Positions 1 to 64,000 of a stretch of 64,000 nt of DNA are shown here, piece by piece (position 1 is the first letter of the stretch; each line of letters opens with the position of its first letter). The notes beneath the pieces are model-generated. The model ran no database searches and was not told where the DNA came from. It saw only the letters and a list, made by a program, of their open reading frames with translations. The position numbers and the translations under genes were made by a program. The DNA is taken from contig NZ_CP149934.1 of the NCBI RefSeq assembly GCF_037949795.1, positions 248,001 to 312,000 on the forward strand, written 5' to 3'. The DNA is from Thioclava sp. GXIMD2076 (lineage in GTDB: Bacteria > Pseudomonadota > Alphaproteobacteria > Rhodobacterales > Rhodobacteraceae).

Positions 1-887
1 GCCCCAAGCTTCTTGCCGAAGGACAGGGGCTCGCGCCGCGCACACGGTGGTTCGACCTCGAGGACAGCATCACCGGCGCGGTCAGGCGGGTGTTCCTCTG
101 GCTGCCCGAAGGCCCCGCGCCACAGGCGGGCTGGCCCGCGCTATGGATGCTTGACGGCAATGCTGTGATCGGCACCGCCATTGATGCGATGCGGGCACAG
201 GCCTTCTGGCCGACGGGTACGGGGCTTGGCTGGGGTGCGCTGGTGGCGGTGGGCTATCCGAGCGATGCGCCCTATGACAGCTTCCGCCGCAGCTGGGATC
301 TGGGCCCGCCGCCGGGCCGCAGCTACCCGCCCTTCCATGAAGGCGGGCTGGAGGTGCGCACGGGCGGGGGCGCCGAGATGGCGCGGTTCCTGCTGGAAGA
401 TGTCCGCCCCTTCCTCGACACAATCGCCCCGCTCGACCCGGACAACCGCGCGCTATTCGGCCATTCCTTTGGCGGGCTGTTCGCGTTGTGGCTTTTGTTC
501 ACGCAACCGGCCGCGTTCCGCCATGTGATTGCGGCAAGCCCCGCGATCACATGGGAGGAGAGCTTCCTTCTTGAGTATCTGGCAGGGTTCACCCCGCCCG
601 CCACCACCGCGCCCCGTGTGCACCTGTCGGCGGGCGAATGGGAGGGGGACATCCTTGCTCCCTTCCAGCGCGCGGCCCCCGATGCCGAGTTCCGTCTGGC
701 CGAGAAAGCCCGCACCCGCACCGTGGCGGCCGCACAGGAGATGGCCCGGACGCTCGCCGCCATGGGGATCGAGACGCACTACGAGACCTATGCCGGCGAG
801 ACCCATATGTCGGTGTTGCCTGTTGCCATCAATCGCGCCCTGCACTGGGCTTTTGCCCTGCCCCCCGAGGAGCCAACCCATGCCTGA
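1..887 (+). CDS. Siderophore esterase, IroE/Fes-like alpha/beta hydrolase (5' partial)
   Basis: Alpha/beta hydrolase of the esterase D / enterochelin esterase group. Its expected role is to cut ester bonds in a siderophore or its ferric complex. The frame is open to the first base of the window, so the start lies upstream; about 294 residues are visible. The nucleophile elbow GHSFGG sits at bases 459-476, and a late GETHMS motif supplies the likely catalytic His. The stop overlaps the next start by 8 bases, which places it in the siderophore operon. A Fes (cytoplasmic) versus IroE (periplasmic) role cannot be decided without the N-terminus. The substrate is inferred from the neighbours only. 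Confidence 0.8.
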   Translation, partial: PKLLAEGQGLAPRTRWFDLEDSITGAVRRVFLWLPEGPAPQAGWPALWMLDGNAVIGTAIDAMRAQAFWPTGTGLGWGALVAVGYPSDAPYDSFRRSWDLGPPPGRSYPPFHEGGLEVRTGGGAEMARFLLEDVRPFLDTIAPLDPDNRALFGHSFGGLFALWLLFTQPAAFRHVIAASPAITWEESFLLEYLAGFTPPATTAPRVHLSAGEWEGDILAPFQRAAPDAEFRLAEKARTRTVAAAQEMARTLAAMGIETHYETYAGETHMSVLPVAINRALHWAFALPPEEPTHA

Positions 888-1911
888 TGATCTTTCTCCC
901 TTCCCGCAGGCCGTCGCTCTGCCCTGCGGCACTGTGTTCGCGGTCAGCGATCATGGCGAGGGGCGGCTTGCGCTTGCGGCCCCTGAAATCCCTATGCCCC
1001 CCGATCAGCTTTTCGCCAAAACGCTGTCCGCCTGCGAGCGCCTGACCGCGCAGGGGCCGGAGGTGGCGCTGCGTCTTGATGGGGCGGCATGGGCGCCGCT
1101 GCTCCCGCGGCTCAGGGCGCAGGGCGTGGCGCTGGCCTGCGCGGGCGGGGATTTCGTTCTGCCCGAAACGCTCTGGCAGGTGCCCGATCTCTGGCTGTGC
1201 CATGACGCGCCCGCCTATCCGCTGGTCTGGCGGCAGGGCCCCCATGGCCGCCACCCGCTGCGCCCGCCTGCGCCGGAAGGGCAGCTCTATCGCCGCTATA
1301 TTCCCTGGCTCGGCCAGACATTCGGCCTGCGCGCGCTCACCATGGACGATCTGCCCCTGTTCCACCGCTGGCAGAACGACCCGCGCGTGGCGGCCTTTTT
1401 CGAGGAGGCGGGCAGCCTCGAGGCCCATCAGGCCTATCTCGAGCGGCTTTTGGCCGATCCGCATATGACGGGGGTGATCGGGATGCTCGATGACATGCCC
1501 TTCGCCTATTTCGAGCTGTACTGGTGTCGCGAGAACCGGATCGGCGCGCATTACGAGGCAGGCCCCTTTGATCGGGGCTGGCATGTGCTGGTGGGCGAGG
1601 AGAGCGTGCGCGGGGCGGACTATATCACCGCATGGCTGCCCTCGCTCATGCATTACATGTTCCTGTCCGAGCCGCGCTGTGCCCGCATCATGGGCGAGCC
1701 GAAGGCCAGCCATGCCCAGCAGCTTCGCAATCTGGCGCGGGCGGGCTTTGCCCATCTGCGCGATTTCGACTTCCCCCATAAACGTGCCAGCCTCGTTGCC
1801 CTCGACCGCCAGCATTTCTTCGAGACCCGCGCATGGGCGCGCCCCGCGCCCACAGACGGCCAGCCGCTCCGGCTATCGGCCGCGCGCCTTCTGGATAAAG
1901 GAGACTGGTAA
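880..1911 (+). CDS. Siderophore N-acyltransferase (IucB/VbsC-type GNAT)
   Basis: GNAT acyltransferase of the IucB/RhbD/MbtK type, which acylates the N-hydroxylated side chain of lysine or ornithine to form a hydroxamate. The 343-residue protein has an unrecognised N-terminal half and a C-terminal GNAT domain (about 145-335). That domain carries the family landmarks HRWQNDPRV, FAYFELYW, the acidic/Trp DRGWHVLVG and GEPKASH, the last probably at the CoA site. The ATG at 880 is preceded by GAGGAG at a good distance and overlaps the esterase stop. The stop TAA shares its A with the next ATG, so translation is probably coupled to the hydroxylase that makes its substrate. Confidence 0.88.
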   Translation: MPDDLSPFPQAVALPCGTVFAVSDHGEGRLALAAPEIPMPPDQLFAKTLSACERLTAQGPEVALRLDGAAWAPLLPRLRAQGVALACAGGDFVLPETLWQVPDLWLCHDAPAYPLVWRQGPHGRHPLRPPAPEGQLYRRYIPWLGQTFGLRALTMDDLPLFHRWQNDPRVAAFFEEAGSLEAHQAYLERLLADPHMTGVIGMLDDMPFAYFELYWCRENRIGAHYEAGPFDRGWHVLVGEESVRGADYITAWLPSLMHYMFLSEPRCARIMGEPKASHAQQLRNLARAGFAHLRDFDFPHKRASLVALDRQHFFETRAWARPAPTDGQPLRLSAARLLDKGDW

Positions 1912-3188
1912 TGACTTCTCACGATAGTGAATTCGATCTGATCGGCATGGGCTTCGGCCCCTCGAACCTCGCGCTTGCCGTGGCGTTGCACGAGCGGGGT
2001 GCGGGGCTGCGCACCCGTTTTCTCGAAGCGCGCCCGCAATTCGCGTGGCATCCTGAAATGATGATTGAAGGCGCCGATATGCAGGTCTCCTTCCTCAAGG
2101 ATCTGGTCAGTCAGCGCAATCCGCAAAGCGCGTTTTCCTTCGTGGCCTATCTGCATGCCAAGGGGCGGCTCGGGCGGTTCATCAACCGCAAGACCTTCTT
2201 CCCCAGCCGTGTCGAGTTCAATGACTATCTGGCATGGGTGGCGGGCCAGCTTCCTGTCTGCACCTATGACCGCAAGGTGGTGGGGCTTGCCCCCGTGAAG
2301 CGCCATGGGCGGATCGACGCGGTCTCGGTGATTGCCGAGGACCGTCAGGGGCGGCAATGGGCCGAGACGGCGCGCAATCTCATCCTCGCGCCCGGTGGCC
2401 AGCCGCGCTGGCCAGCCGCACTCGAGGTCCTGCGCGATGATCCGCGTGTCATCCATTCACGCGATTACCTGTCCCGCGCTTTGCCCCGCCTGAAGCCCGG
2501 CATGCGGGTGGCGGTGATCGGCGGCGGCCAGAGCGGGGCCGAGATCTTCGATGATCTGGCCAGCCGCCCCGAAGCGCCCAGGATCGATCTGGTGCTGCGC
2601 GCGACCGCCCTGCGGCCGTCCGACGATACGCCTTTCGTCAACGAGATCTTCGACCCCGCAGGCACCGACCGGTTCCATGCCCGCTCCGAGACAGAGCGGC
2701 ACGAGACCCTCAGGGCGCTGGCCGCCACCAATTATTCGGTGGCCGATGCCGATCTGATCGAGCGGCTCTATGACCGGCTCTACGAGCAGAGCGTCACCGG
2801 CGAGGACCGTCTGGGCGTGCATCCCGAGCAGCGGCTCACCGGCGCCCATAGGCGGCAAAACGGCGTGGTGCTGGCATTTGCGGGGCCACAGGGGCCCAAG
2901 GAGATCGCCGCCGATCTGGTGATCCTCGCCACCGGGTTCGAGCGCCGGATCGACGGGCGGTTGCTGGGCGATCTGGCGCCGCATTGGACGGGCGATCTGC
3001 CCGACCGGAGCTATCGCCTACCGATGGAAAACGGCTTTGCCCCCGGCATTTTCGTGCAGGGGTTCAGCGAGAGCACCCATGGCCTGAGCGATACGCTCCT
3101 GTCGGTGCTGGCGCTGCGCGCGGACGAGCTGGCACAGAGCCTGATCGGGCTGGCGCAGGCGCGCCGCCACAGCCTCGCCGCCGAGTGA
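1911..3188 (+). CDS. L-lysine/L-ornithine N-hydroxylase of siderophore biosynthesis
   Basis: Flavin-dependent N-monooxygenase (IucD/PvdA/RhbE/VbsO family) that hydroxylates the terminal amine of lysine or ornithine, the committed step to a hydroxamate siderophore. The 425 residues match the family length. An FAD-binding GMGFGPSNLALA lies near residues 12-23, an NADPH site VIGGGQSGAEIF near 203-214, and the late LATGFERR motif near 342. It directly follows the acyltransferase (1-base overlap). Lysine versus ornithine preference cannot be read from these motifs. A GC-rich hairpin lies just after the stop. Confidence 0.93.
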   Translation: MTSHDSEFDLIGMGFGPSNLALAVALHERGAGLRTRFLEARPQFAWHPEMMIEGADMQVSFLKDLVSQRNPQSAFSFVAYLHAKGRLGRFINRKTFFPSRVEFNDYLAWVAGQLPVCTYDRKVVGLAPVKRHGRIDAVSVIAEDRQGRQWAETARNLILAPGGQPRWPAALEVLRDDPRVIHSRDYLSRALPRLKPGMRVAVIGGGQSGAEIFDDLASRPEAPRIDLVLRATALRPSDDTPFVNEIFDPAGTDRFHARSETERHETLRALAATNYSVADADLIERLYDRLYEQSVTGEDRLGVHPEQRLTGAHRRQNGVVLAFAGPQGPKEIAADLVILATGFERRIDGRLLGDLAPHWTGDLPDRSYRLPMENGFAPGIFVQGFSESTHGLSDTLLSVLALRADELAQSLIGLAQARRHSLAAE

Positions 3189-3196
3189 GTGGGAGG

Positions 3197-3219
3197 GGAG
3201 GCCGCATCCGGCGGCCTCC
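3197..3219 (+). terminator. GC-rich hairpin after the hydroxylase gene
   Basis: Perfect 9-bp stem GGAGGCCGC / GCGGCCTCC with a 5-base loop, 9 bases after the stop codon. No T-run follows, so it may be a weak terminator, an attenuator or an mRNA-stabilising element between the biosynthesis genes and the sigma factor. Confidence 0.5.
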
Positions 3220-3353
3220 TGCCCATGCCGCAGCGTCAGAGCGTCGCCTGACTTGTGGAGAGCCTTGTCTGTAAAACACCGCCCGTGCTAGGTCTGGCCC
3301 ATCTACTCAGCGACGCGCCCGGCAGATGACCCCTCCCCTTGTCAGGTGATGCC

Positions 3354-3893
3354 ATGCCCGTTGCTGCTCCCCCTTCCTTGCCCGATACCGCCCTGCGGGC
3401 GGATCTGCTCGATACGCTACAGTCACGACGCGAACGGCTTCTATGTCAGGCCATGCGCGTGCTGGGAAACCGCGATCAGGCCGAGGATGTCCTGCAGGAA
3501 GCGGCGCTGCGCTGCCTCGACTGTCCGTTGCGGCGCGAGCAGATCGCCCGTCCGCAAGCATGGCTTGGCTGCATGGTCCGCAATCTCGCCATCGACCAGT
3601 ATCGCCGCACGAAGCGCCAACCGGGAGCGGAGCCGGTCACCGAACTGCCCTGCCCGCAGGCCGATCCCGAGCGGTTATTGCTCGACCGTCAGCGCCTGGA
3701 TCTCCTGGAGCAAGGTTTGGCCCGCGTGCCGGACCGCGACCGGAGCATCTTTCTGGACCACAGGCTGGGCGGGATACGACAGCGCGATCTGGCCACGCGC
3801 GAGGGTCTTTCGCCCGCCCGCATCAATGCGATCATCGCCCGTGTCCATGCCCAGCTACAGGACGTGCTCGAGCCGCAGCGGCCGGAGCATTGA
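3354..3893 (+). CDS. ECF-type RNA polymerase sigma factor (FecI/RpoI-like)
   Basis: Small extracytoplasmic-function sigma-70 factor of 179 residues. Region 2 is visible as RNRDQ-AEDVLQEAALR followed by NLAIDQYRR (about residues 36-90). Region 4 is near the C-terminus (DRDRSIFLDHRLGG, then an HTH RDLATREGLSPARINAII). The ATG at 3354 is chosen because AGGTG lies 5 bases upstream; a TTG 15 bases earlier is in frame but lacks such a site. FecI/PvdS/RpoI sigma factors switch on siderophore and receptor genes under iron limitation, and its position inside a siderophore cluster fits that. No anti-sigma factor gene is next to it. Confidence 0.85.
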   Translation: MPVAAPPSLPDTALRADLLDTLQSRRERLLCQAMRVLGNRDQAEDVLQEAALRCLDCPLRREQIARPQAWLGCMVRNLAIDQYRRTKRQPGAEPVTELPCPQADPERLLLDRQRLDLLEQGLARVPDRDRSIFLDHRLGGIRQRDLATREGLSPARINAIIARVHAQLQDVLEPQRPEH

Positions 3894-3896
3894 CCC

Positions 3897-4586
3897 ATGC
3901 GCCTGCCGCGACATGCCGACAGGCTCCTGTGCCGCCCCGATTCCATGACCATTCTACTGACAGGCCATGATGACGGTCCCGCGCATCTGCGTGCCGACAG
4001 GCTCGTGGCGCAGGGCCAACAGGCACTCGGCCTGCCCGCGAGCCGCGTGCCCTGCCGGCCCCGCGCGCCCCGCGACTGGCCTCCGGGCACGCGGGGCAGC
4101 CTCAGCCATTGGGGGCCATTCACGCTCTGTCTGCTCCATCGCGGGACCGGCTGCCATTGGGGGGTCGATATCGAAGGCGTGCCGGAGTGGCAGACCGCGC
4201 AAGACATCCTCTCGGTCGCGTTGGGCCCGTCCGAACGTGCGCTCCTCGATCATGGCAGCGATGCATTGCTCTGGCAGGCGGCTGCGGTCTTCTCGGCCAA
4301 GGAAAGCGTCTACAAGGCGGTCTATCCAAGTGTCGGGCGGGTGCTTGAATTCGATGCGATCCGGCTCGCCGCGCGGCCCTCGGGGGGGGCGCTCGTCTTC
4401 GCGCCCTCCGCAGAACTGCTCGCATTCTTTCCCGCAAGGCGCCGCATAACCGTGCCCGTCTTCCACCTCGGGGAGGCGGTCCTCAGCTTTTGCCGGATGG
4501 AAGATGCCCGCGCGGCGCGGGTGGATGACAAGGAACAGCCACCAGAAATCCGCGCTCCCCGTGCCTACCGCGATCAGGCACCGTAA
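3897..4586 (+). CDS. 4'-phosphopantetheinyl transferase (EntD/Sfp type)
   Basis: Transfers the phosphopantetheine arm of CoA to carrier domains of a non-ribosomal peptide synthetase. The 229-residue protein shows the diagnostic motifs in order: SLSHW (about 90), WGVDIEG with the Mg-binding Asp (about 110), and [13 protein letters not shown] with the WxxKEA-like KE pair (about 155-167). It begins 3 bases after the sigma-factor stop. A second ATG 48 bases downstream (MTILLTG) is a possible alternative start. Its presence implies an NRPS nearby, presumably upstream of the window. Its 3' end overlaps the convergent cupin gene by 13 bases. Confidence 0.88.
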
Positions 4587-4969
4587 TCGGTATCGCTCAC
4601 CTTCTCGAGCCATGTCACGGGGGAGCCGTCGATACTCTCCTGCACGGCAATATGGGACATGGCGGTTTGCGGTGCTGCCCCATGCCAGTGTTTCTCCCCT
4701 GCTGGGAAAAAGACCACATCGCCGGTGCTCACCTCCTCGACCGGCCCGCCCTCGCGCTGGACCCGCCCGCGCCCGAAGGTGATGATGATGGTCTGGCCTG
4801 CGGGATGGGTGTGCCATGCGGTTCGCGCGCCGGGCTCGAACGTGACATGGGCACCGCTCGTGCGGCCCGGTGCGTCGGCTTGGAACATCGGGTCGATGCG
4901 CACGGTGCCGGTGAAATAGGCCTCGGGGCCCGGAGCGGAGGGCGTGCTGCCTGCGCGGATGATTTTCAT
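4574..4969 (-). CDS. Single-domain cupin protein
   Basis: A 131-residue cupin. The first cupin motif is visible as WHTHPAGQ with the usual later Glu/Gly positions. The second is [12 protein letters not shown], so the His metal ligands HxH and a later H are present. No signal peptide. The start ATG has GGAGA about 6 bases upstream; a longer in-frame extension has no such site. It lies downstream of the YcjY-like hydrolase on the same strand and may share its transcript. Cupins of this kind are found beside carboxymuconolactone decarboxylase or hydrolase genes, but a reaction cannot be assigned from sequence. Confidence 0.8.
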
Positions 4970-5093
4970 GGTTGTCTCCTCGGGTTGGATGGCGCGGAAA
5001 ACCGCTCCACCGGATAGGGCTGCCCGCTGTGTTGCGGCGGGGCGTGCCCTGCATAGTTGCGGCCAGCCTGCGGGGAAGGCAAGCGGAGGGCGC

Positions 5094-6167
5094 TCAGGCC
5101 AGATGGGTCTCGAAGAAACCCTGAAGCCGGTCGAAGGGAATGATCTCCTTGCGGTCATAGAGGTCGACGTGATCTGCGCCCTCGATGATCACCAATTCCT
5201 TCGGTTCGGCCGCCCGCGCATAGGCATCTGCGCTGAAATAGCGCGAATGCGCCTCCGAGCCCGCGATAATCAGCGCCGGACGCGGCGAGATCTCGTCGAG
5301 ATAGGTCAGCTGTGGCATATTCATGAAGGACAGGGGCGAGGTGGTGTTCCAGCCGCCATTCGAGTTGAGCGCGCGCGGATGATAGCCCCGATCCGTCTTG
5401 TAATAGCCATGATACATGGCGATGACCGGATTATCGATCCCTTCCAGACTGTCGGGCAATCCGCCCGCCCGTTCCGGCGCCGCCTCCGAGGCCGCATCCT
5501 CCCAGCGCTGGCGGCTCATCGCCTCGAGGGCGGCCTGACGCGCCTCGCCGCTCATCGCATCGTTATAACCATGCGCCATCACGCGGCTCATGTCATACAT
5601 GGAGGTCACCGCCACCGCCTTTACCCGCTTGTCGGGGGCGGCCGCATTCAGCGCCATGCCGCCAAAGCCGCAGATGCCGATCATCCCGATCCGCTCGCGG
5701 TCGATCCCCGCCTCGAGACCGAGAAAATCGACCGCCGCCATGAAATCCTCGGTATTGATATCGGGCGAGGCCACATAGCGCGGCACACCGCCGCTCTCGC
5801 CGATATAGGACGGGTCGAAGGCCAGCGCCGCAAATCCGCGCTCGGCCATCTCCTGCGCGTAAAGGCCTGCCGCCTGTTCCTTGACCGCGCCGAAAGGACC
5901 GGCGATGGCAAGGGCAGGCAGCGCTCCACGGTTCTCCTTTGGCAGGTAGAGATCGCCCACCAACGCGATGCCGTAGCGGTTGGTAAAGGCGACCTTGCGG
6001 TGATCGACACGCGCGCTTCGGGGGAAGGTCTTGTCCCATTCGGGCGTGGCCTGCGCCAGCAGGGCCTCGGCACTCAGGGTGAGCATACCCAGGGCTGCGG
6101 CCCCGATGCCCGCCCCCAGAAGAAGGTCGCGACGGGCGGGATCTGCGGGATCTGTCTGCTCGGTCAT
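5094..6167 (-). CDS. Tat-exported YcjY-like alpha/beta hydrolase
   Basis: A 357-residue alpha/beta hydrolase related to YcjY and dienelactone hydrolases. The N-terminus carries a twin-arginine-like signal ([10 protein letters not shown] followed by a hydrophobic stretch and ALA), so it is probably periplasmic or membrane-anchored. The nucleophile elbow reads GICGFGG, with Cys where most lipases have Ser, as in dienelactone hydrolase. The catalytic His is in [10 protein letters not shown] near the C-terminus. The ATG is chosen for the GGAG 6 bases upstream. It is divergent from a LysR gene and upstream of a cupin. The substrate is unknown. Confidence 0.82.
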
Positions 6168-6251
6168 GGGAAACTCCATCATCATATTCGCTCTGCCCCC
6201 AATCTGGCGCGATCCGGACCGCTGGATAAGACCGCCATTAGGCATCTGTCC

Positions 6252-6268
6252 CATGAATTGGATTCATG
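6252..6268. promoter_or_regulatory. Inverted repeat between divergent LysR and hydrolase genes
   Basis: Perfect repeat CATGAAT-TGG-ATTCATG in the 172-base divergent promoter region. LysR regulators bind dyad sites in such intergenic regions, so this is a candidate operator for the adjacent LysR protein. The position fits; binding is inferred. Confidence 0.5.
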
Positions 6269-6339
6269 AATTCGTGCAAGATTTGCGCTAGAACATCTGA
6301 CAAACTGGTCACAGCACGACCGAACTTCAGGAGATATTC

Positions 6340-7233
6340 ATGGACCGCGAACTGCTCGGAGATCTCTCGACCCTTCTGGCCGTCAGCGAGGAGGGCAATT
6401 TCACCCGCGCCGGACACCGGCTGGGCATCTCGCAATCCGCCGTCAGCCATACGATCCGGCGGCTCGAGGACCGGATCGGCATTCGGCTGCTGAACCGTAG
6501 CGCGCGCAAGGTGACGCCCACCGATGCGGGGGCACAGCTTCTGGCGGCGCTCGCGCCAAGCTTCGCGCAGCTGGGCAACCGGATCGAGGAGATCCGCACC
6601 TTGGGCGAGCGCCCCTCGGGGCTGGTGCGCGTGACCTCGAGCGCGCCTGCCACGCGCGATTACCTCTGGCCGGTGGTCTCGCAGCTGGTGCGCGACTATC
6701 CCGAGGTGCGGATCGAGATCAGCAGCGACGGACGGCTCTCCGATCTGGCCGAGGACCGCTTCGATTGCGCAATCCGGCTAGGCGAGCATCTGAGCCCCGA
6801 TATGATCGCGGTGCCGGTCGGGCCCCCGCTGGAAATGGCCGCCGTGGCCGCGCCCGATTATCTTTCACGCCGCGGCACCCCCCTCCATCCCGACGATCTG
6901 GAAGAGCATGACTGCCTTCTGATGCGTCACCGTGCCGATGGCCCTGTCTATGACTGGGAATTCGAGGCGGATGGCACCGAGATCGTGAAAAAGCTGACCG
7001 GCCCATTCATCCTCAACGATCCGGCTCTGGTGCGCGAGGCCGTGCGCGCCGGCCACGGCATCGGCTTCCTGCCGCTTCCGGAGGTCCGCGCCGATCTCGC
7101 GACCGGAGAGCTGCGGCGTGTGCTCGCGGAGTTCTGTCCGGCCTTTGCGGGCTATCACCTGTGCTATATGGGCCGGCACAACCTCAGCTCGGCCCTGAGG
7201 TTGCTGATCGACCGGCTGCGGTTCAGGAGCTGA
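6340..7233 (+). CDS. LysR-family transcriptional regulator
   Basis: A 297-residue LysR regulator. The N-terminal winged HTH is clear (LSTLLAVSEEGNFTRAG, then SQSAVSHTIRRLE and FNRS-like LLNRSARKVTPTDAG, residues 7-65). It is followed by a substrate-binding domain that matches the CrgA/PA2206-type group. AGGAG lies 6 bases before the ATG. It is transcribed away from the YcjY-like hydrolase/cupin pair, the usual arrangement for a regulator of its divergent neighbour and of itself. The inducer is unknown. A GC hairpin separates its 3' end from the convergent TetR gene. Confidence 0.9.
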   Translation: MDRELLGDLSTLLAVSEEGNFTRAGHRLGISQSAVSHTIRRLEDRIGIRLLNRSARKVTPTDAGAQLLAALAPSFAQLGNRIEEIRTLGERPSGLVRVTSSAPATRDYLWPVVSQLVRDYPEVRIEISSDGRLSDLAEDRFDCAIRLGEHLSPDMIAVPVGPPLEMAAVAAPDYLSRRGTPLHPDDLEEHDCLLMRHRADGPVYDWEFEADGTEIVKKLTGPFILNDPALVREAVRAGHGIGFLPLPEVRADLATGELRRVLAEFCPAFAGYHLCYMGRHNLSSALRLLIDRLRFRS

Positions 7234-7234
7234 C

Positions 7235-7251
7235 GGGCGGCAGAACCGCCC
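7235..7251. terminator. Hairpin between convergent lysR and tetR genes
   Basis: Stem GGGCGG / CCGCCC with loop CAGAA in the 21-base gap between two convergent genes. It lacks a T-run, so intrinsic termination is not certain. Confidence 0.4.
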
Positions 7252-7254
7252 CCA

Positions 7255-7911
7255 TCAGTCCGTGATCCCCTTGGACAGCATCAGCACACGGCAGGCCTCG
7301 GCCATGCATTGGCGCGCGGCACGGCGCTCGGGCGTATCCGCAAAGCGCGCGTCGAGAAGAAGTTCGATCTGGTCACGGGCGTCCTTTACCGTCATCCCGC
7401 CGAGGCTCAATCCGCACCGCATCCAGACACCATCTATTACGGAAATCAGCGCATCGGTCATGCCTTCGGCGGTCTGCGCCTCGGACAGGCTGCGCAGCGG
7501 ACCGATCAGATTGCTGCGGGTGCGGGCATAGATCACCGTCTGGATCCGCTGGTATTGCCGGTTATAGGGCACGGCCGCGCTGAGCGACATCCAGCCCTGC
7601 GCGATCGAGGGGCGGAACGCACGGGGCGAGAGGTTGGCTTCGACCACCGCATAGATCCGCTGCCACGGATTTCGCGCCACTTTCATCAGCGCCGAAACCT
7701 CGTCACGCAGGGCGCTGTTGCCATGACGCAAGGCCGCCTCGAGCAGATCGTCCTTATTGCCGAAATAATGCAGCACACTGGCTTTCGAGACCCCCGCCTC
7801 CTCTGCCACGCGCGCGAGCGTCGTGCCCGCCATGCCGTAACGCGCAAGGCATTGATGCGCGGCTCGGGCAAATTCGCGGCGCCGGATCTGCGATAACGGT
7901 CTGCGTCCCAA
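7255..7911 (-). CDS. betI: BetI-like TetR repressor
   Basis: A 218-residue TetR-family protein with the N-terminal HTH ARYGMAGTTLARVAEEAGVS followed by KASVLHYFGNKDDLLEA, and a C-terminal region resembling the choline-sensing repressor BetI. The start is a TTG: AGGAGG lies 7 bases upstream, and no ATG fits as well. It is divergent from a choline-binding-protein gene, and two TTGACC-centred repeats lie between them. In BetI systems choline relieves repression. The usual betA/betB oxidation genes are not in this window, so it is either a choX-dedicated regulator or controls distant genes as well. Confidence 0.8.
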   Translation of the reverse strand: MGRRPLSQIRRREFARAAHQCLARYGMAGTTLARVAEEAGVSKASVLHYFGNKDDLLEAALRHGNSALRDEVSALMKVARNPWQRIYAVVEANLSPRAFRPSIAQGWMSLSAAVPYNRQYQRIQTVIYARTRSNLIGPLRSLSEAQTAEGMTDALISVIDGVWMRCGLSLGGMTVKDARDQIELLLDARFADTPERRAARQCMAEACRVLMLSKGITD

Positions 7912-7955
7912 AAGCAGCCCTCCTTCTTATCTCGGGACGTTTTCGGTAGAGTAGA

Positions 7956-7971
7956 TTGACCGACAGGTCAA
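7956..7971. promoter_or_regulatory. Perfect BetI-type operator, copy 1
   Basis: TTGACC-GACA-GGTCAA, a perfect 6-bp-arm inverted repeat in the divergent betI/choX promoter region. A second, imperfect copy lies 37 bases away centre to centre, about three and a half helical turns. Confidence 0.65.
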
Positions 7972-7992
7972 CTTATCTTAACAATGCGTATA

Positions 7993-8008
7993 TTGACCGC
8001 AGAGTCAG
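7993..8008. promoter_or_regulatory. Imperfect BetI-type operator, copy 2
   Basis: TTGACC-GCAG-AGTCAG, the same left arm and spacer length as the perfect copy nearby, 30 bases before the choX start codon. Its right arm differs at two positions. It probably serves as the choX-proximal site. Confidence 0.5.
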
Positions 8009-8038
8009 CTTATAGACCACAGGATAGGATATACGAAT

Positions 8039-8962
8039 ATGATGACCGCCAGAGCGGCGCTCGCTGCCAGCGCTTTCCTTGCCTCCGCCACTTTTGCACA
8101 AGCCGATTGCAGCAAGGTCCAGCTCGCCGAGCCGGGCTGGACCGATACGGCCCTGACCTCGGGCATCGCGCAGGTTCTTCTCGAACAGCTGGGCTATAGT
8201 GCCAATGTCGAGCTGCTGAGCATCCCGATCATCTACCAGTTCATGGCCAAGAAGGATGTCGATGCCTTCCTCGGATACTGGGATCCGGCGATGGTGCAGT
8301 ATTACAAGCCGTTCAAGGAAGATGGCTCGGTCGTGACGGTCACCCAGAATCTCGAGGGCGCCAAATATACCTGGGCCGTGCCATCCTATGTCTATGAGGC
8401 GGGCGTGCATGATTTCGCCGATATCGCCGCGCATGGCGACGAATTCGACCACAAGCTCTACGGCCTCTCGCCGGGATCGAATGACAGCATGATCGACGCG
8501 CGCGACAATGGTGGCTTCGGTCTTGAGGACTGGCAGATCGTCGAAAGCTCCGAGCAGGGCATGCTCGCGCAGGTGGAAAGCGATGTGAAACGCGGCAAAT
8601 GGATCGTGTTCATGGGCTGGGCGCCGCATCCGATGAATGCGGAGTTCGACATGCGCTACCTGACGGGCGGTGACAAGTTCTACGGCCCCGATTTTGGTGG
8701 TGCCACTGTTCATACACAGTTCCGCAAAGACTATGCGGAGGAATGCCCCAATACCGGCAAGCTGCTCTCGCAGCTCAAGTTCACGGTCGATATGGAGAAT
8801 ATCGGCATGGGCTATATCCTCAATGACGGCATGTCACCGACCGATGCGGCCCGCAAGCTGCTCGGCGAGCATAGCGATATGCTGGAGGGCTGGCTGGCGG
8901 GCGTAACCACCCGCGACGGCAACCCCGCATTGCCGGCCGTCAGGGAAGGGCTCGGGCTGTGA
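8039..8962 (+). CDS. choX: Choline/betaine ABC transporter substrate-binding protein (ChoX-like)
   Basis: Periplasmic binding protein of the ChoX/ProX (OpuAC) family, 307 residues. It has a typical signal peptide (residues 1-23, ending FAQA-DCSKV). Aromatic residues expected in the quaternary-ammonium cage are present in EPGWTDTAL, FLGYWDPAM and MGWAPHPMN. The first of two adjacent ATGs is taken, with AGGAT upstream. It is divergent from betI. Oddly, no choW permease or choV ATPase follows; the next gene, overlapping by 4 bases, is a hydrolase. It must either use a distant permease or have a separate role. Confidence 0.85.
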   Translation: MMTARAALAASAFLASATFAQADCSKVQLAEPGWTDTALTSGIAQVLLEQLGYSANVELLSIPIIYQFMAKKDVDAFLGYWDPAMVQYYKPFKEDGSVVTVTQNLEGAKYTWAVPSYVYEAGVHDFADIAAHGDEFDHKLYGLSPGSNDSMIDARDNGGFGLEDWQIVESSEQGMLAQVESDVKRGKWIVFMGWAPHPMNAEFDMRYLTGGDKFYGPDFGGATVHTQFRKDYAEECPNTGKLLSQLKFTVDMENIGMGYILNDGMSPTDAARKLLGEHSDMLEGWLAGVTTRDGNPALPAVREGLGL

Positions 8963-9885
8963 GCGAGGCGGCAGACCGTTTCGCGCAGGTCAACGGGGTC
9001 CGTCTGTGCTACCGCATGGACGGCCCTGCCGATGCGCCTGCCATCTTTCTGGTCACCGGCCTCGGGATGCAACTGACGGAATGGCCCGAAACACTGGTCG
9101 CAGGTTTGGCCCGGAACTTCCGCGTGATCCGGCCCGACAATCGCGATATGGGCCTCTCGCAGCGGATGGGACAGCCCTTTGCGCAGGTGCCCGAGGGGTT
9201 TCGCTGGATCAGCCGCCATGCCATAGCTGCCCCCTATCACCTTAGCGATATGGCCGATGATGTGCTGGCGCTGGCCGATCATCTGGGCATCGGGCGCTTT
9301 GCCTGTGCAGGTTTCTCGATGGGCGGCATGATCGCGCAGCATGTCGCGATGCAGGCCCCCGGGCGGGTGACGGCGCTTGTGTCGCTGTCGAGCGCGGATG
9401 GCGAGCCGGTGGCCGAAGGCACCCCCGAGAACACCGTGATGATCGAGCGTTTCTTTTTGCTACCCGCCGATCGCGACGGACAAATGCAGACCTATTGCGA
9501 GAGCGCCGAATATTATTCGGGCGGAACGATGCTTGCCGATGATCCGCGGACGCGGGCGGGGGCGAAGGCGCTGCTCGACCGGTCCGATCTGGGCGGGGGC
9601 GATGGCGGCGGCTACCTGCGACAGGCCATGGCCATCACCGACAGCCCCGATTGGGTGAGCGGTCTGGGCCGGCTCGACCTGCCGGCGCTTGTGGTCCATG
9701 GGACAACCGATCCCTGCCTTCCCTTGCAATTGGGCCAGCAGGCGGCCGCGCGCATTCCGAACGCCGGTCTGCGGATCTATGAGGGTCTGGGTCACTGGAT
9801 CTCGGAAGAGGTCGTGGGGGATCTGTGTGACTGGTTCGAGGACACACTGTGCACGACCTCCGCGCAGGCGCAGGATCAGTGCTGA
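8959..9885 (+). CDS. Alpha/beta hydrolase co-transcribed with choX
   Basis: A 308-residue cytoplasmic alpha/beta hydrolase. The nucleophile elbow is GFSMGG (about residue 118), an acid probably lies in VVHGTTDPCLP, and the His is in GLGHWISEE. It starts at a GTG inside the choX stop (GTGA), so it is translationally coupled to the choline-binding protein. No close functional family can be named. A choline ester or phosphocholine-related substrate is a guess from context only. Confidence 0.85.
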   Translation: MSEAADRFAQVNGVRLCYRMDGPADAPAIFLVTGLGMQLTEWPETLVAGLARNFRVIRPDNRDMGLSQRMGQPFAQVPEGFRWISRHAIAAPYHLSDMADDVLALADHLGIGRFACAGFSMGGMIAQHVAMQAPGRVTALVSLSSADGEPVAEGTPENTVMIERFFLLPADRDGQMQTYCESAEYYSGGTMLADDPRTRAGAKALLDRSDLGGGDGGGYLRQAMAITDSPDWVSGLGRLDLPALVVHGTTDPCLPLQLGQQAAARIPNAGLRIYEGLGHWISEEVVGDLCDWFEDTLCTTSAQAQDQC

Positions 9886-9934
9886 CTACCCCGGATAAGT
9901 GGTAGCCCATCGGGCCGCCACCCGCCCCGATCCA

Positions 9935-10825
9935 TCAGGGGCGCCCCTCGCCACTGCGCCGGAACGCATTCGGGGTCATCCCTATGGTCTTGGTGAATGT
10001 GCGGCTGAAATAGGTGATATCGGCAAAGCCCGAACGCTGCGCCACATCCTGCACCGAGAGCCGCGTATAGGCCAAGAGGCGCTTGGCCTCCAGCATCCGG
10101 CGCTTGCGGATCAGCTCGTTGGGCGAGGTGCCGAGGATACGCCGGCATACGCGTGTCAGATGCGGCGGCGAGACGGCCATGGCGCGGGCGTAGTCGGGGA
10201 TCGGCATGCTCCGGGTAAAATGCGCCTCGACCAGCTCGCAAAATGCCTGCGCCTGCAGCTCGTGACGGTTCATCTCGCTATGGAACGCGGTGCCGCCGAC
10301 CGGCGCGATCCGGCGCAACTCCCCGATCAGCGACAGGAGCGTTGCTTGGGTCAATGCCCCCAGAAGCGCCGCCCGCTCGCTGCCGATCGAGTGGTAGACA
10401 TCCCTGATCTGGCGCAACAACATATCGATCGCCTCGAAACGCTGCGCAGCGGGGCCGGTCAGGATCCCGCCCGAGACCTGCATAACCTGCCGGAGCTTGT
10501 CGAGCACCGGCGGCGCGATCTCGGCCACGGGGATGGAAAGCACATCCCCGTCGATCGCCTCGGGGAAGCGGAACCCGTGCGGCGTCTCGGGCGGCACCAG
10601 CAGCACCAGCGGCGTGCTACTGTGATACTCCAGCTCGCCAATCCGCAGCCGCACTCCCGCCGTGCGGAACAAAAAGACCTGCACGAGTTTCGCATGGCGG
10701 TGGAGCCGGATCGTCCAGTCATTCTGGCTCGAACGCTCGAAGATCGTCTCGTGATGGATCGGGTCGGTAAACGCTCCCGAGAGCAACTCGCCATAGAGTT
10801 CATAGATCGGGATCATCCGCGACAT
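9935..10825 (-). CDS. AraC-family regulator (PobR-like position)
   Basis: A 296-residue AraC/XylS regulator with an N-terminal cupin-like sensing domain (HAKLVQVFLF, PETPHGFRFP) and a C-terminal double HTH (about 195-290: MAVSPPHLTRVCRRILG, then VQDVAQRSGFADITYFSRTF). The ATG at the 3' side of GGAGG is chosen; an upstream extension in frame is not supported. It is divergent from the TRAP/pobA operon, the arrangement of PobR, an AraC-type activator that responds to 4-hydroxybenzoate. Whether it senses that compound is inferred. Confidence 0.85.
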   Translation of the reverse strand: MSRMIPIYELYGELLSGAFTDPIHHETIFERSSQNDWTIRLHRHAKLVQVFLFRTAGVRLRIGELEYHSSTPLVLLVPPETPHGFRFPEAIDGDVLSIPVAEIAPPVLDKLRQVMQVSGGILTGPAAQRFEAIDMLLRQIRDVYHSIGSERAALLGALTQATLLSLIGELRRIAPVGGTAFHSEMNRHELQAQAFCELVEAHFTRSMPIPDYARAMAVSPPHLTRVCRRILGTSPNELIRKRRMLEAKRLLAYTRLSVQDVAQRSGFADITYFSRTFTKTIGMTPNAFRRSGEGRP

Positions 10826-10950
10826 GACAGCCTCCGCTTCCCCGCTCAAGGTCCAGATTGATCGGATAATACAAATCTTTGTGCGCCGCGTCCATTCCAA
10901 CAGGGCCGCAAAAAGGGCGATCCTTGATCCATATTTATGGGAGGAGAACC

Positions 10951-11985
10951 ATGAAACTATCACGTCTACCCGCATTGGGTCTGGCGACGGCTTTTGGCGC
11001 GCTGATGGCCGCCGGAGCACAGGCGCAGGACTTCCAGTTTTCGATCCACCATTTTCTCAGCCCCAAGGCCCCCGTGCAGACGCTTCTGCTCGAGCCATGG
11101 GCGAAATCGGTGGAAGAGGCCTCCGGCGGGCGCATCCATTTCGAGATCTTTCCGTCGATGGCGCTTGGAGGGGCGCCGCCCGAGCTTTATTCGCAGGTGC
11201 GTGACGGGGTGGTCGATCTGGCATGGACCCTGCCCGGCTATACGCCCGGCACCTTCCCGCGTCTCGAGGTCTTCGAGCTACCCGATGTCCATGGCGGCGA
11301 TGCCCGCGCGACCAATCTGGCCATTCAGGACATGATGGGCGATCTGGCCGAGGATTTCAAAGATGTGCATCCGATCCTCGTGCATGTGCATGCCGGCAAC
11401 GCGCTGCATCTGGCAAGTGGTTCCATCGACGGGGTCGCGGGGTTCAAGGGGCTGAAGGTCCGCAGCCCGTCGCGCACCGGAGCCTGGGTGCTCGAGGAGC
11501 TGGGCGCCGAACCGGTGGCGATGCCCGTGCCCGCCCTGCCGCAAGCCCTCTCGAAAAAGGTTGTGGATGGCGCGCTGGTGCCCTTCGAGGTGGCCATTCC
11601 GCTGGGCCTGTCGGAGCTGACCGAGACCACGGTCGAGCTGGATCAGGGGCACCGTTTCGGCACCTCGACTTTCCTTTTCGCGATGAACAAGGACGCATGG
11701 GCATCGCTCCCGCCCGATCTGCAGAAAGTGATTGATGACCATTCCGGCGCGGCACTGGCCGAGGAGATGGGCGTGGCATGGAACGAGATCGAGCCGGTTG
11801 GCGTGAAGATGGCCGAAGAGGCTGGCAACAGCGTCATCGCGCTCTCGCCCGAAGCCTCGGCCGAGTTCGACTCCCCCTTCTCCGCCGTCGCCGCCCGCTG
11901 GACCAAGGAGGCCGACGGGCTGGGGATCGACGGTGACGCGCTGATCGAAAAAGCCAGAACTGCCGTTGCAAGCCATAGCGAGTAA
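10951..11985 (+). CDS. TRAP transporter substrate-binding protein (DctP family)
   Basis: Periplasmic solute receptor of the DctP family, 344 residues. It has a signal peptide (about 1-25, cleaved after AQA) and the family pattern FSIHHFLSPKAP, then FPRLEVFELPD and GLKVRSPS. The Arg in KVRSPSRTG is the conserved carboxylate-binding residue of TRAP receptors. GAGGAG precedes the ATG. It is followed 3 bases later by the DctQ subunit and ends in an operon with pobA, so the ligand is probably an aromatic acid such as 4-hydroxybenzoate; this is inference from context. Confidence 0.9.
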   Translation: MKLSRLPALGLATAFGALMAAGAQAQDFQFSIHHFLSPKAPVQTLLLEPWAKSVEEASGGRIHFEIFPSMALGGAPPELYSQVRDGVVDLAWTLPGYTPGTFPRLEVFELPDVHGGDARATNLAIQDMMGDLAEDFKDVHPILVHVHAGNALHLASGSIDGVAGFKGLKVRSPSRTGAWVLEELGAEPVAMPVPALPQALSKKVVDGALVPFEVAIPLGLSELTETTVELDQGHRFGTSTFLFAMNKDAWASLPPDLQKVIDDHSGAALAEEMGVAWNEIEPVGVKMAEEAGNSVIALSPEASAEFDSPFSAVAARWTKEADGLGIDGDALIEKARTAVASHSE

Positions 11986-11988
11986 CCC

Positions 11989-12498
11989 ATGACCAAGAGA
12001 TCCCTTTTCCACGGGGTCATCGCGGCTTGGGCAGTGACGGGCGGCCTCGTGCTGCTCGTCATTGTTGGCGCGACGGCTCTCAATGCAGCCGGTTTTCTGG
12101 CCGATACGATCGCGGGGCTCTGGGGCGGCGATGTCGCGGGACTGTCGGGCTACGAGGATGGCGTGAGCATGCTGGCCGGCGTCGCAGGGCTTGCAATGTT
12201 CCCCTATTGCCAGCTCCATCACGGCCATGCGGCGGTCGATGTCTTCATGGACAAGGCGCCCCGCTGGGCCAACCGGCTGGTCACGCTTTTCTCGGGGCTG
12301 GTGGTTACGGCCATCGCACTCTGGATGGCCTATATGCTGGTGCTGGGCACGCTGGAAACCCGCGGCGACAATGTGGAAACCGCCGTTTTGGGCTGGCCTG
12401 TCTGGATCTTCATGCCCACGGCCGTGATCTCCTGCCTGCTCTGGGCACTGGCGGCTTTGATGGAAACCTTTGCACCGGAGATGCCCCATGGCGCCTGA
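11989..12498 (+). CDS. TRAP transporter small permease (DctQ family)
   Basis: A 169-residue inner-membrane protein with four hydrophobic segments (about 10-32, 58-75, 95-118, 134-152) as in DctQ small subunits. It pairs with the DctM subunit to form the membrane domain of the TRAP carrier. Its stop lies 8 bases inside the next gene, indicating coupled translation. Sequence is poorly conserved in this family, so the call rests on size, topology and position between DctP and DctM. Confidence 0.85.
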   Translation: MTKRSLFHGVIAAWAVTGGLVLLVIVGATALNAAGFLADTIAGLWGGDVAGLSGYEDGVSMLAGVAGLAMFPYCQLHHGHAAVDVFMDKAPRWANRLVTLFSGLVVTAIALWMAYMLVLGTLETRGDNVETAVLGWPVWIFMPTAVISCLLWALAALMETFAPEMPHGA

Positions 12499-13873
12499 AT
12501 TGATCGGCCTTCTGGGGCTGGGGGGGCTCTTCGCCCTGATCCTGCTCCGCATTCCGGTGGCGCTGGCTATGCTGCTGACGGGCATCATCGGCACCTATGC
12601 ACTGAGCCTCGCCTCACCCTTTGTAAAATTCGCGCCCTATCTGAAACAGTTCAAGACCGCGCTGTGGAACTCGGTGGCCAATTACGATCTCTCGGTCGTG
12701 CCGCTCTTCGTGCTGATGGGCTATCTCGCCGCCGAAACCGGCCTGTCGCGTGATCTGTTCCAAGGGTTGGCGGTGCTCACCCGCCGGATCCGTGGCGGGG
12801 TCGCAATGGCCACGATCCTTGCCTGTGGCGGCTTCGGCGCAGTCAGCGGCTCCTCCATCGCCACCGCCTCGACCATGTCACGCGTAGCCCTGCCGGAATT
12901 GCGGCGGCTGAAATATGACGAGGGTCTGGCGACCGGCGTTCTGGCGGCCGGCGGCACGCTGGGCATCCTGATCCCGCCCTCGGTGGCGCTGGTAATCTAT
13001 GCCATCGTGGTCGAGGCGTCGATCCTCGAGATGTTCCGCGCAGCGATCCTGCCGGGTCTTATGGCAGTGGTGCTGTTTCTGGTGGTGATCCGCCTGCGCA
13101 TCGCCCGCAACCCCGCGCTTGTGCCCCCACTGACCGAGATCCCTGCCGCGCAGGTGCGCCACGCGATCCACAGACTGGCCCCTGTGGCCGCGATCTTCGG
13201 CACGATCATTCTCGGCCTCGGCATGGGGCTCTTCACGCCGACACCGGCGGCCGCGATCGGGGTGTTCCTGATCCTTGTCTACGGGCTCGTGTTGCGGCGG
13301 TTCTCGGACGAGGACGGGCTGACATGGGCACGGCTGAAGGACGCGCTACTTGCCACAGCCAAAACCGCCGCGATGATCTATTTCATCCTCTTCTCGGCGG
13401 ATATCCTGAAGGGGTTCTTTGCCCGCACGGGGCTGCCATCGGCGCTCTCGGACTGGGCGGCGGCCTCCACGCTCGATCCCTATGTGATCCTTGTGGCGAT
13501 GCTGGTGGCGCTGATCATCCTCGGCTGTTTCATGGAGAGCCTGTCGATGATCCTCGTGGTGGTGCCTTTCTTCTGGCCGGTGCTCGTCGAGCTGAATGGC
13601 GGAGATTACATCACCGCCGAAACCGCCGCCTTCGGCATGGGCAATGCCGATCTGAAGATATGGTTCGGCATCCTTGCGCTGATTGTCGTCGAGTTGGGGC
13701 TGATTACCCCGCCCGTTGGCATGAATGTGTTTGTCATAAAATCCTTCTCTCCGCAGACGCCAATCACCCGCATTTTTGCAGGTGTCGCGCCTTTCTTCGC
13801 CATCGAACTGGTCCGTGTCGGCCTGCTGGTGCTTGTGCCCGGCCTGTCGCTGGCGCTGACCCGACTATTCTGA
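12488..13873 (+). CDS. TRAP transporter large permease (DctM family)
   Basis: A 461-residue, about 12-helix DctM subunit, the sodium-coupled transport channel of the TRAP system. Family motifs seen include VPLFVLMGYLA, the glycine-rich GGFGAVSGSSIATAST, GTLGILIPPSV and GLITPPVGMNVFV. The ATG inside the dctQ tail (MAPELIG) is used, 11 bases of overlap. The downstream pobA gene begins 9 bases after its stop, which makes the transporter and the hydroxylase one unit. Confidence 0.93.
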   Translation: MAPELIGLLGLGGLFALILLRIPVALAMLLTGIIGTYALSLASPFVKFAPYLKQFKTALWNSVANYDLSVVPLFVLMGYLAAETGLSRDLFQGLAVLTRRIRGGVAMATILACGGFGAVSGSSIATASTMSRVALPELRRLKYDEGLATGVLAAGGTLGILIPPSVALVIYAIVVEASILEMFRAAILPGLMAVVLFLVVIRLRIARNPALVPPLTEIPAAQVRHAIHRLAPVAAIFGTIILGLGMGLFTPTPAAAIGVFLILVYGLVLRRFSDEDGLTWARLKDALLATAKTAAMIYFILFSADILKGFFARTGLPSALSDWAAASTLDPYVILVAMLVALIILGCFMESLSMILVVVPFFWPVLVELNGGDYITAETAAFGMGNADLKIWFGILALIVVELGLITPPVGMNVFVIKSFSPQTPITRIFAGVAPFFAIELVRVGLLVLVPGLSLALTRLF

Positions 13874-15058
<1,185 letters not shown>

Positions 15059-15064
15059 GCTGAC

Positions 15065-15382
15065 TCAGGGCGCGTTCAGCACCGCATCGAGCAAGCCGGG
15101 GAAGCGTTCGTCAAGCTCCTCGCGCCGGATCGACAGGACGCGCCCGCGCCCTTTGGGCAAGTTGAGAATGATGCCCGCCTCGCGCAGCACCTTCATCAGA
15201 TGCGATTTGGTCGATTTGGGGATATCGGGGTCCGTCAGATGACACCGCGCCATCTCGAGCGGACCATCGGCCAGTTGCCGCACGATATCGAGACGTGCCG
15301 GATCGCTCAGCGCGAACAGAACGGTCTCGAGGCGCAGCTCGTCCTTGGCGGGATGGGGTAGATCTGTCGGTGTCTCACTCAT
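15065..15382 (-). CDS. ArsR-family repressor
   Basis: A 105-residue winged-HTH protein (LFALSDPARLDIVRQLADG, then STKSHLMKVLREAGII). It lacks an obvious ELCVCDL-type metal-binding site; a single Cys sits in MARCHLTDPD, so metal sensing is not shown. The ATG has no Shine-Dalgarno sequence and overlaps a perfect inverted repeat, which suggests either leaderless translation or a tightly overlapped operator. It is divergent from an MFS efflux gene and probably represses both. Confidence 0.85.
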   Translation of the reverse strand: MSETPTDLPHPAKDELRLETVLFALSDPARLDIVRQLADGPLEMARCHLTDPDIPKSTKSHLMKVLREAGIILNLPKGRGRVLSIRREELDERFPGLLDAVLNAP

Positions 15383-15404
15383 GGTTCGAATATAGTTGAA
15401 CCAT
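15381..15404. promoter_or_regulatory. ArsR operator candidate 1 (inverted repeat)
   Basis: ATGGTTC - 10 bases - GAACCAT, a perfect 7-bp-arm repeat that includes the start codon of the arsR gene. A sister repeat with the same GGTTC/GAACC core lies 22 bases away. Confidence 0.6.
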
Positions 15405-15425
15405 CGAAGGATGCAACCTAGGTAA

Positions 15426-15445
15426 GGTTCGAAGAGATTCGAACC
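15426..15445. promoter_or_regulatory. ArsR operator candidate 2 (inverted repeat)
   Basis: GGTTCGAA-GAGA-TTCGAACC, a perfect 8-bp-arm repeat 11 bases before the MFS start codon and just upstream of its AGGAG. Occupancy would block the MFS promoter or ribosome site. Confidence 0.65.
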
Positions 15446-15456
15446 AAGGAGCCCCC

Positions 15457-16647
15457 ATGTTTGCCATCCGCCAGCCCCTTGCCAGACCGGCAAGCTTTAC
15501 CCTCGCGGCACTCGGCAGCGCGCTCGTTATGGCCAGCGCCAGTGCTCCCTCGCCATTCTACCCCCAACTTCAGGCCCAGATCGGGTTCTCGCCTGTGGTT
15601 CTCACCGGTATTTTCGCCATCTATGCGATCACGCTTCTGGCGACCCTGTTGACCTTCGGCTCGGCCTCCGACCATCTCGGCCGCAGACCGATGCTCTCGT
15701 TGGGCTTCCTGCTTCTGGCGGTCTTCGCGCTGATCTTCTCGCAGGCCCATAGCGTGGGCGGGCTCGTACTGGCCCGTGCCCTGCAGGGGGTGGCGGGCGG
15801 ATTGCTTCTTTCGACCCTCTCTGCGGCCATCGTCGATCTGGAACCCACCGACAGGCCCGGCCTTGCCGCGATCTGCAATTCGACGCTGCCGCTTGCGGGG
15901 CTTGCACTTGGCGCGCTGCTGGCAGGAGGGGCGATCGATATGTCCTCGCTGGCGCTGCATCCGTTCTTCATCGGGCTTGCGCTGATCAGCGTGCTCTTTG
16001 CCGCAGGCGTCTGGCTCTGGCCCGAAACCTCGCCACGCCATGAAGGCCTTGTCTCCGCGCTGCGCCCGCGTGTGCGGATACCGGACAACGCGCGGCCCGT
16101 CTTCTGGCGCGTGGCCCCTGCCCTCTTTGCCACATGGGCCACGGGCGGGTTCTACCTCTCGCTCGGCGTATCGATCTCGAGCCATGTCTTCGGCCTGACC
16201 CACGGGCTGGAACAGGGGGCCGTCGTCACCGCGCTGGCCGGAACCGGCGCCGCAGCCTGCTTCTTTGCACGGCATATCTCGGCCTCCGCGACCCTGCGTC
16301 TGGGGATCGTGGCACTGGCTTCGGGCACACTCCTGACGCTGATTGCGGTACAACAGGGCAGTCTCTGGGCTTATCTCGTGGCGCTGCCCTTTGCGGGGAT
16401 CGGGTTCGGCACCTGTTTTTATGGCGCGGTCCGCTCGCTGGCACCGCTGGCCGAACCCCATGAGCGGGGTGAGCTTTTCGCGGCCATCTTCACGCTCAGC
16501 TATCTGGCCTTCGGCGTGCCCGTGGTCATCGCCGGTGCCCTCGTCAGCACATTCGGGCTGACCACGACCACCATCGGCTATGGCGTGGTCATCATCGCCA
16601 TGGCGCTGATCGCTATGTGTGCCAGATCTGACGCGCAGGGCCGCTAA
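15457..16647 (+). CDS. MFS transporter, probable drug efflux (12 TM)
   Basis: A 396-residue major facilitator with 12 predicted helices. The MFS signature between helices 2 and 3 is GSASDHLGRRPML, and helix 4-5 carries RALQGVAGGLLLSTLSAAI. AGGAG precedes the ATG. It is divergent from an ArsR repressor, with two perfect inverted repeats between them, a classic substrate-inducible efflux arrangement. The exported compound cannot be predicted. Confidence 0.88.
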   Translation: MFAIRQPLARPASFTLAALGSALVMASASAPSPFYPQLQAQIGFSPVVLTGIFAIYAITLLATLLTFGSASDHLGRRPMLSLGFLLLAVFALIFSQAHSVGGLVLARALQGVAGGLLLSTLSAAIVDLEPTDRPGLAAICNSTLPLAGLALGALLAGGAIDMSSLALHPFFIGLALISVLFAAGVWLWPETSPRHEGLVSALRPRVRIPDNARPVFWRVAPALFATWATGGFYLSLGVSISSHVFGLTHGLEQGAVVTALAGTGAAACFFARHISASATLRLGIVALASGTLLTLIAVQQGSLWAYLVALPFAGIGFGTCFYGAVRSLAPLAEPHERGELFAAIFTLSYLAFGVPVVIAGALVSTFGLTTTTIGYGVVIIAMALIAMCARSDAQGR

Positions 16648-16674
16648 CGGTGCCTTTTCCAGCAACGCCTACGC

Positions 16675-16703
16675 CCCTACCGCCACGGCGGTGAGGCTTT
16701 TTT
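16675..16703 (+). terminator. Rho-independent terminator after the MFS gene
   Basis: Stem built on ACCGCC-AC-GGCGGT extended by flanking CC/GG pairs, followed by six T residues. It ends the MFS transcript before the osmoprotectant operon. Confidence 0.7.
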
Positions 16704-16810
16704 CCGGCAGATCGCTTGGAAAACCGCGCATGGTTCCTACAATTACCTGTGAGCCGGGCGCGATATGCCCTGACCCACCGCCCCATCGACCTCAGGCGTA
16801 GGAGCCACTC

Positions 16811-17713
16811 ATGACGTCCAAATTCTTCGTTGCCGCCGCGCTTGTGGCAGGCTTCACCTCCACCGCGCAGGCCGATATCACGGTCTCCTCGAAGATCGAC
16901 ACCGAGGGCGGGCTCTTGGGCAATATCATCGCGCTCGCGCTCGAGAATGCGGGATTGCCCGTCGAGCGGCGCCTGCAACTGGGCGGCACCCAGATCGTGC
17001 GCGAGGCGATCAAGGCCGGCCAGATCGATATTTATCCCGAATATACCGGCAATGCGGCCTTCTTCCATAACGAGGCGGGCAGCGATGTCTGGAAGGATCC
17101 GGCTTCGGCCCATGACCGTGCCGCCGAGCTTGATGCGCCCGATGGCATCACCTGGCTCGACAGCGCGCCCGCCAACAACACATGGGCCATCGCGGTCACG
17201 GGCCCTGTGGCGCAAGCCAACGATCTGGCGAGCATGAGCGATTTCGGGGCATGGGTCGCGGATGGCGGCGAGGTCAAACTGGCCGCCTCGACCGAATTCG
17301 TCTCCTCGCCCGGCGTGTTGCCCGCGATGCAGACGACCTATGGCTTCACCCTGACGCCCGACCAGACGGTAATCCTGTCGGGCGGTGATACGGCGGCGAC
17401 CATTCAGGCGGCGGCCCGCGGCACCTCGGGCGTCAATGCGGCCATGGTCTATGGCACCGATGGCGGCGTGGGGGCCACGGGGCTTGTCGTGATGACGGAT
17501 GACAAGGGCGTGCAGCCCGTCTACGAGCCCACCCCGATCCTCCGCACCGAGGTGCTCGACGACTATCCCTCGATCCCCGGGATCCTGAACCCGATCTTCG
17601 ACAAGCTGGACATGACAACGCTGCAAAAGCTCAACGGCCGTATTCAGGTGGGGGGCGAGCCGGCCGAGGCCGTGGCGCGCGACTATCTGACCCAGACGGG
17701 TGTGCTGGGCTAA
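16811..17713 (+). CDS. osmF: Osmoprotectant ABC transporter substrate-binding protein (OsmF/YehZ-like)
   Basis: Periplasmic receptor of the OpuAC/YehZ family, 300 residues (YehZ is 305). A short signal peptide ends at AQA-DITV. Family features include TQIVREAIKAGQIDIYPEYTG and GYFTPL-type loop regions, here represented by YPEYTGNAAFF and DGGVGATGL. It heads a four-gene operon whose order and protein sizes copy E. coli yehZYXW. Ligands of this family are glycine betaine and related quaternary ammonium compounds; E. coli YehZ binds weakly, so the actual substrate is open. Confidence 0.88.
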   Translation: MTSKFFVAAALVAGFTSTAQADITVSSKIDTEGGLLGNIIALALENAGLPVERRLQLGGTQIVREAIKAGQIDIYPEYTGNAAFFHNEAGSDVWKDPASAHDRAAELDAPDGITWLDSAPANNTWAIAVTGPVAQANDLASMSDFGAWVADGGEVKLAASTEFVSSPGVLPAMQTTYGFTLTPDQTVILSGGDTAATIQAAARGTSGVNAAMVYGTDGGVGATGLVVMTDDKGVQPVYEPTPILRTEVLDDYPSIPGILNPIFDKLDMTTLQKLNGRIQVGGEPAEAVARDYLTQTGVLG

Positions 17714-17717
17714 GGCC

Positions 17718-18866
17718 ATGGCGCGGGTCTCTCCCGCCGGTCTGGTCTTCGCGCTTGCCGGTGGCGGGCTGCTCTGTCTGCCCTTCATGACCATCGCGGC
17801 CAATCGTATCGTGGCGGGTGAGGGCGTGCGCCTTTGGACGCTAGGGCTCTGGGGGGCAACATCCGGGATGGCTCTGGCGCTTGTTGCGGGGCTGTCACCG
17901 CGCCCTGCCCTGCGGCTTGCAGGCGGGGCGCTGGGGCTTGGGTGTCTTGTCTGGGCAGTCTCGCAAGGCAGCGCCGATCTGCTGGCCGATGCCGGTGATT
18001 ATGCGCGCAGCGGGCCTGCCGCGGGGGTCTGGGGATTACTGGCGGTCTTTGCCCTCCTGATGGTCGATGCGCTCAACGCAATGCGTCCGCGCGCCCTGAT
18101 GCGCGCGCTCCTGCTCGTTGCGGGCGGCGTGGCGGTGGCCACGGTGCTCTCCTCTGGCTGGCTTGCGGGTCTGTCCATCGCGCAGGAATATAGCGCAAGA
18201 TCTGCCGCATTCTGGCAGGCGCTCCTGCGCCATTTGCAACTGGCGCTCGGCTCGCTTGTGGTGGCCAGCTCTCTCGGCTTCCCGTTGGGGCTCCTGTGCC
18301 ATCGCCATGCGGGGCTCCGGCGGCTCCTTCTGCCGATGCTAGGGTTTTTGCAGACCATCCCCTCGCTTGCGATGTTCGGGATCATGATCCCGCTTCTGGC
18401 GGGGCTTGCCACTGCCGCGCCCGTTCTGGCGGGGCTGGGGATCGCGGGCATCGGCTTTGCGCCTGCCTTTGTGGCGTTGGTGCTCTATGCGCTCCTGCCG
18501 GTGGTGGGCAATACCGTCGCGGGGCTCGAAGCGGTGCCACCTGCTACGGCCGAGGCCGCACGCGGTATCGGGCTTTCCGCGCGCCAACGCCTGTGGCAGG
18601 TCGAGCTGCCTCTGGGATTGCCGGTGCTGCTGGCCGGTCTCCGTATCGTCATGGTGCAGAATATCGGCTTGGCGGTGATTGCGGGACTGATCGGCGGCGG
18701 GGGCTTTGGCGGGTTCGTGTTCCAGGGCCTCAACCAGACCGCTACAGACCTGATCCTGCTGGGCGCGCTGCCCACGGTGGCGCTGGCGCTGGTGGCCGCA
18801 ATTGTCATGGATATCGCCGTCGAGCTGGCCAGCCCGCGCTCCGCCACCCGACCGGCAGAAGGCTGA
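17718..18866 (+). CDS. yehY: Osmoprotectant ABC transporter permease, large (YehY-like)
   Basis: A 382-residue permease with an extra N-terminal block of about four helices before the conserved transport domain. This long form is typical of YehY (385 residues). The EAA loop with its Gly is visible as AARGIGLSARQRLWQVELPLGLPVLLAG. It starts 4 bases after the binding-protein stop. It pairs with the shorter permease two genes downstream to form the channel. Confidence 0.88.
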   Translation: MARVSPAGLVFALAGGGLLCLPFMTIAANRIVAGEGVRLWTLGLWGATSGMALALVAGLSPRPALRLAGGALGLGCLVWAVSQGSADLLADAGDYARSGPAAGVWGLLAVFALLMVDALNAMRPRALMRALLLVAGGVAVATVLSSGWLAGLSIAQEYSARSAAFWQALLRHLQLALGSLVVASSLGFPLGLLCHRHAGLRRLLLPMLGFLQTIPSLAMFGIMIPLLAGLATAAPVLAGLGIAGIGFAPAFVALVLYALLPVVGNTVAGLEAVPPATAEAARGIGLSARQRLWQVELPLGLPVLLAGLRIVMVQNIGLAVIAGLIGGGGFGGFVFQGLNQTATDLILLGALPTVALALVAAIVMDIAVELASPRSATRPAEG

Positions 18867-18869
18867 ACA

Positions 18870-19793
18870 ATGATCGAGATCACCAATCTGACCAAGCGTT
18901 TCGGCCCCGATCTTGCGGTGGATGCCGTCTCGATGGTGGTCGAGACCGGCACGATCACCACCATCGTGGGCACCTCCGGCTCGGGCAAGAGCACGCTTTT
19001 GCGCATGATCAACCGCCTCGAGGAACCCAGCTCCGGCGAGGTCCGCCTCAATGGCGACCCGACCCACAGGATGAAACCGCATCTGCTGCGCCGCCGGATC
19101 GGCTATGCCATTCAGGGCCACGGCCTGTTCCCGCATCACACGGTCGCGCGCAATATCGACGCGGTGCCGCGGCTCCTGGGCTGGCCCAAGGCCAAGATCC
19201 GCGCGCGGGTGGACGAGCTGCTGGATCTCTTCTCGCTGCCACCCGAGACCTTCCGTGACCGCTATCCGGCCGAGCTGTCGGGCGGGCAGCAGCAGCGCGT
19301 AGGTGTGGCCCGTGCGCTGGCCTCGCGCCCCGATCTTCTACTGATGGACGAGCCATTCGGCGCGCTCGACCCGATCATCCGCCAGCGCGCGCAGGAGGAT
19401 CTGGCCCGCATCCAGCGCCAGCTGGGATCCACGATCATTCTCGTCACCCATGATATGGACGAGGCGATCCGGCTGGGGGACCGGGTGGCGGTGATGGATG
19501 GCGGCAGGTTGATCCAGTATGCGCCGCCCGCCGAGATTATCGCCCATCCCGCAAGCGGTTTCGTGGCCGATATGCTGGGCGAGCTGGACCGTCCGCTGCG
19601 CCGTCTGTCCCTGATGCGGGTCGCCGAGATCGTGCAGGCGGGCGAGGCGACGGGACCAGCCGTCAGCCCCGAGGCCTCCCTGCGCGAGGCGCTGTCGCTC
19701 TGCCTCTGGTCGGGGCGCGAGGCGCTGCCCGTGACCGGCGGAGGCGTCGTCACGCTCCGCGCGATCCGCGCGCGCGCCGAGGCCCCCGCATGA
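18870..19793 (+). CDS. yehX: Osmoprotectant ABC transporter ATP-binding protein (YehX-like)
   Basis: A 307-residue ABC ATPase. Walker A is GTSGSGKST (about 34-42), then a Q-loop GYAIQGHGLFPH, the signature [15 protein letters not shown], Walker B LLLMDEPFGALD and the H-loop VTHDMDEA. After the ATPase domain a C-terminal tail resembles a degenerate CBS-like segment, shorter than in OpuCA. It energises the two flanking permeases. Its last 4 bases overlap the next gene. Confidence 0.92.
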   Translation: MIEITNLTKRFGPDLAVDAVSMVVETGTITTIVGTSGSGKSTLLRMINRLEEPSSGEVRLNGDPTHRMKPHLLRRRIGYAIQGHGLFPHHTVARNIDAVPRLLGWPKAKIRARVDELLDLFSLPPETFRDRYPAELSGGQQQRVGVARALASRPDLLLMDEPFGALDPIIRQRAQEDLARIQRQLGSTIILVTHDMDEAIRLGDRVAVMDGGRLIQYAPPAEIIAHPASGFVADMLGELDRPLRRLSLMRVAEIVQAGEATGPAVSPEASLREALSLCLWSGREALPVTGGGVVTLRAIRARAEAPA

Positions 19794-20512
19794 AGGCCGG
19801 ATGGGTCCTGCGCCCCGCGCTCTACGCGCTCTTGCTGGCGATGGTGCTCCGGCCCGCGTGGTTCGCGCCGCTTCTGGCGCCGCTTGCCCCGCAGGGCGGG
19901 CCAGTGATCTACGAGCGTGCATCGCTTCTGTCACTGACCCTCAGCCAGCTGGGGCTCGTGGCGCTGGCCTCGGGATGTGCCACGGTGGTCGCGGTGGGGC
20001 TTGCTATCTTTGTCACGCGTAAGGCGGGCGCAGGGTTTCTGCCGCTTTCGAGAATGCTGGCCAATGTCGGCCAGACCTTCCCGCCGGTGGCCGTACTGGC
20101 GCTCGCCGTACCTGCCATGGGCTTTGGCGCGGGGCCGACACTGGTGGCGCTTTTCCTCTACGGGCTTCTGCCGATTTTCGATAACGCGGTGACGGGACTA
20201 CAAAACCTGCCCTCCGTCACGATGGAGGCCGCACGCGGGATCGGGCTGTCGCCTCGCCAGCGCCTGATCTCGGTCGAACTCCCCCTTGCGGCACCGGTCA
20301 TCCTGACAGGGGTGCGCTTGTCGGTGGTGATCGCGCTCGGCACCGCCACGATCGGCTCGACGGTGGCCGCGCGTACGCTGGGAGAGGTGATCATCGCGGG
20401 ACTTCTGACCAATAACACCGCATTCGTCGTGCAGGGTGGCGTGATCACAGGCCTATTGGCGCTTCTTATCCATGACGGGCTGATGCTGGCGGAGAAGCGG
20501 CTGCGCCGGTAG
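19790..20512 (+). CDS. yehW: Osmoprotectant ABC transporter permease, short (YehW-like)
   Basis: A 240-residue, about six-helix permease of the OpuCB/YehW type (YehW is 243). The EAA loop reads EAARGIGLSPRQRLISVELPLAAP. It overlaps the ATPase gene by 4 bases (ATGA) and closes the operon. Together with YehY it forms the transmembrane pore. Confidence 0.88.
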   Translation: MKAGWVLRPALYALLLAMVLRPAWFAPLLAPLAPQGGPVIYERASLLSLTLSQLGLVALASGCATVVAVGLAIFVTRKAGAGFLPLSRMLANVGQTFPPVAVLALAVPAMGFGAGPTLVALFLYGLLPIFDNAVTGLQNLPSVTMEAARGIGLSPRQRLISVELPLAAPVILTGVRLSVVIALGTATIGSTVAARTLGEVIIAGLLTNNTAFVVQGGVITGLLALLIHDGLMLAEKRLRR

Positions 20513-20828
20513 TCTGAAACGCTTGGCATGACCTACGGCGCGACCGATACGCAGAGAACGCTCTGCCTTGCAGGCACCATGCGCCACGGGCCGCGCCCCG
20601 CGCACTCGCCGATCACCGCTGTAACGGGTCACCCGGGGTGCAGGCGTTGCTATGGCAGCCACCGGTGAGGACGCCTTTGCCGCAGAAACAGGTGCAAAAC
20701 GCCACGGGCTCGCCGGAGGCATGCCGTCCCCCCATCGACGGGCCGCGCCGACACGGCAGAACGCTCTCCAGTAGAAACGGCCGGAGAGGCGCTCGAGCGG
20801 GCCTGCGCGCGCCCCAGGGAAAAGCGTC
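20513..20828. other. Convergent intergenic region with a cysteine-rich short reading frame
   Basis: About 316 bases between the convergent yehW and amidase genes. A 13-base GCGTCT-C-AGACGC repeat overlaps the amidase stop and may aid termination. The only notable content is a minus-strand 40-codon frame at 20613-20735, in the same frame as the amidase and downstream of its stop. It ends in a segment with five Cys (FCTCFCGKG, then TGGCHSNACTPG). Its codons are GC3-rich like real genes, but there is no Shine-Dalgarno site before its ATG. Confidence 0.4.
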
Positions 20829-22211
20829 TCAGACGCGACTGACCGCCAGAAGCGTCTCGACCTGCGCCGCGAGCTGCAACAGGAAACGGTCCTGATACCA
20901 TGGGCCCATGATCTGCAAGCCGATGGGCAGACCAGACGCGGTCCGGCCACAGGGCATGGAGATCGCCGGATGGCCCGTGAGGTTGAGCGGATAGGTGAAG
21001 GGATACCACGCACCACGGATCGGCCCGCGATTACCCGCAATCTCCACATCGCCCGAACTGTCGACCGTGATCGGGATGGCTGGTGCGGTCAGCACGGGCG
21101 AGACGATGACATCGCATCGCGCCAGAACCTCCTGCAGCGCGTTAAAGGTTCTGGTGCGCTCGAAGCTTGCCTGCGACATATCAAAGGCTGAAAGATCGCG
21201 CCCCTCGATGATGCGCACCAGAAGGCTCGGATCCATATCATTACCATGGCGCGCAACATGCGCGCCCATCCGCGCGGACAGCCCCGACCGCAGCACAGTC
21301 AGGAAAGCGGGCTCCACCGCGCGCAAATCGATCTCGATCTCCTCGATCTCGGCACCTTCCCGCGCCATGGCGTCGATGGCGGCACGGGTGGCCGCCGCGG
21401 TTTCGGGCTCGACCTGCGCACCGCCATTGGGGAGCCAGCCGACCCGCAGCCCCTTGAACCCCGCGAAGGGCTTGACCACGGGCAGCGCCCCCTGCCCCCA
21501 GGGATCGCGCGGATCGAAACCCGCCATCGTCTCGAAGAAGAGCGCCGTATCTTCCACGTCGCGCGCCATCGGCCCGACATAGGAATTGGCGCCGAACAGA
21601 TCGGGCAGCGACAGATGCGGGATCATACCCAGCGTGGGCTTGAGCCCGACAATGCCGCAACAGGCCGCCGGAATACGGATCGAGCCCCCGCCATCGGAGC
21701 CGATGGAGAGCGGGCCCATCCCGGCCGCCACGGCCACCGCCGAGCCCGAAGAGGAGGCCCCCGGTGTGCGGTCGGGATGGGTCGGATGGAGCGTGCGCCC
21801 CGAAAGCGGCGATGTCGCTTCGGGTTTATGTCCGAATTCGGGAGTCGTGGTCTTGCCGATCAGGATGCCCCCTGCCCCGCGCGCGCGCGCCACCGACACG
21901 CCATCTTCCTTGGGCACATTCTGTGAAAAGATCTTCGAGCCCTGCGTGGTGCGCACACCCTCGGTTGCGATCAGGTCCTTGACCGAGAAAGGCACGCCTT
22001 CGAGAGGTCGGGCCGCGCCTTTCGCGATACGGGCCTCCGCCGCACGGGCCTCTGCAAGCGCGCGCTCGGGGCAGAGCGTCACAAAGGCGTTCAGCTCGGC
22101 GCGCGCCTCGATCCGGTCAAACGCCGCCTGCACGGCCTCTACCGGCGAGATCTCGCGCGCGGCAATGGCGCGTGCCTGCGCCACGGCGCTCAGATCGGCA
22201 ATATCTGTCAT
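20829..22211 (-). CDS. Amidase (amidase signature family)
   Basis: A 460-residue amidase-signature enzyme hydrolysing an amide to acid plus ammonia or amine. The Ser-cisSer-Lys triad is visible: Lys in PFSVKDL (about 75), cis-Ser in PGASSSGSAVAVAAG (about 150) and nucleophile Ser in GSDGGGSIRIPA (about 175). No signal peptide. The ATG giving MTDIADLS is used; a longer in-frame extension overlaps the SDR gene. Last gene of the ABC importer operon, it probably acts on the imported compound or an intermediate. It could also be annotated as a GatA-like protein, but no gatB/gatC is nearby. Confidence 0.88.
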   Translation of the reverse strand: MTDIADLSAVAQARAIAAREISPVEAVQAAFDRIEARAELNAFVTLCPERALAEARAAEARIAKGAARPLEGVPFSVKDLIATEGVRTTQGSKIFSQNVPKEDGVSVARARGAGGILIGKTTTPEFGHKPEATSPLSGRTLHPTHPDRTPGASSSGSAVAVAAGMGPLSIGSDGGGSIRIPAACCGIVGLKPTLGMIPHLSLPDLFGANSYVGPMARDVEDTALFFETMAGFDPRDPWGQGALPVVKPFAGFKGLRVGWLPNGGAQVEPETAAATRAAIDAMAREGAEIEEIEIDLRAVEPAFLTVLRSGLSARMGAHVARHGNDMDPSLLVRIIEGRDLSAFDMSQASFERTRTFNALQEVLARCDVIVSPVLTAPAIPITVDSSGDVEIAGNRGPIRGAWYPFTYPLNLTGHPAISMPCGRTASGLPIGLQIMGPWYQDRFLLQLAAQVETLLAVSRV

Positions 22212-22224
22212 CAGGTCCTCGGTT

Positions 22225-22962
22225 CTAGAGCATGTTGCGACCGCCGTTGATGGCGATCGTCTGTCCGGTAATGAAACGCGCCTCGGCGGAGGCGAGATAG
22301 GCCACAAGCCCAGCAACCTCCTCGGGCTGCGCGATGAAGCCTGCAGGCGTGGCAGCCACCAACGCATCGAGCGTCGCGCGCGGGATGCGGTTATGCGCCT
22401 CGGTCGCGATGGCCCCGGGACAGACGGCATTGACTGTCACACCATGCGGGGCCAGCTCCTGTGCGAGCGCGCGGGTAAAGCCCACGATGCCCATCTTGGC
22501 CGCAGCGTAATCCGACAGACGCAGATCGCCAGAGAGCGCCGCATCGCTGGACATATTTATGATCCGCCCCGCGCCCCGTATCTTCATCTGCGGCCCGATA
22601 AGACGGCAGGCCCGCATGGTGGAGAGCAGGTTGATCTCCATGACAAAGCGCCAGACCTCCTCCTCGCTTTCGCAAAAGAGCGCAGAGCGCTCGCGCCCTG
22701 ATTGACCGAGATTGTTGAACAGGACATCGACCGGGCCGAACTCGGCCTCGACCTGTGCCACGGCTTCGGCCAGCGCCGCTCCGTCAGTGCCATCGAAGGC
22801 CAGCGACAGCCAACCCTGATGCGCCTCTGCAGGCGCTTCGGCGGGGTGGAGGTCGAATACGGCCACCCGTGCGCCCTCGGCGGCAAAGCGCCGCGCTGTC
22901 GCTCCGCCAATGCCACCGGCACCGCCGGTGACAAGCACGGTCTTGTTGTGGAAACGCTGCAT
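22225..22962 (-). CDS. Short-chain dehydrogenase/reductase
   Basis: Classical SDR of 245 residues. The cofactor motif TGGAGGIGG (residues 12-20), the NNLG stretch near 88, the catalytic Ser in MSSDAALS (about 137) and the YxxxK motif YAAAK (about 150) are all present. An Asp at the end of beta 2 (VFDLHP) favours NAD over NADP. It lies between a second SDR and the amidase in the same operon, so it probably oxidises an alcohol intermediate. The substrate is not predictable. Confidence 0.88.
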   Translation of the reverse strand: MQRFHNKTVLVTGGAGGIGGATARRFAAEGARVAVFDLHPAEAPAEAHQGWLSLAFDGTDGAALAEAVAQVEAEFGPVDVLFNNLGQSGRERSALFCESEEEVWRFVMEINLLSTMRACRLIGPQMKIRGAGRIINMSSDAALSGDLRLSDYAAAKMGIVGFTRALAQELAPHGVTVNAVCPGAIATEAHNRIPRATLDALVAATPAGFIAQPEEVAGLVAYLASAEARFITGQTIAINGGRNML

Positions 22963-22971
22963 TAAAGTGCC

Positions 22972-23697
22972 TCAATAGAAGGTGCGTCCGCCATCTACCG
23001 CCAGCGTGGAGCCGGTGATATGACAGGCGGCGGGACCGGCAAGAAAGACGATCGCTTCGGCCAACTCCTCGGGCTGCGCGATCCGGCGCAGCGCATAGCG
23101 GTCGCGGATCTCCGAGAGCTTTGCCTGCGGATCGGGGGCGTTGGCCCATGACTGGTCGAACAGATCGCTATGGACCGCGCCCGGGCAGACGGTGTTTACG
23201 CGGATACCCTCCTCGGCCCAATCCAGCGCCAAGGATTTCGACAGCATCACGAGACCCGCTTTGGACGCACAATAGGCCGCGCGATCGGGGATGGGCTTGA
23301 GCCCCGCCCCCGAAGACACATTGACAATCGCACCATGACCGGACGCCGCCAGATAGGGGAAGGCCGCACGCGCGGTCCGCATAGGCCCCGAGAGATTGAC
23401 CGAAAGAAGATGCGACCAGTCGTCGTCATTTCCCGCCTCGCTCGGGGTCTCGAGGTCGATCCCTGCCGAATTGACAAGGATATCGATCCCGCCAAGCGCG
23501 CGCGCGGCGCTCTCCATAGCGGCCTCCACCGCGCTTGCGTCGGCGAGATCGGCCCTCGCACAGGCGAAAGGCGCAGCGTCATTCCGGTCAATGACAAATA
23601 CCTGCGCGCCGCGTCCCTCCAGCATCAGGGCCGTCGCCCGGCCGATGCCGGCAGATCCACCCACGATGACCGCGCGATATCCGGCAAACATGCTCAT
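22972..23697 (-). CDS. Short-chain dehydrogenase/reductase
   Basis: Second SDR of the operon, 241 residues. It has a GGSAGIGR cofactor motif, VNSAG near 82, a catalytic Ser in NVSSGAG and YCASK. The Asp in FVIDRND suggests NAD. It shares about one third identity by eye with its neighbour, so the two may be functionally distinct steps rather than a recent duplication. Its start overlaps the deacetylase stop by 4 bases. A second Met two codons later (MFAGY) is an alternative start. Confidence 0.88.
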   Translation of the reverse strand: MSMFAGYRAVIVGGSAGIGRATALMLEGRGAQVFVIDRNDAAPFACARADLADASAVEAAMESAARALGGIDILVNSAGIDLETPSEAGNDDDWSHLLSVNLSGPMRTARAAFPYLAASGHGAIVNVSSGAGLKPIPDRAAYCASKAGLVMLSKSLALDWAEEGIRVNTVCPGAVHSDLFDQSWANAPDPQAKLSEIRDRYALRRIAQPEELAEAIVFLAGPAACHITGSTLAVDGGRTFY

Positions 23698-24512
23698 GCA
23701 TCAGCCTTCATCTGCGCCGCCATATCGGCGGAGATCCGGTCACAGCGGTCGATCCAGACATTATCATGTTTGCGGATATGCTGGATGAAACGGTCGAGCA
23801 CGATGGCCCCCGAGGGCTGGCCGATGAATTCGGGATGCATGGCAGTGACCATCATCCGGTCTTCGGCATAAAGCGTGTCAAACTCCCAGCTCCATGTGTC
23901 CACCACCTGGGGCGGCGAGGTGATCGTGCGGCCCGGCAGGATCTTGGCGAACTGGAAATAGGGGCTGTCGGTATTGATGTAGCGGAAGGGCAGCTCCACA
24001 CAATCGATGGGCGCGCCGCGCACCTTAAGGAAATAAGGCGCATCGTCATCAAAGAAATTCGACGAGTAGGAGAACCCGTATTCCTTGATCAGATCCATGG
24101 TCACATCGGTCACTTCGGCGGCCGGGCTGCGCCAGCCGCGCGGCGCCTCGCCCGTGGCCTTGATGATCGCCTGTTGCGCCAGTTCCATCTCCTCGCGCTC
24201 TTCCTCGGGGGTCAGCGTCACGATCCAGCGGTGGGTATGACTGTGATGGGCAATCTCGTGACCGTCTTTCAGCAGCGCCTCGATCACTTCGGGATGCGCC
24301 TCCACGACCTGCCCGGGCACGAAGAAGGTGGAGGTGATCTCGTGGCGTTTGAGCACGTCCATCACCCGCCAGACCCCGCGTTTCCAGCCATAGGCGCCCT
24401 GCGACATAAGGATCGGGCGCTTATGGGCGTCGGGGTCGCGGGCGGTCCACATCGTCTCGCAGTCGAGATCGAAGGTCAGCATCATCGGGAAGCCTTTGGA
24501 GGTAAAGCTCAT
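23694..24512 (-). CDS. Polysaccharide-deacetylase-fold hydrolase (PuuE/PgdA-like)
   Basis: NodB-fold protein of 272 residues from the cytoplasmic PuuE/HpPgdA branch, which includes cofactor-independent allantoinase and peptidoglycan deacetylase. Metal and catalytic features seen are TFDLDCE (Asp at about 15), HEIAHHSHTHRW (metal His pair at about 85-92) and RSPAAE. There is no signal peptide, so it acts on a cytoplasmic small molecule rather than on cell wall. GGAGAG precedes the ATG. It sits between the permease and SDR genes of the importer operon. Its reaction is probably hydrolysis of an amide or N-acetyl group. Confidence 0.85.
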   Translation of the reverse strand: MSFTSKGFPMMLTFDLDCETMWTARDPDAHKRPILMSQGAYGWKRGVWRVMDVLKRHEITSTFFVPGQVVEAHPEVIEALLKDGHEIAHHSHTHRWIVTLTPEEEREEMELAQQAIIKATGEAPRGWRSPAAEVTDVTMDLIKEYGFSYSSNFFDDDAPYFLKVRGAPIDCVELPFRYINTDSPYFQFAKILPGRTITSPPQVVDTWSWEFDTLYAEDRMMVTAMHPEFIGQPSGAIVLDRFIQHIRKHDNVWIDRCDRISADMAAQMKADA

Positions 24513-24524
24513 AATCTCTCCAAT

Positions 24525-25313
24525 TCAGAAAAAGCGAGTGAAGGAGACCCATTTCTGGGCCAGAACAAGAACGATGGCGGTGCCCAGCACCAGAAGCGTC
24601 GAGGCCGCCGCGATCGAGGGATCAACGCCATGCTCGACGGAGGCGAAAATCTTGGTCGGCAGCGTCGTCTCGCGCGGGGTCAGCAGGAAGATGGTGACCG
24701 GCACATTGTCGAGCGAGGTGACAAAGGAAAAGATCCCGCCTGCCACCAGACCCGGTTTCAGAAGCGGCAGCGTCACCAGCCGGAAGGCGGTGAAGCGGTC
24801 CGAGCCGAGCACCATGGCCGCTTCCTCGAGCTGGGGATTGAGGCCGGTGAGCGAGGACATGGCCGAGCGCACCACATAGGGCAGCGTGATCAGAACATGC
24901 GCGAGCATCAGGACCCAGAACTGTCCGCGCAGCCCCATCAGGGAGATGAACTGCAGCAGCGCCACCCCGATCACCACCGCGGGAAAGACCAGCGGCGCCA
25001 TTACCAGTGACAGGATCAGATCGCGCCCGCGCACCAGCCGGTGATGGAGCGCATAACTCGCCGCGGTCCCCAGCAGGATCGACAGCGCCGTGGCCCCTGC
25101 CGCCAGTGTCAGACTGGTGGAGATCGCGCGCTGATAGCCACGATCGGTCAGCACTTCGGCAAACCAATCGAGCGTCCAGCCCTGCGGTGGCACCGTGAGG
25201 TAGCTCGTCTTGGTAAAGGAGGCCAGCACCACCACGACAGTGGGCGCATTCATGAACACCAGCACGAGAAGGGCGAAAAGCGTCAGCAAAAGCGAGGATT
25301 TACGCGGGATCAT
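24525..25313 (-). CDS. ABC transporter permease (PotC/PotI type)
   Basis: A 262-residue, six-helix permease of the polyamine/opine/Fe type. The EAA loop reads EEAAMVLGSDRFTAFRLVTLPLLKPG. It pairs with the PotB-type permease, whose stop overlaps its start (ATGA). Ligand class cannot be read from permeases; polyamine-like or other cationic/amide compounds are typical for this subfamily. Confidence 0.9.
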   Translation of the reverse strand: MIPRKSSLLLTLFALLVLVFMNAPTVVVVLASFTKTSYLTVPPQGWTLDWFAEVLTDRGYQRAISTSLTLAAGATALSILLGTAASYALHHRLVRGRDLILSLVMAPLVFPAVVIGVALLQFISLMGLRGQFWVLMLAHVLITLPYVVRSAMSSLTGLNPQLEEAAMVLGSDRFTAFRLVTLPLLKPGLVAGGIFSFVTSLDNVPVTIFLLTPRETTLPTKIFASVEHGVDPSIAAASTLLVLGTAIVLVLAQKWVSFTRFF

Positions 25314-26167
25314 GCCTGTAATCCTTTCGTATAGCGGGCCGCCAGACGGTTTGCGCCCCAGATGAGCCCGAGCGTGATCGCCGTCAGGATGAAGGCAAGC
25401 GCCGCCCCTGCAGGCCAGTTCAGATTGGTCATGAACTCGTCATAGATCTGGGTCGCCATGACCTTGTAGGTCGGGCCGCCCAGCATGCGCGGGGTCACCA
25501 GCGCCGAAATGCTGAGAACGAAGACGAGGATCGAGCCGGTGATGATACCAGGCAAGGCCAGCGGCACGATAATGGTGAAGAACGCCCGCCCCCGCGACGC
25601 CTTGAGCCCGAGGGCCGCTGCTTCGACATCGGCGGGAATGTTCTGTAGCGCCGGCACCAGAAGCAGCACCATGAACGGCAGATAGATTTGCGTCAGCCCG
25701 ATCACCACACCCAGCAGGTTATACATCAGATCGAGCGGACCGGAGATCAGCCCGAAGGATTCGAGTGTCTCGTTGACGACCCCATTGGGCGAGAGCAGCA
25801 CCATCCAGCCAAAGGAGCGCACGACGATATTGCAAAGCAGCGGGAATATCACCAGCAGGACCGTCACCGTTTGAACCGCAGGACGGGCGCGCAGGATGAA
25901 CAGCGCCAGCGGGAAGCCCAGCACCAGCGTTGCCAGCGTCACCACCAGCCCCAGAAACAGCGTCCGCAGCATGATCTCGATATAGAAGCCGTCGCTCAGG
26001 ACCGAGAAATAATTGCCGAGCGTCCAGTCGGCACCGATGCCGCTGCCTGCCGTATAATTGCGCAGGCTCATCAACCCCATCAACAGGGTCGGAGCCAGAA
26101 AGAACAGCAATAGAAGCGCGGTCACCGGCAGAACCAGCCCCGCACCCAGCCAACGCGAGGACGTCAT
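25310..26167 (-). CDS. ABC transporter permease (PotB/PotH type)
   Basis: A 285-residue, six-helix permease. The EAA loop is EAAALGLKASRGRAFFTIIVPLALPG. It overlaps the ATPase gene by 4 bases and the second permease gene by 4 bases, so the membrane components are tightly coupled. The order binding protein, ATPase, permease, permease matches PotFGHI-type systems. Confidence 0.9.
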   Translation of the reverse strand: MTSSRWLGAGLVLPVTALLLLFFLAPTLLMGLMSLRNYTAGSGIGADWTLGNYFSVLSDGFYIEIMLRTLFLGLVVTLATLVLGFPLALFILRARPAVQTVTVLLVIFPLLCNIVVRSFGWMVLLSPNGVVNETLESFGLISGPLDLMYNLLGVVIGLTQIYLPFMVLLLVPALQNIPADVEAAALGLKASRGRAFFTIIVPLALPGIITGSILVFVLSISALVTPRMLGGPTYKVMATQIYDEFMTNLNWPAGAALAFILTAITLGLIWGANRLAARYTKGLQA

Positions 26168-27246
26168 GCCACACCCTCCGCCTGCGCCACGAAGATCCGG
26201 TCGGGGGCGATATCGAGCGCGACCTGCGTGCCAGGCACCAGATTGGCCAATGGTCCGCGCGAATTGACCCGCGCCAGCACCTCGACCCCCTGCCCCAGCG
26301 CGATCACATATTGCACATGCGCGCCCTCGAAGATACGCAGGCTGATCGTGCCCGCAAGCGGCCCCTCGGCCCCCGGCACGAGATGGATATCCTCCTGCCG
26401 CAGGGTGACCGATACCGCCATGCCCTCGGTCAGGGGCCGGTCCAGATCCAGTTCTACCCCATGGGCAAGCGCGACACGACCGCCGCGCACCTGCCCCGAC
26501 AACTTGTTGGGACTGCCGACAAAGCCCGAGACAAATCCGTTGGCCGGGCGGAAATAGACATCCTCGGGGCTCGCGAATTGCTGGATATCGCCGCCCGACA
26601 TCAGGCAGATCCGGTCGGAAAGGCTCATGGCCTCATGCTGGTCATGGGTGACAAAGAGCGATGTGATCTTCAGCTCGGCCTGCAGGCGCTTGATCTCGAT
26701 CTGCATCTCCTCGCGCAGCTGTGCATCTAGATTGGAGAGCGGTTCGTCGAACAGCAGGATCGAGGGGCGCGGTGCGATGGACCGGGCCAGCGCCACGCGC
26801 TGCTGCTGACCACCCGACAACTGGCGCGGATAGCGCGCGCCATGCTGGCCCAGACGGACCCGCTCGAGGGCCTCTCCCACCCGCATGTCCAGCTCGCGCC
26901 CGCTGACCTTCTGGCGGCGCAACCCGAAAGCGACATTCTCATGCACCGTCAGATGCGGAAACAGCGCATAGCTCTGGAAGACCAGCCCGATATTGCGCTT
27001 GTTAGGCGGCAGGTGGGTCACGTCCTGATCGCCGAACAGAATCTGCCCCCCGCTCGGGTCCAGAAGCCCCGCGATCATGCGCAGAATCGTCGTCTTACCG
27101 CAGCCCGACGGCCCAAGAAGAGAAACAAACTCCCCTTGTCCGACCTCCAGAGAAACCGAATTCACGACGGTCAGATCGTCATATCGTTTGGTGAGGTTCT
27201 TGATTGAAAGTGAGGACACGGCGGTCTCCGTAGGGCTTCTGGTCAT
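26164..27246 (-). CDS. ABC transporter ATP-binding protein (PotA/PotG type)
   Basis: A 360-residue ATPase. Walker A is GPSGCGKTT, the Q-loop VFQSYALFPH, the signature [14 protein letters not shown], Walker B ILLFDEPLSNLD and the H-loop VTHDQHEAMS. A C-terminal TOBE/OB domain (about 270-350) follows. The ATG giving MTRSPTET is chosen; its AGGGGG lies in the 3' arm of a 12-bp hairpin that starts right after the upstream binding-protein gene, so its translation may be restrained. Confidence 0.92.
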   Translation of the reverse strand: MTRSPTETAVSSLSIKNLTKRYDDLTVVNSVSLEVGQGEFVSLLGPSGCGKTTILRMIAGLLDPSGGQILFGDQDVTHLPPNKRNIGLVFQSYALFPHLTVHENVAFGLRRQKVSGRELDMRVGEALERVRLGQHGARYPRQLSGGQQQRVALARSIAPRPSILLFDEPLSNLDAQLREEMQIEIKRLQAELKITSLFVTHDQHEAMSLSDRICLMSGGDIQQFASPEDVYFRPANGFVSGFVGSPNKLSGQVRGGRVALAHGVELDLDRPLTEGMAVSVTLRQEDIHLVPGAEGPLAGTISLRIFEGAHVQYVIALGQGVEVLARVNSRGPLANLVPGTQVALDIAPDRIFVAQAEGVA

Positions 27247-27249
27247 GCG

Positions 27250-27279
27250 CCCCCTGCCCGCCCGATTGCGGGCAGGGGG
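27250..27279 (-). promoter_or_regulatory. 12-bp intergenic hairpin sequestering the ATPase ribosome site
   Basis: CCCCCTGCCCGC / GCGGGCAGGGGG with a 6-base loop, between the binding-protein and ATPase genes of one operon. On the transcript the 3' arm contains the purine-rich ribosome-binding site 3-8 bases before the ATPase ATG. It is expected to protect the upstream mRNA and lower ATPase translation. Confidence 0.65.
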
Positions 27280-27307
27280 ATAAGGTAAACAAGGTAAAAA
27301 AGTTGGC

Positions 27308-28318
27308 TTAGCGGGTGATCTCGCGCTGCCAGCGCGCCCGCCAGTCGCCGACATTTGCCGCGACCTTCTCGGGATCGGGGAAATAGAGCGTCGGATAGAC
27401 TGCGGTAGGCACCGCTTCGGCGGCTGCCCCCTCGAGTTTGGTGTCGGGGTTCACGGGGCCTTCATACATCTTCTCGGCCAGACAGGATTGCGCCTCGGGC
27501 GAGAGTATCTCGTTGATGAACTTGTAGGCGCCCTCGGGATTGGCAGCGCCTTTAGGGATCACCAGCGTCACATTGATCCCGATCCCGCCTTCTTCGGGAT
27601 AGGCGATCTTCACCGGAACGCCGCTGGCTGCAGCAGAGGCGGTGCGGTCGCTATACCACGGCGCCATTGCGATCTCGCCACGCTCGAACATGCCGATCAG
27701 CTGATCTGCCTGCGTGTAATAGGCTTGTACATCCGGCGCGAGCTTGGCGATTGCCTCAAATCCGGGATCAAGATTGTCAATGCTGCCGCCATTCATCCGC
27801 GCCGCCGCGATCAGGAAATGCACGCCCGAGGTGCCCGAAATATCCGGTAGAGCGATTTTTCCCTTATAGGCCGGATCAAAGATCGCGCTCCAGCTGGTGG
27901 GCGGGGTTTTCACCAGTTTGGGGTTATAAGCGATAGCGGTCGCGGCCCACATGAACTGCACGAAGCTGTCTGCAGGCCCCCAGACCTTGGGATCGAGCTT
28001 AGCCGAATTGGACAGTTTCGCATGATCGAGCGGCTCGACCAGCCCTTCCGAACCCAGTTGCGTGGCAAAGGAATTGTCGATGTAAAGAACGTCGAAATCG
28101 CTGTGACCACCGGTCGCGCGCACCATCGAGGCGAATTGCGAGGAACTGCCTTCCTGCGTGATGACCTCATCACCCGTGGCTTTCTCGAAGGGCGCAATAT
28201 GGCATTGCGCCACCGCCTCGCCAAACGAGCCCCCGAACGTGCCCACCACAACATCCTCCGCCAGAGCCGGCGTGGCAACGGCTGCGAGAATCGCGCCGAA
28301 AACTGCAAACTGTTTCAT
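27308..28318 (-). CDS. ABC transporter substrate-binding protein (PotD/PotF type)
   Basis: Extracellular solute-binding protein of the polyamine-type family, 336 residues. It has a signal peptide (about 1-20, ALA-EDVVVG) and the family opening VVGTFGGSFGEA. The acidic residues that grip polyamine amines in PotD are not obviously conserved, so polyamine is only one candidate. It is the first gene of the operon; 65 bases upstream is a perfect TTTATCTTT-N4-AAAGATAAA repeat that also occurs by the marR gene. Confidence 0.88.
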   Translation of the reverse strand: MKQFAVFGAILAAVATPALAEDVVVGTFGGSFGEAVAQCHIAPFEKATGDEVITQEGSSSQFASMVRATGGHSDFDVLYIDNSFATQLGSEGLVEPLDHAKLSNSAKLDPKVWGPADSFVQFMWAATAIAYNPKLVKTPPTSWSAIFDPAYKGKIALPDISGTSGVHFLIAAARMNGGSIDNLDPGFEAIAKLAPDVQAYYTQADQLIGMFERGEIAMAPWYSDRTASAAASGVPVKIAYPEEGGIGINVTLVIPKGAANPEGAYKFINEILSPEAQSCLAEKMYEGPVNPDTKLEGAAAEAVPTAVYPTLYFPDPEKVAANVGDWRARWQREITR

Positions 28319-28380
28319 CTTGATCCCTGTTGTCGGTTTTTATGGGTCAAACCTGCGACGAGGAGATCGTTCTGTCTAGA

Positions 28381-28402
28381 TTTATCTTTTGTGAAAGATA
28401 AA
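28381..28402. promoter_or_regulatory. MarR operator candidate upstream of the importer operon
   Basis: Perfect 9-bp-arm inverted repeat TTTATCTTT-TGTG-AAAGATAAA in the promoter region of the binding-protein gene. The inner TATCTTT-N4-AAAGATA is repeated exactly at the 5' end of the neighbouring marR gene. Confidence 0.7.
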
Positions 28403-28449
28403 CAAAAGGCAAGTAGAGTGGACCTGCCTGTTATTTACACATTATGCCC

Positions 28450-28962
28450 TCAGGAATGCGCGTTAAGGAGCAGCACACGCCGCAGAAGGTTCTCGAGTTG
28501 CTGACGCTCCTCCGGCGAGAGCATCCGCACGAAATCGCGCTCGGCCTGTGCCTGCGGTGGCATGGTCCTGTCGGCCAATGCACACCCTTCGGGCGTCAGT
28601 TTCACCAGCACACCGCGCCCATCGCTAGGGTCGACCTCGCGTGTCACCAGCCCCTTGGCTTCGAGCCGGGCGATCTGGTTGGAAAGCCCGCCAGACGTGA
28701 CCACCAGGGTCGCCTGCAGCGACTTCGGTGTCATCGCATAGGGGGCACCGCTCGCGCGCAGGGTCGCCAGAATGGCATAGGTGCCATATTTGATCCCATG
28801 CCCATGCAGCACGCCGTTCATCCGGTCGTTGACGGCTTCGGCCAACCGCAGGATCCGCCCGGTGATCTGCTTGCCAGAGGTATCCAGATAGGGGACCTCC
28901 TCCGTCCAGAGCGAGATCGCCTCGTCTACAAAGTCACGTTCCTCATCGACAGAATAGGCCAT
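28450..28962 (-). CDS. MarR-family transcriptional regulator
   Basis: A 170-residue MarR protein. The winged HTH is visible as ILATLRASG, TPKSLQATLVVTSGGLSNQIARLEAKGLV and a wing EVDPSDGRGVLVKLT. The ATG giving MAYSVDEE is preferred; longer frames (ATG 39 bases and TTG 63 bases upstream) would run across a perfect inverted repeat that looks like its operator. It is encoded on the same strand just upstream of the importer operon. MarR proteins usually repress and are released by the pathway substrate, so it probably senses the imported compound. Confidence 0.88.
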   Translation of the reverse strand: MAYSVDEERDFVDEAISLWTEEVPYLDTSGKQITGRILRLAEAVNDRMNGVLHGHGIKYGTYAILATLRASGAPYAMTPKSLQATLVVTSGGLSNQIARLEAKGLVTREVDPSDGRGVLVKLTPEGCALADRTMPPQAQAERDFVRMLSPEERQQLENLLRRVLLLNAHS

Positions 28963-28979
28963 CTGGATATCCAATAAAT

Positions 28980-28997
28980 TATCTTTTCTTAAAGATA
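28980..28997. promoter_or_regulatory. MarR operator candidate at its own gene
   Basis: TATCTTT-TCTT-AAAGATA, a perfect 7-bp-arm repeat about 18 bases before the preferred marR start. It shares arms and 4-base spacing with the repeat upstream of the importer operon, which implies autoregulation. Confidence 0.65.
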
Positions 28998-29045
28998 CCA
29001 TCACGTAAATATGCGCCATTTTCAAGCAAACTCCGCATCCTTTTC

Positions 29046-29575
29046 CTATTGGCTCATCCTCTGCCGACCGCGGCTGCCCGCCAGAACAGCATCGCTCTGG
29101 CGAAGCGGATGGATGTCGGTCCGCGGCCCCCCGAAGGTCAGCGGCAGCACCCCGAGCTCGCCCGCATACAGCAGCGCCTGCCTGACGCAGGCCGCAGAGA
29201 TCGCGATCAGGGGACTGCGCTGGACGATTTAGGCGATCACCACGAATGGCGCGGCCAGCGTAATGGCCCCGATCACCTTTGGCCGCACATAGCTCACAAT
29301 TATAACCAACATGGCCGCGGTGACCGAATGCTGTTTCGAGAGGATTAAAAGTATCCGTATCGGATTCGGATCGAACCCATTGAACCTCAGCCGGTGCATA
29401 GCCTGCCGTTTGAGCGTTTTAGACCGCCGGTCTGTAAGCATGACACTTTCGAGTGCTGCTGGCCGATAGCACCACGATGGGCAACGCGGCCCCTATGAAC
29501 TCGGGCGGACCTCGGAGGAGAACGAGAGCTGCCAACGCGTCGGGCATCTCTCCGGAGGCCATCTTGCGCTTCCCG
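29046..29575 (-). pseudogene. Degenerate coding remnant in a long intergenic stretch
   Basis: The 766 bases between marR and lacI hold no intact gene. On the minus strand two stretches have coding-like codon usage. One reads MPDALAALVLL and ALPIVVLSAS. The other, in a different frame, reads LVIIVSYV then APFVVIA, stops at 29229-29231, and continues in frame as SPLIAISAACVRQ and LLYAGELGVLPL to a stop at 29046. A frameshift plus an internal stop would explain this. Hydrophobic patches suggest a membrane protein, but I do not recognise a family. Confidence 0.3.
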
Positions 29576-29728
29576 CATGGCATCCCCTCATCCCGCTCAT
29601 GGCAGGAAGTCAGGCGCGGGTCACGCCGATCTGACGACCAAATTTGCCAGCTTCGCGCCTTTGCCTGCCATTCAGGGCGTCCTCCACCATACGGATCAAA
29701 CTACCCCGAAAGCTGGACCCGTTTGACC

Positions 29729-30742
29729 TCAGCCCCGTGGGGATTCCTTCGCCGACCGCACGCTTTGCCGCCAGATGAGCGGAGTCTCCAACCGGCTTGC
29801 AGGCTCCTCGCCCAGAAGGATCTCCTCGACCCGTGCCGCTATGCGGTCATAAGGTTGGGCGAAACTGGTCAGCCCATAGCCCGCCCATCCCGCCTGCGGG
29901 ATATCGTCGAAACCGATCACGCAAAGATCGCGGGGAATGGCAAGTGCCAGTGTATCGCGGGCCATATCCATCAGCCCACAGGCCATCAGATCCGTCAGGC
30001 AGAAGATGCCCTCGGGAGGCGCCTGCCCCTGCAGCAGCGCCTGCGCCGCTTCCTGCCCCTCGGCATAGCCCGACCCATCGCCGCGCCAGACCACCGGATC
30101 GATCCCCTGCGCATGGCAGGCCTCGATAAAGAACGCCTCGCGCGCAGCAAGGCTCGGTGTGCCCTTGCGCGAGCCAGCAAGCGCGATCCGTCCGCAGCCC
30201 GCCGCCCGTAGCGCCGTGACAGCCTCCTGCATCGCACGCCGGTAATCGATGCGGATATGATGCACCCCCGGCCACTCCTCGCCGCGATTGATCGCGATCA
30301 CCTTCTGGCCCGCATCGATACAGGCGGTCACCATATCTGCGGGAGGCGTGCCCGACATCACGACCACCGCCGAGGCGCGGTAGCTCAGCGCCTGCGCGAG
30401 CGCCGCACCGGCGCTTTGCGGGTCGGTGCTGACATTGATGACCATCGCCATCCGGCCCGCGGCCTGCAACCGGCGCGTCAGCGCGTCGAGCAACAGCCCG
30501 TGATAGGGGCGGGTCAGGTTCGAGGCGAGCAGGCAGACGGGGCGGCTCGCATCTTTCGACAATCCCCGCGCCAGATGGTTGACGTGATAGTTCAGCGCCT
30601 CGGCCGCCGCCATCACCTTGGCCCGCGTGCGCGCCGAGACGCTCGCCCCATCGGTGAAGGTGCGTGATACAGCGGAGCGCGAGACCCCCGCAAGGGCCGC
30701 CACTTCGGCGGCGGAGGCAGGGCGCGGGGCGGGGTCGGACAT
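29729..30742 (-). CDS. LacI-family transcriptional regulator
   Basis: A 337-residue LacI/GalR repressor. The HTH is SAAEVAALAGVSRSAVSRTF with the hinge-helix LNYHVNHLARGL (residues 9-60), followed by a periplasmic-binding-protein-like sensor domain (about 65-330). The ATG giving MSDPAPR is used, 2 bases after the phosphatase stop. It is the last gene of the ABC/phosphatase operon, so it likely controls that operon; a perfect 18-bp palindrome in the operon promoter is a fitting target. LacI proteins nearly always sense sugars or sugar derivatives, a clue to the transported ligand. Confidence 0.92.
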   Translation of the reverse strand: MSDPAPRPASAAEVAALAGVSRSAVSRTFTDGASVSARTRAKVMAAAEALNYHVNHLARGLSKDASRPVCLLASNLTRPYHGLLLDALTRRLQAAGRMAMVINVSTDPQSAGAALAQALSYRASAVVVMSGTPPADMVTACIDAGQKVIAINRGEEWPGVHHIRIDYRRAMQEAVTALRAAGCGRIALAGSRKGTPSLAAREAFFIEACHAQGIDPVVWRGDGSGYAEGQEAAQALLQGQAPPEGIFCLTDLMACGLMDMARDTLALAIPRDLCVIGFDDIPQAGWAGYGLTSFAQPYDRIAARVEEILLGEEPASRLETPLIWRQSVRSAKESPRG

Positions 30743-30744
30743 GT

Positions 30745-31377
30745 CTAGCCCTCTGGCAGATACGGCGTGATCATCCGTGCCATTCTGGCCGACCAGAGGG
30801 CCGCGTCCACCAGAACCTGCTTGGGCGCCTGCGGCCATTCCGAAGGGTGCAGCGCGCGCGCCACACGGATATGGTCGATCGCCGCCTGCAGCGTGGGATA
30901 GGTGTCGGGGCATTCGAGATGCAAAAACAGCGCCACCAGTGTCACCGATCGCGAGCGACCGCCACGGCAGTTCACGAGGATATTGCCGGTCCCCTGCCAC
31001 GGATAGCTGGGCTTGTCGGGAAGGGTCTGACCGATCAGCCCCTTCAGCTGGTAATAGCCCGCCAGCAGCATCGGCGCGGGATTGCCCGCACCATCGATGA
31101 TGCCGAGCTTGTAATAGCGCACGGGTCCCCAGCCGAAGGGCAGCGCCTGCGCCTCGGGATCGGGACGGGTGACCATATTGATATCGAGGTTCACGGCACA
31201 ATTGAGCACCGTGCCGATCCCGTGCGCCGCCAGCAATGCCGGATCGGAGGCTGCGTGTTTGTTGCCGATATAAAGGTCGATCCCCGCCGGATCGGTATGG
31301 ACCCTGTGCAGTGGCGCGCGCCCGATATCGGCCTTGCGGAAGGCCTCCTGTAACGCGCTCGTGTCAAGATCATTCAT
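30745..31377 (-). CDS. Dual-specificity-type (CX5R) phosphatase
   Basis: A 210-residue protein with a cysteine-phosphatase P-loop: C137-RGGRS-R143 followed by S and a hydrophobic helix. The residue before Cys is Asn instead of the usual His (VNCRGG). An Asp in GIIDGAGNP (about 95) is about 40 residues upstream, where the general acid of dual-specificity phosphatases lies. No signal peptide. Its start overlaps the end of the inositol-phosphatase gene by 8 bases. Given the operon it more likely dephosphorylates a small phosphosugar or polyol phosphate than a protein; this is inference. Confidence 0.78.
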   Translation of the reverse strand: MNDLDTSALQEAFRKADIGRAPLHRVHTDPAGIDLYIGNKHAASDPALLAAHGIGTVLNCAVNLDINMVTRPDPEAQALPFGWGPVRYYKLGIIDGAGNPAPMLLAGYYQLKGLIGQTLPDKPSYPWQGTGNILVNCRGGRSRSVTLVALFLHLECPDTYPTLQAAIDHIRVARALHPSEWPQAPKQVLVDAALWSARMARMITPYLPEG

Positions 31378-32197
31378 CGCGATCTCCCTCTTCTGCGGGG
31401 AAGATCAGGGCCAGATCGAGCCCCGATATCCCCGCCATTTGCGCCGCGATCGCGGGGGTGGCGGCCAGCACGGGGCGCGTGTCGAGGAGTGAGAGGCCCT
31501 CCGGCACCTTCGCCACCACCCCGCCGGCCTCGCGCACCATCAACAGGCCCGCCACGCAATCCCAGCTGTTCATCGAGATCTCCAGATAGCCGTCGGAGCG
31601 GCCAGAGGCCACATAGGCCAGCGCAAGCCCGCCCGAGCCCGAGCGCCGGATATTCGCGCCCGCGGTGATCGCCGCCTCCTGCGCCTGCAGATAGGGTGCC
31701 AGCGGATGACGGCGCGACCAGCCCATCTCGAGACAGGCCGTGCCCATATCGGGCGTCTTTGTCACGCGGACGGGCGCCCCGTTCAGGCTGCAACCGTGCC
31801 CGCGCCGCGCCTGCCAGCGCTCGCCCGTTACCGGCTGGTGGATCGCGGCCAGCACGGCCTCGCCCGCAAGGCAGAAGGCCACGATCACGCAGAAATGCGG
31901 TACGCCACGCGCGAAATTGGCGGTGCCGTCGATCGGGTCGATTACCCATGTGGCATGGGCGGGCGTGCCGCCGCCCTCCTCGCCCAGGATGGCATCCTGA
32001 GGGAAGCGTTCCGCGATCTCCGCGCGGATCAGCGCCTCCACGGCGAGGTCGGTCTCGGTCAGGAAATCCTGAGCCCCCTTGAGGGAGAAATCGCCCGCAT
32101 TACGGGTGCGGAAGCCATTCAGCGCGAGGGCCGTGGCACGCGCCATCATGTCGGACAGGAAGGCTTCGCGGGCGTCGAGGTCTGGGATCTGGGTCAA
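31370..32197 (-). CDS. Inositol-monophosphatase-family phosphatase
   Basis: Mg-dependent sugar/inositol phosphatase of the IMPase superfamily, about 275 residues. Motifs are GEEGGG (first metal Glu), WVIDPIDGTANFARG (DPIDGT core) and NSWDCVAGLLMVREAGG (third metal Asp). A TTG start at 32197 is proposed because it preserves the N-terminal helix; the first ATG in frame is 48 bases further in and would cut this helix. It lies 58 bases after the binding-protein gene, separated by a hairpin. It may act on histidinol phosphate or inositol phosphate as family members do, but the operon suggests the imported phospho-compound. Confidence 0.85.
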   Translation of the reverse strand: MTQIPDLDAREAFLSDMMARATALALNGFRTRNAGDFSLKGAQDFLTETDLAVEALIRAEIAERFPQDAILGEEGGGTPAHATWVIDPIDGTANFARGVPHFCVIVAFCLAGEAVLAAIHQPVTGERWQARRGHGCSLNGAPVRVTKTPDMGTACLEMGWSRRHPLAPYLQAQEAAITAGANIRRSGSGGLALAYVASGRSDGYLEISMNSWDCVAGLLMVREAGGVVAKVPEGLSLLDTRPVLAATPAIAAQMAGISGLDLALIFPAEEGDRDE

Positions 32198-32216
32198 GGT
32201 CGGTCTTTCTGTAAAG

Positions 32217-32238
32217 GGGTCCGGCGCATACCGGACCC
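32217..32238 (-). promoter_or_regulatory. Hairpin between binding-protein and phosphatase genes
   Basis: Perfect 8-bp stem GGGTCCGG / CCGGACCC with a 6-base loop, 17 bases after the binding-protein stop on the transcript. No T-run follows. Probably an mRNA 3'-end stabiliser or partial attenuator within the operon. Confidence 0.55.
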
Positions 32239-32255
32239 GATCAACGGGTCGTCGG

Positions 32256-33365
32256 TTACTGGCCCAGCTGGCCTGCACGCGCCAGCGCCCAGAGATCCTG
32301 CCAGTCCTGCCGCGCCACCCAGTCATCGCCCGAGGTGGCAGTGTCATAGTTCAGCATCTTGTCGGCATAACCGGCCACACCGGAGGGTTCGTCGGCCGGC
32401 ACCGCATTCTCGCGATTGGTGGACATCTTGCCATCAACCGCCTGTGGTGCCCAGCCCGCTTCGGTCAGCATGTAATGGGTGAACAGCTTGGCGGCGGCGG
32501 GGCTGTCGGTCCGAGTCATGGTAAGCATGAAGCTCGGATAGAACAGCCCCACCATCGGCGACATCGAGGCACAGATGCCGAGCTTCATCCCGTTCTCGTT
32601 CTCGCGGAACTTGGCGGTGGACATGATCCCGATGAAATTCTCAGTGGTATCGGGGGCGCCCACGGCTGCGGCCACGTCACTATCGGAATTGGTCAGGAGC
32701 GGCTGGTTGGCCGCCAGTGCGGCCACGAAGGCCTCGGTCGCGGAAGCAAAACCGGTCTTCAGGGGCTTGCCGTAATGTGCCTCATAGGCGGCGGCCACCT
32801 GTGTATCGTAATGCATGGCAAGCTGGTTGAACCAGTCGGTATACATCGCCTTGGCCTGCGGGTCGGGCATGGAAACATGCCCCTTCCATTCGGGGTCGGT
32901 CAGTGCCCAGATATTATCGACAGGACAGCTCTGGTTGAGCCCGGTATTATAGGCCCAGACCACGGGCGCGTTCGAGACCACGAGCGGGCTCTGATAGCGC
33001 GCATCGATCTTGCCCACCATATCCTCGGGGACATAGCTTGTCACATAGCCCGGCTTGATGAGCTGCGCGGTGGCCGCCGGAAGATCCGAGAGGATCACCA
33101 CATCGGCCTGCACATTGCCCGCCTTGGCCTCGCCCGAGACAATCTTGATGATCTGCGGGGCCTTGGCCTTGGTGCCGGTCGCCTCGAGCCCGTAGGCTTT
33201 GGCAAAGGCCGCCGCCTGTTCGCGGATCTTGCCGGTGCTGTCATAGACCGTCAGCGCGGGCTCGGTCTTGGCACGGGCCAGAAGCCCCGCCTCGTCGAAA
33301 CCGTCGGCAAAGGCTGGGGACGTAAGCGCGGTGGTCAGCGCCGCGATATAAGGAAGGGATTTCAT
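32256..33365 (-). CDS. FbpA/AfuA-type ABC substrate-binding protein
   Basis: Periplasmic binding protein of the ferric/phospho-sugar type (AfuA/FbpA superfamily), 369 residues. It has a signal peptide (about 1-20, AFA-DGFDEA) and typical stretches VYDSTGKI, WAYNTGL and DPEWKGHVSMPDP. I see no adjacent Tyr pair, which ferric-binding FbpA proteins use as iron ligands. With two phosphatases and a LacI regulator in the operon, a phosphorylated sugar or polyol ligand is more likely than iron, as shown for Actinobacillus AfuA. Standard annotation would call it an iron-binding protein. Confidence 0.85.
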   Translation of the reverse strand: MKSLPYIAALTTALTSPAFADGFDEAGLLARAKTEPALTVYDSTGKIREQAAAFAKAYGLEATGTKAKAPQIIKIVSGEAKAGNVQADVVILSDLPAATAQLIKPGYVTSYVPEDMVGKIDARYQSPLVVSNAPVVWAYNTGLNQSCPVDNIWALTDPEWKGHVSMPDPQAKAMYTDWFNQLAMHYDTQVAAAYEAHYGKPLKTGFASATEAFVAALAANQPLLTNSDSDVAAAVGAPDTTENFIGIMSTAKFRENENGMKLGICASMSPMVGLFYPSFMLTMTRTDSPAAAKLFTHYMLTEAGWAPQAVDGKMSTNRENAVPADEPSGVAGYADKMLNYDTATSGDDWVARQDWQDLWALARAGQLGQ

Positions 33366-33386
33366 CTGTCTCTCCTAGACAAAGGG

Positions 33387-34502
33387 TCAGGCCAGCCCCG
33401 CCAGCGCGCGGGAGTGGGAAGGCCCTGCGGTCATCCGCGAGGCAAGGGGCGCGAGGGCATGGCCCTGCGCACAGAAAAGATGCAGCGCCTCGGGACGCGC
33501 CCGCAGATAGACGGGTGCCCCCAATTGCCAGCGTGGCGGCAGCTGCGTGGTATGGGTCAGCGTCAGCGGTCCCGCCTCGTCGGCAAGGCGGAGGGTGATG
33601 ATCCACGCCCCGCCCGTGGGCAGGATCTCCTCGATCACCGCCGGAAGGCCGCTCTCGTGTCCGAGCGAGATCCCCTCCGGACGGAGACCAAGCATCTCGC
33701 CCTGCGGATGCGCGCCCTGCATCAGCGCACGGGCGGTATGACTGCGTGCGGGGATCAGATTGATCGGCGGGTTGCCGATGAACTCGGCCACGAAGCGGTT
33801 GGCAGGTTGACCATAGATCTCGTCGGGGCGCCCGAATTGCTGCAGGCGTCCCCCGGCCATCACCGCGATATGGGTGGCAAGCGTCATCGCCTCCCATTGG
33901 TCATGGGTCACAAAGACGATGGTGGTGCCGAAATCGCGATGCAGCCGCGCCAGTTCGGCCCGCATCGAGAGCCGCAGCGCCGCATCGAGATTGGACAGCG
34001 GCTCGTCGAGCAGAAGCACCCCGGGCGAGACCGCCAGAGTGCGCGCGAGCGCCACCCGCTGCTGCTGCCCGCCCGACAGCTGGGCGGGATAGCGGTTCTC
34101 CAGCCCCTCGATACGCAGGGTCCGCACCATCTCGGCCACGCGGATCTTGCGCGCAGGTTTGGGCATTCGGGCGACCTTCAGACCGAAGGCGATATTCTCG
34201 GCCACCGTCATATGCGGCCAGAGCGCATAGGACTGGAACACGAGCCCCAGCCCGCGCTTCTCGGGCGGCACGAAGATGCCTTTGGCGGTGCTGTCGAGCA
34301 CTTGCTCACCGATGCGGATCTCGCCCCCCGTCGTGGCCTCGAGCCCGCAGATCATCCTGAGCGTGGTGGATTTCCCGCAGCCCGAGGGGCCGAGGATACA
34401 GGTGAAGGAGCCATGCTCGATGCTGAGCGTGAGGTCATCGACCGCGGGGGCCGCGCCTTTGGCATAGCGTTTCTCGAGATGGTCGAGTTGGATCATCGGC
34501 AT
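33387..34502 (-). CDS. ABC transporter ATP-binding protein (FbpC/UgpC type)
   Basis: A 371-residue ATPase. Walker A is GPSGCGKST, the Q-loop FQSYALWPH, the signature [14 protein letters not shown], Walker B LLLDEPLSNLDA and the H-loop VTHDQWEAM. A C-terminal TOBE domain (about 280-350) follows. It sits between the fused permease and the binding protein. A second Met two codons in (MIQLDHLEK) is an alternative start. It powers the fused permease. Confidence 0.92.
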   Translation of the reverse strand: MPMIQLDHLEKRYAKGAAPAVDDLTLSIEHGSFTCILGPSGCGKSTTLRMICGLEATTGGEIRIGEQVLDSTAKGIFVPPEKRGLGLVFQSYALWPHMTVAENIAFGLKVARMPKPARKIRVAEMVRTLRIEGLENRYPAQLSGGQQQRVALARTLAVSPGVLLLDEPLSNLDAALRLSMRAELARLHRDFGTTIVFVTHDQWEAMTLATHIAVMAGGRLQQFGRPDEIYGQPANRFVAEFIGNPPINLIPARSHTARALMQGAHPQGEMLGLRPEGISLGHESGLPAVIEEILPTGGAWIITLRLADEAGPLTLTHTTQLPPRWQLGAPVYLRARPEALHLFCAQGHALAPLASRMTAGPSHSRALAGLA

Positions 34503-34505
34503 CGG

Positions 34506-36320
34506 TCAGCTCTCCAGACCTTGGGCCAGTCCGTTGCGGGTGAGCCGGTTGATCACAATCGTGCCCGCAAGGGCGATCAGCGCGATCATCAGCACCACGG
34601 CATTGGCGGCCTGGGTGTAGTTGTAATCGATCAAGCGTAGGGAATAGGTGGTCAGCACATCGGTCGCGGGCACGGCGAGGATGATGAAGAGACTGACCCC
34701 CTTGATCCCCGAGATGAAAGGCATGAGCACGGCACTCACCAGCGCGCCTTTCTGGATCGGCACGATGATGGCGCGCATGCGGTGCAACCAGCCCGCCCCC
34801 GCGATCCGCGCGCTTTCCTCGACCTCGCGCCCCAGCTGCGTCATCGCCGCAATCCCTGCGCGCGAGGCAAAGGGCATCTGGTCGGCCACCAATGCCAGAA
34901 GCAGGATATAGGGCGTGCTATAAAGCGCCGGGATCGGCCCGTGGGGGACGGCAAACAGCGACAGGAAGGCCGCGGCAAAGGCGATACCCGGCACCAGATA
35001 GGGGAAGAAGGTCACCTGCCGCAGCGCCACACCCACCGCCCGCACCGGCACGCGGGTGACCACATAGCCCACCAGCAGCCCCGCGAGGCCCGCCATCAGC
35101 GAGGCCGCGCCCACAATGCGAACCGAATTCCAGACCGCCGCCCAGAATTCGGGCGCGCGCAGGATGCCGGTCTTGAGCGCGACCGTGTCGAGCCCGGTGC
35201 CGATCCAGTAGGCCAGCGTGAAATTGGCGGCATTGAAGCGGCCCGGCAGGATCATCACCGTCGAGAGTGCGAGCACCCCCAATGGCACAAGCACCGACAC
35301 CAGCACCACCCCAAGGACGAGCCCGAATGCCGGAAGATGCCAGCGCCCCAGAGTGCGGCGGCGTTCCATCGCGCCCTTGCCTCCGATCGTGGCAAAACGT
35401 CTGGCCTCGCGCATCATCCATGTATCGATGCCCAGCGTCACCATCCCCACCAGCATGATCACCCCCGCAAAAACCGCCGCCATGCCGGTCTGCTGGGTGC
35501 CGATGGCGCGGTAGAGCGATGTTGCCAGCGTCTCGAAATGTACGGGCAGGCCCAGAACATAGGGCACGGAGAACTCGCCCACCGCATCGGCAAACATCAG
35601 AAGGCAGGCCGACATCACCGCAGGCCGCATCAGCGGCACCACGATCCGCAGCGCGATGGTGCCCCGACCCGCACCCAGCATCCGCCCCGCCTTCTCGAGC
35701 TGGCTGTCCATGCGTTTGAGCGCATTGCCCACCAGCAGGATGACGAAGGGGATATAGTTGAGCACCATGATCACGATGGTCGGAACCGCGCCATAGGAGA
35801 TCCAGTCGGGCAGCTGCAGCCCCATCGCCTCGAACCAGCCGGGCTGGCCACCGGTGGTGGCGTTCTTGAAGAGCACAGTCCATGCGAGGGCGAAGGTCCA
35901 TGCCGGCAGCATGAAAGGCACGATGAGCGCGGTGGAGAGCCAGCGCCTGCCCCGGAGATCCGAGCGCACCAGAAGCCATGCGAGCCCCGTGCCGATCCCC
36001 AGCGCCAGCGCGGTCGAGAGGCCTGCCACGGCGAGCGTGTTCCATAATGGCGTCCAGAAGAGGATCTGCGACATGCGCGAGAACAGCGCACGTCCGAGAT
36101 AATAGCCCGTCCAGCTGCCGGCCTCTCCGCCTGTGCGCGCCGTATCACCGGCCTGCGTGACGAAGATATCCGACAGGATGGTGCACACGGGCGCCACGAT
36201 CAGCGCGCAGAAGACCGCCAGCAGCACGAGCCCGATCGCGAGTGTCGGATCCTGCCGTGCGACGGCGAACCGGTGGCGCAACCGCGCCGCTTTGCCTGCT
36301 GTTGTATCGAACCCGATCAT
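34506..36320 (-). CDS. Fused two-domain ABC permease (FbpB/AfuB type)
   Basis: A 604-residue permease with about 12 helices in two homologous halves, each carrying an EAA loop (EKAGRMLGAGRGTIALRIVVPLMRP and EESARIAGAGWLHRMRAIIVPIQKG). This duplicated form is typical of FbpB/AfuB. The ATG giving MIGFDTTAG is chosen, with GGTGGG upstream. It is the first gene of the six-gene operon, with a perfect palindrome about 60 bases upstream. It forms the whole membrane channel with one ATPase dimer. Confidence 0.92.
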   Translation of the reverse strand: MIGFDTTAGKAARLRHRFAVARQDPTLAIGLVLLAVFCALIVAPVCTILSDIFVTQAGDTARTGGEAGSWTGYYLGRALFSRMSQILFWTPLWNTLAVAGLSTALALGIGTGLAWLLVRSDLRGRRWLSTALIVPFMLPAWTFALAWTVLFKNATTGGQPGWFEAMGLQLPDWISYGAVPTIVIMVLNYIPFVILLVGNALKRMDSQLEKAGRMLGAGRGTIALRIVVPLMRPAVMSACLLMFADAVGEFSVPYVLGLPVHFETLATSLYRAIGTQQTGMAAVFAGVIMLVGMVTLGIDTWMMREARRFATIGGKGAMERRRTLGRWHLPAFGLVLGVVLVSVLVPLGVLALSTVMILPGRFNAANFTLAYWIGTGLDTVALKTGILRAPEFWAAVWNSVRIVGAASLMAGLAGLLVGYVVTRVPVRAVGVALRQVTFFPYLVPGIAFAAAFLSLFAVPHGPIPALYSTPYILLLALVADQMPFASRAGIAAMTQLGREVEESARIAGAGWLHRMRAIIVPIQKGALVSAVLMPFISGIKGVSLFIILAVPATDVLTTYSLRLIDYNYTQAANAVVLMIALIALAGTIVINRLTRNGLAQGLES

Positions 36321-36380
36321 TGCCCACCCGTCCTGTTGTCGGGGCTGTTCTAGGAGCAGCGCATGACAGGGAAGTGACAA

Positions 36381-36398
36381 TTTGCACATATGTGCAAA
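36381..36398. promoter_or_regulatory. Perfect 18-bp palindrome, LacI operator candidate
   Basis: TTTGCACATATGTGCAAA, fully self-complementary, about 60 bases before the start of the fused permease gene. LacI-family dimers bind such 14-20-bp palindromes; the operon encodes a LacI regulator at its far end. Confidence 0.7.
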
Positions 36399-36709
36399 AT
36401 AAATGGCGCATGGCCGGCTTACGGCACCAGGCCGCGACGAAAGACGAGATATCCGGCGCGTGGATCGCTGAACATCCCTCCGCTGCCCTGACCGCCTGAA
36501 ATCCCGCACGGATGATGTCCGCAAGATCCAACCAACGACCGGTCACCGCTCTTTATGGTTACTCTCCGGCGCGCCGCGGCTTACAGGGCTGCACGATTTA
36601 CAGTCATTCCGCTCAAAAAACACCCAATCAGGCAGATAGGCTTTGAATCCACTTGCAAAACCACCGGCGGAAGACCAAGCGGTAAAACGCTGAAAATAGG
36701 GAAATTAAG

Positions 36710-36732
36710 TTATATTAATGTTGTTAATATAA
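36710..36732. promoter_or_regulatory. AT-rich inverted repeat upstream of the TRAP operon
   Basis: TTATATTAA-TGTTG-TTAATATAA, perfect 9-bp arms, about 80 bases before the dctM start. Its position and AT-rich arms suit an operator for a GntR- or LysR-type regulator; the cognate protein is not evident, since no regulator gene adjoins this end. Confidence 0.5.
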
Positions 36733-36813
36733 ACCTGGACTATACTTCTAGAAGCTCCTCCCTCTTTCCATCCAGCGGCGATACTGACTGTGTCGCAGAA
36801 AACTTACCTGTGA

Positions 36814-38109
36814 TTGGACTTGGCTTTGCCCGCACTCTTCATCATCGTCTTTGTTTCCATCTCGCTTGTGGCGGGCTCGGCCATCGCCTACCTGATCGGC
36901 GCCTCTGCGGTCCTGACCTTCCTTGCCGTCGGCAAGGACCAGTTTCTCGCCGTGCTTCCCCAACGCCTCTTCAGCCAGCTCGACAGCTTCGCCTTCCTCG
37001 CAATGCCGCTCTTCATTCTGGCAGGGGACCTGATGAACCGCGGCGGCGTCGCCAATGCGCTGATCGAATTCTCGATGGCGGTCTTCGGCCGTCTCAAAGG
37101 CGGCCTTGGCCATGTGAATGTGGTGACCTCCGTGTTCTTTGCCGGTGTGTCGGGCTCGGCCACGGCAGATGCGGCGGCCCTCGGCAACTCGCTGGTGCCC
37201 GAGATGGAACGCCGTGGCTATACGCGCGAATATGCCTCGGCCATCACCGGTGCCTCATCGATCATCGGGCCGATCATTCCACCCTCCTCGATCATGATCT
37301 TCTACGGCGCGCTGATGGGCACCAATGTGACCGCGCTTTTCGCTGCTGGTATCGTTCCGGGCCTGCTGCTCGCGGTCATGCTGATGGCCATGAACGCCTA
37401 TTTTGCCCATCGCGACGACCATCCGGGCGGCAAGGATCTGGATCTTCCGCGGTTCTGGCCGTCGCTCCTGCGCGCCATCCCGGCCCTGATGTTGCCCGCG
37501 ATCATTCTTGGCGGTACGCTTTTCGGCATCATGACGCCTGCCGAGGCCGCTGCCGTGGCCGTGCTTGCCGCCATTGTCGTCGGGATGGGCTACGGCCATC
37601 TGACCTTCAGCGGCATCCTCGATAGCCTGATGCGCACCGCCGTCATGCTGGGTGGGCTCTTCATCCTGCTCTGCGCCATCTCCACCTTCTCCTATATTGC
37701 CGCCCTTGAGGAATGGCCGCAGGCGATCCAGCATCTCGTGCAGGGATGGGGCCTGGGCCCGATCGGTTATCTGATGCTCATCAACGCGATCTTCCTCGGC
37801 GCGGGTATGGTGATGGATGTAAAAGCGGCTGTGGCCCTCTTCGCCCCGATCTTCGTGCCTGCGGCACTGGCAATGGGCATCGACCCTGTGCATCTGGCGA
37901 TCGTGATCTGCTTCAATATCACCGTGGGTCTGCTGTCGCCGCCGCTGGGGTCGGTCCTGCTGATCCTTTCGACCGTGGTGAAGCTCGAATACTGGACGCT
38001 CATCCGCGTGACCCTGCCCTTCCTCGTGGCCGAAATCGCGCTGCTTTTCGTGCTGACCTATGTCCCTTCCCTGACCCTGGCGCTTCCCCATGCGCTTGGC
38101 CTGCACTGA
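36814..38109 (+). CDS. TRAP transporter large permease (DctM family)
   Basis: A DctM subunit of about 431 residues and 12 helices. Motifs are FLAMPLFILAGDLMNRGG, FFAGVSGSATADAAALG, GASSIIGPIIPPSSIMI and GLLSPPLGSVLL. The start is unusual: an in-frame TGA stands immediately before a TTG at 36814, no ATG or clear ribosome site is near, and later TTG codons at 36820 and 36826 are alternatives. The first helix is intact, so little if anything is missing. Gene order here is dctM, dctP, dctQ rather than the common P-Q-M. Confidence 0.85.
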   Translation: MDLALPALFIIVFVSISLVAGSAIAYLIGASAVLTFLAVGKDQFLAVLPQRLFSQLDSFAFLAMPLFILAGDLMNRGGVANALIEFSMAVFGRLKGGLGHVNVVTSVFFAGVSGSATADAAALGNSLVPEMERRGYTREYASAITGASSIIGPIIPPSSIMIFYGALMGTNVTALFAAGIVPGLLLAVMLMAMNAYFAHRDDHPGGKDLDLPRFWPSLLRAIPALMLPAIILGGTLFGIMTPAEAAAVAVLAAIVVGMGYGHLTFSGILDSLMRTAVMLGGLFILLCAISTFSYIAALEEWPQAIQHLVQGWGLGPIGYLMLINAIFLGAGMVMDVKAAVALFAPIFVPAALAMGIDPVHLAIVICFNITVGLLSPPLGSVLLILSTVVKLEYWTLIRVTLPFLVAEIALLFVLTYVPSLTLALPHALGLH

Positions 38110-38134
38110 CCCTCCCACCCAAAGGATCTTCCCT

Positions 38135-39121
38135 ATGACCCGTTTTGCTCCCCTCATGGCCACTGCGGCCCTCCTTCTCGGCACCACCGCGCTGCAGGCC
38201 TCCGAGATCAAGATCGGCTTCAACAATGTCGATGATGCCGAGATCAATGGCGAGGCCGCCTTCGCCCATGGCTTCCGCGATGCGCTCAAAGGCACCGATT
38301 TCACCGTCTCGCTCTTCCCATCCGATACGCTGGGCAAGGAAAAGGAACGCCTCGACCAGGTCTCGACCGGCCTTCTCGAGATCGATCTGGGCGCGATCTC
38401 CACCGCCTATTCGCTCTCGCCGCTGCTCAAGGGCGCGACCCTGCCTTTCTTCTTCAGCGATGACGCGGAGATGGACAAGATCACCAGCGAGCCCGCGATG
38501 ATGGAGGCCTTCAACGCCCCCATGCTCGAAACCGGTGTGCGCTTCGAGGGTCTCAACATCATCGGCACGCCGATGGGTATCCACAACTCCAAGCACCCCG
38601 TATCCACCGTCGAGGACCTGTCGGATCTGCGCTTCCGCGCGCTCAATGGCGAGCAGCTCTCGCTGATGGAAGCGCTCGGCACCCATGGCACCGTGATCGC
38701 CTGGGCCGAGGTGGCCAACGCCATCCAGACCGGCGTGACCGATGGCTATTTCAACCCGCCCTCCTCCTCGCTGCGCACCGGCCATACGAGCTTCCTGAAA
38801 TATTACACCCCCGCCGATCTTTTCCCCTCGACCCGCGCGGTCATGATCTCGGATGACTGGTATCAGGGCCTCTCGGACGAGGAGAAGACCCAGATCGACG
38901 CGGCGCTTGCCGCCGGTTTCAAGGCCAATCGCGAGTGGATTGCGGACTGGTCCTCGAAAGTGGATGGCAAGCTCGAAGAAGCGGGCGTGACGATCACCCC
39001 GCTGGCCACAGGCGAGCGTGACAAGATGGAAGCGCTGGCCAAGCCGCTCTGGGCCACGACCCTGACCGCGGACGAGCTGAAAACATGGCAGGATGCCAAA
39101 GCGGCAGCTGACAGCGAGTAA
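38135..39121 (+). CDS. TRAP transporter substrate-binding protein (DctP family)
   Basis: Solute receptor of 328 residues with a signal peptide (about 1-21, LQA-SEIKI) and the DctP features FPSDTLGKEKERLDQV, GATLPFFF, LRFRALNGE and GVTDGYFNPP. The Arg in RFRALNG is the usual carboxylate-binding residue. AAAGGA precedes the ATG. It lies between the large and small permease genes. The following amidohydrolase hints at a carboxylate with an amide or cyclic-amide group. Confidence 0.9.
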   Translation: MTRFAPLMATAALLLGTTALQASEIKIGFNNVDDAEINGEAAFAHGFRDALKGTDFTVSLFPSDTLGKEKERLDQVSTGLLEIDLGAISTAYSLSPLLKGATLPFFFSDDAEMDKITSEPAMMEAFNAPMLETGVRFEGLNIIGTPMGIHNSKHPVSTVEDLSDLRFRALNGEQLSLMEALGTHGTVIAWAEVANAIQTGVTDGYFNPPSSSLRTGHTSFLKYYTPADLFPSTRAVMISDDWYQGLSDEEKTQIDAALAAGFKANREWIADWSSKVDGKLEEAGVTITPLATGERDKMEALAKPLWATTLTADELKTWQDAKAAADSE

Positions 39122-39131
39122 GGAGCGGGAC

Positions 39132-39665
39132 ATGGGACCGATCAGAACCGTTATCCTGAGGACCAGTGCGGTTCTCGATCGTCTCGCCAGCGTGGTCACC
39201 TGTATCGCGCTGGTCCTCCTTGTGGGGATCGTGCTCCTGCAGGTCGTGGCGCGCTATCTCTTCGACCAGCCGCCAAGCTGGACCGAGGAGGCGGCACGCT
39301 ACGCCATGATCTGGGCCGGCCTCATCGGCGCCAGCATGGCCTTCAAGCGCCGCTTCGATCCGGCGCTGATGAACAGTGTGAAGGGCGGCCCGCTCTGGCT
39401 GCAGACGGGGGCGGAACTCCTGCGCTCGATCGTGGTCATTATCTATCTCGGGCCGATCCTGCTCTACTGCTTCGTCGGGCCGAACCTCAACCTCGCCCGC
39501 GGCTTCCTGCTGCGCCATTCCAAGACCATGGCCGAGGCGCTGCCCTTCACCACCTTCTGGGTGGCGATCGCGGTGCCCCTGATGATCCTCATGGTGTTCG
39601 TCCATCTGGTTGCGCGCCATATGGGGGACCGCCCGCCCGCAGATAGCGACGCGATCGAGGAGTGA
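39132..39665 (+). CDS. TRAP transporter small permease (DctQ family)
   Basis: A 177-residue, four-helix DctQ protein (about 15-40, 58-75, 95-120, 140-160). The conserved central WTEEAARYAMIW motif of the family is present. GGAGCGGG precedes the ATG at 39132. Its stop is 3 bases before the amidohydrolase start, so the enzyme belongs to the transporter operon. Confidence 0.9.
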   Translation: MGPIRTVILRTSAVLDRLASVVTCIALVLLVGIVLLQVVARYLFDQPPSWTEEAARYAMIWAGLIGASMAFKRRFDPALMNSVKGGPLWLQTGAELLRSIVVIIYLGPILLYCFVGPNLNLARGFLLRHSKTMAEALPFTTFWVAIAVPLMILMVFVHLVARHMGDRPPADSDAIEE

Positions 39666-39668
39666 TCC

Positions 39669-41081
39669 ATGTATGATCTGATCCTTCGCGGCGGGATCCT
39701 GTGCGACCCCGTCTCCGCTCGCGAAGGGCGGTTCGACATCGCCTTCGAGGCCGGTAAAATCTCCGAGGTCGCCCCCGAGATCACCGCGCCCGCGCGCAGG
39801 GTCGAGGATGTGAGGGGGCTGCATGTCCTACCCGGCATCATCGATTCCCATGTCCATGTCTCGAACTGGATGGGCGGCGCCGCAGGCCACCGGATGCTGG
39901 CGCTTGCGGGGGTGACCACAGCCCTCGACATGGCCGGCCCCATTGACAGCGTGATGGAGATCGCGGCCCGCACCGGCACCGGCCTGACGCTGGCCTGTAT
40001 CGACTATATCCGCCCCGGCCATACGGTCGAGGGCACGGATCCCGACATGCCCGAACTCGAGGCGGCACTGGCCAGAGCCCGCCAGGCGGGGGCGGTCGGG
40101 CTCAAGATCCTTGGCGGGCATTTTCCGCTCTCGGCCACTGCCTCTGGCCGCGTGATCGAGCTTTGCGCCCGCGAGGGTGCGCATGTGGCCTTCCATGCAG
40201 GCACGCTCGAAACTCCGCAGAACCTGCACGGGATGCGCGAGGCCTGCGATCTGGCGGCGGGGCATCCGCTGCATCTGCCGCATGTGAATGCCTATGCGCG
40301 CGGCTTCGAGGCCTCCGCCCATCTCGAGGCATGGGAGGCGACCCGGATCCTGAGCGCCCATCCCAATATCTGGTCCGAAAGCTATCTGGCCCCGATCAAT
40401 GGCAATTCGGCCAAATGTTCCAATGGCATCCCCGAAAGCGTCGCAACCCAGCGCAACCTGATCGCGGGCGGCTACAGCCCCGATCTCGACGGTATGGCCA
40501 AGGCGATTGCCGAGGGCTGGGCGTGGATCCATCTCTACGAGGATGGTGTCACGCATCTGGAAACCGGCCCAGTTGCCGTGCAGGCCTGGCGAGAGGCGAT
40601 GACCGATATCGGTATGAGTTTCTTCGTCAATCCGCCCGAAACCAGCCTGTCGCTGGCCATTCTCAAACGCGACGATGGCAGTTTCGCCATCGATGCGCTG
40701 GCCACGGATGGCGGGGGGCTACCGCGCAACGATCTGTGCGAGCGCGGGCTGGCACTTGTCCATCTCGGCGCGCTGAGGCTGGCGGAGTTCGTGCACAAAA
40801 CCTCGGTCGCTCCGGCGCGGATGATGGGCCTGTCGGGTAGCAAGGGCCATCTGGGCATCGGCGCGGATGCGGATGTGACGGTGATCGATCTGGCCGCGCG
40901 CAAACCGGTGCTGAGCTATGGCGAGGGCCGTGCGATCCTCGAACGTGGCAAGGTGGTGGGTCAGGGCACCACGATGATCGTGCCGCCCGAGGGCCGCGCA
41001 CGCGCCGAAAGCCTCGGGCTGCGGGTGCACATCGCCCAAGCCGGAAGCTTCCGTCCCGTCTCGCCGCTCCACAGAGCCTGA
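39669..41081 (+). CDS. Amidohydrolase-superfamily enzyme (deacetylase/dihydroorotase-like)
   Basis: Metal-dependent amidohydrolase of 470 residues. The HxH metal motif is in IIDSHVHVSNW (about 58-62), a candidate carboxylated Lys in GLKILGG (about 144), and a later His in FHAGTLE. The C-terminal beta-sandwich returns at GIGADADVTVID. It resembles the amidohydrolase/deacetylase and D-aminoacylase groups; a specific reaction cannot be assigned. Being the last gene of a TRAP operon, it probably hydrolyses an imported N-acyl or cyclic amide acid. Its stop codon lies within a short tandem repeat. Confidence 0.85.
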   Translation: MYDLILRGGILCDPVSAREGRFDIAFEAGKISEVAPEITAPARRVEDVRGLHVLPGIIDSHVHVSNWMGGAAGHRMLALAGVTTALDMAGPIDSVMEIAARTGTGLTLACIDYIRPGHTVEGTDPDMPELEAALARARQAGAVGLKILGGHFPLSATASGRVIELCAREGAHVAFHAGTLETPQNLHGMREACDLAAGHPLHLPHVNAYARGFEASAHLEAWEATRILSAHPNIWSESYLAPINGNSAKCSNGIPESVATQRNLIAGGYSPDLDGMAKAIAEGWAWIHLYEDGVTHLETGPVAVQAWREAMTDIGMSFFVNPPETSLSLAILKRDDGSFAIDALATDGGGLPRNDLCERGLALVHLGALRLAEFVHKTSVAPARMMGLSGSKGHLGIGADADVTVIDLAARKPVLSYGEGRAILERGKVVGQGTTMIVPPEGRARAESLGLRVHIAQAGSFRPVSPLHRA

Positions 41082-41109
41082 TCTACTGGGCCTGATCTAC
41101 TGGGCCTGA
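41077..41109. repeat. 14-bp tandem direct repeat between convergent genes
   Basis: CCTGATCTACTGGG occurs twice in tandem, followed by a partial third CCTGA. The first copy contains the TGA stop of the amidohydrolase gene; the array ends next to the stop of the convergent lysR gene. Probably a replication-slippage duplication. Confidence 0.85.
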
Positions 41110-41110
41110 C

Positions 41111-42019
41111 TCAGCTCTCGAGGCTCCCGCGCAGAGCCTCGACGAAGCCCATGAGAAGGCTCGAATGCGGAACGCCCTTCCGTGTCAGGATCGAGGCGCG
41201 GATCTCGCAGGCCGGCACGAAGGGCCGCGCCACCAGACCCTTTTGCAGATAGGGCTCGGCGGAATAGGGATCGACGATCGTTACCCCCATACCACCCGCC
41301 GCAAGCGCCGCCGCAGTCTGGCAGTAGCGCACCTCGATCTGGGGCCGGAAGGCCGCATTGTCGGTGGCAAAGCTCTTGGCCACAAGCCGCCCCAGATGCG
41401 AGGCCTGATCGATGCCCACCAGCGGACGGCCCACCAGTTGCTGTGCCGAGATCTGCACCTCCTGCGCCAGCGGATCCTCCTCGGGCACCAGAACGACCAT
41501 CTGGCTGCGCTCGATCAGCTCGGAATTCACCGTCTCCAGCCGCTCGGCATTGAGCACGAGCCCGATATCGACCTGCCCCGTCTCGACCGCCTCCAGCACA
41601 TTCGCCAGACGCCGCACATCATAGGAAATGGTGACCTCGGGGCGGCTTGCCAGAAAGGCGCGTAGGGCCTTGGGGCCCAGCGAATACCCCAGAGGCGGCG
41701 TCGCGATCACCCGCAAACGTCCGACCCGCCCACTGCGCATATCCCGCGCCCGCGTCGAAAACGACCGCAAGAGCCCGAAAAGCGGGCGGATTTCCTCGAA
41801 GAGATCACGCGCCTCTGCGGTAGGCTGCAGACGCCGCCCTGTGCGGTCAAACAGCGTCAACGCCAGCTGGCTTTCCAGCTGGCGCAACCCCGCCGAGACC
41901 GCAGGCTGCGAGATCCCCAGAAATTCCGCCGTTTCCACGGTGGTCGAGCACCGCATCATGGCCGCAAATATCTCCAGCAATCGCAAGGAGATATCCGGCA
42001 GGCCCTCAATTTTTTCCAT
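41111..42019 (-). CDS. LysR-family transcriptional regulator
   Basis: A 302-residue LysR regulator. The HTH is LRLLEIFAAMMRCSTTVETAEFLG then SQPAVSAGLRQLES (residues 10-55); the effector domain follows. AAGGATC lies upstream of the ATG chosen (MEKIEG); a second ATG 24 bases upstream is possible. It lies 25 bases after the hydantoin racemase gene on the same strand, at the 3' end of the hydantoin operon, so it probably regulates that operon, although it is also adjacent to the convergent TRAP/amidohydrolase operon. Confidence 0.9.
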   Translation of the reverse strand: MEKIEGLPDISLRLLEIFAAMMRCSTTVETAEFLGISQPAVSAGLRQLESQLALTLFDRTGRRLQPTAEARDLFEEIRPLFGLLRSFSTRARDMRSGRVGRLRVIATPPLGYSLGPKALRAFLASRPEVTISYDVRRLANVLEAVETGQVDIGLVLNAERLETVNSELIERSQMVVLVPEEDPLAQEVQISAQQLVGRPLVGIDQASHLGRLVAKSFATDNAAFRPQIEVRYCQTAAALAAGGMGVTIVDPYSAEPYLQKGLVARPFVPACEIRASILTRKGVPHSSLLMGFVEALRGSLES

Positions 42020-42044
42020 GTTGGTCGATCCTTTTTGAGGCATA

Positions 42045-42683
42045 TTACCCCAGGATCGTTCCGAGTGCGATTGCCGCCGCGGCCAAAACCGGATCAATAA
42101 TCGCAAGTCCCGTATCGCGCTCAAGCCGTGCCCTGATCGGCGCCATGCCGGCACATCCCAGCACGATGGCACCCGCACCCGCAGCCCCCAGTTCGCGCGC
42201 CCGCGCGCAGACAAGACCGTAGACGGCCTCATCGCGCCCCGAGGCTTCGGCGGAGACACCAGGCAGCGCCAGCTCGCCCGCAAGCCGCGCCTCGACCCCC
42301 ATCTGGCGGATCTTGCGCAGATGGCGCGGGATCGACCGCTCGGAAAGCGCGATGATCCCGAACCGGTCGGCTCGTGCCAGCGCCGTCAGGATCGCGGCCT
42401 CCTGACAGCCGATCGCGGGTTTTGTCCCTTCGGCGCGCAGGAGATCCAGCCCAGGATCGGAAAAACAGGCGGTGATATAGGCACGCGCATCGGGGCGCGA
42501 GCGCGCCATTTCCAGCACATCGAGACCGCCGCGAGCCACATCCTCGTCACTGGCAATCGTCGCGGGGCCATGGGCAATGCCCACCGCCTCGAAATGCGGG
42601 CCCAGAGGCGCCACCGCGCGGGCAATGCCCTCGGTCACCGCCTGCGCGCTATTGGGATTGATGATCAGGATCTTACCCATCAA
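42045..42683 (-). CDS. Hydantoin racemase (Asp/Glu racemase family)
   Basis: A 212-residue racemase that interconverts D- and L-5-substituted hydantoins by two-cysteine acid/base chemistry. The catalytic pair is visible as ACFSDPGLD (Cys at about 73) and LGCAGM (Cys at about 177), as in hydantoin racemases, and the N-terminal IINPNSA is typical. Its start overlaps the hydantoinase stop. It lets a D-selective pathway consume racemic or L-hydantoins. A general Asp/Glu racemase is less likely given the neighbours. Confidence 0.88.
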   Translation of the reverse strand: MMGKILIINPNSAQAVTEGIARAVAPLGPHFEAVGIAHGPATIASDEDVARGGLDVLEMARSRPDARAYITACFSDPGLDLLRAEGTKPAIGCQEAAILTALARADRFGIIALSERSIPRHLRKIRQMGVEARLAGELALPGVSAEASGRDEAVYGLVCARARELGAAGAGAIVLGCAGMAPIRARLERDTGLAIIDPVLAAAAIALGTILG

Positions 42684-44134
42684 CGTAACTCCGTTCCGAA
42701 ATTCTGCCTTGGATCGAATTCCTTGGCCATATAACCGGAGGTCGCGCGCAGATCCGCCGGCGCCCGACCGAAGAACCGGCCCTGCCCCTCGCGCGCCACC
42801 AGTTTGTCCTCCTCAACGATCACCTGACCACGGGTCATCACCAGTTTCGGCACACCGGTCAGCGCCATCCCCTCGAAGGGCGTGTAATCCATATTGTCAT
42901 GCTGGTCGGCCAGCCGGACCGTGCGGGTTTCCTCGGGGTCCCAGATCGCGATATCGGCATCCCACCCTGGTGCGATGCGCCCCTTGGTGGTGCAGCCGAA
43001 GACTTTGGCTGTATTGGTGGCCGAAAGCGCCACGAACTGTTCGGGCGTGATCCGGCCCTTTACCACCCCTTCGGAGAAGAGATAGGGAAGACGCGCGGCA
43101 ATGCCGGGCATGCCATTGGCTATCTTAGGATAGGGAGCATCGGCTCCGTTCAGGAATTTCCCCGTCTCGTCATAGCGGTAGGGCGCGTGATCGGAATGAA
43201 CCCCCACAAAGGTGCCCATGCGGATATGTTTCCAGAGCGCCTCTTGCGTGGCCGCATCGCGCAGCGGCGGCGAGCACATGAACTTCGCCCCCTCCATACC
43301 GGGACGGTCGAGATCATCGCGGGACAGCGCCAGATAGTGCGGGCAGGTCTCGGCATAGAGTTTCGCGCCATTCCACTGCTCGCGCCGCACGATCTCGGCG
43401 CCGCCCGCGGTGGAGACATGGACGATAAACAGGGGCGCATCGACGAGCTTGGCCAGCTGGATCGCGCGGTTGATCGCCTCTTCCTCGGCCAGCTCGGGAC
43501 GGGAAATGGCATGATATCTGGGGGCGGTCAGCCCCTTGGCCGCCAGACGCCCGTTCATCCAACTGACCATGTCGTTATTCTCGGCATGGACCATGGTGAT
43601 CGCGCCATGCGCGCGCGCCACGCTCAGGATGTCGAGCATCCCGCCATCGCCCAGATTCATCAGATCATAGGTCATGAAGACCTTGAAGGACGTAATGCCA
43701 CGGGCGAATGCGCGGGGGAGTTCCTCGCGCAGCACGGTTTCGGTCGGATCGGAAATGATCAGGTGGTAGCTATAGTCGATGACCGAGCGCGAACCCCGCG
43801 CATCATAGGTCGCGATCACCTCATCCACAGATTGCCCGCGATGCTGTGCGGCAAAGGGGATGAAAGAGGAATTGCCGCCGAAGGCCGCCGAGAGCGAGCC
43901 GGAGAGATAGTCATCGGCGCTCATCACGCCCGAGGAGCTTTCCTGTGCGATATGGGCATGGGTCTCGATCCCGCCGGGCATCACGAGACGTCCGCCGGCA
44001 TCGATCCGGCGCGCGCCTCCCTGCAGTGTTTCGCAGACGGCCGCAATGCGGCCGTCCCTGATACCGAGATCCCCTTTGAACAGGCCGTCGGCGGTGACCA
44101 CGGTCCCTCCATGGATCACGGTATCGAATGTCAT
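42680..44134 (-). CDS. hydA: Dihydropyrimidinase / D-hydantoinase
   Basis: Zinc cyclic-amidohydrolase of 484 residues that opens hydantoins or dihydropyrimidines to N-carbamoyl amino acids. Metal ligands are seen in GGIETHAHIAQ (HxH at about 58-60), the carboxylated Lys in SFKVFMTYD (about 150), HAEN (about 183), HVSTAGG (about 240) and the Asp in HSDHAPY (about 315). Length is typical. The ATG giving MTFDTVIHGG overlaps the carbamoylase stop by 4 bases (ATGA). Paired with a D-carbamoylase it should feed N-carbamoyl-D-amino acids. Confidence 0.93.
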   Translation of the reverse strand: MTFDTVIHGGTVVTADGLFKGDLGIRDGRIAAVCETLQGGARRIDAGGRLVMPGGIETHAHIAQESSSGVMSADDYLSGSLSAAFGGNSSFIPFAAQHRGQSVDEVIATYDARGSRSVIDYSYHLIISDPTETVLREELPRAFARGITSFKVFMTYDLMNLGDGGMLDILSVARAHGAITMVHAENNDMVSWMNGRLAAKGLTAPRYHAISRPELAEEEAINRAIQLAKLVDAPLFIVHVSTAGGAEIVRREQWNGAKLYAETCPHYLALSRDDLDRPGMEGAKFMCSPPLRDAATQEALWKHIRMGTFVGVHSDHAPYRYDETGKFLNGADAPYPKIANGMPGIAARLPYLFSEGVVKGRITPEQFVALSATNTAKVFGCTTKGRIAPGWDADIAIWDPEETRTVRLADQHDNMDYTPFEGMALTGVPKLVMTRGQVIVEEDKLVAREGQGRFFGRAPADLRATSGYMAKEFDPRQNFGTELR

Positions 44135-45060
44135 TGCGCGGGTTCTTTCACGCCGGTTTGCGACACGATCAGACCGTAATGCTCGGTGCGGCGATGGGCC
44201 TCGAAATTGAACACCGTCGATTTGCCGAAGGCGCATTTGTCGAAATCGGCCTCGGCCACGATCAGCTCGTCGCCCTCGCCTGTCGCACGCGCAATCACGA
44301 ACCCGTCGGGATCGACGATGATCGAGCCTGCGAACATATGGTTGCCGTCTTCCATGCCGCATTTGGCCACGGCCACCGCATAGGTCGAGTTCTGGTAGGC
44401 GCCTGCACAGACCGACAGCTCATGGTGATAGACGCGGCGCTCGATGCCCTCGTCCTTCGAGAGATTGTTCTGCGAAGGGGTGTTATAGCCGATGGTCACG
44501 AGCTGTACGCCCTGCAGCCCCATCACGCGCCAGCTTTCCGGCCAGCGGCGGTCATTGCAGATTGCCAGACCCATGATCACACCCTGATTGCGCACCACAT
44601 TGAAGCCGGTATCGCCCGCAAGGAAGTAACGCTTTTCAAGGTGCTGGTGGCTGCGCTCGGGCTCGTATTCGGCATGGCCCGGCAAGTGGGTCTTGCGGTA
44701 TTTCAGCACGATCTCGCCTTCGGGGGACACGATGATCGAGGTGTTGAAATGCTCGCCTTCGGGCGTCAGTTCGCAATAACCGAAGGAGAAGCCCATACCG
44801 TAGCCCTTGGCCTTGGCAAAGAGCGGCGCGGTGGCGTGGTTCGGCATCTCGGTCTCGAACCAGTGGTCGAACTCGGCGCGATCCTCGACATAGAAGCGCG
44901 GGAAGAATGTTGTGAGCGTCATCTCCGGATAGGTCAGGAATTCGACGCCCTTCTCATGCGCTTGATCCATCAGCGCCATCATCCGCGCGACAACCTCTTC
45001 GCGGGTCTCCGCTTTCTGGATGCCGCCGATCTGGGCGCCGCCGATAATCATCTTGGTCAT
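44131..45060 (-). CDS. N-carbamoyl-D-amino acid hydrolase
   Basis: Nitrilase-superfamily enzyme of 309 residues, close in length and text to Agrobacterium D-carbamoylase (304). It removes the carbamoyl group to release a D-amino acid, CO2 and ammonia. The Glu-Lys-Cys triad is in YPEMTLTTFFPRF (Glu at about 46), RKTHLPGHAEYE (Lys at about 123) and ICNDRRWPESWRVMGL (Cys at about 168). HLEKRYF and the C-terminal FEAHRRTEHYGLI also match the D-carbamoylase type rather than beta-ureidopropionase. It follows the ABC permeases in the operon. Confidence 0.9.
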   Translation of the reverse strand: MTKMIIGGAQIGGIQKAETREEVVARMMALMDQAHEKGVEFLTYPEMTLTTFFPRFYVEDRAEFDHWFETEMPNHATAPLFAKAKGYGMGFSFGYCELTPEGEHFNTSIIVSPEGEIVLKYRKTHLPGHAEYEPERSHQHLEKRYFLAGDTGFNVVRNQGVIMGLAICNDRRWPESWRVMGLQGVQLVTIGYNTPSQNNLSKDEGIERRVYHHELSVCAGAYQNSTYAVAVAKCGMEDGNHMFAGSIIVDPDGFVIARATGEGDELIVAEADFDKCAFGKSTVFNFEAHRRTEHYGLIVSQTGVKEPAQ

Positions 45061-45079
45061 TTTCAGTCTTCCTTTCGGG

Positions 45080-45748
45080 TTATTTCACGGCCAAGCCACG
45101 CTGGAAGCGCGAGATCACCCGCACCAGCGGCCACAACACGGCTAGATAGAGAAGCGCCGCCAGAACAAGGGGCGAGGCGTTATAGGTCACCGAGCGGGCC
45201 ATATTGGCCGAGTAGAGCAGCTCGGATAGCGACACGACGGAGGCCAGCGAGGTCAGCTTCACCACCTCCACCGTGTTCGACAAAAGATCGGGCAACACGT
45301 TGCGCACAGCCTGCGGCAGCACCACCGAGACCATGGTCTGTGTGGATGAGAGACCCGTGGCCCGTGCAGCCTCGGTCTGGCCCTTGGGAACGGCATTGAT
45401 GCCTGCGCGGAACACTTCGGCGAAATAGGCCGAGTTGTTCATGAAAAAGGCGATCACCACCGCCACGAAGGGCGACAGCTCGATCCCCGCAAATGGCAGC
45501 CCCGAATAGACGAAGATCAGCAGCACAAGCGGCGGGATGGCGCGGAAGAGGTCGATATACACCACCGCGCTCCAACGCAGCCAGCCCCGCGGGCTGAGCG
45601 CGCCGAGCGCCAGCATCAGCCCGCCAAAGAGACCGCAGACGATCACCACGGCGCAGAGTTCCAGCGTGGTGACGGCGCCTTTGAGAAGCAGGGGCAGCGC
45701 CTGCATCATGATGTCGATATTGAAGAATGTGGTCAGGAACATATCCAT
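45080..45748 (-). CDS. Polar amino acid-type ABC permease
   Basis: A 222-residue, five-helix permease of the His/Glu/Gln/Arg/opine family (HisQM type). The EAA loop reads EAARATGLSSTQTMVSVVLPQAVRN. The ATG giving MDMFLTT is chosen over a longer frame. It lies 10 bases after the partner permease and upstream of the carbamoylase, so it likely imports hydantoins, N-carbamoyl amino acids or related compounds. Confidence 0.9.
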   Translation of the reverse strand: MDMFLTTFFNIDIMMQALPLLLKGAVTTLELCAVVIVCGLFGGLMLALGALSPRGWLRWSAVVYIDLFRAIPPLVLLIFVYSGLPFAGIELSPFVAVVIAFFMNNSAYFAEVFRAGINAVPKGQTEAARATGLSSTQTMVSVVLPQAVRNVLPDLLSNTVEVVKLTSLASVVSLSELLYSANMARSVTYNASPLVLAALLYLAVLWPLVRVISRFQRGLAVK

Positions 45749-45758
45749 GGGGCGCCCC

Positions 45759-46426
45759 TTACGTCCGGTAGGTGAAGCGGCGTTCCACCCAGTGGGACGC
45801 AATAACGGCGGGGATGAAAATCACCAGATAGGCAAGCGCGGCCATGGTCAGCGGCGTGGCCGATCCCGAAAAGCTCTGTGCCGAGGAGGAGACCGAGAGG
45901 ATCTCCTTCACCCCGATCACCGAGCCGAGCGCGGTGAGTTTGGTGGTGGCCAGCACGCGGTTGACGAGCGGCGGAATGCCCATGCGCAGCGCTTGCGGGA
46001 AGGCGATATAGGCCAGCGTCTGCAACTTCGAGAGGCCCGTGGCACGTCCGGCCTCCCATTGGCCTGCGGAGACAGAGGTCAGACCGCCCCAGAAGATCTC
46101 TTCGGCAAAGGCTGTCAGCACCGCCGAGAGCACCAGCCAGATCACCACCTCGGCCGAGAGGTTCAGCCCCACCGAGGGCATCCCGAAATAGAAGATCAGG
46201 ATCAGCACCAGCGGCGGCAACGCGCGCATGATATCGGCGAAGACGATGATGAAGAAGTTCACCACTTTCAGATTGGCCGCCCTGAGGCAGGCCAGCAGCC
46301 CGCCCAGCACGACGCCGGTCACGATCGTGGCCATCGCGAGATAGAGCGTGACGCCCATCGCCGCCACGACCTGCGGCAGGTATTTGTCGATCACGGCGGG
46401 GTTGAAAAACGTATCGAGAAACCGCA

Positions 46427-46427
<1 letters not shown>
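45759..46427 (-). CDS. Polar amino acid-type ABC permease
   Basis: Partner permease, also 222 residues and about five helices. The EAA-type loop is EAGRATGLSKLQTLAYIAFPQALRM. Its ATG shares a base with the ATPase stop. The equal lengths and similar layout of the two permeases indicate a heterodimeric channel formed after duplication. Confidence 0.9.
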
Positions 46428-47185
<758 letters not shown>

Positions 47186-47235
47186 CGGGTGCCTCTTCGG
47201 GAACTTGGGTCTTGCGGGCCCGCGGGGCCCAAAGG

Positions 47236-47270
47236 GGCGAGCCCGTCCGGGGGAGGACGACGGGCTCGCC
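47236..47270 (-). promoter_or_regulatory. 12-bp intergenic hairpin after the binding-protein gene
   Basis: GGCGAGCCCGTC / GACGGGCTCGCC, perfect 12-bp stem with an 11-base loop, between the binding-protein and ATPase genes. A second GGGCCC-centred repeat follows. No T-run, so more likely an mRNA stabiliser or partial terminator that raises binding-protein yield. Confidence 0.6.
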
Positions 47271-47296
47271 TGTGACGTCACATCCGTTCCGATGGA

Positions 47297-48157
47297 TCAG
47301 AACGTGCAGGTGACGTCGTGCTCGGTCGGGTCATAGCCATCAAAGCCCGGCGTGCCATAACCCGGCGTGGGGGTGACGATAGTGGTGCCTTTGGTCGGCT
47401 CGACGCCGAACCATTTCTCGGAGAGCGATGCCATAGTGCCATCGGTCTTGAGACATTCCAGAACGCTATCGATCAGATCCCGGGTGGGCGCGTCATCCTT
47501 GCGGAAGGGGAAGGCCCAGACGAGACCCGTCGGGTATTCGTAGGACAGCGCGACCGCAGGGTTCTTCTTGACCGCCCATGCAGCGCTGGTCGAGCCGCCG
47601 AGCGAGGCATCCGCACGTCCCGAGGTGACGGCCTGGATGGCGTCGCTCGTGGTGCCGAAAGTCACGACCGTCCAGCCATAGTCCGCCGCGTGCTCGCTCA
47701 GGAAGGATTCATAGACCGAGCCCTTGTTGACAGCGATGGTCTTGCCCTTGAACGCATCGAGCCCTGCCGCACCGGACAGATCGGAGCCTTTGGGCACGAC
47801 GAAGCTGAAATTGGTATCCATGAACCCTTCCGAGAAGAGCAGGTTCGAGGCACGCTCTTCTGTCACGGTCACGGGGGCCACGAGGAAATCATAGGTGCCG
47901 GCCTGCAGCGCGGGGATCAGACCCGAGAATTGCGCTGCGGTCACATCGACCGGCACACCCAGCTTCTCGCCGATCGCCTTGGCCAGATCGATATTGAAGC
48001 CCTCGACCTCGCCCGACATCGTGGGCATGGCATGGGGGGCGAAAGTGCCGTCGAGCGCCACTTTATATCCATCGGATTTGATGGCTGCGGGCTCGGCCAG
48101 AGCGGAGGTTGCAAGCCCGAGAAGGGCGGCAGTCGTAAGAAGGAGGGTGCGGGTCAT
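47297..48157 (-). CDS. Polar amino acid-type ABC substrate-binding protein
   Basis: Family 3 solute-binding protein, 286 residues. It has a signal peptide (about 1-21, ALA-EPAAI) and the family pattern GYKVALDGTFAPHA, EGFNIDLAKAIGEKLG and AVNKGSVYESFL. It differs from amino acid receptors in having a Pro/Thr/Gly-rich C-terminal tail of about 30 residues (from TKGTTIVTP). It is the first gene of the hydantoin operon. The ligand is probably a hydantoin or N-carbamoyl amino acid; this is inferred from the operon. Confidence 0.88.
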   Translation of the reverse strand: MTRTLLLTTAALLGLATSALAEPAAIKSDGYKVALDGTFAPHAMPTMSGEVEGFNIDLAKAIGEKLGVPVDVTAAQFSGLIPALQAGTYDFLVAPVTVTEERASNLLFSEGFMDTNFSFVVPKGSDLSGAAGLDAFKGKTIAVNKGSVYESFLSEHAADYGWTVVTFGTTSDAIQAVTSGRADASLGGSTSAAWAVKKNPAVALSYEYPTGLVWAFPFRKDDAPTRDLIDSVLECLKTDGTMASLSEKWFGVEPTKGTTIVTPTPGYGTPGFDGYDPTEHDVTCTF

Positions 48158-49009
48158 AATGGGTTCCTGTTGCCGGATCGGGAGGGGGACACTTGTTGGG
48201 TCGCGTCCCTACCCCGCAATATTCGCCAGCATCCGCACCGGATTCCAATATAGAACTGGATTATGTTTTAACTCATCATATTTGATCTGTTTATATATAG
48301 AGACGCGCATGTGTCTTGACTGGATCAGAAACCCGCTATCCATTTGGAAAATATCGATTAATATTGGAAACTTCGGCTAGCCTGACATGAAATCCTTGCA
48401 TAGCCTCCAATCGGGCAGGATTGTTGTGATTAATATTTCACCGATTGTGATAAAATATAGGCAATGTGATATTACCTCATTTGCGATCCCGTCCCGCCTG
48501 AAAAGCCGGGGCGAACCGCTCAGCGTGATTTCGACCGTCCGAATCCGGGATGTGCAGGGGTGCACGGCGCATTGCCTTGGCCTGTAGATCTTGATCAAGA
48601 CCCGCCACCAACCGTATCCGTATCTGGAGATATACCGGCAAAGGCTTGACCTCCGGCGTATATCCTTTTTGCCCCTACCCTCGGAGAGATTCTGGTTTTG
48701 GCATCTTATTATTCTGGAACCTCCCCGCGACGTCCGGAACTCGACCCTATAAATGCCCCCCGTCTGGGAAAGAAAGGGTATCGGATGCCTGCCCGAGCGG
48801 GCTACCCCAGTAGGCCTCTTCGGGATCGACGTCTCGGAACAACCGGCCAAATGTAGCGCTCGGCTTTTCCGGCGCACAGAACTTGTCGGGCATATCCATA
48901 CCCGCCCCGGCGTGATCCTGGCCGAAGAGCGTCTTGCAATGCGCCGCGACGGGATGTGCACTGATCCAGCCGCGGGCGGGCCGGGTTTGATGGTCCAAAT
49001 GTCGAAGGA
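48158..49009. other. Long intergenic region, promoter of the hydantoin operon and unassigned DNA
   Basis: About 850 bases without a supported gene. The first 300 bases are AT-richer and hold the operon promoter, including a TCCA-9-TGGA dyad near 48242-48258. Near the other end a 50-codon minus-strand frame (48747-48899; MDMPDKFCAPE then YWGSPLGQASDT) has gene-like codons and a weak GGGGCGG upstream. I do not recognise it and do not call it a gene. Confidence 0.4.
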
Positions 49010-50557
49010 CTAGACGTTGCGGTCTGTTGCCGGCTTCCTTCCCTCGTGGGGCATATCTGCAGGTGCAAAGCCAGTATTGCGCAGCGTCAGCGCCACGATG
49101 AAGGCCACACTCATCACCGCCCCCCCGATCTCGAAGGAGCCGGTGATCGCATGGCGGAAAGCTGCCTCGATCTCGGGGCGCATGGCTGCGGGGAGCTGTG
49201 CGACAGCTTCCATCCCGCCATTCACGATCGCACGGATATCGACATCGCCCCCCAGATGGCGCAACCCCAGCGTCAGGCCCTGCGCCATCACCCCGCCCGA
49301 GACCGCCACGCCCGACGCCCCGCCCAGCGAGCGCAGGAAGGACATCGTGGCGGTGGCGCTGCCGATACTGGCCTTGGGCACCGCGTTCTGGACGATAGCC
49401 GTGGCATTGGGCATGGCAATGCCCATCCCGAAGCCCAGCATGGCCAGCGCCCCCCAGAAGGCAGGCACAGGCGCCGCATAGGTGGCCAGCACCGCCAATG
49501 TGCCAAGCCCCAGCGCCTCCAGCCCGATCCCCGTGACCATGAAGACCTTGGGCCGCCCCAGCCGCGCGGATAGCCTGCCGCCAAAGATCGATGTCAGGAC
49601 CATCGCAAGGATCTGCGGCAGCATCATCGCGCCCGCCTGCGCAGGGTTGAGCCCCAAAACAAGCTGGAAATAGAGCGGCAGAAAGACCATCGCGCTCATC
49701 ATGGCAAAGCCCATACAGGCCATGGTCAGAATCCCCGTCGAGAAGGCCCCGATCCGGAAAAGCGGAAGCGTGATCAAGGGCTCTCTGGCTCGCGTCTCGA
49801 CCCAAAGGAAAAGCGCGATCGCCAGCAGGCCGAGCCCGCCAAGAGCGAAGGACGCCACAGATCCCCATGCAAAGAGCGAACCGCCAAGACTGAAGAGCAG
49901 CAGGAGCGACGAGGCGCCCGTCACCAGAAGTGCGGCCCCCTCGTAATCGATCCGGTGCGGTTTGCGCGGCGGCGGTGGCGGCAGCGCGCGCCACAGAAGC
50001 GCCAACGCCAGAAGACCGATCGGCAGGTTGATATAGAACACCCAGCGCCACGAGAGCGCGGTCGTCAGCCCGCCCCCCAGCAGGGGACCGGCAAGGCTCG
50101 AGAAGGCGAAGGCCGCAGAGAAAAACCCCTGATAGCGCACCCGCTCGCGCGGGGTAACCACATCGCTGATCACCGTCTGGGTCAGCGTCATGATCCCCCC
50201 GGCCCCCACCCCTTGCAGGAAACGGAAAACGATGAGTTGCGGCATGGATTGCGCCAGACCGCAAAGCATCGACATCACCAGAAACAGGCTGATCGCCCCG
50301 ATCAGGAAGGCCCTGCGCCCGAACATGTCCGACAGCTTGCCGAAGATCGGCGTCGCCGAGGTCGAGGCCAGCATGAAGGCCGTCACCACCCAGCTCAGAT
50401 GCGCAAGCCCGCCCAGATCGCCGGCCATGCGCGGCAGGGCGGTGTTGACGATGCTCTGGTCGAGCGCGGCAAGGATCATCGACAGGATGAGCCCTGCAAA
50501 CAGCCGGCGCAGATGTGGCGGCAGGCCTTTGGCGGGGGGACGGGACGTATCGGTCAT
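49010..50557 (-). CDS. DHA2-family MFS multidrug efflux transporter (14 TM)
   Basis: A 515-residue MFS protein with about 14 helices (EmrB/QacA type). Visible motifs are LDQSIVNTALP in helix 1, GKLSDMFGRRAFL between helices 2 and 3, and RFLQGVGAGGIM in helix 4. The ATG giving MTDTSRPPA is chosen; the frame stays open for another 93 codons upstream, but that stretch reads as unrelated sequence. No regulator or membrane-fusion gene adjoins. Exported compounds cannot be predicted. Confidence 0.9.
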   Translation of the reverse strand: MTDTSRPPAKGLPPHLRRLFAGLILSMILAALDQSIVNTALPRMAGDLGGLAHLSWVVTAFMLASTSATPIFGKLSDMFGRRAFLIGAISLFLVMSMLCGLAQSMPQLIVFRFLQGVGAGGIMTLTQTVISDVVTPRERVRYQGFFSAAFAFSSLAGPLLGGGLTTALSWRWVFYINLPIGLLALALLWRALPPPPPRKPHRIDYEGAALLVTGASSLLLLFSLGGSLFAWGSVASFALGGLGLLAIALFLWVETRAREPLITLPLFRIGAFSTGILTMACMGFAMMSAMVFLPLYFQLVLGLNPAQAGAMMLPQILAMVLTSIFGGRLSARLGRPKVFMVTGIGLEALGLGTLAVLATYAAPVPAFWGALAMLGFGMGIAMPNATAIVQNAVPKASIGSATATMSFLRSLGGASGVAVSGGVMAQGLTLGLRHLGGDVDIRAIVNGGMEAVAQLPAAMRPEIEAAFRHAITGSFEIGGAVMSVAFIVALTLRNTGFAPADMPHEGRKPATDRNV

Positions 50558-50890
50558 GCTGCCTTGTCGGCAAATTCCCCGACAATGGAAAGAGGACCAT
50601 TCACCTTTTTTGTTACAAACGGGGCCTCTGCAAACACCCGCCCCCAGGGAATGCTCGGGGGTCTGCTGCCAGCCCATCAGCCGCGCAGCCCTCCAGTGGC
50701 CAAATCGGGCCCTGTTGACAGGCGCCTGCCGGACTGCGGCAATGGCATCGGGACCTTCGAGGCCCATCGCCGTAGACTGTGCGATCCGCAGCGCGGCATT
50801 TGCCTTAGGGGCTGGCACACCGGTGATGATGCGCAAGCCCCCACGAAATCTGCGGGCCGGATCAGGGGCTGAATCGGGGGCCGCTTGGCC
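50558..50890. other. Intergenic region upstream of the DHA2 transporter
   Basis: 333 bases between the frcA 3' end and the DHA2 gene, both on the minus strand. It must hold the efflux gene promoter. The efflux frame continues open to 50836 and reads ANAALRIAQSTAMG and EGPDAIAAVRQAP, which has coding-like codons but no recognised family; a gene remnant is possible. An 8-bp GGACCATTC-type AT/GC transition near 50603-50625 is the most promoter-like part. Confidence 0.3.
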
Positions 50891-51670
50891 TCAGGCCGGT
50901 TCCGCCACGCCTTCGGGGACGGCGGCGCCGGTCATATAGGCCACCGCATCCGACATGCTATGCGCCTTGGGGTCGATCACGCAGAGCCGCTTTCCCAGCC
51001 GGTGGACATGGATACGGTCGGCAATCTCGAACACATGCGGCATGTTATGCGAGATCAGGATGATCGGAATACCGCGCGCGCGCACCTCCTGTATGAGATC
51101 GAGCACGCGGCGGCTTTCCTTGACCCCGAGTGCGGCGGTGGGCTCGTCGAGGATCACCACGCGCGAGCCGAAAGCCGCAGCCCGGGCCACCGCCACCCCC
51201 TGCCGCTGCCCCCCCGAGAGCGTCTCGACGGGTTGGGAGATATTCTGGATGGTCATCAGACCCAGCTCGGCCAGCTTCTGGCGGGCGAAATCCTCCATCC
51301 CGCGCTTGTCGAGCTTGCGGAAAAGCGTGCCCATAATCCCCGGCACACGCCGCTCTCGACCCATGAACATATTATCGGCAATCGAGAGGGCGGGCGACAT
51401 GGCGAGCGTCTGGTAGACCGTCTCGATCCCTGCGGCCCGCGCATCATTGGGCGAGGCGAACTGGACGGGTGTGCCATCAAGGAGGATCTCGCCGGCATTG
51501 GGCTTGACCGCGCCCGAAAGCGCCTTGATCAGCGAGGATTTCCCCGCGCCATTATCGCCGATCACCGCGAGGATCTCGCCCGGCATCAGGTCGAAATCGC
51601 AATGATCGAGGGCGGTAACGCGGCCATAGCGCTTCACGAGGCCGCGCGCCTGAAGAACAGCTTGGGTCAT
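50891..51670 (-). CDS. frcA: Fructose-type ABC transporter ATP-binding protein (FrcA-like)
   Basis: Single-domain sugar ABC ATPase of 259 residues, the FrcA length (260), in contrast to the double-domain RbsA/XylG type. Walker A is GDNGAGKSS, the signature LSGGQRQGVAVARA, Walker B VVILDEPTAALG and the H-loop SHNMPHV. The ATG giving MTQAVLQA overlaps the permease stop by 4 bases. It powers FrcC for fructose uptake; ribose and mannose can also be substrates of the Sinorhizobium homologue. Confidence 0.9.
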   Translation of the reverse strand: MTQAVLQARGLVKRYGRVTALDHCDFDLMPGEILAVIGDNGAGKSSLIKALSGAVKPNAGEILLDGTPVQFASPNDARAAGIETVYQTLAMSPALSIADNMFMGRERRVPGIMGTLFRKLDKRGMEDFARQKLAELGLMTIQNISQPVETLSGGQRQGVAVARAAAFGSRVVILDEPTAALGVKESRRVLDLIQEVRARGIPIILISHNMPHVFEIADRIHVHRLGKRLCVIDPKAHSMSDAVAYMTGAAVPEGVAEPA

Positions 51671-52737
51671 TGGGTCACCTTCCGGATGGATTGGTCGATG
51701 GTAACAGCGGCGATGATCAGCACACCGATCAGCAGATAGGTCCATTGCGGGTCGGCCCCTGCCATGCGCAGGCCCAGCTCGAACACGCCCACGATCAGTG
51801 CGCCGAACAATGCGCCCATGATCGAGCCGCGCCCGCCAAAGAGCGAGATCCCCCCGATCACCACCGCGGTGATCGCCTGGATATTGCCGATGACGCCCGT
51901 GGTGGCCGAAGGCGAGACCGAGCCGAAACGGCCGATCATCACCCAACCCGCCAGCCCGCAGATGAAGCCCACCAGCATATATACCGACATCAATGTCTTG
52001 TGGCGGCTGACACCGGCCAGCTCGGCCGCCTCGGGGTCATCGCCCACCGCATAGACATGGCGCCCCCAAGCGGTCGAGCGCAGCGCATAGGCCAGCACCA
52101 GCACAACGCCCAGCATCACCACGACGCCCACGGTCAGCACCGCGCCGCCAAGCGCGAATTTGGTGCCGAGGATCTGCAGGAAAGGCGCCTCGGTCTCGAT
52201 ATCGCGGGCGCGGATGGTCTCGTTGCGCGAATAGAGATAGTTCACCGCCAGCACGATCTGCCACATGCCGAGCGTCACGATGAAAGGCGGAAGCTTCACG
52301 CGGCTCACGAGCCAGCCATTGATCCCGCCGATCAGCGTGCCGCAAACCAGCCCGATCACCACCGACAGCTCCGCGGGAATGCCGTAGCGGAAGGTAAACT
52401 GGCCCATGATGACCGAGCAGAGCACCGCCAGCGCCCCTACCGAGAGGTCGATCCCCGCCGTCAGGATGATCAGCGCCTGCGCGGCGGCCAGAATGCCCAC
52501 GATCTGCACCTGCTGGAGCACCAGCGTCAGCGCGAAGGGCGAGAAGAACTTGCTCCCCAGCACCAGCCCGAACACGACAAGCGCGCCCACAAGCACGATC
52601 AGCGGCACCAACGCCGGATTGGTATGGAGCGCCTCATGGGCGCGACCCGCAAACCCTTTTCGCGCTGGCTCGAATTCGGCAAACCGCTCGGCCTCGCGTT
52701 TCTTGACCACATCTTCATATTGATCCGAGCTGCTCAT
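51667..52737 (-). CDS. frcC: Fructose-type ABC transporter permease (FrcC-like)
   Basis: A 356-residue sugar permease of the RbsC/FrcC family, about nine to ten helices after a charged N-terminal region (YEDVVKKREAERF). Family landmarks are ILTAGIDLSVGA, GLVCGTLIGGINGW and IGGISLFGGRGSIMGAL. The ATG giving MSSSDQYED is chosen. It follows the binding-protein gene after an 87-base gap that contains a hairpin. Confidence 0.92.
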   Translation of the reverse strand: MSSSDQYEDVVKKREAERFAEFEPARKGFAGRAHEALHTNPALVPLIVLVGALVVFGLVLGSKFFSPFALTLVLQQVQIVGILAAAQALIILTAGIDLSVGALAVLCSVIMGQFTFRYGIPAELSVVIGLVCGTLIGGINGWLVSRVKLPPFIVTLGMWQIVLAVNYLYSRNETIRARDIETEAPFLQILGTKFALGGAVLTVGVVVMLGVVLVLAYALRSTAWGRHVYAVGDDPEAAELAGVSRHKTLMSVYMLVGFICGLAGWVMIGRFGSVSPSATTGVIGNIQAITAVVIGGISLFGGRGSIMGALFGALIVGVFELGLRMAGADPQWTYLLIGVLIIAAVTIDQSIRKVTQ

Positions 52738-52781
52738 GTTTCCCCCCATGAGTGCAGGAGCGCAGCGCTCCGTCCGTGTTC

Positions 52782-52806
52782 CCAACCCGCCCTCGGGACG
52801 GGTTGG
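52782..52806 (-). promoter_or_regulatory. Hairpin between frcB and frcC
   Basis: CCAACCCG / CGGGTTGG, perfect 8-bp stem with further inner pairing across CCCTCGGG, 18 bases after the frcB stop on the transcript. A second small stem GGAGCG-CAG-CGCTCC lies nearby. Likely protects the frcB mRNA. Confidence 0.55.
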
Positions 52807-52824
52807 ATGCGATCATGCTGGCAC

Positions 52825-53838
52825 TCAGCCCCAGCACATAGCCTGACCTTCGGCCACCGAGATCGACTCGACCCCCTCGACAGGCTGGTCAGTCACAAGC
52901 GCCACACCGGTATCGAAGAAGGTCTTGCCATCAGTCGCCTCGGGCTTGGTGCCATCCTTGGCGAAAGCCGCAATCGCTTCGATCCCCTTGGACGCCATCA
53001 GGAGCGGATATTGCTGCGCAGTCGCCCCGATCACACCATCGGCGATATTCTGCACACCCGGGCAGCCACCATCGACCGACACGATCAGCACGTCCTTCTC
53101 GCGCCCCATGGACTTGAGCGCCTCATAGGCACCCGCGGCGGCAGGCTCGTTGATCGTATAGACCACATCGACCATCGGATCCTTGGCAAGGAGGTTCTCC
53201 ATCGCCTTGCGCCCGCCTTCCTCGTTGCCCTGCGTCACATCATGGCCGACGATGCGCGGATCGCTCTCGTCGCCCCACTGGTTGGGATCGGCCAGATCGA
53301 TGCCGAAGCCCTGCATGAAGCCCTGATCGCGCATCACGCCCACCGTGGGCTGGCTGACATCGAGATCGAGGAAGGCGATCTTGGCATCCTGTGCCTTATC
53401 GCCCAGCTTGGCCTTGGCCCATTGGCCGATCAGCTCGCCCGCATGGAAATTGTCGGTGGCAAAGGTCATATCGGCCGCATCGATCGGGTCGAGCGGCGTA
53501 TCGAGGGCGATCACCAGGATCCCCGCTGCCCGCGCGGCCTCGATCGAGGGCACGATGGCCGAGGTGCTCGAGGCGGTAAGCAGGATGCCCTTGGCGCCGT
53601 TGGCGATACAGGTCTCGACCGCATTCACCTGCGTCTCGTTATCGCCATCCACCTTGCCGGCATAGCTGTTGAGCGTGATGCCCAGCTCTTTCGCCTTGGC
53701 CTCGGCACCCTCACGCATCTTGACGAAGAACGGATTGGTATCTGTCTTGGTGATCAGGCAGGCGCTTGTATCTGCCGCCCATGCCCCTGCCGCCGAGACA
53801 GCAAGCGTCAGCACGCTGACCGAAATCAGTGTTTTCAT
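52825..53838 (-). CDS. frcB: Fructose-type ABC substrate-binding protein (FrcB-like)
   Basis: Periplasmic sugar receptor of 337 residues, strongly FrcB-like. After a signal peptide (about 1-22, AWA-ADTSA) it reads [16 protein letters not shown], then [36 protein letters not shown] and [16 protein letters not shown], ending in MCWG. These match Sinorhizobium FrcB closely from memory. GGAGGA precedes the ATG. First gene of frcBCA, divergent from a ROK repressor gene, as in the known fructose locus. Confidence 0.93.
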
Positions 53839-53937
53839 CGGATCTTCCTCCCTAGAAGTCTCCCGTGCCCTCCTCAAAGCACGGCAACCGGACGATACCG
53901 GTCTGTCTCACGGTGGCATTCCGCGCAAAACGCGTCA

Positions 53938-53960
53938 ATAAATAATTCCAATTGATTTAT
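53938..53960. promoter_or_regulatory. Inverted repeat in the frcB / ROK divergent promoter
   Basis: ATAAAT-N11-ATTTAT with an inner AATT-CC-AATT dyad, 42 bases before the ROK regulator start. ROK repressors (NagC, Mlc, XylR) bind AT-rich dyads of this spacing, so it is the probable FrcR-type operator. Confidence 0.55.
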
Positions 53961-54001
53961 ATATTTTTCCCTTTAGCTTAATCGAACGTGGAGGATGAGA
54001 C

Positions 54002-55174
54002 ATGGATGGAAGCGAGATCCGCGCCCTCGGAGGGGGTGTCAATCATATCGGTGCGCGCGCGCATAACGAGCGGCTGATCCTGTCGACGATCCAGCGCCAT
54101 GGCGAATTGCCGGGCATGGATATCGCCAAGCTGACGGGGCTGACCCCGCAAACCGTCTCCAATATTCTGAAAAAACTGGAAAATGACGGGTTTCTCTTGC
54201 GCGGAACACCCAAGCGCGGGCGGATCGGGAAACCCTCGATACCGATGGCGATCAATCCCGATGGCGCGCTGTCTTTCGGGTTCAAGATCGGGCGTCGGTC
54301 GGCGGATCTCATGGTTATGAACCTTGCCGGAGAGGTGCTGGCCGAGGAGCAGACCACCTATCGCTACCCGATGCCCGATGCGCTCTTCGCCTATCTCGAA
54401 TCGGGGATGGAGCGGCTGACGCGGGGGCTGAGCCCGCTGCAGAAAGAACGCATCTGCGGGCTTGGAATCGCGGCGCCCGCCGAAATCTGGAGCTGGACCG
54501 AAGCGCTCGACGCTCCCGCCGGTTTCTCGATCTGGCGTGAGACCGACATCCAGGCCGAAGTCGCGCGGATTACCGATCTGCCGCTGATCACGCAGAATGA
54601 CGGCACCGCCGCCTGCCGCGCCGAACATGTCTTCGGGCGCGGGCGGGAATTCGGCGATTACGCCTATTTCTTCATAGGCTCCTTCATCGGCGGCGGCGTG
54701 GTGCTCGACTCAAAAGTCGTTGTGGGCGGCAAGGGCAATGCGGGGGCCTTCGGCTCGTTGCGCGTGCCCGGTCCGGATGGCGCAGAGGTGCAGCTTCTGG
54801 ACGCCGCCTCCCTCTATCTCCTTGAGAACGCGATCGCGCGTGAGGGGCTCGATACCTCCGCGCTCTGGACCCGCCCGCAGGACTGGAGCGGGTTCGAGCG
54901 CCAGCTCGGACCATGGATCGACACCACCGCCCGCGCGCTCGCCCATGCCATCCGCTCCATCGGCGCGGTCATGGATTTCGAGGCCGTGCTGATCGGCGGC
55001 GCCATGCCAGAGGAGGTGCGCGCCCGGATCGTGACCCGCACCACCGCCGCTCTGGCCCAGCTCGACACGCGCGGTCTGATCCCGCCCGCCCCGCAACTGG
55101 CCCAGACCGGCTCCAATGCCCGCACATTGGGCGCGGCCTGTGGCCCAGTCTTCGACCGCTATTTCCTGCAATAA
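54002..55174 (+). CDS. ROK-family transcriptional repressor (FrcR-like)
   Basis: A 390-residue ROK regulator. The N-terminal winged HTH is seen as GELPGMDIAKLTGLTPQTVSNILKKLE (about 36-62), followed by the sugar-kinase-like ROK domain with GLGIAAPAE and FIGGGVVLD. The zinc-binding CxCGxxGCxE motif of ROK kinases is absent (the region reads GNAGAFGSLRVPG), in line with a regulator that does not phosphorylate. GGAGG lies before the ATG. It is divergent from frcBCA and should sense fructose or a related sugar. Confidence 0.9.
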   Translation: MDGSEIRALGGGVNHIGARAHNERLILSTIQRHGELPGMDIAKLTGLTPQTVSNILKKLENDGFLLRGTPKRGRIGKPSIPMAINPDGALSFGFKIGRRSADLMVMNLAGEVLAEEQTTYRYPMPDALFAYLESGMERLTRGLSPLQKERICGLGIAAPAEIWSWTEALDAPAGFSIWRETDIQAEVARITDLPLITQNDGTAACRAEHVFGRGREFGDYAYFFIGSFIGGGVVLDSKVVVGGKGNAGAFGSLRVPGPDGAEVQLLDAASLYLLENAIAREGLDTSALWTRPQDWSGFERQLGPWIDTTARALAHAIRSIGAVMDFEAVLIGGAMPEEVRARIVTRTTAALAQLDTRGLIPPAPQLAQTGSNARTLGAACGPVFDRYFLQ

Positions 55175-55207
55175 GCGCGCCAACGGCCCATAATCATGAG
55201 AATTCCG

Positions 55208-56485
55208 ATGAATGAACGTCTCCCCTTCGTCGGGCAGGGAATGCGCTTGCCTTTCCTGCTGCTGATCATCTGTTTTACCGTCTGGGGGGTGGCCGCCAAC
55301 CTGACCGACCCGCTGGTGCAGGTCTTCTCGCGGATCTTCTCGATGAGTTCACTACAGGCCTCGCTCGTGCAGTTCTCCTATTACGGGGCCTATTTTCTGC
55401 TGGCGCTGCCTGCCGCCTTCATCAACCGCCGCTTCAGTTACAAGACAGGCATGCTGACGGGGCTCGGGCTTGCGACCATCGGCGCCTTCCTGTTCTATCC
55501 TGCAAGCCTGATGATGACTTATGGCTTTTTTCTGGCCGCGCTTTTCTGTCTGGCGGGCGGGCTCTCGATTCTCGAGACCTCTGCCAATCCCTTTGTCATC
55601 TCGCTGGGTCCCGAAGCCACCGCCACCCGCCGCCTCAACCTCGCACAGGCGTTCAACCCCGTGGGCACGAATATCGGCGTCCTGCTCTCGGCCACACTGA
55701 TCCTGCCCAATCTCAACCCCGCCACAGATGCCGAACGCGCTGCAATGGCGCCTGCGCAGCTTGACGCGATCCGGCAGAACGAATTGGCCGCGGTGATGGG
55801 GCCCTATGTGGCACTGGCCTTCGTGCTGCTGTCGATCTGGCTGGCAATCGCGCTCAAACGCTTGCCCGAGCGCACCGCAAAACGGCGCGACGCACCGGCC
55901 CACAACTTTAACGCAGCCCTGCGACGGCTCCTGCGCAACCGCCACTATGCCTTTGGTGTTGTTGCGCAATTCTTCAATGTCGCGGCACAGACATGCACAT
56001 GGACCTTCACCATCCAATATGTCTTGGGCGCAATCGGCGGCAGCGAGGCCGAGGCCGGATGGGTGCTGCAGGCGAGCCTTCTGGTTTTCCTGCTGGCGCG
56101 CTTTGTCATGGTAGGTCTGATGACCGTCATCCGGCCCGCACGGCTTCTTTGTGCTATGGCCCTCCTCGGGACGGGCCTGTGCCTCTTTGCGGCGGGCCTG
56201 CCCGGTCTGGCGGGGGTCTGGGCGGTGACGGGGCTCTCGGCCTGTCTCTCGCTCATGTTCCCCACGATCTATGGGATCGCGCTCGAAGGGCTTGGAGAGG
56301 ATACCAAATTCGGGGCTGCGGGCCTTGTCATGGCGATTGCTGGCGGGGCGGTCATGCCGATGGTGCAGGCTGCCATGCTGGACCGGTTCGGGCCGGCGCT
56401 CTCCTATCTCGTCCCCGCTCTCTGCTTCGCTGTGGTGAGCGCCTATGCGCTCTTTGACCTGACCTCCGAGCGGCGGCACCACTGA
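55208..56485 (+). CDS. FucP-like sugar:proton symporter (MFS)
   Basis: A 12-helix MFS protein of about 425 residues in the FucP/GluP group (fucose, glucose/galactose, fructose symporters). The characteristic NLAQAFNPVGTNIG after helix 4 and ETSANPFV are visible. Helix 1 carries WGVAANLTDPLV with the Asp seen in FucP-type carriers. Two ATGs four codons apart are possible; the second is preferred for a weak GAGA upstream. It follows the ROK gene by 33 bases and probably shares its transcript, giving a second, proton-driven sugar uptake route. A strong terminator follows. Confidence 0.87.
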   Translation: MNERLPFVGQGMRLPFLLLIICFTVWGVAANLTDPLVQVFSRIFSMSSLQASLVQFSYYGAYFLLALPAAFINRRFSYKTGMLTGLGLATIGAFLFYPASLMMTYGFFLAALFCLAGGLSILETSANPFVISLGPEATATRRLNLAQAFNPVGTNIGVLLSATLILPNLNPATDAERAAMAPAQLDAIRQNELAAVMGPYVALAFVLLSIWLAIALKRLPERTAKRRDAPAHNFNAALRRLLRNRHYAFGVVAQFFNVAAQTCTWTFTIQYVLGAIGGSEAEAGWVLQASLLVFLLARFVMVGLMTVIRPARLLCAMALLGTGLCLFAAGLPGLAGVWAVTGLSACLSLMFPTIYGIALEGLGEDTKFGAAGLVMAIAGGAVMPMVQAAMLDRFGPALSYLVPALCFAVVSAYALFDLTSERRHH

Positions 56486-56521
56486 GTCCGCTCTTCCCCA
56501 AGATCCTCAGAACCTCCATCG

Positions 56522-56548
56522 AACGCCCGAAGAGATTCGGGCGTTTTT
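56522..56548 (+). terminator. Rho-independent terminator after the sugar symporter
   Basis: AACGCCCGAA-GAGA-TTCGGGCGTT followed directly by TTT: a perfect 10-bp stem, GNRA-like tetraloop and T-run 37 bases after the stop. Confidence 0.92.
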
Positions 56549-56765
56549 AAACAATCGAATTGACAAAACAGATGGAAAGGCACGGCGTTTGAGGTCTATC
56601 CGTCATGCAAATGACGCATGCTTCATGTGGTTTTACATCATTTTGAGGCAGACGCCTCATAAGATTAGACCGCTAATTAATCCATTTATTTTCTTAACTT
56701 ATGGTGGACAGCCTCGGCAATTGACGGGCCAGTTTCGCTATAGGCTGAAAAAACCGTCGATATTC

Positions 56766-56784
56766 AGTCGATTAGAAATCGACT
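56766..56784. promoter_or_regulatory. Inverted repeat upstream of the dehydrogenase operon
   Basis: AGTCGATT-AGA-AATCGACT, perfect 8-bp arms, about 80 bases before the first dehydrogenase gene. Candidate operator; regulator unknown. Confidence 0.5.
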
Positions 56785-56832
56785 TGCCTCGGTTACCGAT
56801 TGTGACAGATGACGCGCATATTAGCGCTAACC

Positions 56833-56843
56833 GTTTCCGAAAC
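56833..56843. promoter_or_regulatory. Short palindrome GTTTC-C-GAAAC near the dehydrogenase start
   Basis: An 11-bp dyad 21 bases before the first ATG of the dehydrogenase operon. LacI-family sites often have such cores, but the small size makes it weak evidence. Confidence 0.3.
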
Positions 56844-56864
56844 CGATAGAGTCAGGACTGCACA

Positions 56865-57386
56865 ATGCCACCCAAACTCTCTCTGACGCGCCGCGGCTTC
56901 TTGGGAAGCTCGGCCGTGGGACTGTTCCTCACAGCCCTACCGCAGCAGCTTCTTGCCCAGAACACCGCGCGTCTGACCCGATTCATGTCGCTGTCACAGT
57001 TCGTGACCGGCCACGGGGCGCTTGATCCCCGCACCGGACAGGGGCTCCTCGACGGTCTTTCCGCCGCGCAGGAGGATTTCGACACCAAGGCCCGCGCGCT
57101 GGAGACGAAAATCTCCGCCACAAACGCTCCCGATGTCGAGACCCTCGCCCAGAGCCTTGAAGGTGATCCGCTCCACGATACGCTCCTTGCCATCGTCGCT
57201 GCGTGGTATTCCGGCGTGACGACCACCGGCAGTGATGCAACCGTCTATGCCTTCGATACGGCGCTGATGTACCAGCCCGCTCGCGATGCCGTGCCGATCC
57301 CGACCTATGCGCTCGACGGTCCCAACTGGTGGGTTGTCGCACCGCCTGCCCTATCCGACATGCCTGCTTTCGGGGAGCCGCTATGA
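56865..57386 (+). CDS. Membrane sugar/polyol dehydrogenase small subunit (FdhS/SldS-like)
   Basis: A 173-residue Tat-exported small subunit. The twin-arginine signal SLTRRGFLGSSAVG is followed by a hydrophobic segment and ALPQQLLAQ. The mature part is helical and ends in a NWWVVAPPAL-type segment, as in the small subunits of FAD-dependent fructose, gluconate, sorbitol and glucose dehydrogenases. It carries no cofactor; its role is folding and Tat export of the FAD subunit, which lacks its own signal. AGGA precedes the ATG. It overlaps the cytochrome gene by 4 bases. Confidence 0.85.
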   Translation: MPPKLSLTRRGFLGSSAVGLFLTALPQQLLAQNTARLTRFMSLSQFVTGHGALDPRTGQGLLDGLSAAQEDFDTKARALETKISATNAPDVETLAQSLEGDPLHDTLLAIVAAWYSGVTTTGSDATVYAFDTALMYQPARDAVPIPTYALDGPNWWVVAPPALSDMPAFGEPL

Positions 57387-58774
57387 CCCGTTTTCCTCTG
57401 ACCCGCATGGCGCGGGCGCTTATGGGCTTCGGCCTTCTGGCGAGCCCGCTTGCCGCGCAGACCCCCGACCCTGCCAGCGGCGCCTATATCGCGACCACGG
57501 CCGATTGCGCGGCCTGCCATACCGCCAAGGGTGGCAAATCCTTTGCGGGCGGCTATGCGATCAACTCGCCGATGGGGGTGATCACCTCCTCCAACATCAC
57601 CCCCTCGAAAGAGTTCGGGATCGGGAGCTACACGCTCGAGGAATTCTCGGACGCGGTGCGCAAAGGCATCCGCCGCGATGGTGCCCATCTCTATCCGGCG
57701 ATGCCCTATCCGGCCTATGCCCATATGAGCGATGCCGATATCGCCGCGCTCTATGACTATTTCATGCAGGATGTCGCGCCCGTCGAGACAGCCGCCCCCG
57801 AGACCGACCTGCCCTTCCCCTTCTCCCAACGCTGGGCGATGATCGGCTGGAACGCGCTCTTTGCAGGCGGTGCGCCGATCACCTCCGATCCCGACCAGTC
57901 CGAGGCATGGAACCGCGGGCGCTATCTGGTGCAGGGGCCTGCGCATTGCGGCACCTGCCACACGCCGCGCAACCTGCTGATGGGGTCGAAAAACGCCGAT
58001 CTGATGGCGGGCGGTGATGTGGGCGCGTGGTATGCGCCCAATCTGACGCCGGGCAAGGGCGGGCTGTCGGACTGGTCCGATGCCGATCTGGCACGCTATC
58101 TCAAGACGGGGATCGCCACCCATGGTCGCGCCTCCGGCCCGATGGCGGAAGCGGTGGAATACAGCCTCCAGCACCTGAGCGATACCGATATCGACGCGAT
58201 GGTCACCTATCTTCGCAGCCTGCCGGCGCGCGACAGCGATCTGTCCCCCGCGGCAGGCCAGGCCACCGATGCCGCCTTCGCGCCGTGGGAGCATAGCGCC
58301 AATCGCACAGGGCACCGTCTGGCCAAAGATGCCGGCGGCGCCGAGCTTTACGAGACCGCCTGCGCCTCCTGCCACGGGCTGTCGGGCGAGGGCTCGAAAG
58401 ACGGGACATATCCCGCGCTCAAGGGCAATGTGACGCTGGAAAACGGCCAGAGCGCCAATCTGGTCTCCACCATCCTGCATGGCGTGACCCGCGAGGCGGA
58501 TGGCAAGCACACTCTGATGCCGGGCTTCGGGCCGGACAGTCTGGTGCAGAAGCTTGACGATGCGCAGATCGCGCGGCTTGCCAGCTATGCCAGCACAACC
58601 TTCGGCGATACCGGCCAGACCGTGACCGCCGATGAGGTGAAAACCCTGCGCACCGGTGGCCCCGTCGCACCGCTCGTGCGGCTCGCAGCCCCCCAGATCA
58701 TGATCGGCGTGGCCCTCGTTGTGCTTCTCGTGCTGGTCCTGCTGGTGGTGTGGCTGATCCGCCGCCGCCGCTGA
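57383..58774 (+). CDS. Triheme cytochrome c subunit of membrane dehydrogenase (FdhC/AdhB-like)
   Basis: A 463-residue membrane-anchored cytochrome c. A signal peptide (about 1-26) is followed by three heme c sites: CAACH (42-46), CGTCH (189-193) and CASCH (327-331). MPYPAYAHM contains candidate axial Met ligands. A C-terminal hydrophobic helix (about 433-459) ends in RRRR and anchors the complex in the membrane facing the periplasm. It passes electrons from the FAD/Fe-S subunit to ubiquinone. Its start overlaps the small-subunit stop (ATGA). Confidence 0.92.
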   Translation: MTRFPLTRMARALMGFGLLASPLAAQTPDPASGAYIATTADCAACHTAKGGKSFAGGYAINSPMGVITSSNITPSKEFGIGSYTLEEFSDAVRKGIRRDGAHLYPAMPYPAYAHMSDADIAALYDYFMQDVAPVETAAPETDLPFPFSQRWAMIGWNALFAGGAPITSDPDQSEAWNRGRYLVQGPAHCGTCHTPRNLLMGSKNADLMAGGDVGAWYAPNLTPGKGGLSDWSDADLARYLKTGIATHGRASGPMAEAVEYSLQHLSDTDIDAMVTYLRSLPARDSDLSPAAGQATDAAFAPWEHSANRTGHRLAKDAGGAELYETACASCHGLSGEGSKDGTYPALKGNVTLENGQSANLVSTILHGVTREADGKHTLMPGFGPDSLVQKLDDAQIARLASYASTTFGDTGQTVTADEVKTLRTGGPVAPLVRLAAPQIMIGVALVVLLVLVLLVVWLIRRRR

Positions 58775-58855
58775 CACCTTCCGGCGGGGCCCCATGCCCC
58801 GCCAGCCCCCCTTCCATGCGCCGCTCCGCGCGGCGCCGTTCCGAAAGGACCTCCC

Positions 58856-60490
58856 ATGTCGCAAGACACTCTCAGCGCCGATGTCGTCATCGCAGGTGCA
58901 GGTATCTGTGGCGGGCTTCTCGCCCTTGATCTGACCCGCGCCGGTCTCTCGGTCATCGTGCTCGATGCAGGCCCGCGCTATGACCGCGACCAGATCGTGC
59001 AGAACTGGCGCTACATGCCCCCCGCCAACAAGGCAGGCTTCGATTACGCCACCCCCTATCCGACCGTCCCATGGGCGCCGCACACCAATTTCTTCCCCGA
59101 TAACAACTATCTCAAGACCACCGGCCCTGATGCCACCGCCTACAAGCAGGGCATCATCAAGGGCGTGGGTGGCACGACATGGCACTGGGCGGCCTCGTCC
59201 TGGCGTTATTTGCCGTCGGATTTCGAGATGCAGAGCCGTTACGGCGTGGGCCGTGATTTCGCGCTGAGCTATGACGAGATCGAACCCTATTACTACAAGG
59301 CCGAGGTCGAGATGGGCGTGATGGGCCCGAACGGCCAGGAGATCACCCCTTCCGCCCCGCGCGCCCAGCCCTGGCCCATGACCTCTATGCCCTATGGCTA
59401 TGGCGACCGCCGGTTCACCGAGGTCGTAGCGCCTCTGGGTTACGACAATACTCCCGTTCCGCAAGGCCGCAATTCGGAGCCCTATGACGGGCGCCCGCAA
59501 TGCTGCGGCAATAACAACTGTATGCCGATCTGCCCGATCGGGGCGATGTATAACGGCATCTATTCGATCGAGAAGGCCGAAGCGCTCGGCGCGAAGGTAA
59601 TCCCCAATGCGGTGGTCTACCGCATCGATACCGATGCCAAGAACGACATCACCGCCTTCCATTTCTACGATCCCGACAAGAACTCGACCAAGGTCACAGC
59701 CAAGCGCTTCGTGATCGCGGCCAACGGGATCGAGACACCGAAGCTTCTCCTGATCGCGGCCAATGACAAGAACCCCAACGGCATCGCCAACTCCTCCGAT
59801 CAGGTGGGACGTAACATGATGGACCATCCGGGCATCTCGATGTCGTTTGTGGCCGCCGAACCCGTCTGGGCGGGGCAGGGCTCGGTGCAGATGTCCTCGA
59901 TCACCAATTTCCGTGATGGCGACTGGCGGGGCGAGCATTCGGCCATCCAGATCGGCTATAACAACACGGCCCAGACATCAAAAGCGGGCATGAAGGCGCT
60001 GGCCACCGGCAAGGTGGGTCGCGCGCTCGACGAGGAGATCCGCCGCCGCTCGGCCTGCGGGGTCGATATCTATGTCAATCACGAGACGCTGGCGGATCCC
60101 GATAACCGCCTGACGCTCTCGAAGGACCGCAAGGACAGCCTCGGCCTGCCGATGCCCGATGTCTATTACGATGTGGGCGAGTATGTGCGCCGCGCGGCCG
60201 TGACCTCGCGCGAGCATCTGCACACCATCGCCGAGGCCTTCGGCGCGACCGAGATCGAGATGTCGGACCATTTCACGCCCAATAACCACATCTGCGGCGG
60301 CACGATCATGGGCCATGACCCGCGCGATAGCGTGACCGATAGCTGGTGCCGGACCCATGACCACCAGAACCTCTTCCTTGCCACCGGCGGGACGATGGCT
60401 GCGGCGGGCACGGTGAACGCGACGCTGACCATGGCGGCACTGTCGCTGCGGGCGGCCCAAGCCATCCGCGAGGATCTTTCGGCGGGCTGA
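58856..60490 (+). CDS. FAD-dependent GMC-family dehydrogenase large subunit (fructose/gluconate/sorbitol type)
   Basis: A 544-residue GMC oxidoreductase, the catalytic subunit of the three-part periplasmic dehydrogenase. FAD binding: IAGAGICGGLLA (12-23). A Cys cluster C216-C217-x4-C222-x3-C226 (CCGNNNCMPICP) matches the Fe3S4 site of fructose and FAD-glucose dehydrogenases. Active-site residues lie in NNHICGGTIMG (His) and GTVNATLT (Asn). No signal peptide, so export relies on the small subunit. AAAGGA precedes the ATG. Order small-cytochrome-large equals fdhSCL. Substrate could be fructose, sorbitol or gluconate. Confidence 0.9.
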   Translation: MSQDTLSADVVIAGAGICGGLLALDLTRAGLSVIVLDAGPRYDRDQIVQNWRYMPPANKAGFDYATPYPTVPWAPHTNFFPDNNYLKTTGPDATAYKQGIIKGVGGTTWHWAASSWRYLPSDFEMQSRYGVGRDFALSYDEIEPYYYKAEVEMGVMGPNGQEITPSAPRAQPWPMTSMPYGYGDRRFTEVVAPLGYDNTPVPQGRNSEPYDGRPQCCGNNNCMPICPIGAMYNGIYSIEKAEALGAKVIPNAVVYRIDTDAKNDITAFHFYDPDKNSTKVTAKRFVIAANGIETPKLLLIAANDKNPNGIANSSDQVGRNMMDHPGISMSFVAAEPVWAGQGSVQMSSITNFRDGDWRGEHSAIQIGYNNTAQTSKAGMKALATGKVGRALDEEIRRRSACGVDIYVNHETLADPDNRLTLSKDRKDSLGLPMPDVYYDVGEYVRRAAVTSREHLHTIAEAFGATEIEMSDHFTPNNHICGGTIMGHDPRDSVTDSWCRTHDHQNLFLATGGTMAAAGTVNATLTMAALSLRAAQAIREDLSAG

Positions 60491-60515
60491 TAGCCCTTAC
60501 CCTAAACGGAAATCG

Positions 60516-60545
60516 GGCCTGCCGGATTCAGTCCGGCGGGCCTTT
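60516..60545 (+). terminator. Terminator after the dehydrogenase operon
   Basis: GGCCTGCCGGA / TCCGGCGGGCC (one T-G wobble) with a 5-base loop and TTT at the end, 26 bases after the large-subunit stop. It separates the dehydrogenase genes from the next small transcript. Confidence 0.75.
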
Positions 60546-60667
60546 CGGCGTGACGTAAACATTTTTAAGTTATTGTTTTTAATATATTTTATATGGAACT
60601 CCGTCTCTATTTCGGGGTTGGGTGAATGTAGAAATACACATACAACCCCGACGGAAGGAGCTCCCTG

Positions 60668-61483
60668 ATGACCAGATTGATGACCGCCCGCGCCGTGCCA
60701 CTTGCAGGGCAGGAGGACCGCCTGAGGGCCCTCGTGGCAGAGCTGGCCCGCAATGTCCGCGCCGAAGCCGGCAACCTGCGCTTCGAGGCCAGCCATGAGC
60801 GCGATGGCGCCGTGGTGATGATCGAGGAATACCGTGACGATCAGGCCTTCGAGCATCACCTTGCCCAGCCCCACACACAGCAGTTCAACGCGGCTCTTGA
60901 AGAGATCGTCGAGAATGGCGGCTCGGAGGTGACCGAGCTTACAGGCTTTGCCAAGGAGGAGGCCGCCCATCCCGATATCCGCGGCACCGATCATATCGGG
61001 CTAACTGTGCCGGATATGGCCGAGGCCACGCGCTTCTTTACCCAAGCTTTCGGCGCGGTCACGCTTTATGATGTGCAGCCCGCCGATGCCCCCCCGATGG
61101 CAGGCAAGGACCCAGAGGCACAGCTGGGCCTGACCGAAGGCACCAAGGTCACCCATATGCGCCTCATGCGGATCGGAAATGGCCCCTGCCTCGAGATGTT
61201 CTGTATCGCCGATGGCGAAAGCCGTGCACCCGCGCGGCTGCAGGATCGCGGGATCACCCATATCGGGCTCTATGTCGAGGATATCGACACGGCCGCAGAG
61301 CGCTTCGCGCAGGCGGGCGGTTCGCTGATGGCGGGACCGCATCCACTCTCGGGTGTCGAGGATGGCGCGGGCAATGCGGGCATCTATGGCACCACGCCCT
61401 GGGGGATGCTGGTGGAACTGCTGACCTATCCTTCAGGCAATAGCGCCACCCCGCCGCTGCCGCGCTGGACGCCCCATCCATAA
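60668..61483 (+). CDS. ABM-domain / glyoxalase (VOC) fusion protein
   Basis: A 271-residue two-domain protein. Residues 1-95 resemble an antibiotic-biosynthesis-monooxygenase (ABM, YgiN-like) ferredoxin-fold domain (LRALVAELARNVRAE, EEYRDDQAFEHHL). Residues 105-260 are a vicinal-oxygen-chelate domain with paired metal-site regions starting TDHIGLTVPDM and THIGLYVEDID and a Glu in LVELL. GGAAGGAG precedes the ATG. It could oxidise or isomerise a small, possibly quinol-like or keto compound; the fusion is uncommon. An EthD-domain protein follows 24 bases later. Confidence 0.82.
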   Translation: MTRLMTARAVPLAGQEDRLRALVAELARNVRAEAGNLRFEASHERDGAVVMIEEYRDDQAFEHHLAQPHTQQFNAALEEIVENGGSEVTELTGFAKEEAAHPDIRGTDHIGLTVPDMAEATRFFTQAFGAVTLYDVQPADAPPMAGKDPEAQLGLTEGTKVTHMRLMRIGNGPCLEMFCIADGESRAPARLQDRGITHIGLYVEDIDTAAERFAQAGGSLMAGPHPLSGVEDGAGNAGIYGTTPWGMLVELLTYPSGNSATPPLPRWTPHP

Positions 61484-61507
61484 CCCTGCAACCGAAAGGA
61501 AAGCCCC

Positions 61508-61852
61508 ATGATCAAGATGACGATGTTTCTCAAACGTCTCCCTTCCCTGACCCGTAGCGAGTTCGTCGAACACCATATCCACACACACGGGCCGCTCTTC
61601 CGGTCCATCCCCGAAGCCGAGCGCCATGTGCTGCGCTATATCCAGACCCATCCGATCAGCGCTCCCGAAGGCACGGTGGAGACGGCCGATTTCGACGGCA
61701 CCGCAGAGATCTGGTTCGACAGCCCCGAGGGGATGCAGGCAGTGCTCGGCTCCGACACCTACAAGAGCCGCGTTTTTCCTGACGAGACGACCTTTCTCGA
61801 CCATGCCAATACCCTGATACAGGTGGGCGAGCAGGTCGAGATCATCGCCTGA
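61508..61852 (+). CDS. EthD-domain protein
   Basis: A 114-residue dimeric alpha/beta-barrel protein of the EthD family. Family pattern: MTMFLKRLPSLTRSEFVEHHIHTHGPL at the N-terminus, with HH and HTHG, and FDGTAEIWFDSPEGM centrally. AAAGGA precedes the ATG. EthD and ABM folds are related, so it probably works with the ABM-VOC protein encoded just upstream. The reaction is unknown. A strong bidirectional terminator follows. Confidence 0.85.
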   Translation: MIKMTMFLKRLPSLTRSEFVEHHIHTHGPLFRSIPEAERHVLRYIQTHPISAPEGTVETADFDGTAEIWFDSPEGMQAVLGSDTYKSRVFPDETTFLDHANTLIQVGEQVEIIA

Positions 61853-61892
61853 CGGCGGAACCGCGGGGGTGACGCGCCCCCGAAATATAGGG

Positions 61893-61927
61893 AAAGGGCC
61901 GCCCTCCGGCACGGAGGGCGGCCCTTT
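61893..61927. terminator. Bidirectional terminator with a 16-bp stem
   Basis: AAAGGGCCGCCCTCCG-GCA-CGGAGGGCGGCCCTTT: perfect 16-bp stem flanked by A-run and T-run, in the 100-base gap between the convergent EthD and PQQ-dehydrogenase genes. It can end transcripts from both sides. Confidence 0.9.
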
Positions 61928-61952
61928 CGGTGTTCAGTTGTGCAATACAGGG

Positions 61953-64000
61953 CTACTGCGGCAGCGCATAGACCGCGATCTGGTCACCCACGGCGGGTTT
62001 CAGGATCGAATTGCCGCCAGATATGAAGGCCACATATTGCCGCCCCTGATATTCGTAGATCGCGGGGTTGGCCACCACGGGTGCCTGCAATTGCGAGGAC
62101 CAGAGTTCCTCTCCCGTGTTCAGATCGAAGGCGCGTGCCTTGGCATCCATCGTGGCTCCGATAAATACGAGCCCCGATTTGGTCACCGCAGGACCGCCGA
62201 TGGTGGGCGAGCCCATGCTCTCGGGCATGAAAAAGCCGTATTTCTGCGAGCTGCCCAGAGGCTTGCGCCATTTCACATCGCCCGTATGCATATCGATTGC
62301 CACCAGCTCGCCAAAGGGCGGCTTCCAGCAGGGCATCCCGAGCCAGTTCATCGCCGTCATCAGGCTCATCCCATAGGGCGCGCCCTGCTGCGGATAATAG
62401 CCGTTCTCGTTGCCCGAGCCACCAGCGACCTTATCATAGGTCTCGCGGTCATAGAGCTTGATATACTGCACGATATGCGAGGTATTCACGACCGCGATCT
62501 GGCTTTCGGGGTCGAAGGCCACGCCGCCCCATTGCACGCCACCGGCGCTATCGGGATAGGTCAGCACCCCCTCGCCCTTGGTGGTGGGCGGCGTATACAT
62601 CCCGCGATAATCGAGATTGTCGAAGAGCTTCGAGCATTGGCCCCCCGACACAAGATCCGCGATCCCCCAGACCTCGGGCTTTTTCGACTGATCGAGAAGC
62701 GGCGCGGGCTTGGTGGGGAAAGGCTGCGTGGGCGCATAATATTCGCCCTCGACCGAGCCATCACCCTGCGGCACGGGACGTTCCTCGATAGGCCAGACAT
62801 CCTCACCAGTGGCGCGGTTGACGGTAAAGAGGAAGCCCATCTTGGTGGCCTGCATCAGCGCGGGGATCTCCTTGCCGTCCACCGTGATATCCATCAGCGT
62901 GGGGGCCGAGTTTATGTCATAATCCCAGATATCGTGATGCACCCATTGCCGCGACCAGACCACCTCACCGGTATCAAGATCGAGCGCAGTGGTGGAGGTC
63001 GCATAGGGGATCTCCTGCGTGCGGTTACCGCCCCAGTAATTGGGCGAGGGCGAAGCCACCGGCAGATAGACCATGTTCAGCCCCAGATCGACCGACATCG
63101 CGGTCCAGACATTGGCGGTGCCGGTCTGGCGGCGGATATCTTCGGGTAGGGTTTCGAAGGCCCATTCCAGCTTGCCGGTCTGCGCATTCACAGAGAAGAC
63201 CGCGCCCGGAGGGGCTTCGGCATATTCCCAGTCCTTGCCCGCCCAGCCGAGGATCACATGATCGCCCGCAACCGTTGGCGGCTGCAGCACCGAGAAGGGG
63301 AAACGGTCATTGACCGTATTCCACTGGTTCACATCCAGCACGCCATCCTTGCCGAAATCGGGGCAGGATTTGCCGCTATCGGCATCGACCGCGAAAAGCT
63401 GCGCATCCATCGTCCCGATATAGACGATCTTCTGGCAGATCTTGCCTTCGACAGGGTTTGCCGCCTGCCAATAGGCCACGCCGCGGTTCTTCAGTGCGGG
63501 CTGGGTAAGCGCCTCGAGCCTGGATTTGGTGTCAAAGGCCCATTTCTGCTCGCCCGTCGCCGGATCGAGGGCGAGGATACGGTAGAAGGGCGTGCCGATA
63601 TAGAGCGTGTCATTGGCAAAGATCGGCGTAGCCGACCAGACAGTGGCGGGCTGGTCTCCCGAGCCGTCCGAGACATCGCCCGTATGCAGATCCCAGACCT
63701 TTTCCAGCTTGCCCACATTTTCGGGCGTGATCTGGGTCAGGGGAGAGTATTTCTGGGCGTTCAACTGCCCGTGGAAGCTGTCCCAACCGGCGGTTTCGGG
63801 CACAAGGGGCGTGCCGTTGCGCGTGCGGGTTTCGGCGGAGAAGAGCGGATCGGCCACGCCCGGATAGCGGTCCTGTGCAGTCTGCACCGGGGCTGCGGGG
63901 CTGTCCTCATCGGCCCCCGGATCGCTGCTCTGGTCCGCGCCTTGGGTCATGCCGGACATAGCGTTCGGGTCCGTGCCGTCCTGAGATGCGGCCTCCTGCG
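61953..64000 (-). CDS. Membrane-bound PQQ-dependent dehydrogenase (Gcd/QuiA/SldA type; 5' partial)
   Basis: Quinoprotein dehydrogenase whose frame stays open to the last base of the window; at least 682 residues are visible. The eight-bladed propeller domain is seen through GWDSFHGQLNAQKYSPLTQI, WAFDTKSRLEALTQP, WVHHDIWDYDINSAPTL (PQQ-pocket region), VAGGSGNENGYYPQQGAPYG and a C-terminal YVAFISGGNS. The N-terminal membrane helices expected of Gcd-type enzymes lie outside the window. It oxidises a sugar, polyol or quinate in the periplasm and reduces ubiquinone. It is convergent with the EthD gene. Substrate cannot be fixed. Confidence 0.88.
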   Translation of the reverse strand, partial: QEAASQDGTDPNAMSGMTQGADQSSDPGADEDSPAAPVQTAQDRYPGVADPLFSAETRTRNGTPLVPETAGWDSFHGQLNAQKYSPLTQITPENVGKLEKVWDLHTGDVSDGSGDQPATVWSATPIFANDTLYIGTPFYRILALDPATGEQKWAFDTKSRLEALTQPALKNRGVAYWQAANPVEGKICQKIVYIGTMDAQLFAVDADSGKSCPDFGKDGVLDVNQWNTVNDRFPFSVLQPPTVAGDHVILGWAGKDWEYAEAPPGAVFSVNAQTGKLEWAFETLPEDIRRQTGTANVWTAMSVDLGLNMVYLPVASPSPNYWGGNRTQEIPYATSTTALDLDTGEVVWSRQWVHHDIWDYDINSAPTLMDITVDGKEIPALMQATKMGFLFTVNRATGEDVWPIEERPVPQGDGSVEGEYYAPTQPFPTKPAPLLDQSKKPEVWGIADLVSGGQCSKLFDNLDYRGMYTPPTTKGEGVLTYPDSAGGVQWGGVAFDPESQIAVVNTSHIVQYIKLYDRETYDKVAGGSGNENGYYPQQGAPYGMSLMTAMNWLGMPCWKPPFGELVAIDMHTGDVKWRKPLGSSQKYGFFMPESMGSPTIGGPAVTKSGLVFIGATMDAKARAFDLNTGEELWSSQLQAPVVANPAIYEYQGRQYVAFISGGNSILKPAVGDQIAVYALPQ

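Follow-up and report, generated by a model that had tools for sequence, protein, structure and literature searches.

A conserved ABC importer operon of Thioclava and its predicted role in the uptake of lower inositol phosphates

Among characterised systems, AfuABC of Actinobacillus is the nearest in kind to the operon described here. It imports hexose and heptose phosphates and was once taken for a ferric transporter; in its receptor AfuA, His205, Asp206 and Glu229 coordinate the sugar, and Ser37 and Thr150 bind the phosphate (excerpts of PMC4546632). A second Actinobacillus receptor, P5PA, is for the active form of vitamin B6 (structure 6wce; excerpts of PMC8427247), and the Ugp system of E. 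coli is a PhoB-controlled importer of glycerophosphodiesters (excerpts of PMC4415409). As far as these excerpts go, the Thioclava operon resembles AfuABC, which takes up a phosphorylated carbohydrate intact, in having an FbpA-type receptor and an ABC importer of supposed iron type. It differs from AfuABC in adding two phosphatases, a LacI regulator and a PHO box, and in being linked to phytases in its relatives. The excerpted work on P5PA offers a second FbpA-type receptor for a phosphorylated organic compound, the predicted ligand here being another one, and that on Ugp a second organic-phosphate importer under phosphate-starvation control. To our knowledge, Ugp departs from the Thioclava operon in its receptor family and its substrate, and it has no LacI-type repressor.

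Phytate is a major organic-phosphorus store of plants and soils, and bacteria that use it are usually taken to remove its phosphates outside the cytoplasm. From the analysis of a 64,000-nucleotide stretch of Thioclava DNA (hereafter the window), we propose that the operon probably imports lower inositol phosphates under the control of PhoB and a LacI-type repressor; their conversion to inositol and phosphate would be completed inside the cell.

Layout of the operon and its receptor

The operon comprises six genes on the minus strand (positions 29729-36320 of the window), which encode a permease, an ATPase, a receptor, an IMPase-family phosphatase, a CX5R phosphatase and a LacI regulator. The first-pass annotation had claimed that the genes lie on one strand with gaps or overlaps of 2 to 58 bases, and we found spacings of 3, 21, 58, -8 and 2 bases in gene order, as claimed. 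The genes and the sites in front of them are as follows.

36381..36398, no strand: perfect 18-bp palindrome TTTGCACATATGTGCAAA, likely operator of the operon's LacI-type regulator (sequence search)
36363..36380, minus strand: PHO box TTGTCACTTCCCTGTCAT, likely PhoB activation site, adjoining the operator on the operon side (13/14 consensus)
36347..36352, minus strand: -10-like hexamer TAGAAC, 10 bases past the PHO box (predicted from sequence)
34506..36320, minus strand: fused double permease of an ABC importer, 604 aa, two transport domains in a single protein (PF00528 in two stretches)
33387..34502, minus strand: importer ATPase, 371 aa (PF00005, PF08402; Walker A GPSGCGKS, LSGGQ)
32256..33365, minus strand: periplasmic receptor, 369 aa, FbpA/AfuA-type fold (PF13531; structure model)
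31370..32197, minus strand: IMPase-family phosphatase, 275 aa, TTG start (PF00459; DPIDGT, WDCVAG)
30745..31377, minus strand: phosphatase of dual-specificity fold, 210 aa (CX5R loop, fold)
29729..30742, minus strand: LacI-family regulator, 337 aa (PF00356 and the sugar-binding-type domain PF13377; the palindrome, its putative operator, is near the operon)

The operon region is 99.3% identical over 6692 bases to plasmid p3 of Thioclava sp. 'Guangxiensis', a strain isolated from mangrove soil, on which the first gene is labelled 'iron ABC transporter permease'. Both annotated copies that we inspected, on p3 and on a Klebsiella pneumoniae plasmid, carry the iron transporter label. PhnU2, a 2-aminoethylphosphonate permease, was rejected as an identity for the permease; its model TIGR03262 was the best NCBIfam match, at 131.4 bits against a cut-off of 593.25.

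The modeled receptor (pLDDT 94.6) has the FbpA-type fold, and structure comparison placed it nearest to MctA, a metal-citrate receptor, and to ferric-binding proteins. AfuA was not matched by the receptor in sequence searches, and the structure alignment of the two gave 19% identity. The ligands of the closest receptors of known structure are metal-citrate, iron or hexose phosphates, so that no one ligand can be read from the fold. Six basic residues (Lys46, Lys66, Lys252, Arg254, Lys313 and Arg352) are invariant. The permease label of the relatives implies a transporter for iron, either as such or chelated by citrate or phytate fragments, and such a role would agree with these nearest folds and with the ability of phytate to chelate iron. 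However, the adjacent tyrosine pair that binds Fe(III) in FbpABC receptors is absent from the window's receptor sequence, as the first-pass annotation had stated; the promoter bears a PHO box and a LacI-type operator, and two phosphatases are encoded in the operon. We regard iron uptake as very improbable.

Conservation of the six genes and their phytase neighbours

A scan of named genomes gave 171 stretches encoding a relative of the receptor, and the best 80 were retained as loci. All six genes were found in 71 of these best 80, and in 58 of the 80 they occur once each, on one strand and in the window's order, fusions included. The first-pass annotation had made its reading depend on the phosphatases being kept with the importer, and they are. 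At the thresholds used, the IMPase is missing from loci L022, L023, L040 and L087 and the CX5R enzyme from L047, L058 and L070, the last of which also lacks LacI; L008 consists of the receptor only, and the permease and ATPase of L069 are fragmented. The operon occurs in Rhodobacterales, Rhizobiales, Marinomonas, Halomonas, Vibrio and Enterobacterales.

The IMPase-family phosphatase scored 198.5 bits against PF00459 (cut-off, 27) and contains DPIDGT and WDCVAG, which we take to be the metal-site motifs of the family; its TTG start at 32197 is identical to the start annotated on plasmid p3. The family is known to act on inositol monophosphates. The second phosphatase has catalytic Cys137 and Arg143 and a candidate general acid, Asp95; it was classified by its CX5R catalytic loop and dual-specificity phosphatase fold, its PF00782 score of 30.3 bits lying under the curated cut-off of 33.5. 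The two enzymes are fused in 13 of the best 80 of 171 loci, all Enterobacterales by title, in reading frames of 473 to 519 residues with the IMPase first (confirmed with Pfam on the L045 protein), and this natural fusion argues for a shared pathway. No signal peptide is evident by eye in the window's two phosphatases or in the fused proteins inspected; they would thus be expected to act in the cytoplasm, once the substrate has been imported, whereas phytases work outside it.

An enlarged form of the operon, with two or three receptors, is found in Aminobacter, Mesorhizobium, Wenxinia and relatives. Most of these loci contain a second IMPase-family gene, LacI is mostly on the opposite strand, and, among the best 80 of 171, a calcineurin-like phosphoesterase is added in 16 loci and a HAD hydrolase in 13. 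The extra phosphatases suggest a compound with several phosphates. The phosphoesterase and the hydrolase could also cut a diester, as would suit another polyphosphorylated organic substrate, such as glycerophosphoinositol or a polyol of plants or algae in phosphorylated form. Such a substrate is nonetheless distinctly unlikely in our judgment, because the simple operons have no phosphodiesterase among their six genes and because the enzymes linked to the operon are phytases.

These phytases, which act on inositol phosphates, were detected as ORFs of three types in 19 of the best 80 of 171 loci; the remaining 61 have no phytase within the stretch examined. Flank comparison placed beta-propeller phytases (PF02333; cut-off, 21 bits) beside the operon in eight Rhodobacterales loci, and the two that were tested scored 217 and 216 bits. 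The same type occurs in Brenneria L059, at 287 bits, and in Wenxinia L085, where a piece of 254 residues scored 82 bits. The other two types belong to the histidine phosphatases (PF00328), a family that also includes non-phytases. AppA-like enzymes are present in three Enterobacterales loci (L055, L057 and L063), the L063 protein having the 3-phytase 2wnh as its best PDB match (E value, 6e-90), with glucose-1-phosphatase behind at 1e-40. MINPP-like enzymes are present in six Halomonas/Vreelandella loci (best PDB match of the L065 protein, 4fdt; E value, 8e-50), in each of which a porin gene follows (PF13609 in L065). Loci within a lineage are related, but three phytase types in several lineages can hardly reflect one inherited accident. 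In L015, L018 to L021 and L029, the operator region lies between the operon and a divergently oriented phytase pair. On the K. pneumoniae plasmid, genes for a KdgM porin and a histidine phosphatase stand in line with the operon, whose phosphatases are fused, and an operator (1 mismatch) precedes the permease.

We then evaluated the phytase link against a fair denominator, a set of 394 genomes sampled evenly from the family to which the window belongs. Of these, 9 encode the CX5R enzyme, 10 have PF02333 and 4 have both, where 0.23 would be expected (hypergeometric P of 2.5e-5, or 6.5e-4 minus the genome with a partial phytase, uncorrected for kinship); in three of the four, the two genes are less than 6 kb apart. 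To judge from matching coordinates, all four are also among the 80 loci and hence represent the same signal rather than a new sample. Across 50 operon genomes (the window's own and the 49 behind the loci), PF02333 occurs in 14 and PF00328 in 18, with no overlap and thus in 32 together, versus 2 of 14 control genomes for either family; the PF00328 genome search missed at least one member, in L082, where the locus search found one. Neither PF02333 nor PF00328, the two phytase families searched, was matched in the window's own genome, and the strain may scavenge inositol-phosphate fragments made by other organisms.

An AfuABC-like importer of hexose or other sugar phosphates could be served by phosphatases that free the sugar, with the phytase neighbours taken as part of general organic-phosphorus scavenging. 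We hold this to be unlikely: imported hexose phosphates enter glycolysis without a phosphatase, the linked enzymes are phytases of three types, and two differing phosphatases that are kept together, and even fused, suit a compound that bears at least two phosphates. Lower inositol phosphates are our preferred substrate.

Putative operator and PHO box

The palindrome TTTGCACATATGTGCAAA occurs at a single place in the 4.1-Mb genome of the strain at up to 2 mismatches. At the same stringency it precedes the operon both in the window and in 60 of the 79 permease-bearing loci (from the best 80 of 171), and it recurs in Alpha- and Gammaproteobacteria. When 49 genomes were searched with up to 1 mismatch, 42 had a match, mostly in one place, and the reversed pattern gave 7 matches in 6 of the 49. 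Tritonibacter L011 has three such sites, at 1872 before a porin gene (PF13609, 96 bits), at 2974 before a pair ending in a phytase and at 4870 before the operon; this common operator ties porin, phytase and importer together. The palindrome is likely the operator of the LacI-type regulator, binding being predicted from its sequence and recurrence.

The PHO-box consensus, CTGTCAT-N4-CTGTCA(T/C), consists of two CTGTCAT-like 7-mers with 4 bases between them, the repeats being 11 bases apart (excerpts of PMC4415409 and PMC3131613). Of 61 regions whose operator has up to 2 mismatches, the window's among them, 47 have a PHO box of at least 10/14 located 0 to 3 bases from the operator, compared with 0 of 61 on the other side of the operator and with a mean of 0.21 and a maximum of 3 in 2000 shuffles. 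The box scored below 10/14 in 14 of the 61, 9 of these being Enterobacterales, and with operators of 3 mismatches admitted it was present in 48 of 75 regions. Enlarged loci of the Aminobacter/Mesorhizobium type have no PHO box at that place, and their best operator-like site before the permease has at least 3 mismatches. In the window, the PHO box with a -10-like element behind it has the look of a PhoB-activated promoter. With the PHO box directly adjacent to the LacI-type operator, a single promoter appears to integrate phosphate starvation with a LacI-type signal, and a sugar-type repressor and the lack of phosphate apparently control the operon together.

Proposed route from phytate to inositol

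We propose that phytases outside the cytoplasm, the cells' own in many relatives and those of other organisms in the case of the Thioclava strain, would release lower myo-inositol phosphates, which an outer-membrane porin would also supply. The receptor would pass them, intact, to the fused permease and its ATPase. In the cytoplasm, the CX5R and IMPase-family phosphatases would remove different phosphates to yield phosphate and myo-inositol; the CX5R enzyme may take a phosphate that is a poor substrate for the IMPase, for example the axial 2-phosphate.

The myo-inositol would then feed into the iol pathway, whose genes lie on the same replicon as the operon. Two copies of iolE, iolD and a bifunctional iolC/J gene are located at about 315-323 kb of the same 581.6-kb contig, some 31-39 kb from the operon (operon, 278-284 kb; window, 248-312 kb). 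iolE was found above the cut-off in 38 of the 50 operon genomes, that of the strain being one of them, and in 2 of 14 controls; the counts at a looser E-value were 43 of 50 and 7 of 14. As iol genes are common in these groups, this co-occurrence is supportive only.

Transcription would depend on PhoB at the PHO box, in response to phosphate starvation, and on the LacI-type repressor leaving the adjacent palindrome, with inositol or an inositol phosphate as the probable inducer. The promoter would in effect be an AND gate, where PhoB reports the lack of phosphate and the repressor reports an inositol compound. The first-pass annotation had predicted control by a sugar sensor, to which phosphate starvation now appears to be added. 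It had also predicted a phosphorylated sugar or polyol rather than iron as the substrate, perhaps with more than one phosphate; this prediction is supported by the linked phytases of three types, the operator shared with phytase and porin genes, the PHO box and the phosphatase fusion, and it is narrowed to inositol phosphates, rather than hexose phosphates, as the likely compounds.

Our searches of open-access journal papers turned up no bacterial inositol-phosphate importer and no such operon, although PhoB-regulon lists of Sinorhizobium meliloti could name it otherwise. On balance, we are inclined to see here the first described bacterial inositol-phosphate transport system, which with the porin and phytase would form a complete phytate-to-inositol module behind an AND-gate promoter. 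If this is true, an importer of partly dephosphorylated inositol phosphates would change the extracytoplasmic picture of phytate use and explain the fate of the fragments left by phytases. The 'iron transporter' annotation would be corrected, and two phosphatases, one of them a bacterial enzyme of the dual-specificity type, would gain a testable substrate.

Surroundings of the operon and inositol genes in Thioclava

The operon in the window is flanked by transport genes on both sides:

27308-29025: gene for a second ABC receptor, plus a MarR-type regulator
36814-39121: TRAP transporter

We found the same neighbors in Thioclava plasmid p3. A search of the replicon that carries the window (C3) returned two iolE matches of equal score, at C3:318238 and C3:458448, which perhaps reflect a duplicated inositol segment of this replicon.

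Phytase-adjacent protein and enlarged operons

In eight related loci, the beta-propeller phytase adjoins a conserved protein that begins with a signal-like sequence:

L009, 4068-4709: conserved protein, signal-like start
L011, 2923-3708: conserved protein, signal-like start
also in L015, L018-L021, and L029

The one such protein tested had no Pfam match. By eye, we noted another degenerate element, CTTAGGTGC or a similar sequence, facing the phytase pair in L015, L018, L019, L021, and L029, and a possible PHO-box-like repeat toward the pair in the same five loci, both located between the phytase pair and the operon.

We then considered the 16 enlarged or altered operons (L047, L058, L068, L070, L072-L081, L085, and L087). 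All encode a calcineurin-like phosphoesterase and 13 a HAD hydrolase, and most contain additional receptors and additional IMPase-family genes. No PHO box was found at the usual place, directly beside the operator, in those scored.

A plasmid-borne operon in Klebsiella pneumoniae

One related locus, L146, lies on plasmid pKP121-2, which was typed as conjugative (IncFIB/IncFII) and originates from human blood:

L146, 1801-10555: porin, phosphatase, and operon segment

On this single plasmid, a KdgM porin and a histidine-type phosphatase accompany a complete copy of the operon in which the phosphatases are fused, and transposase genes flank the segment on either side. The operon promoter contains the operator with one mismatch.
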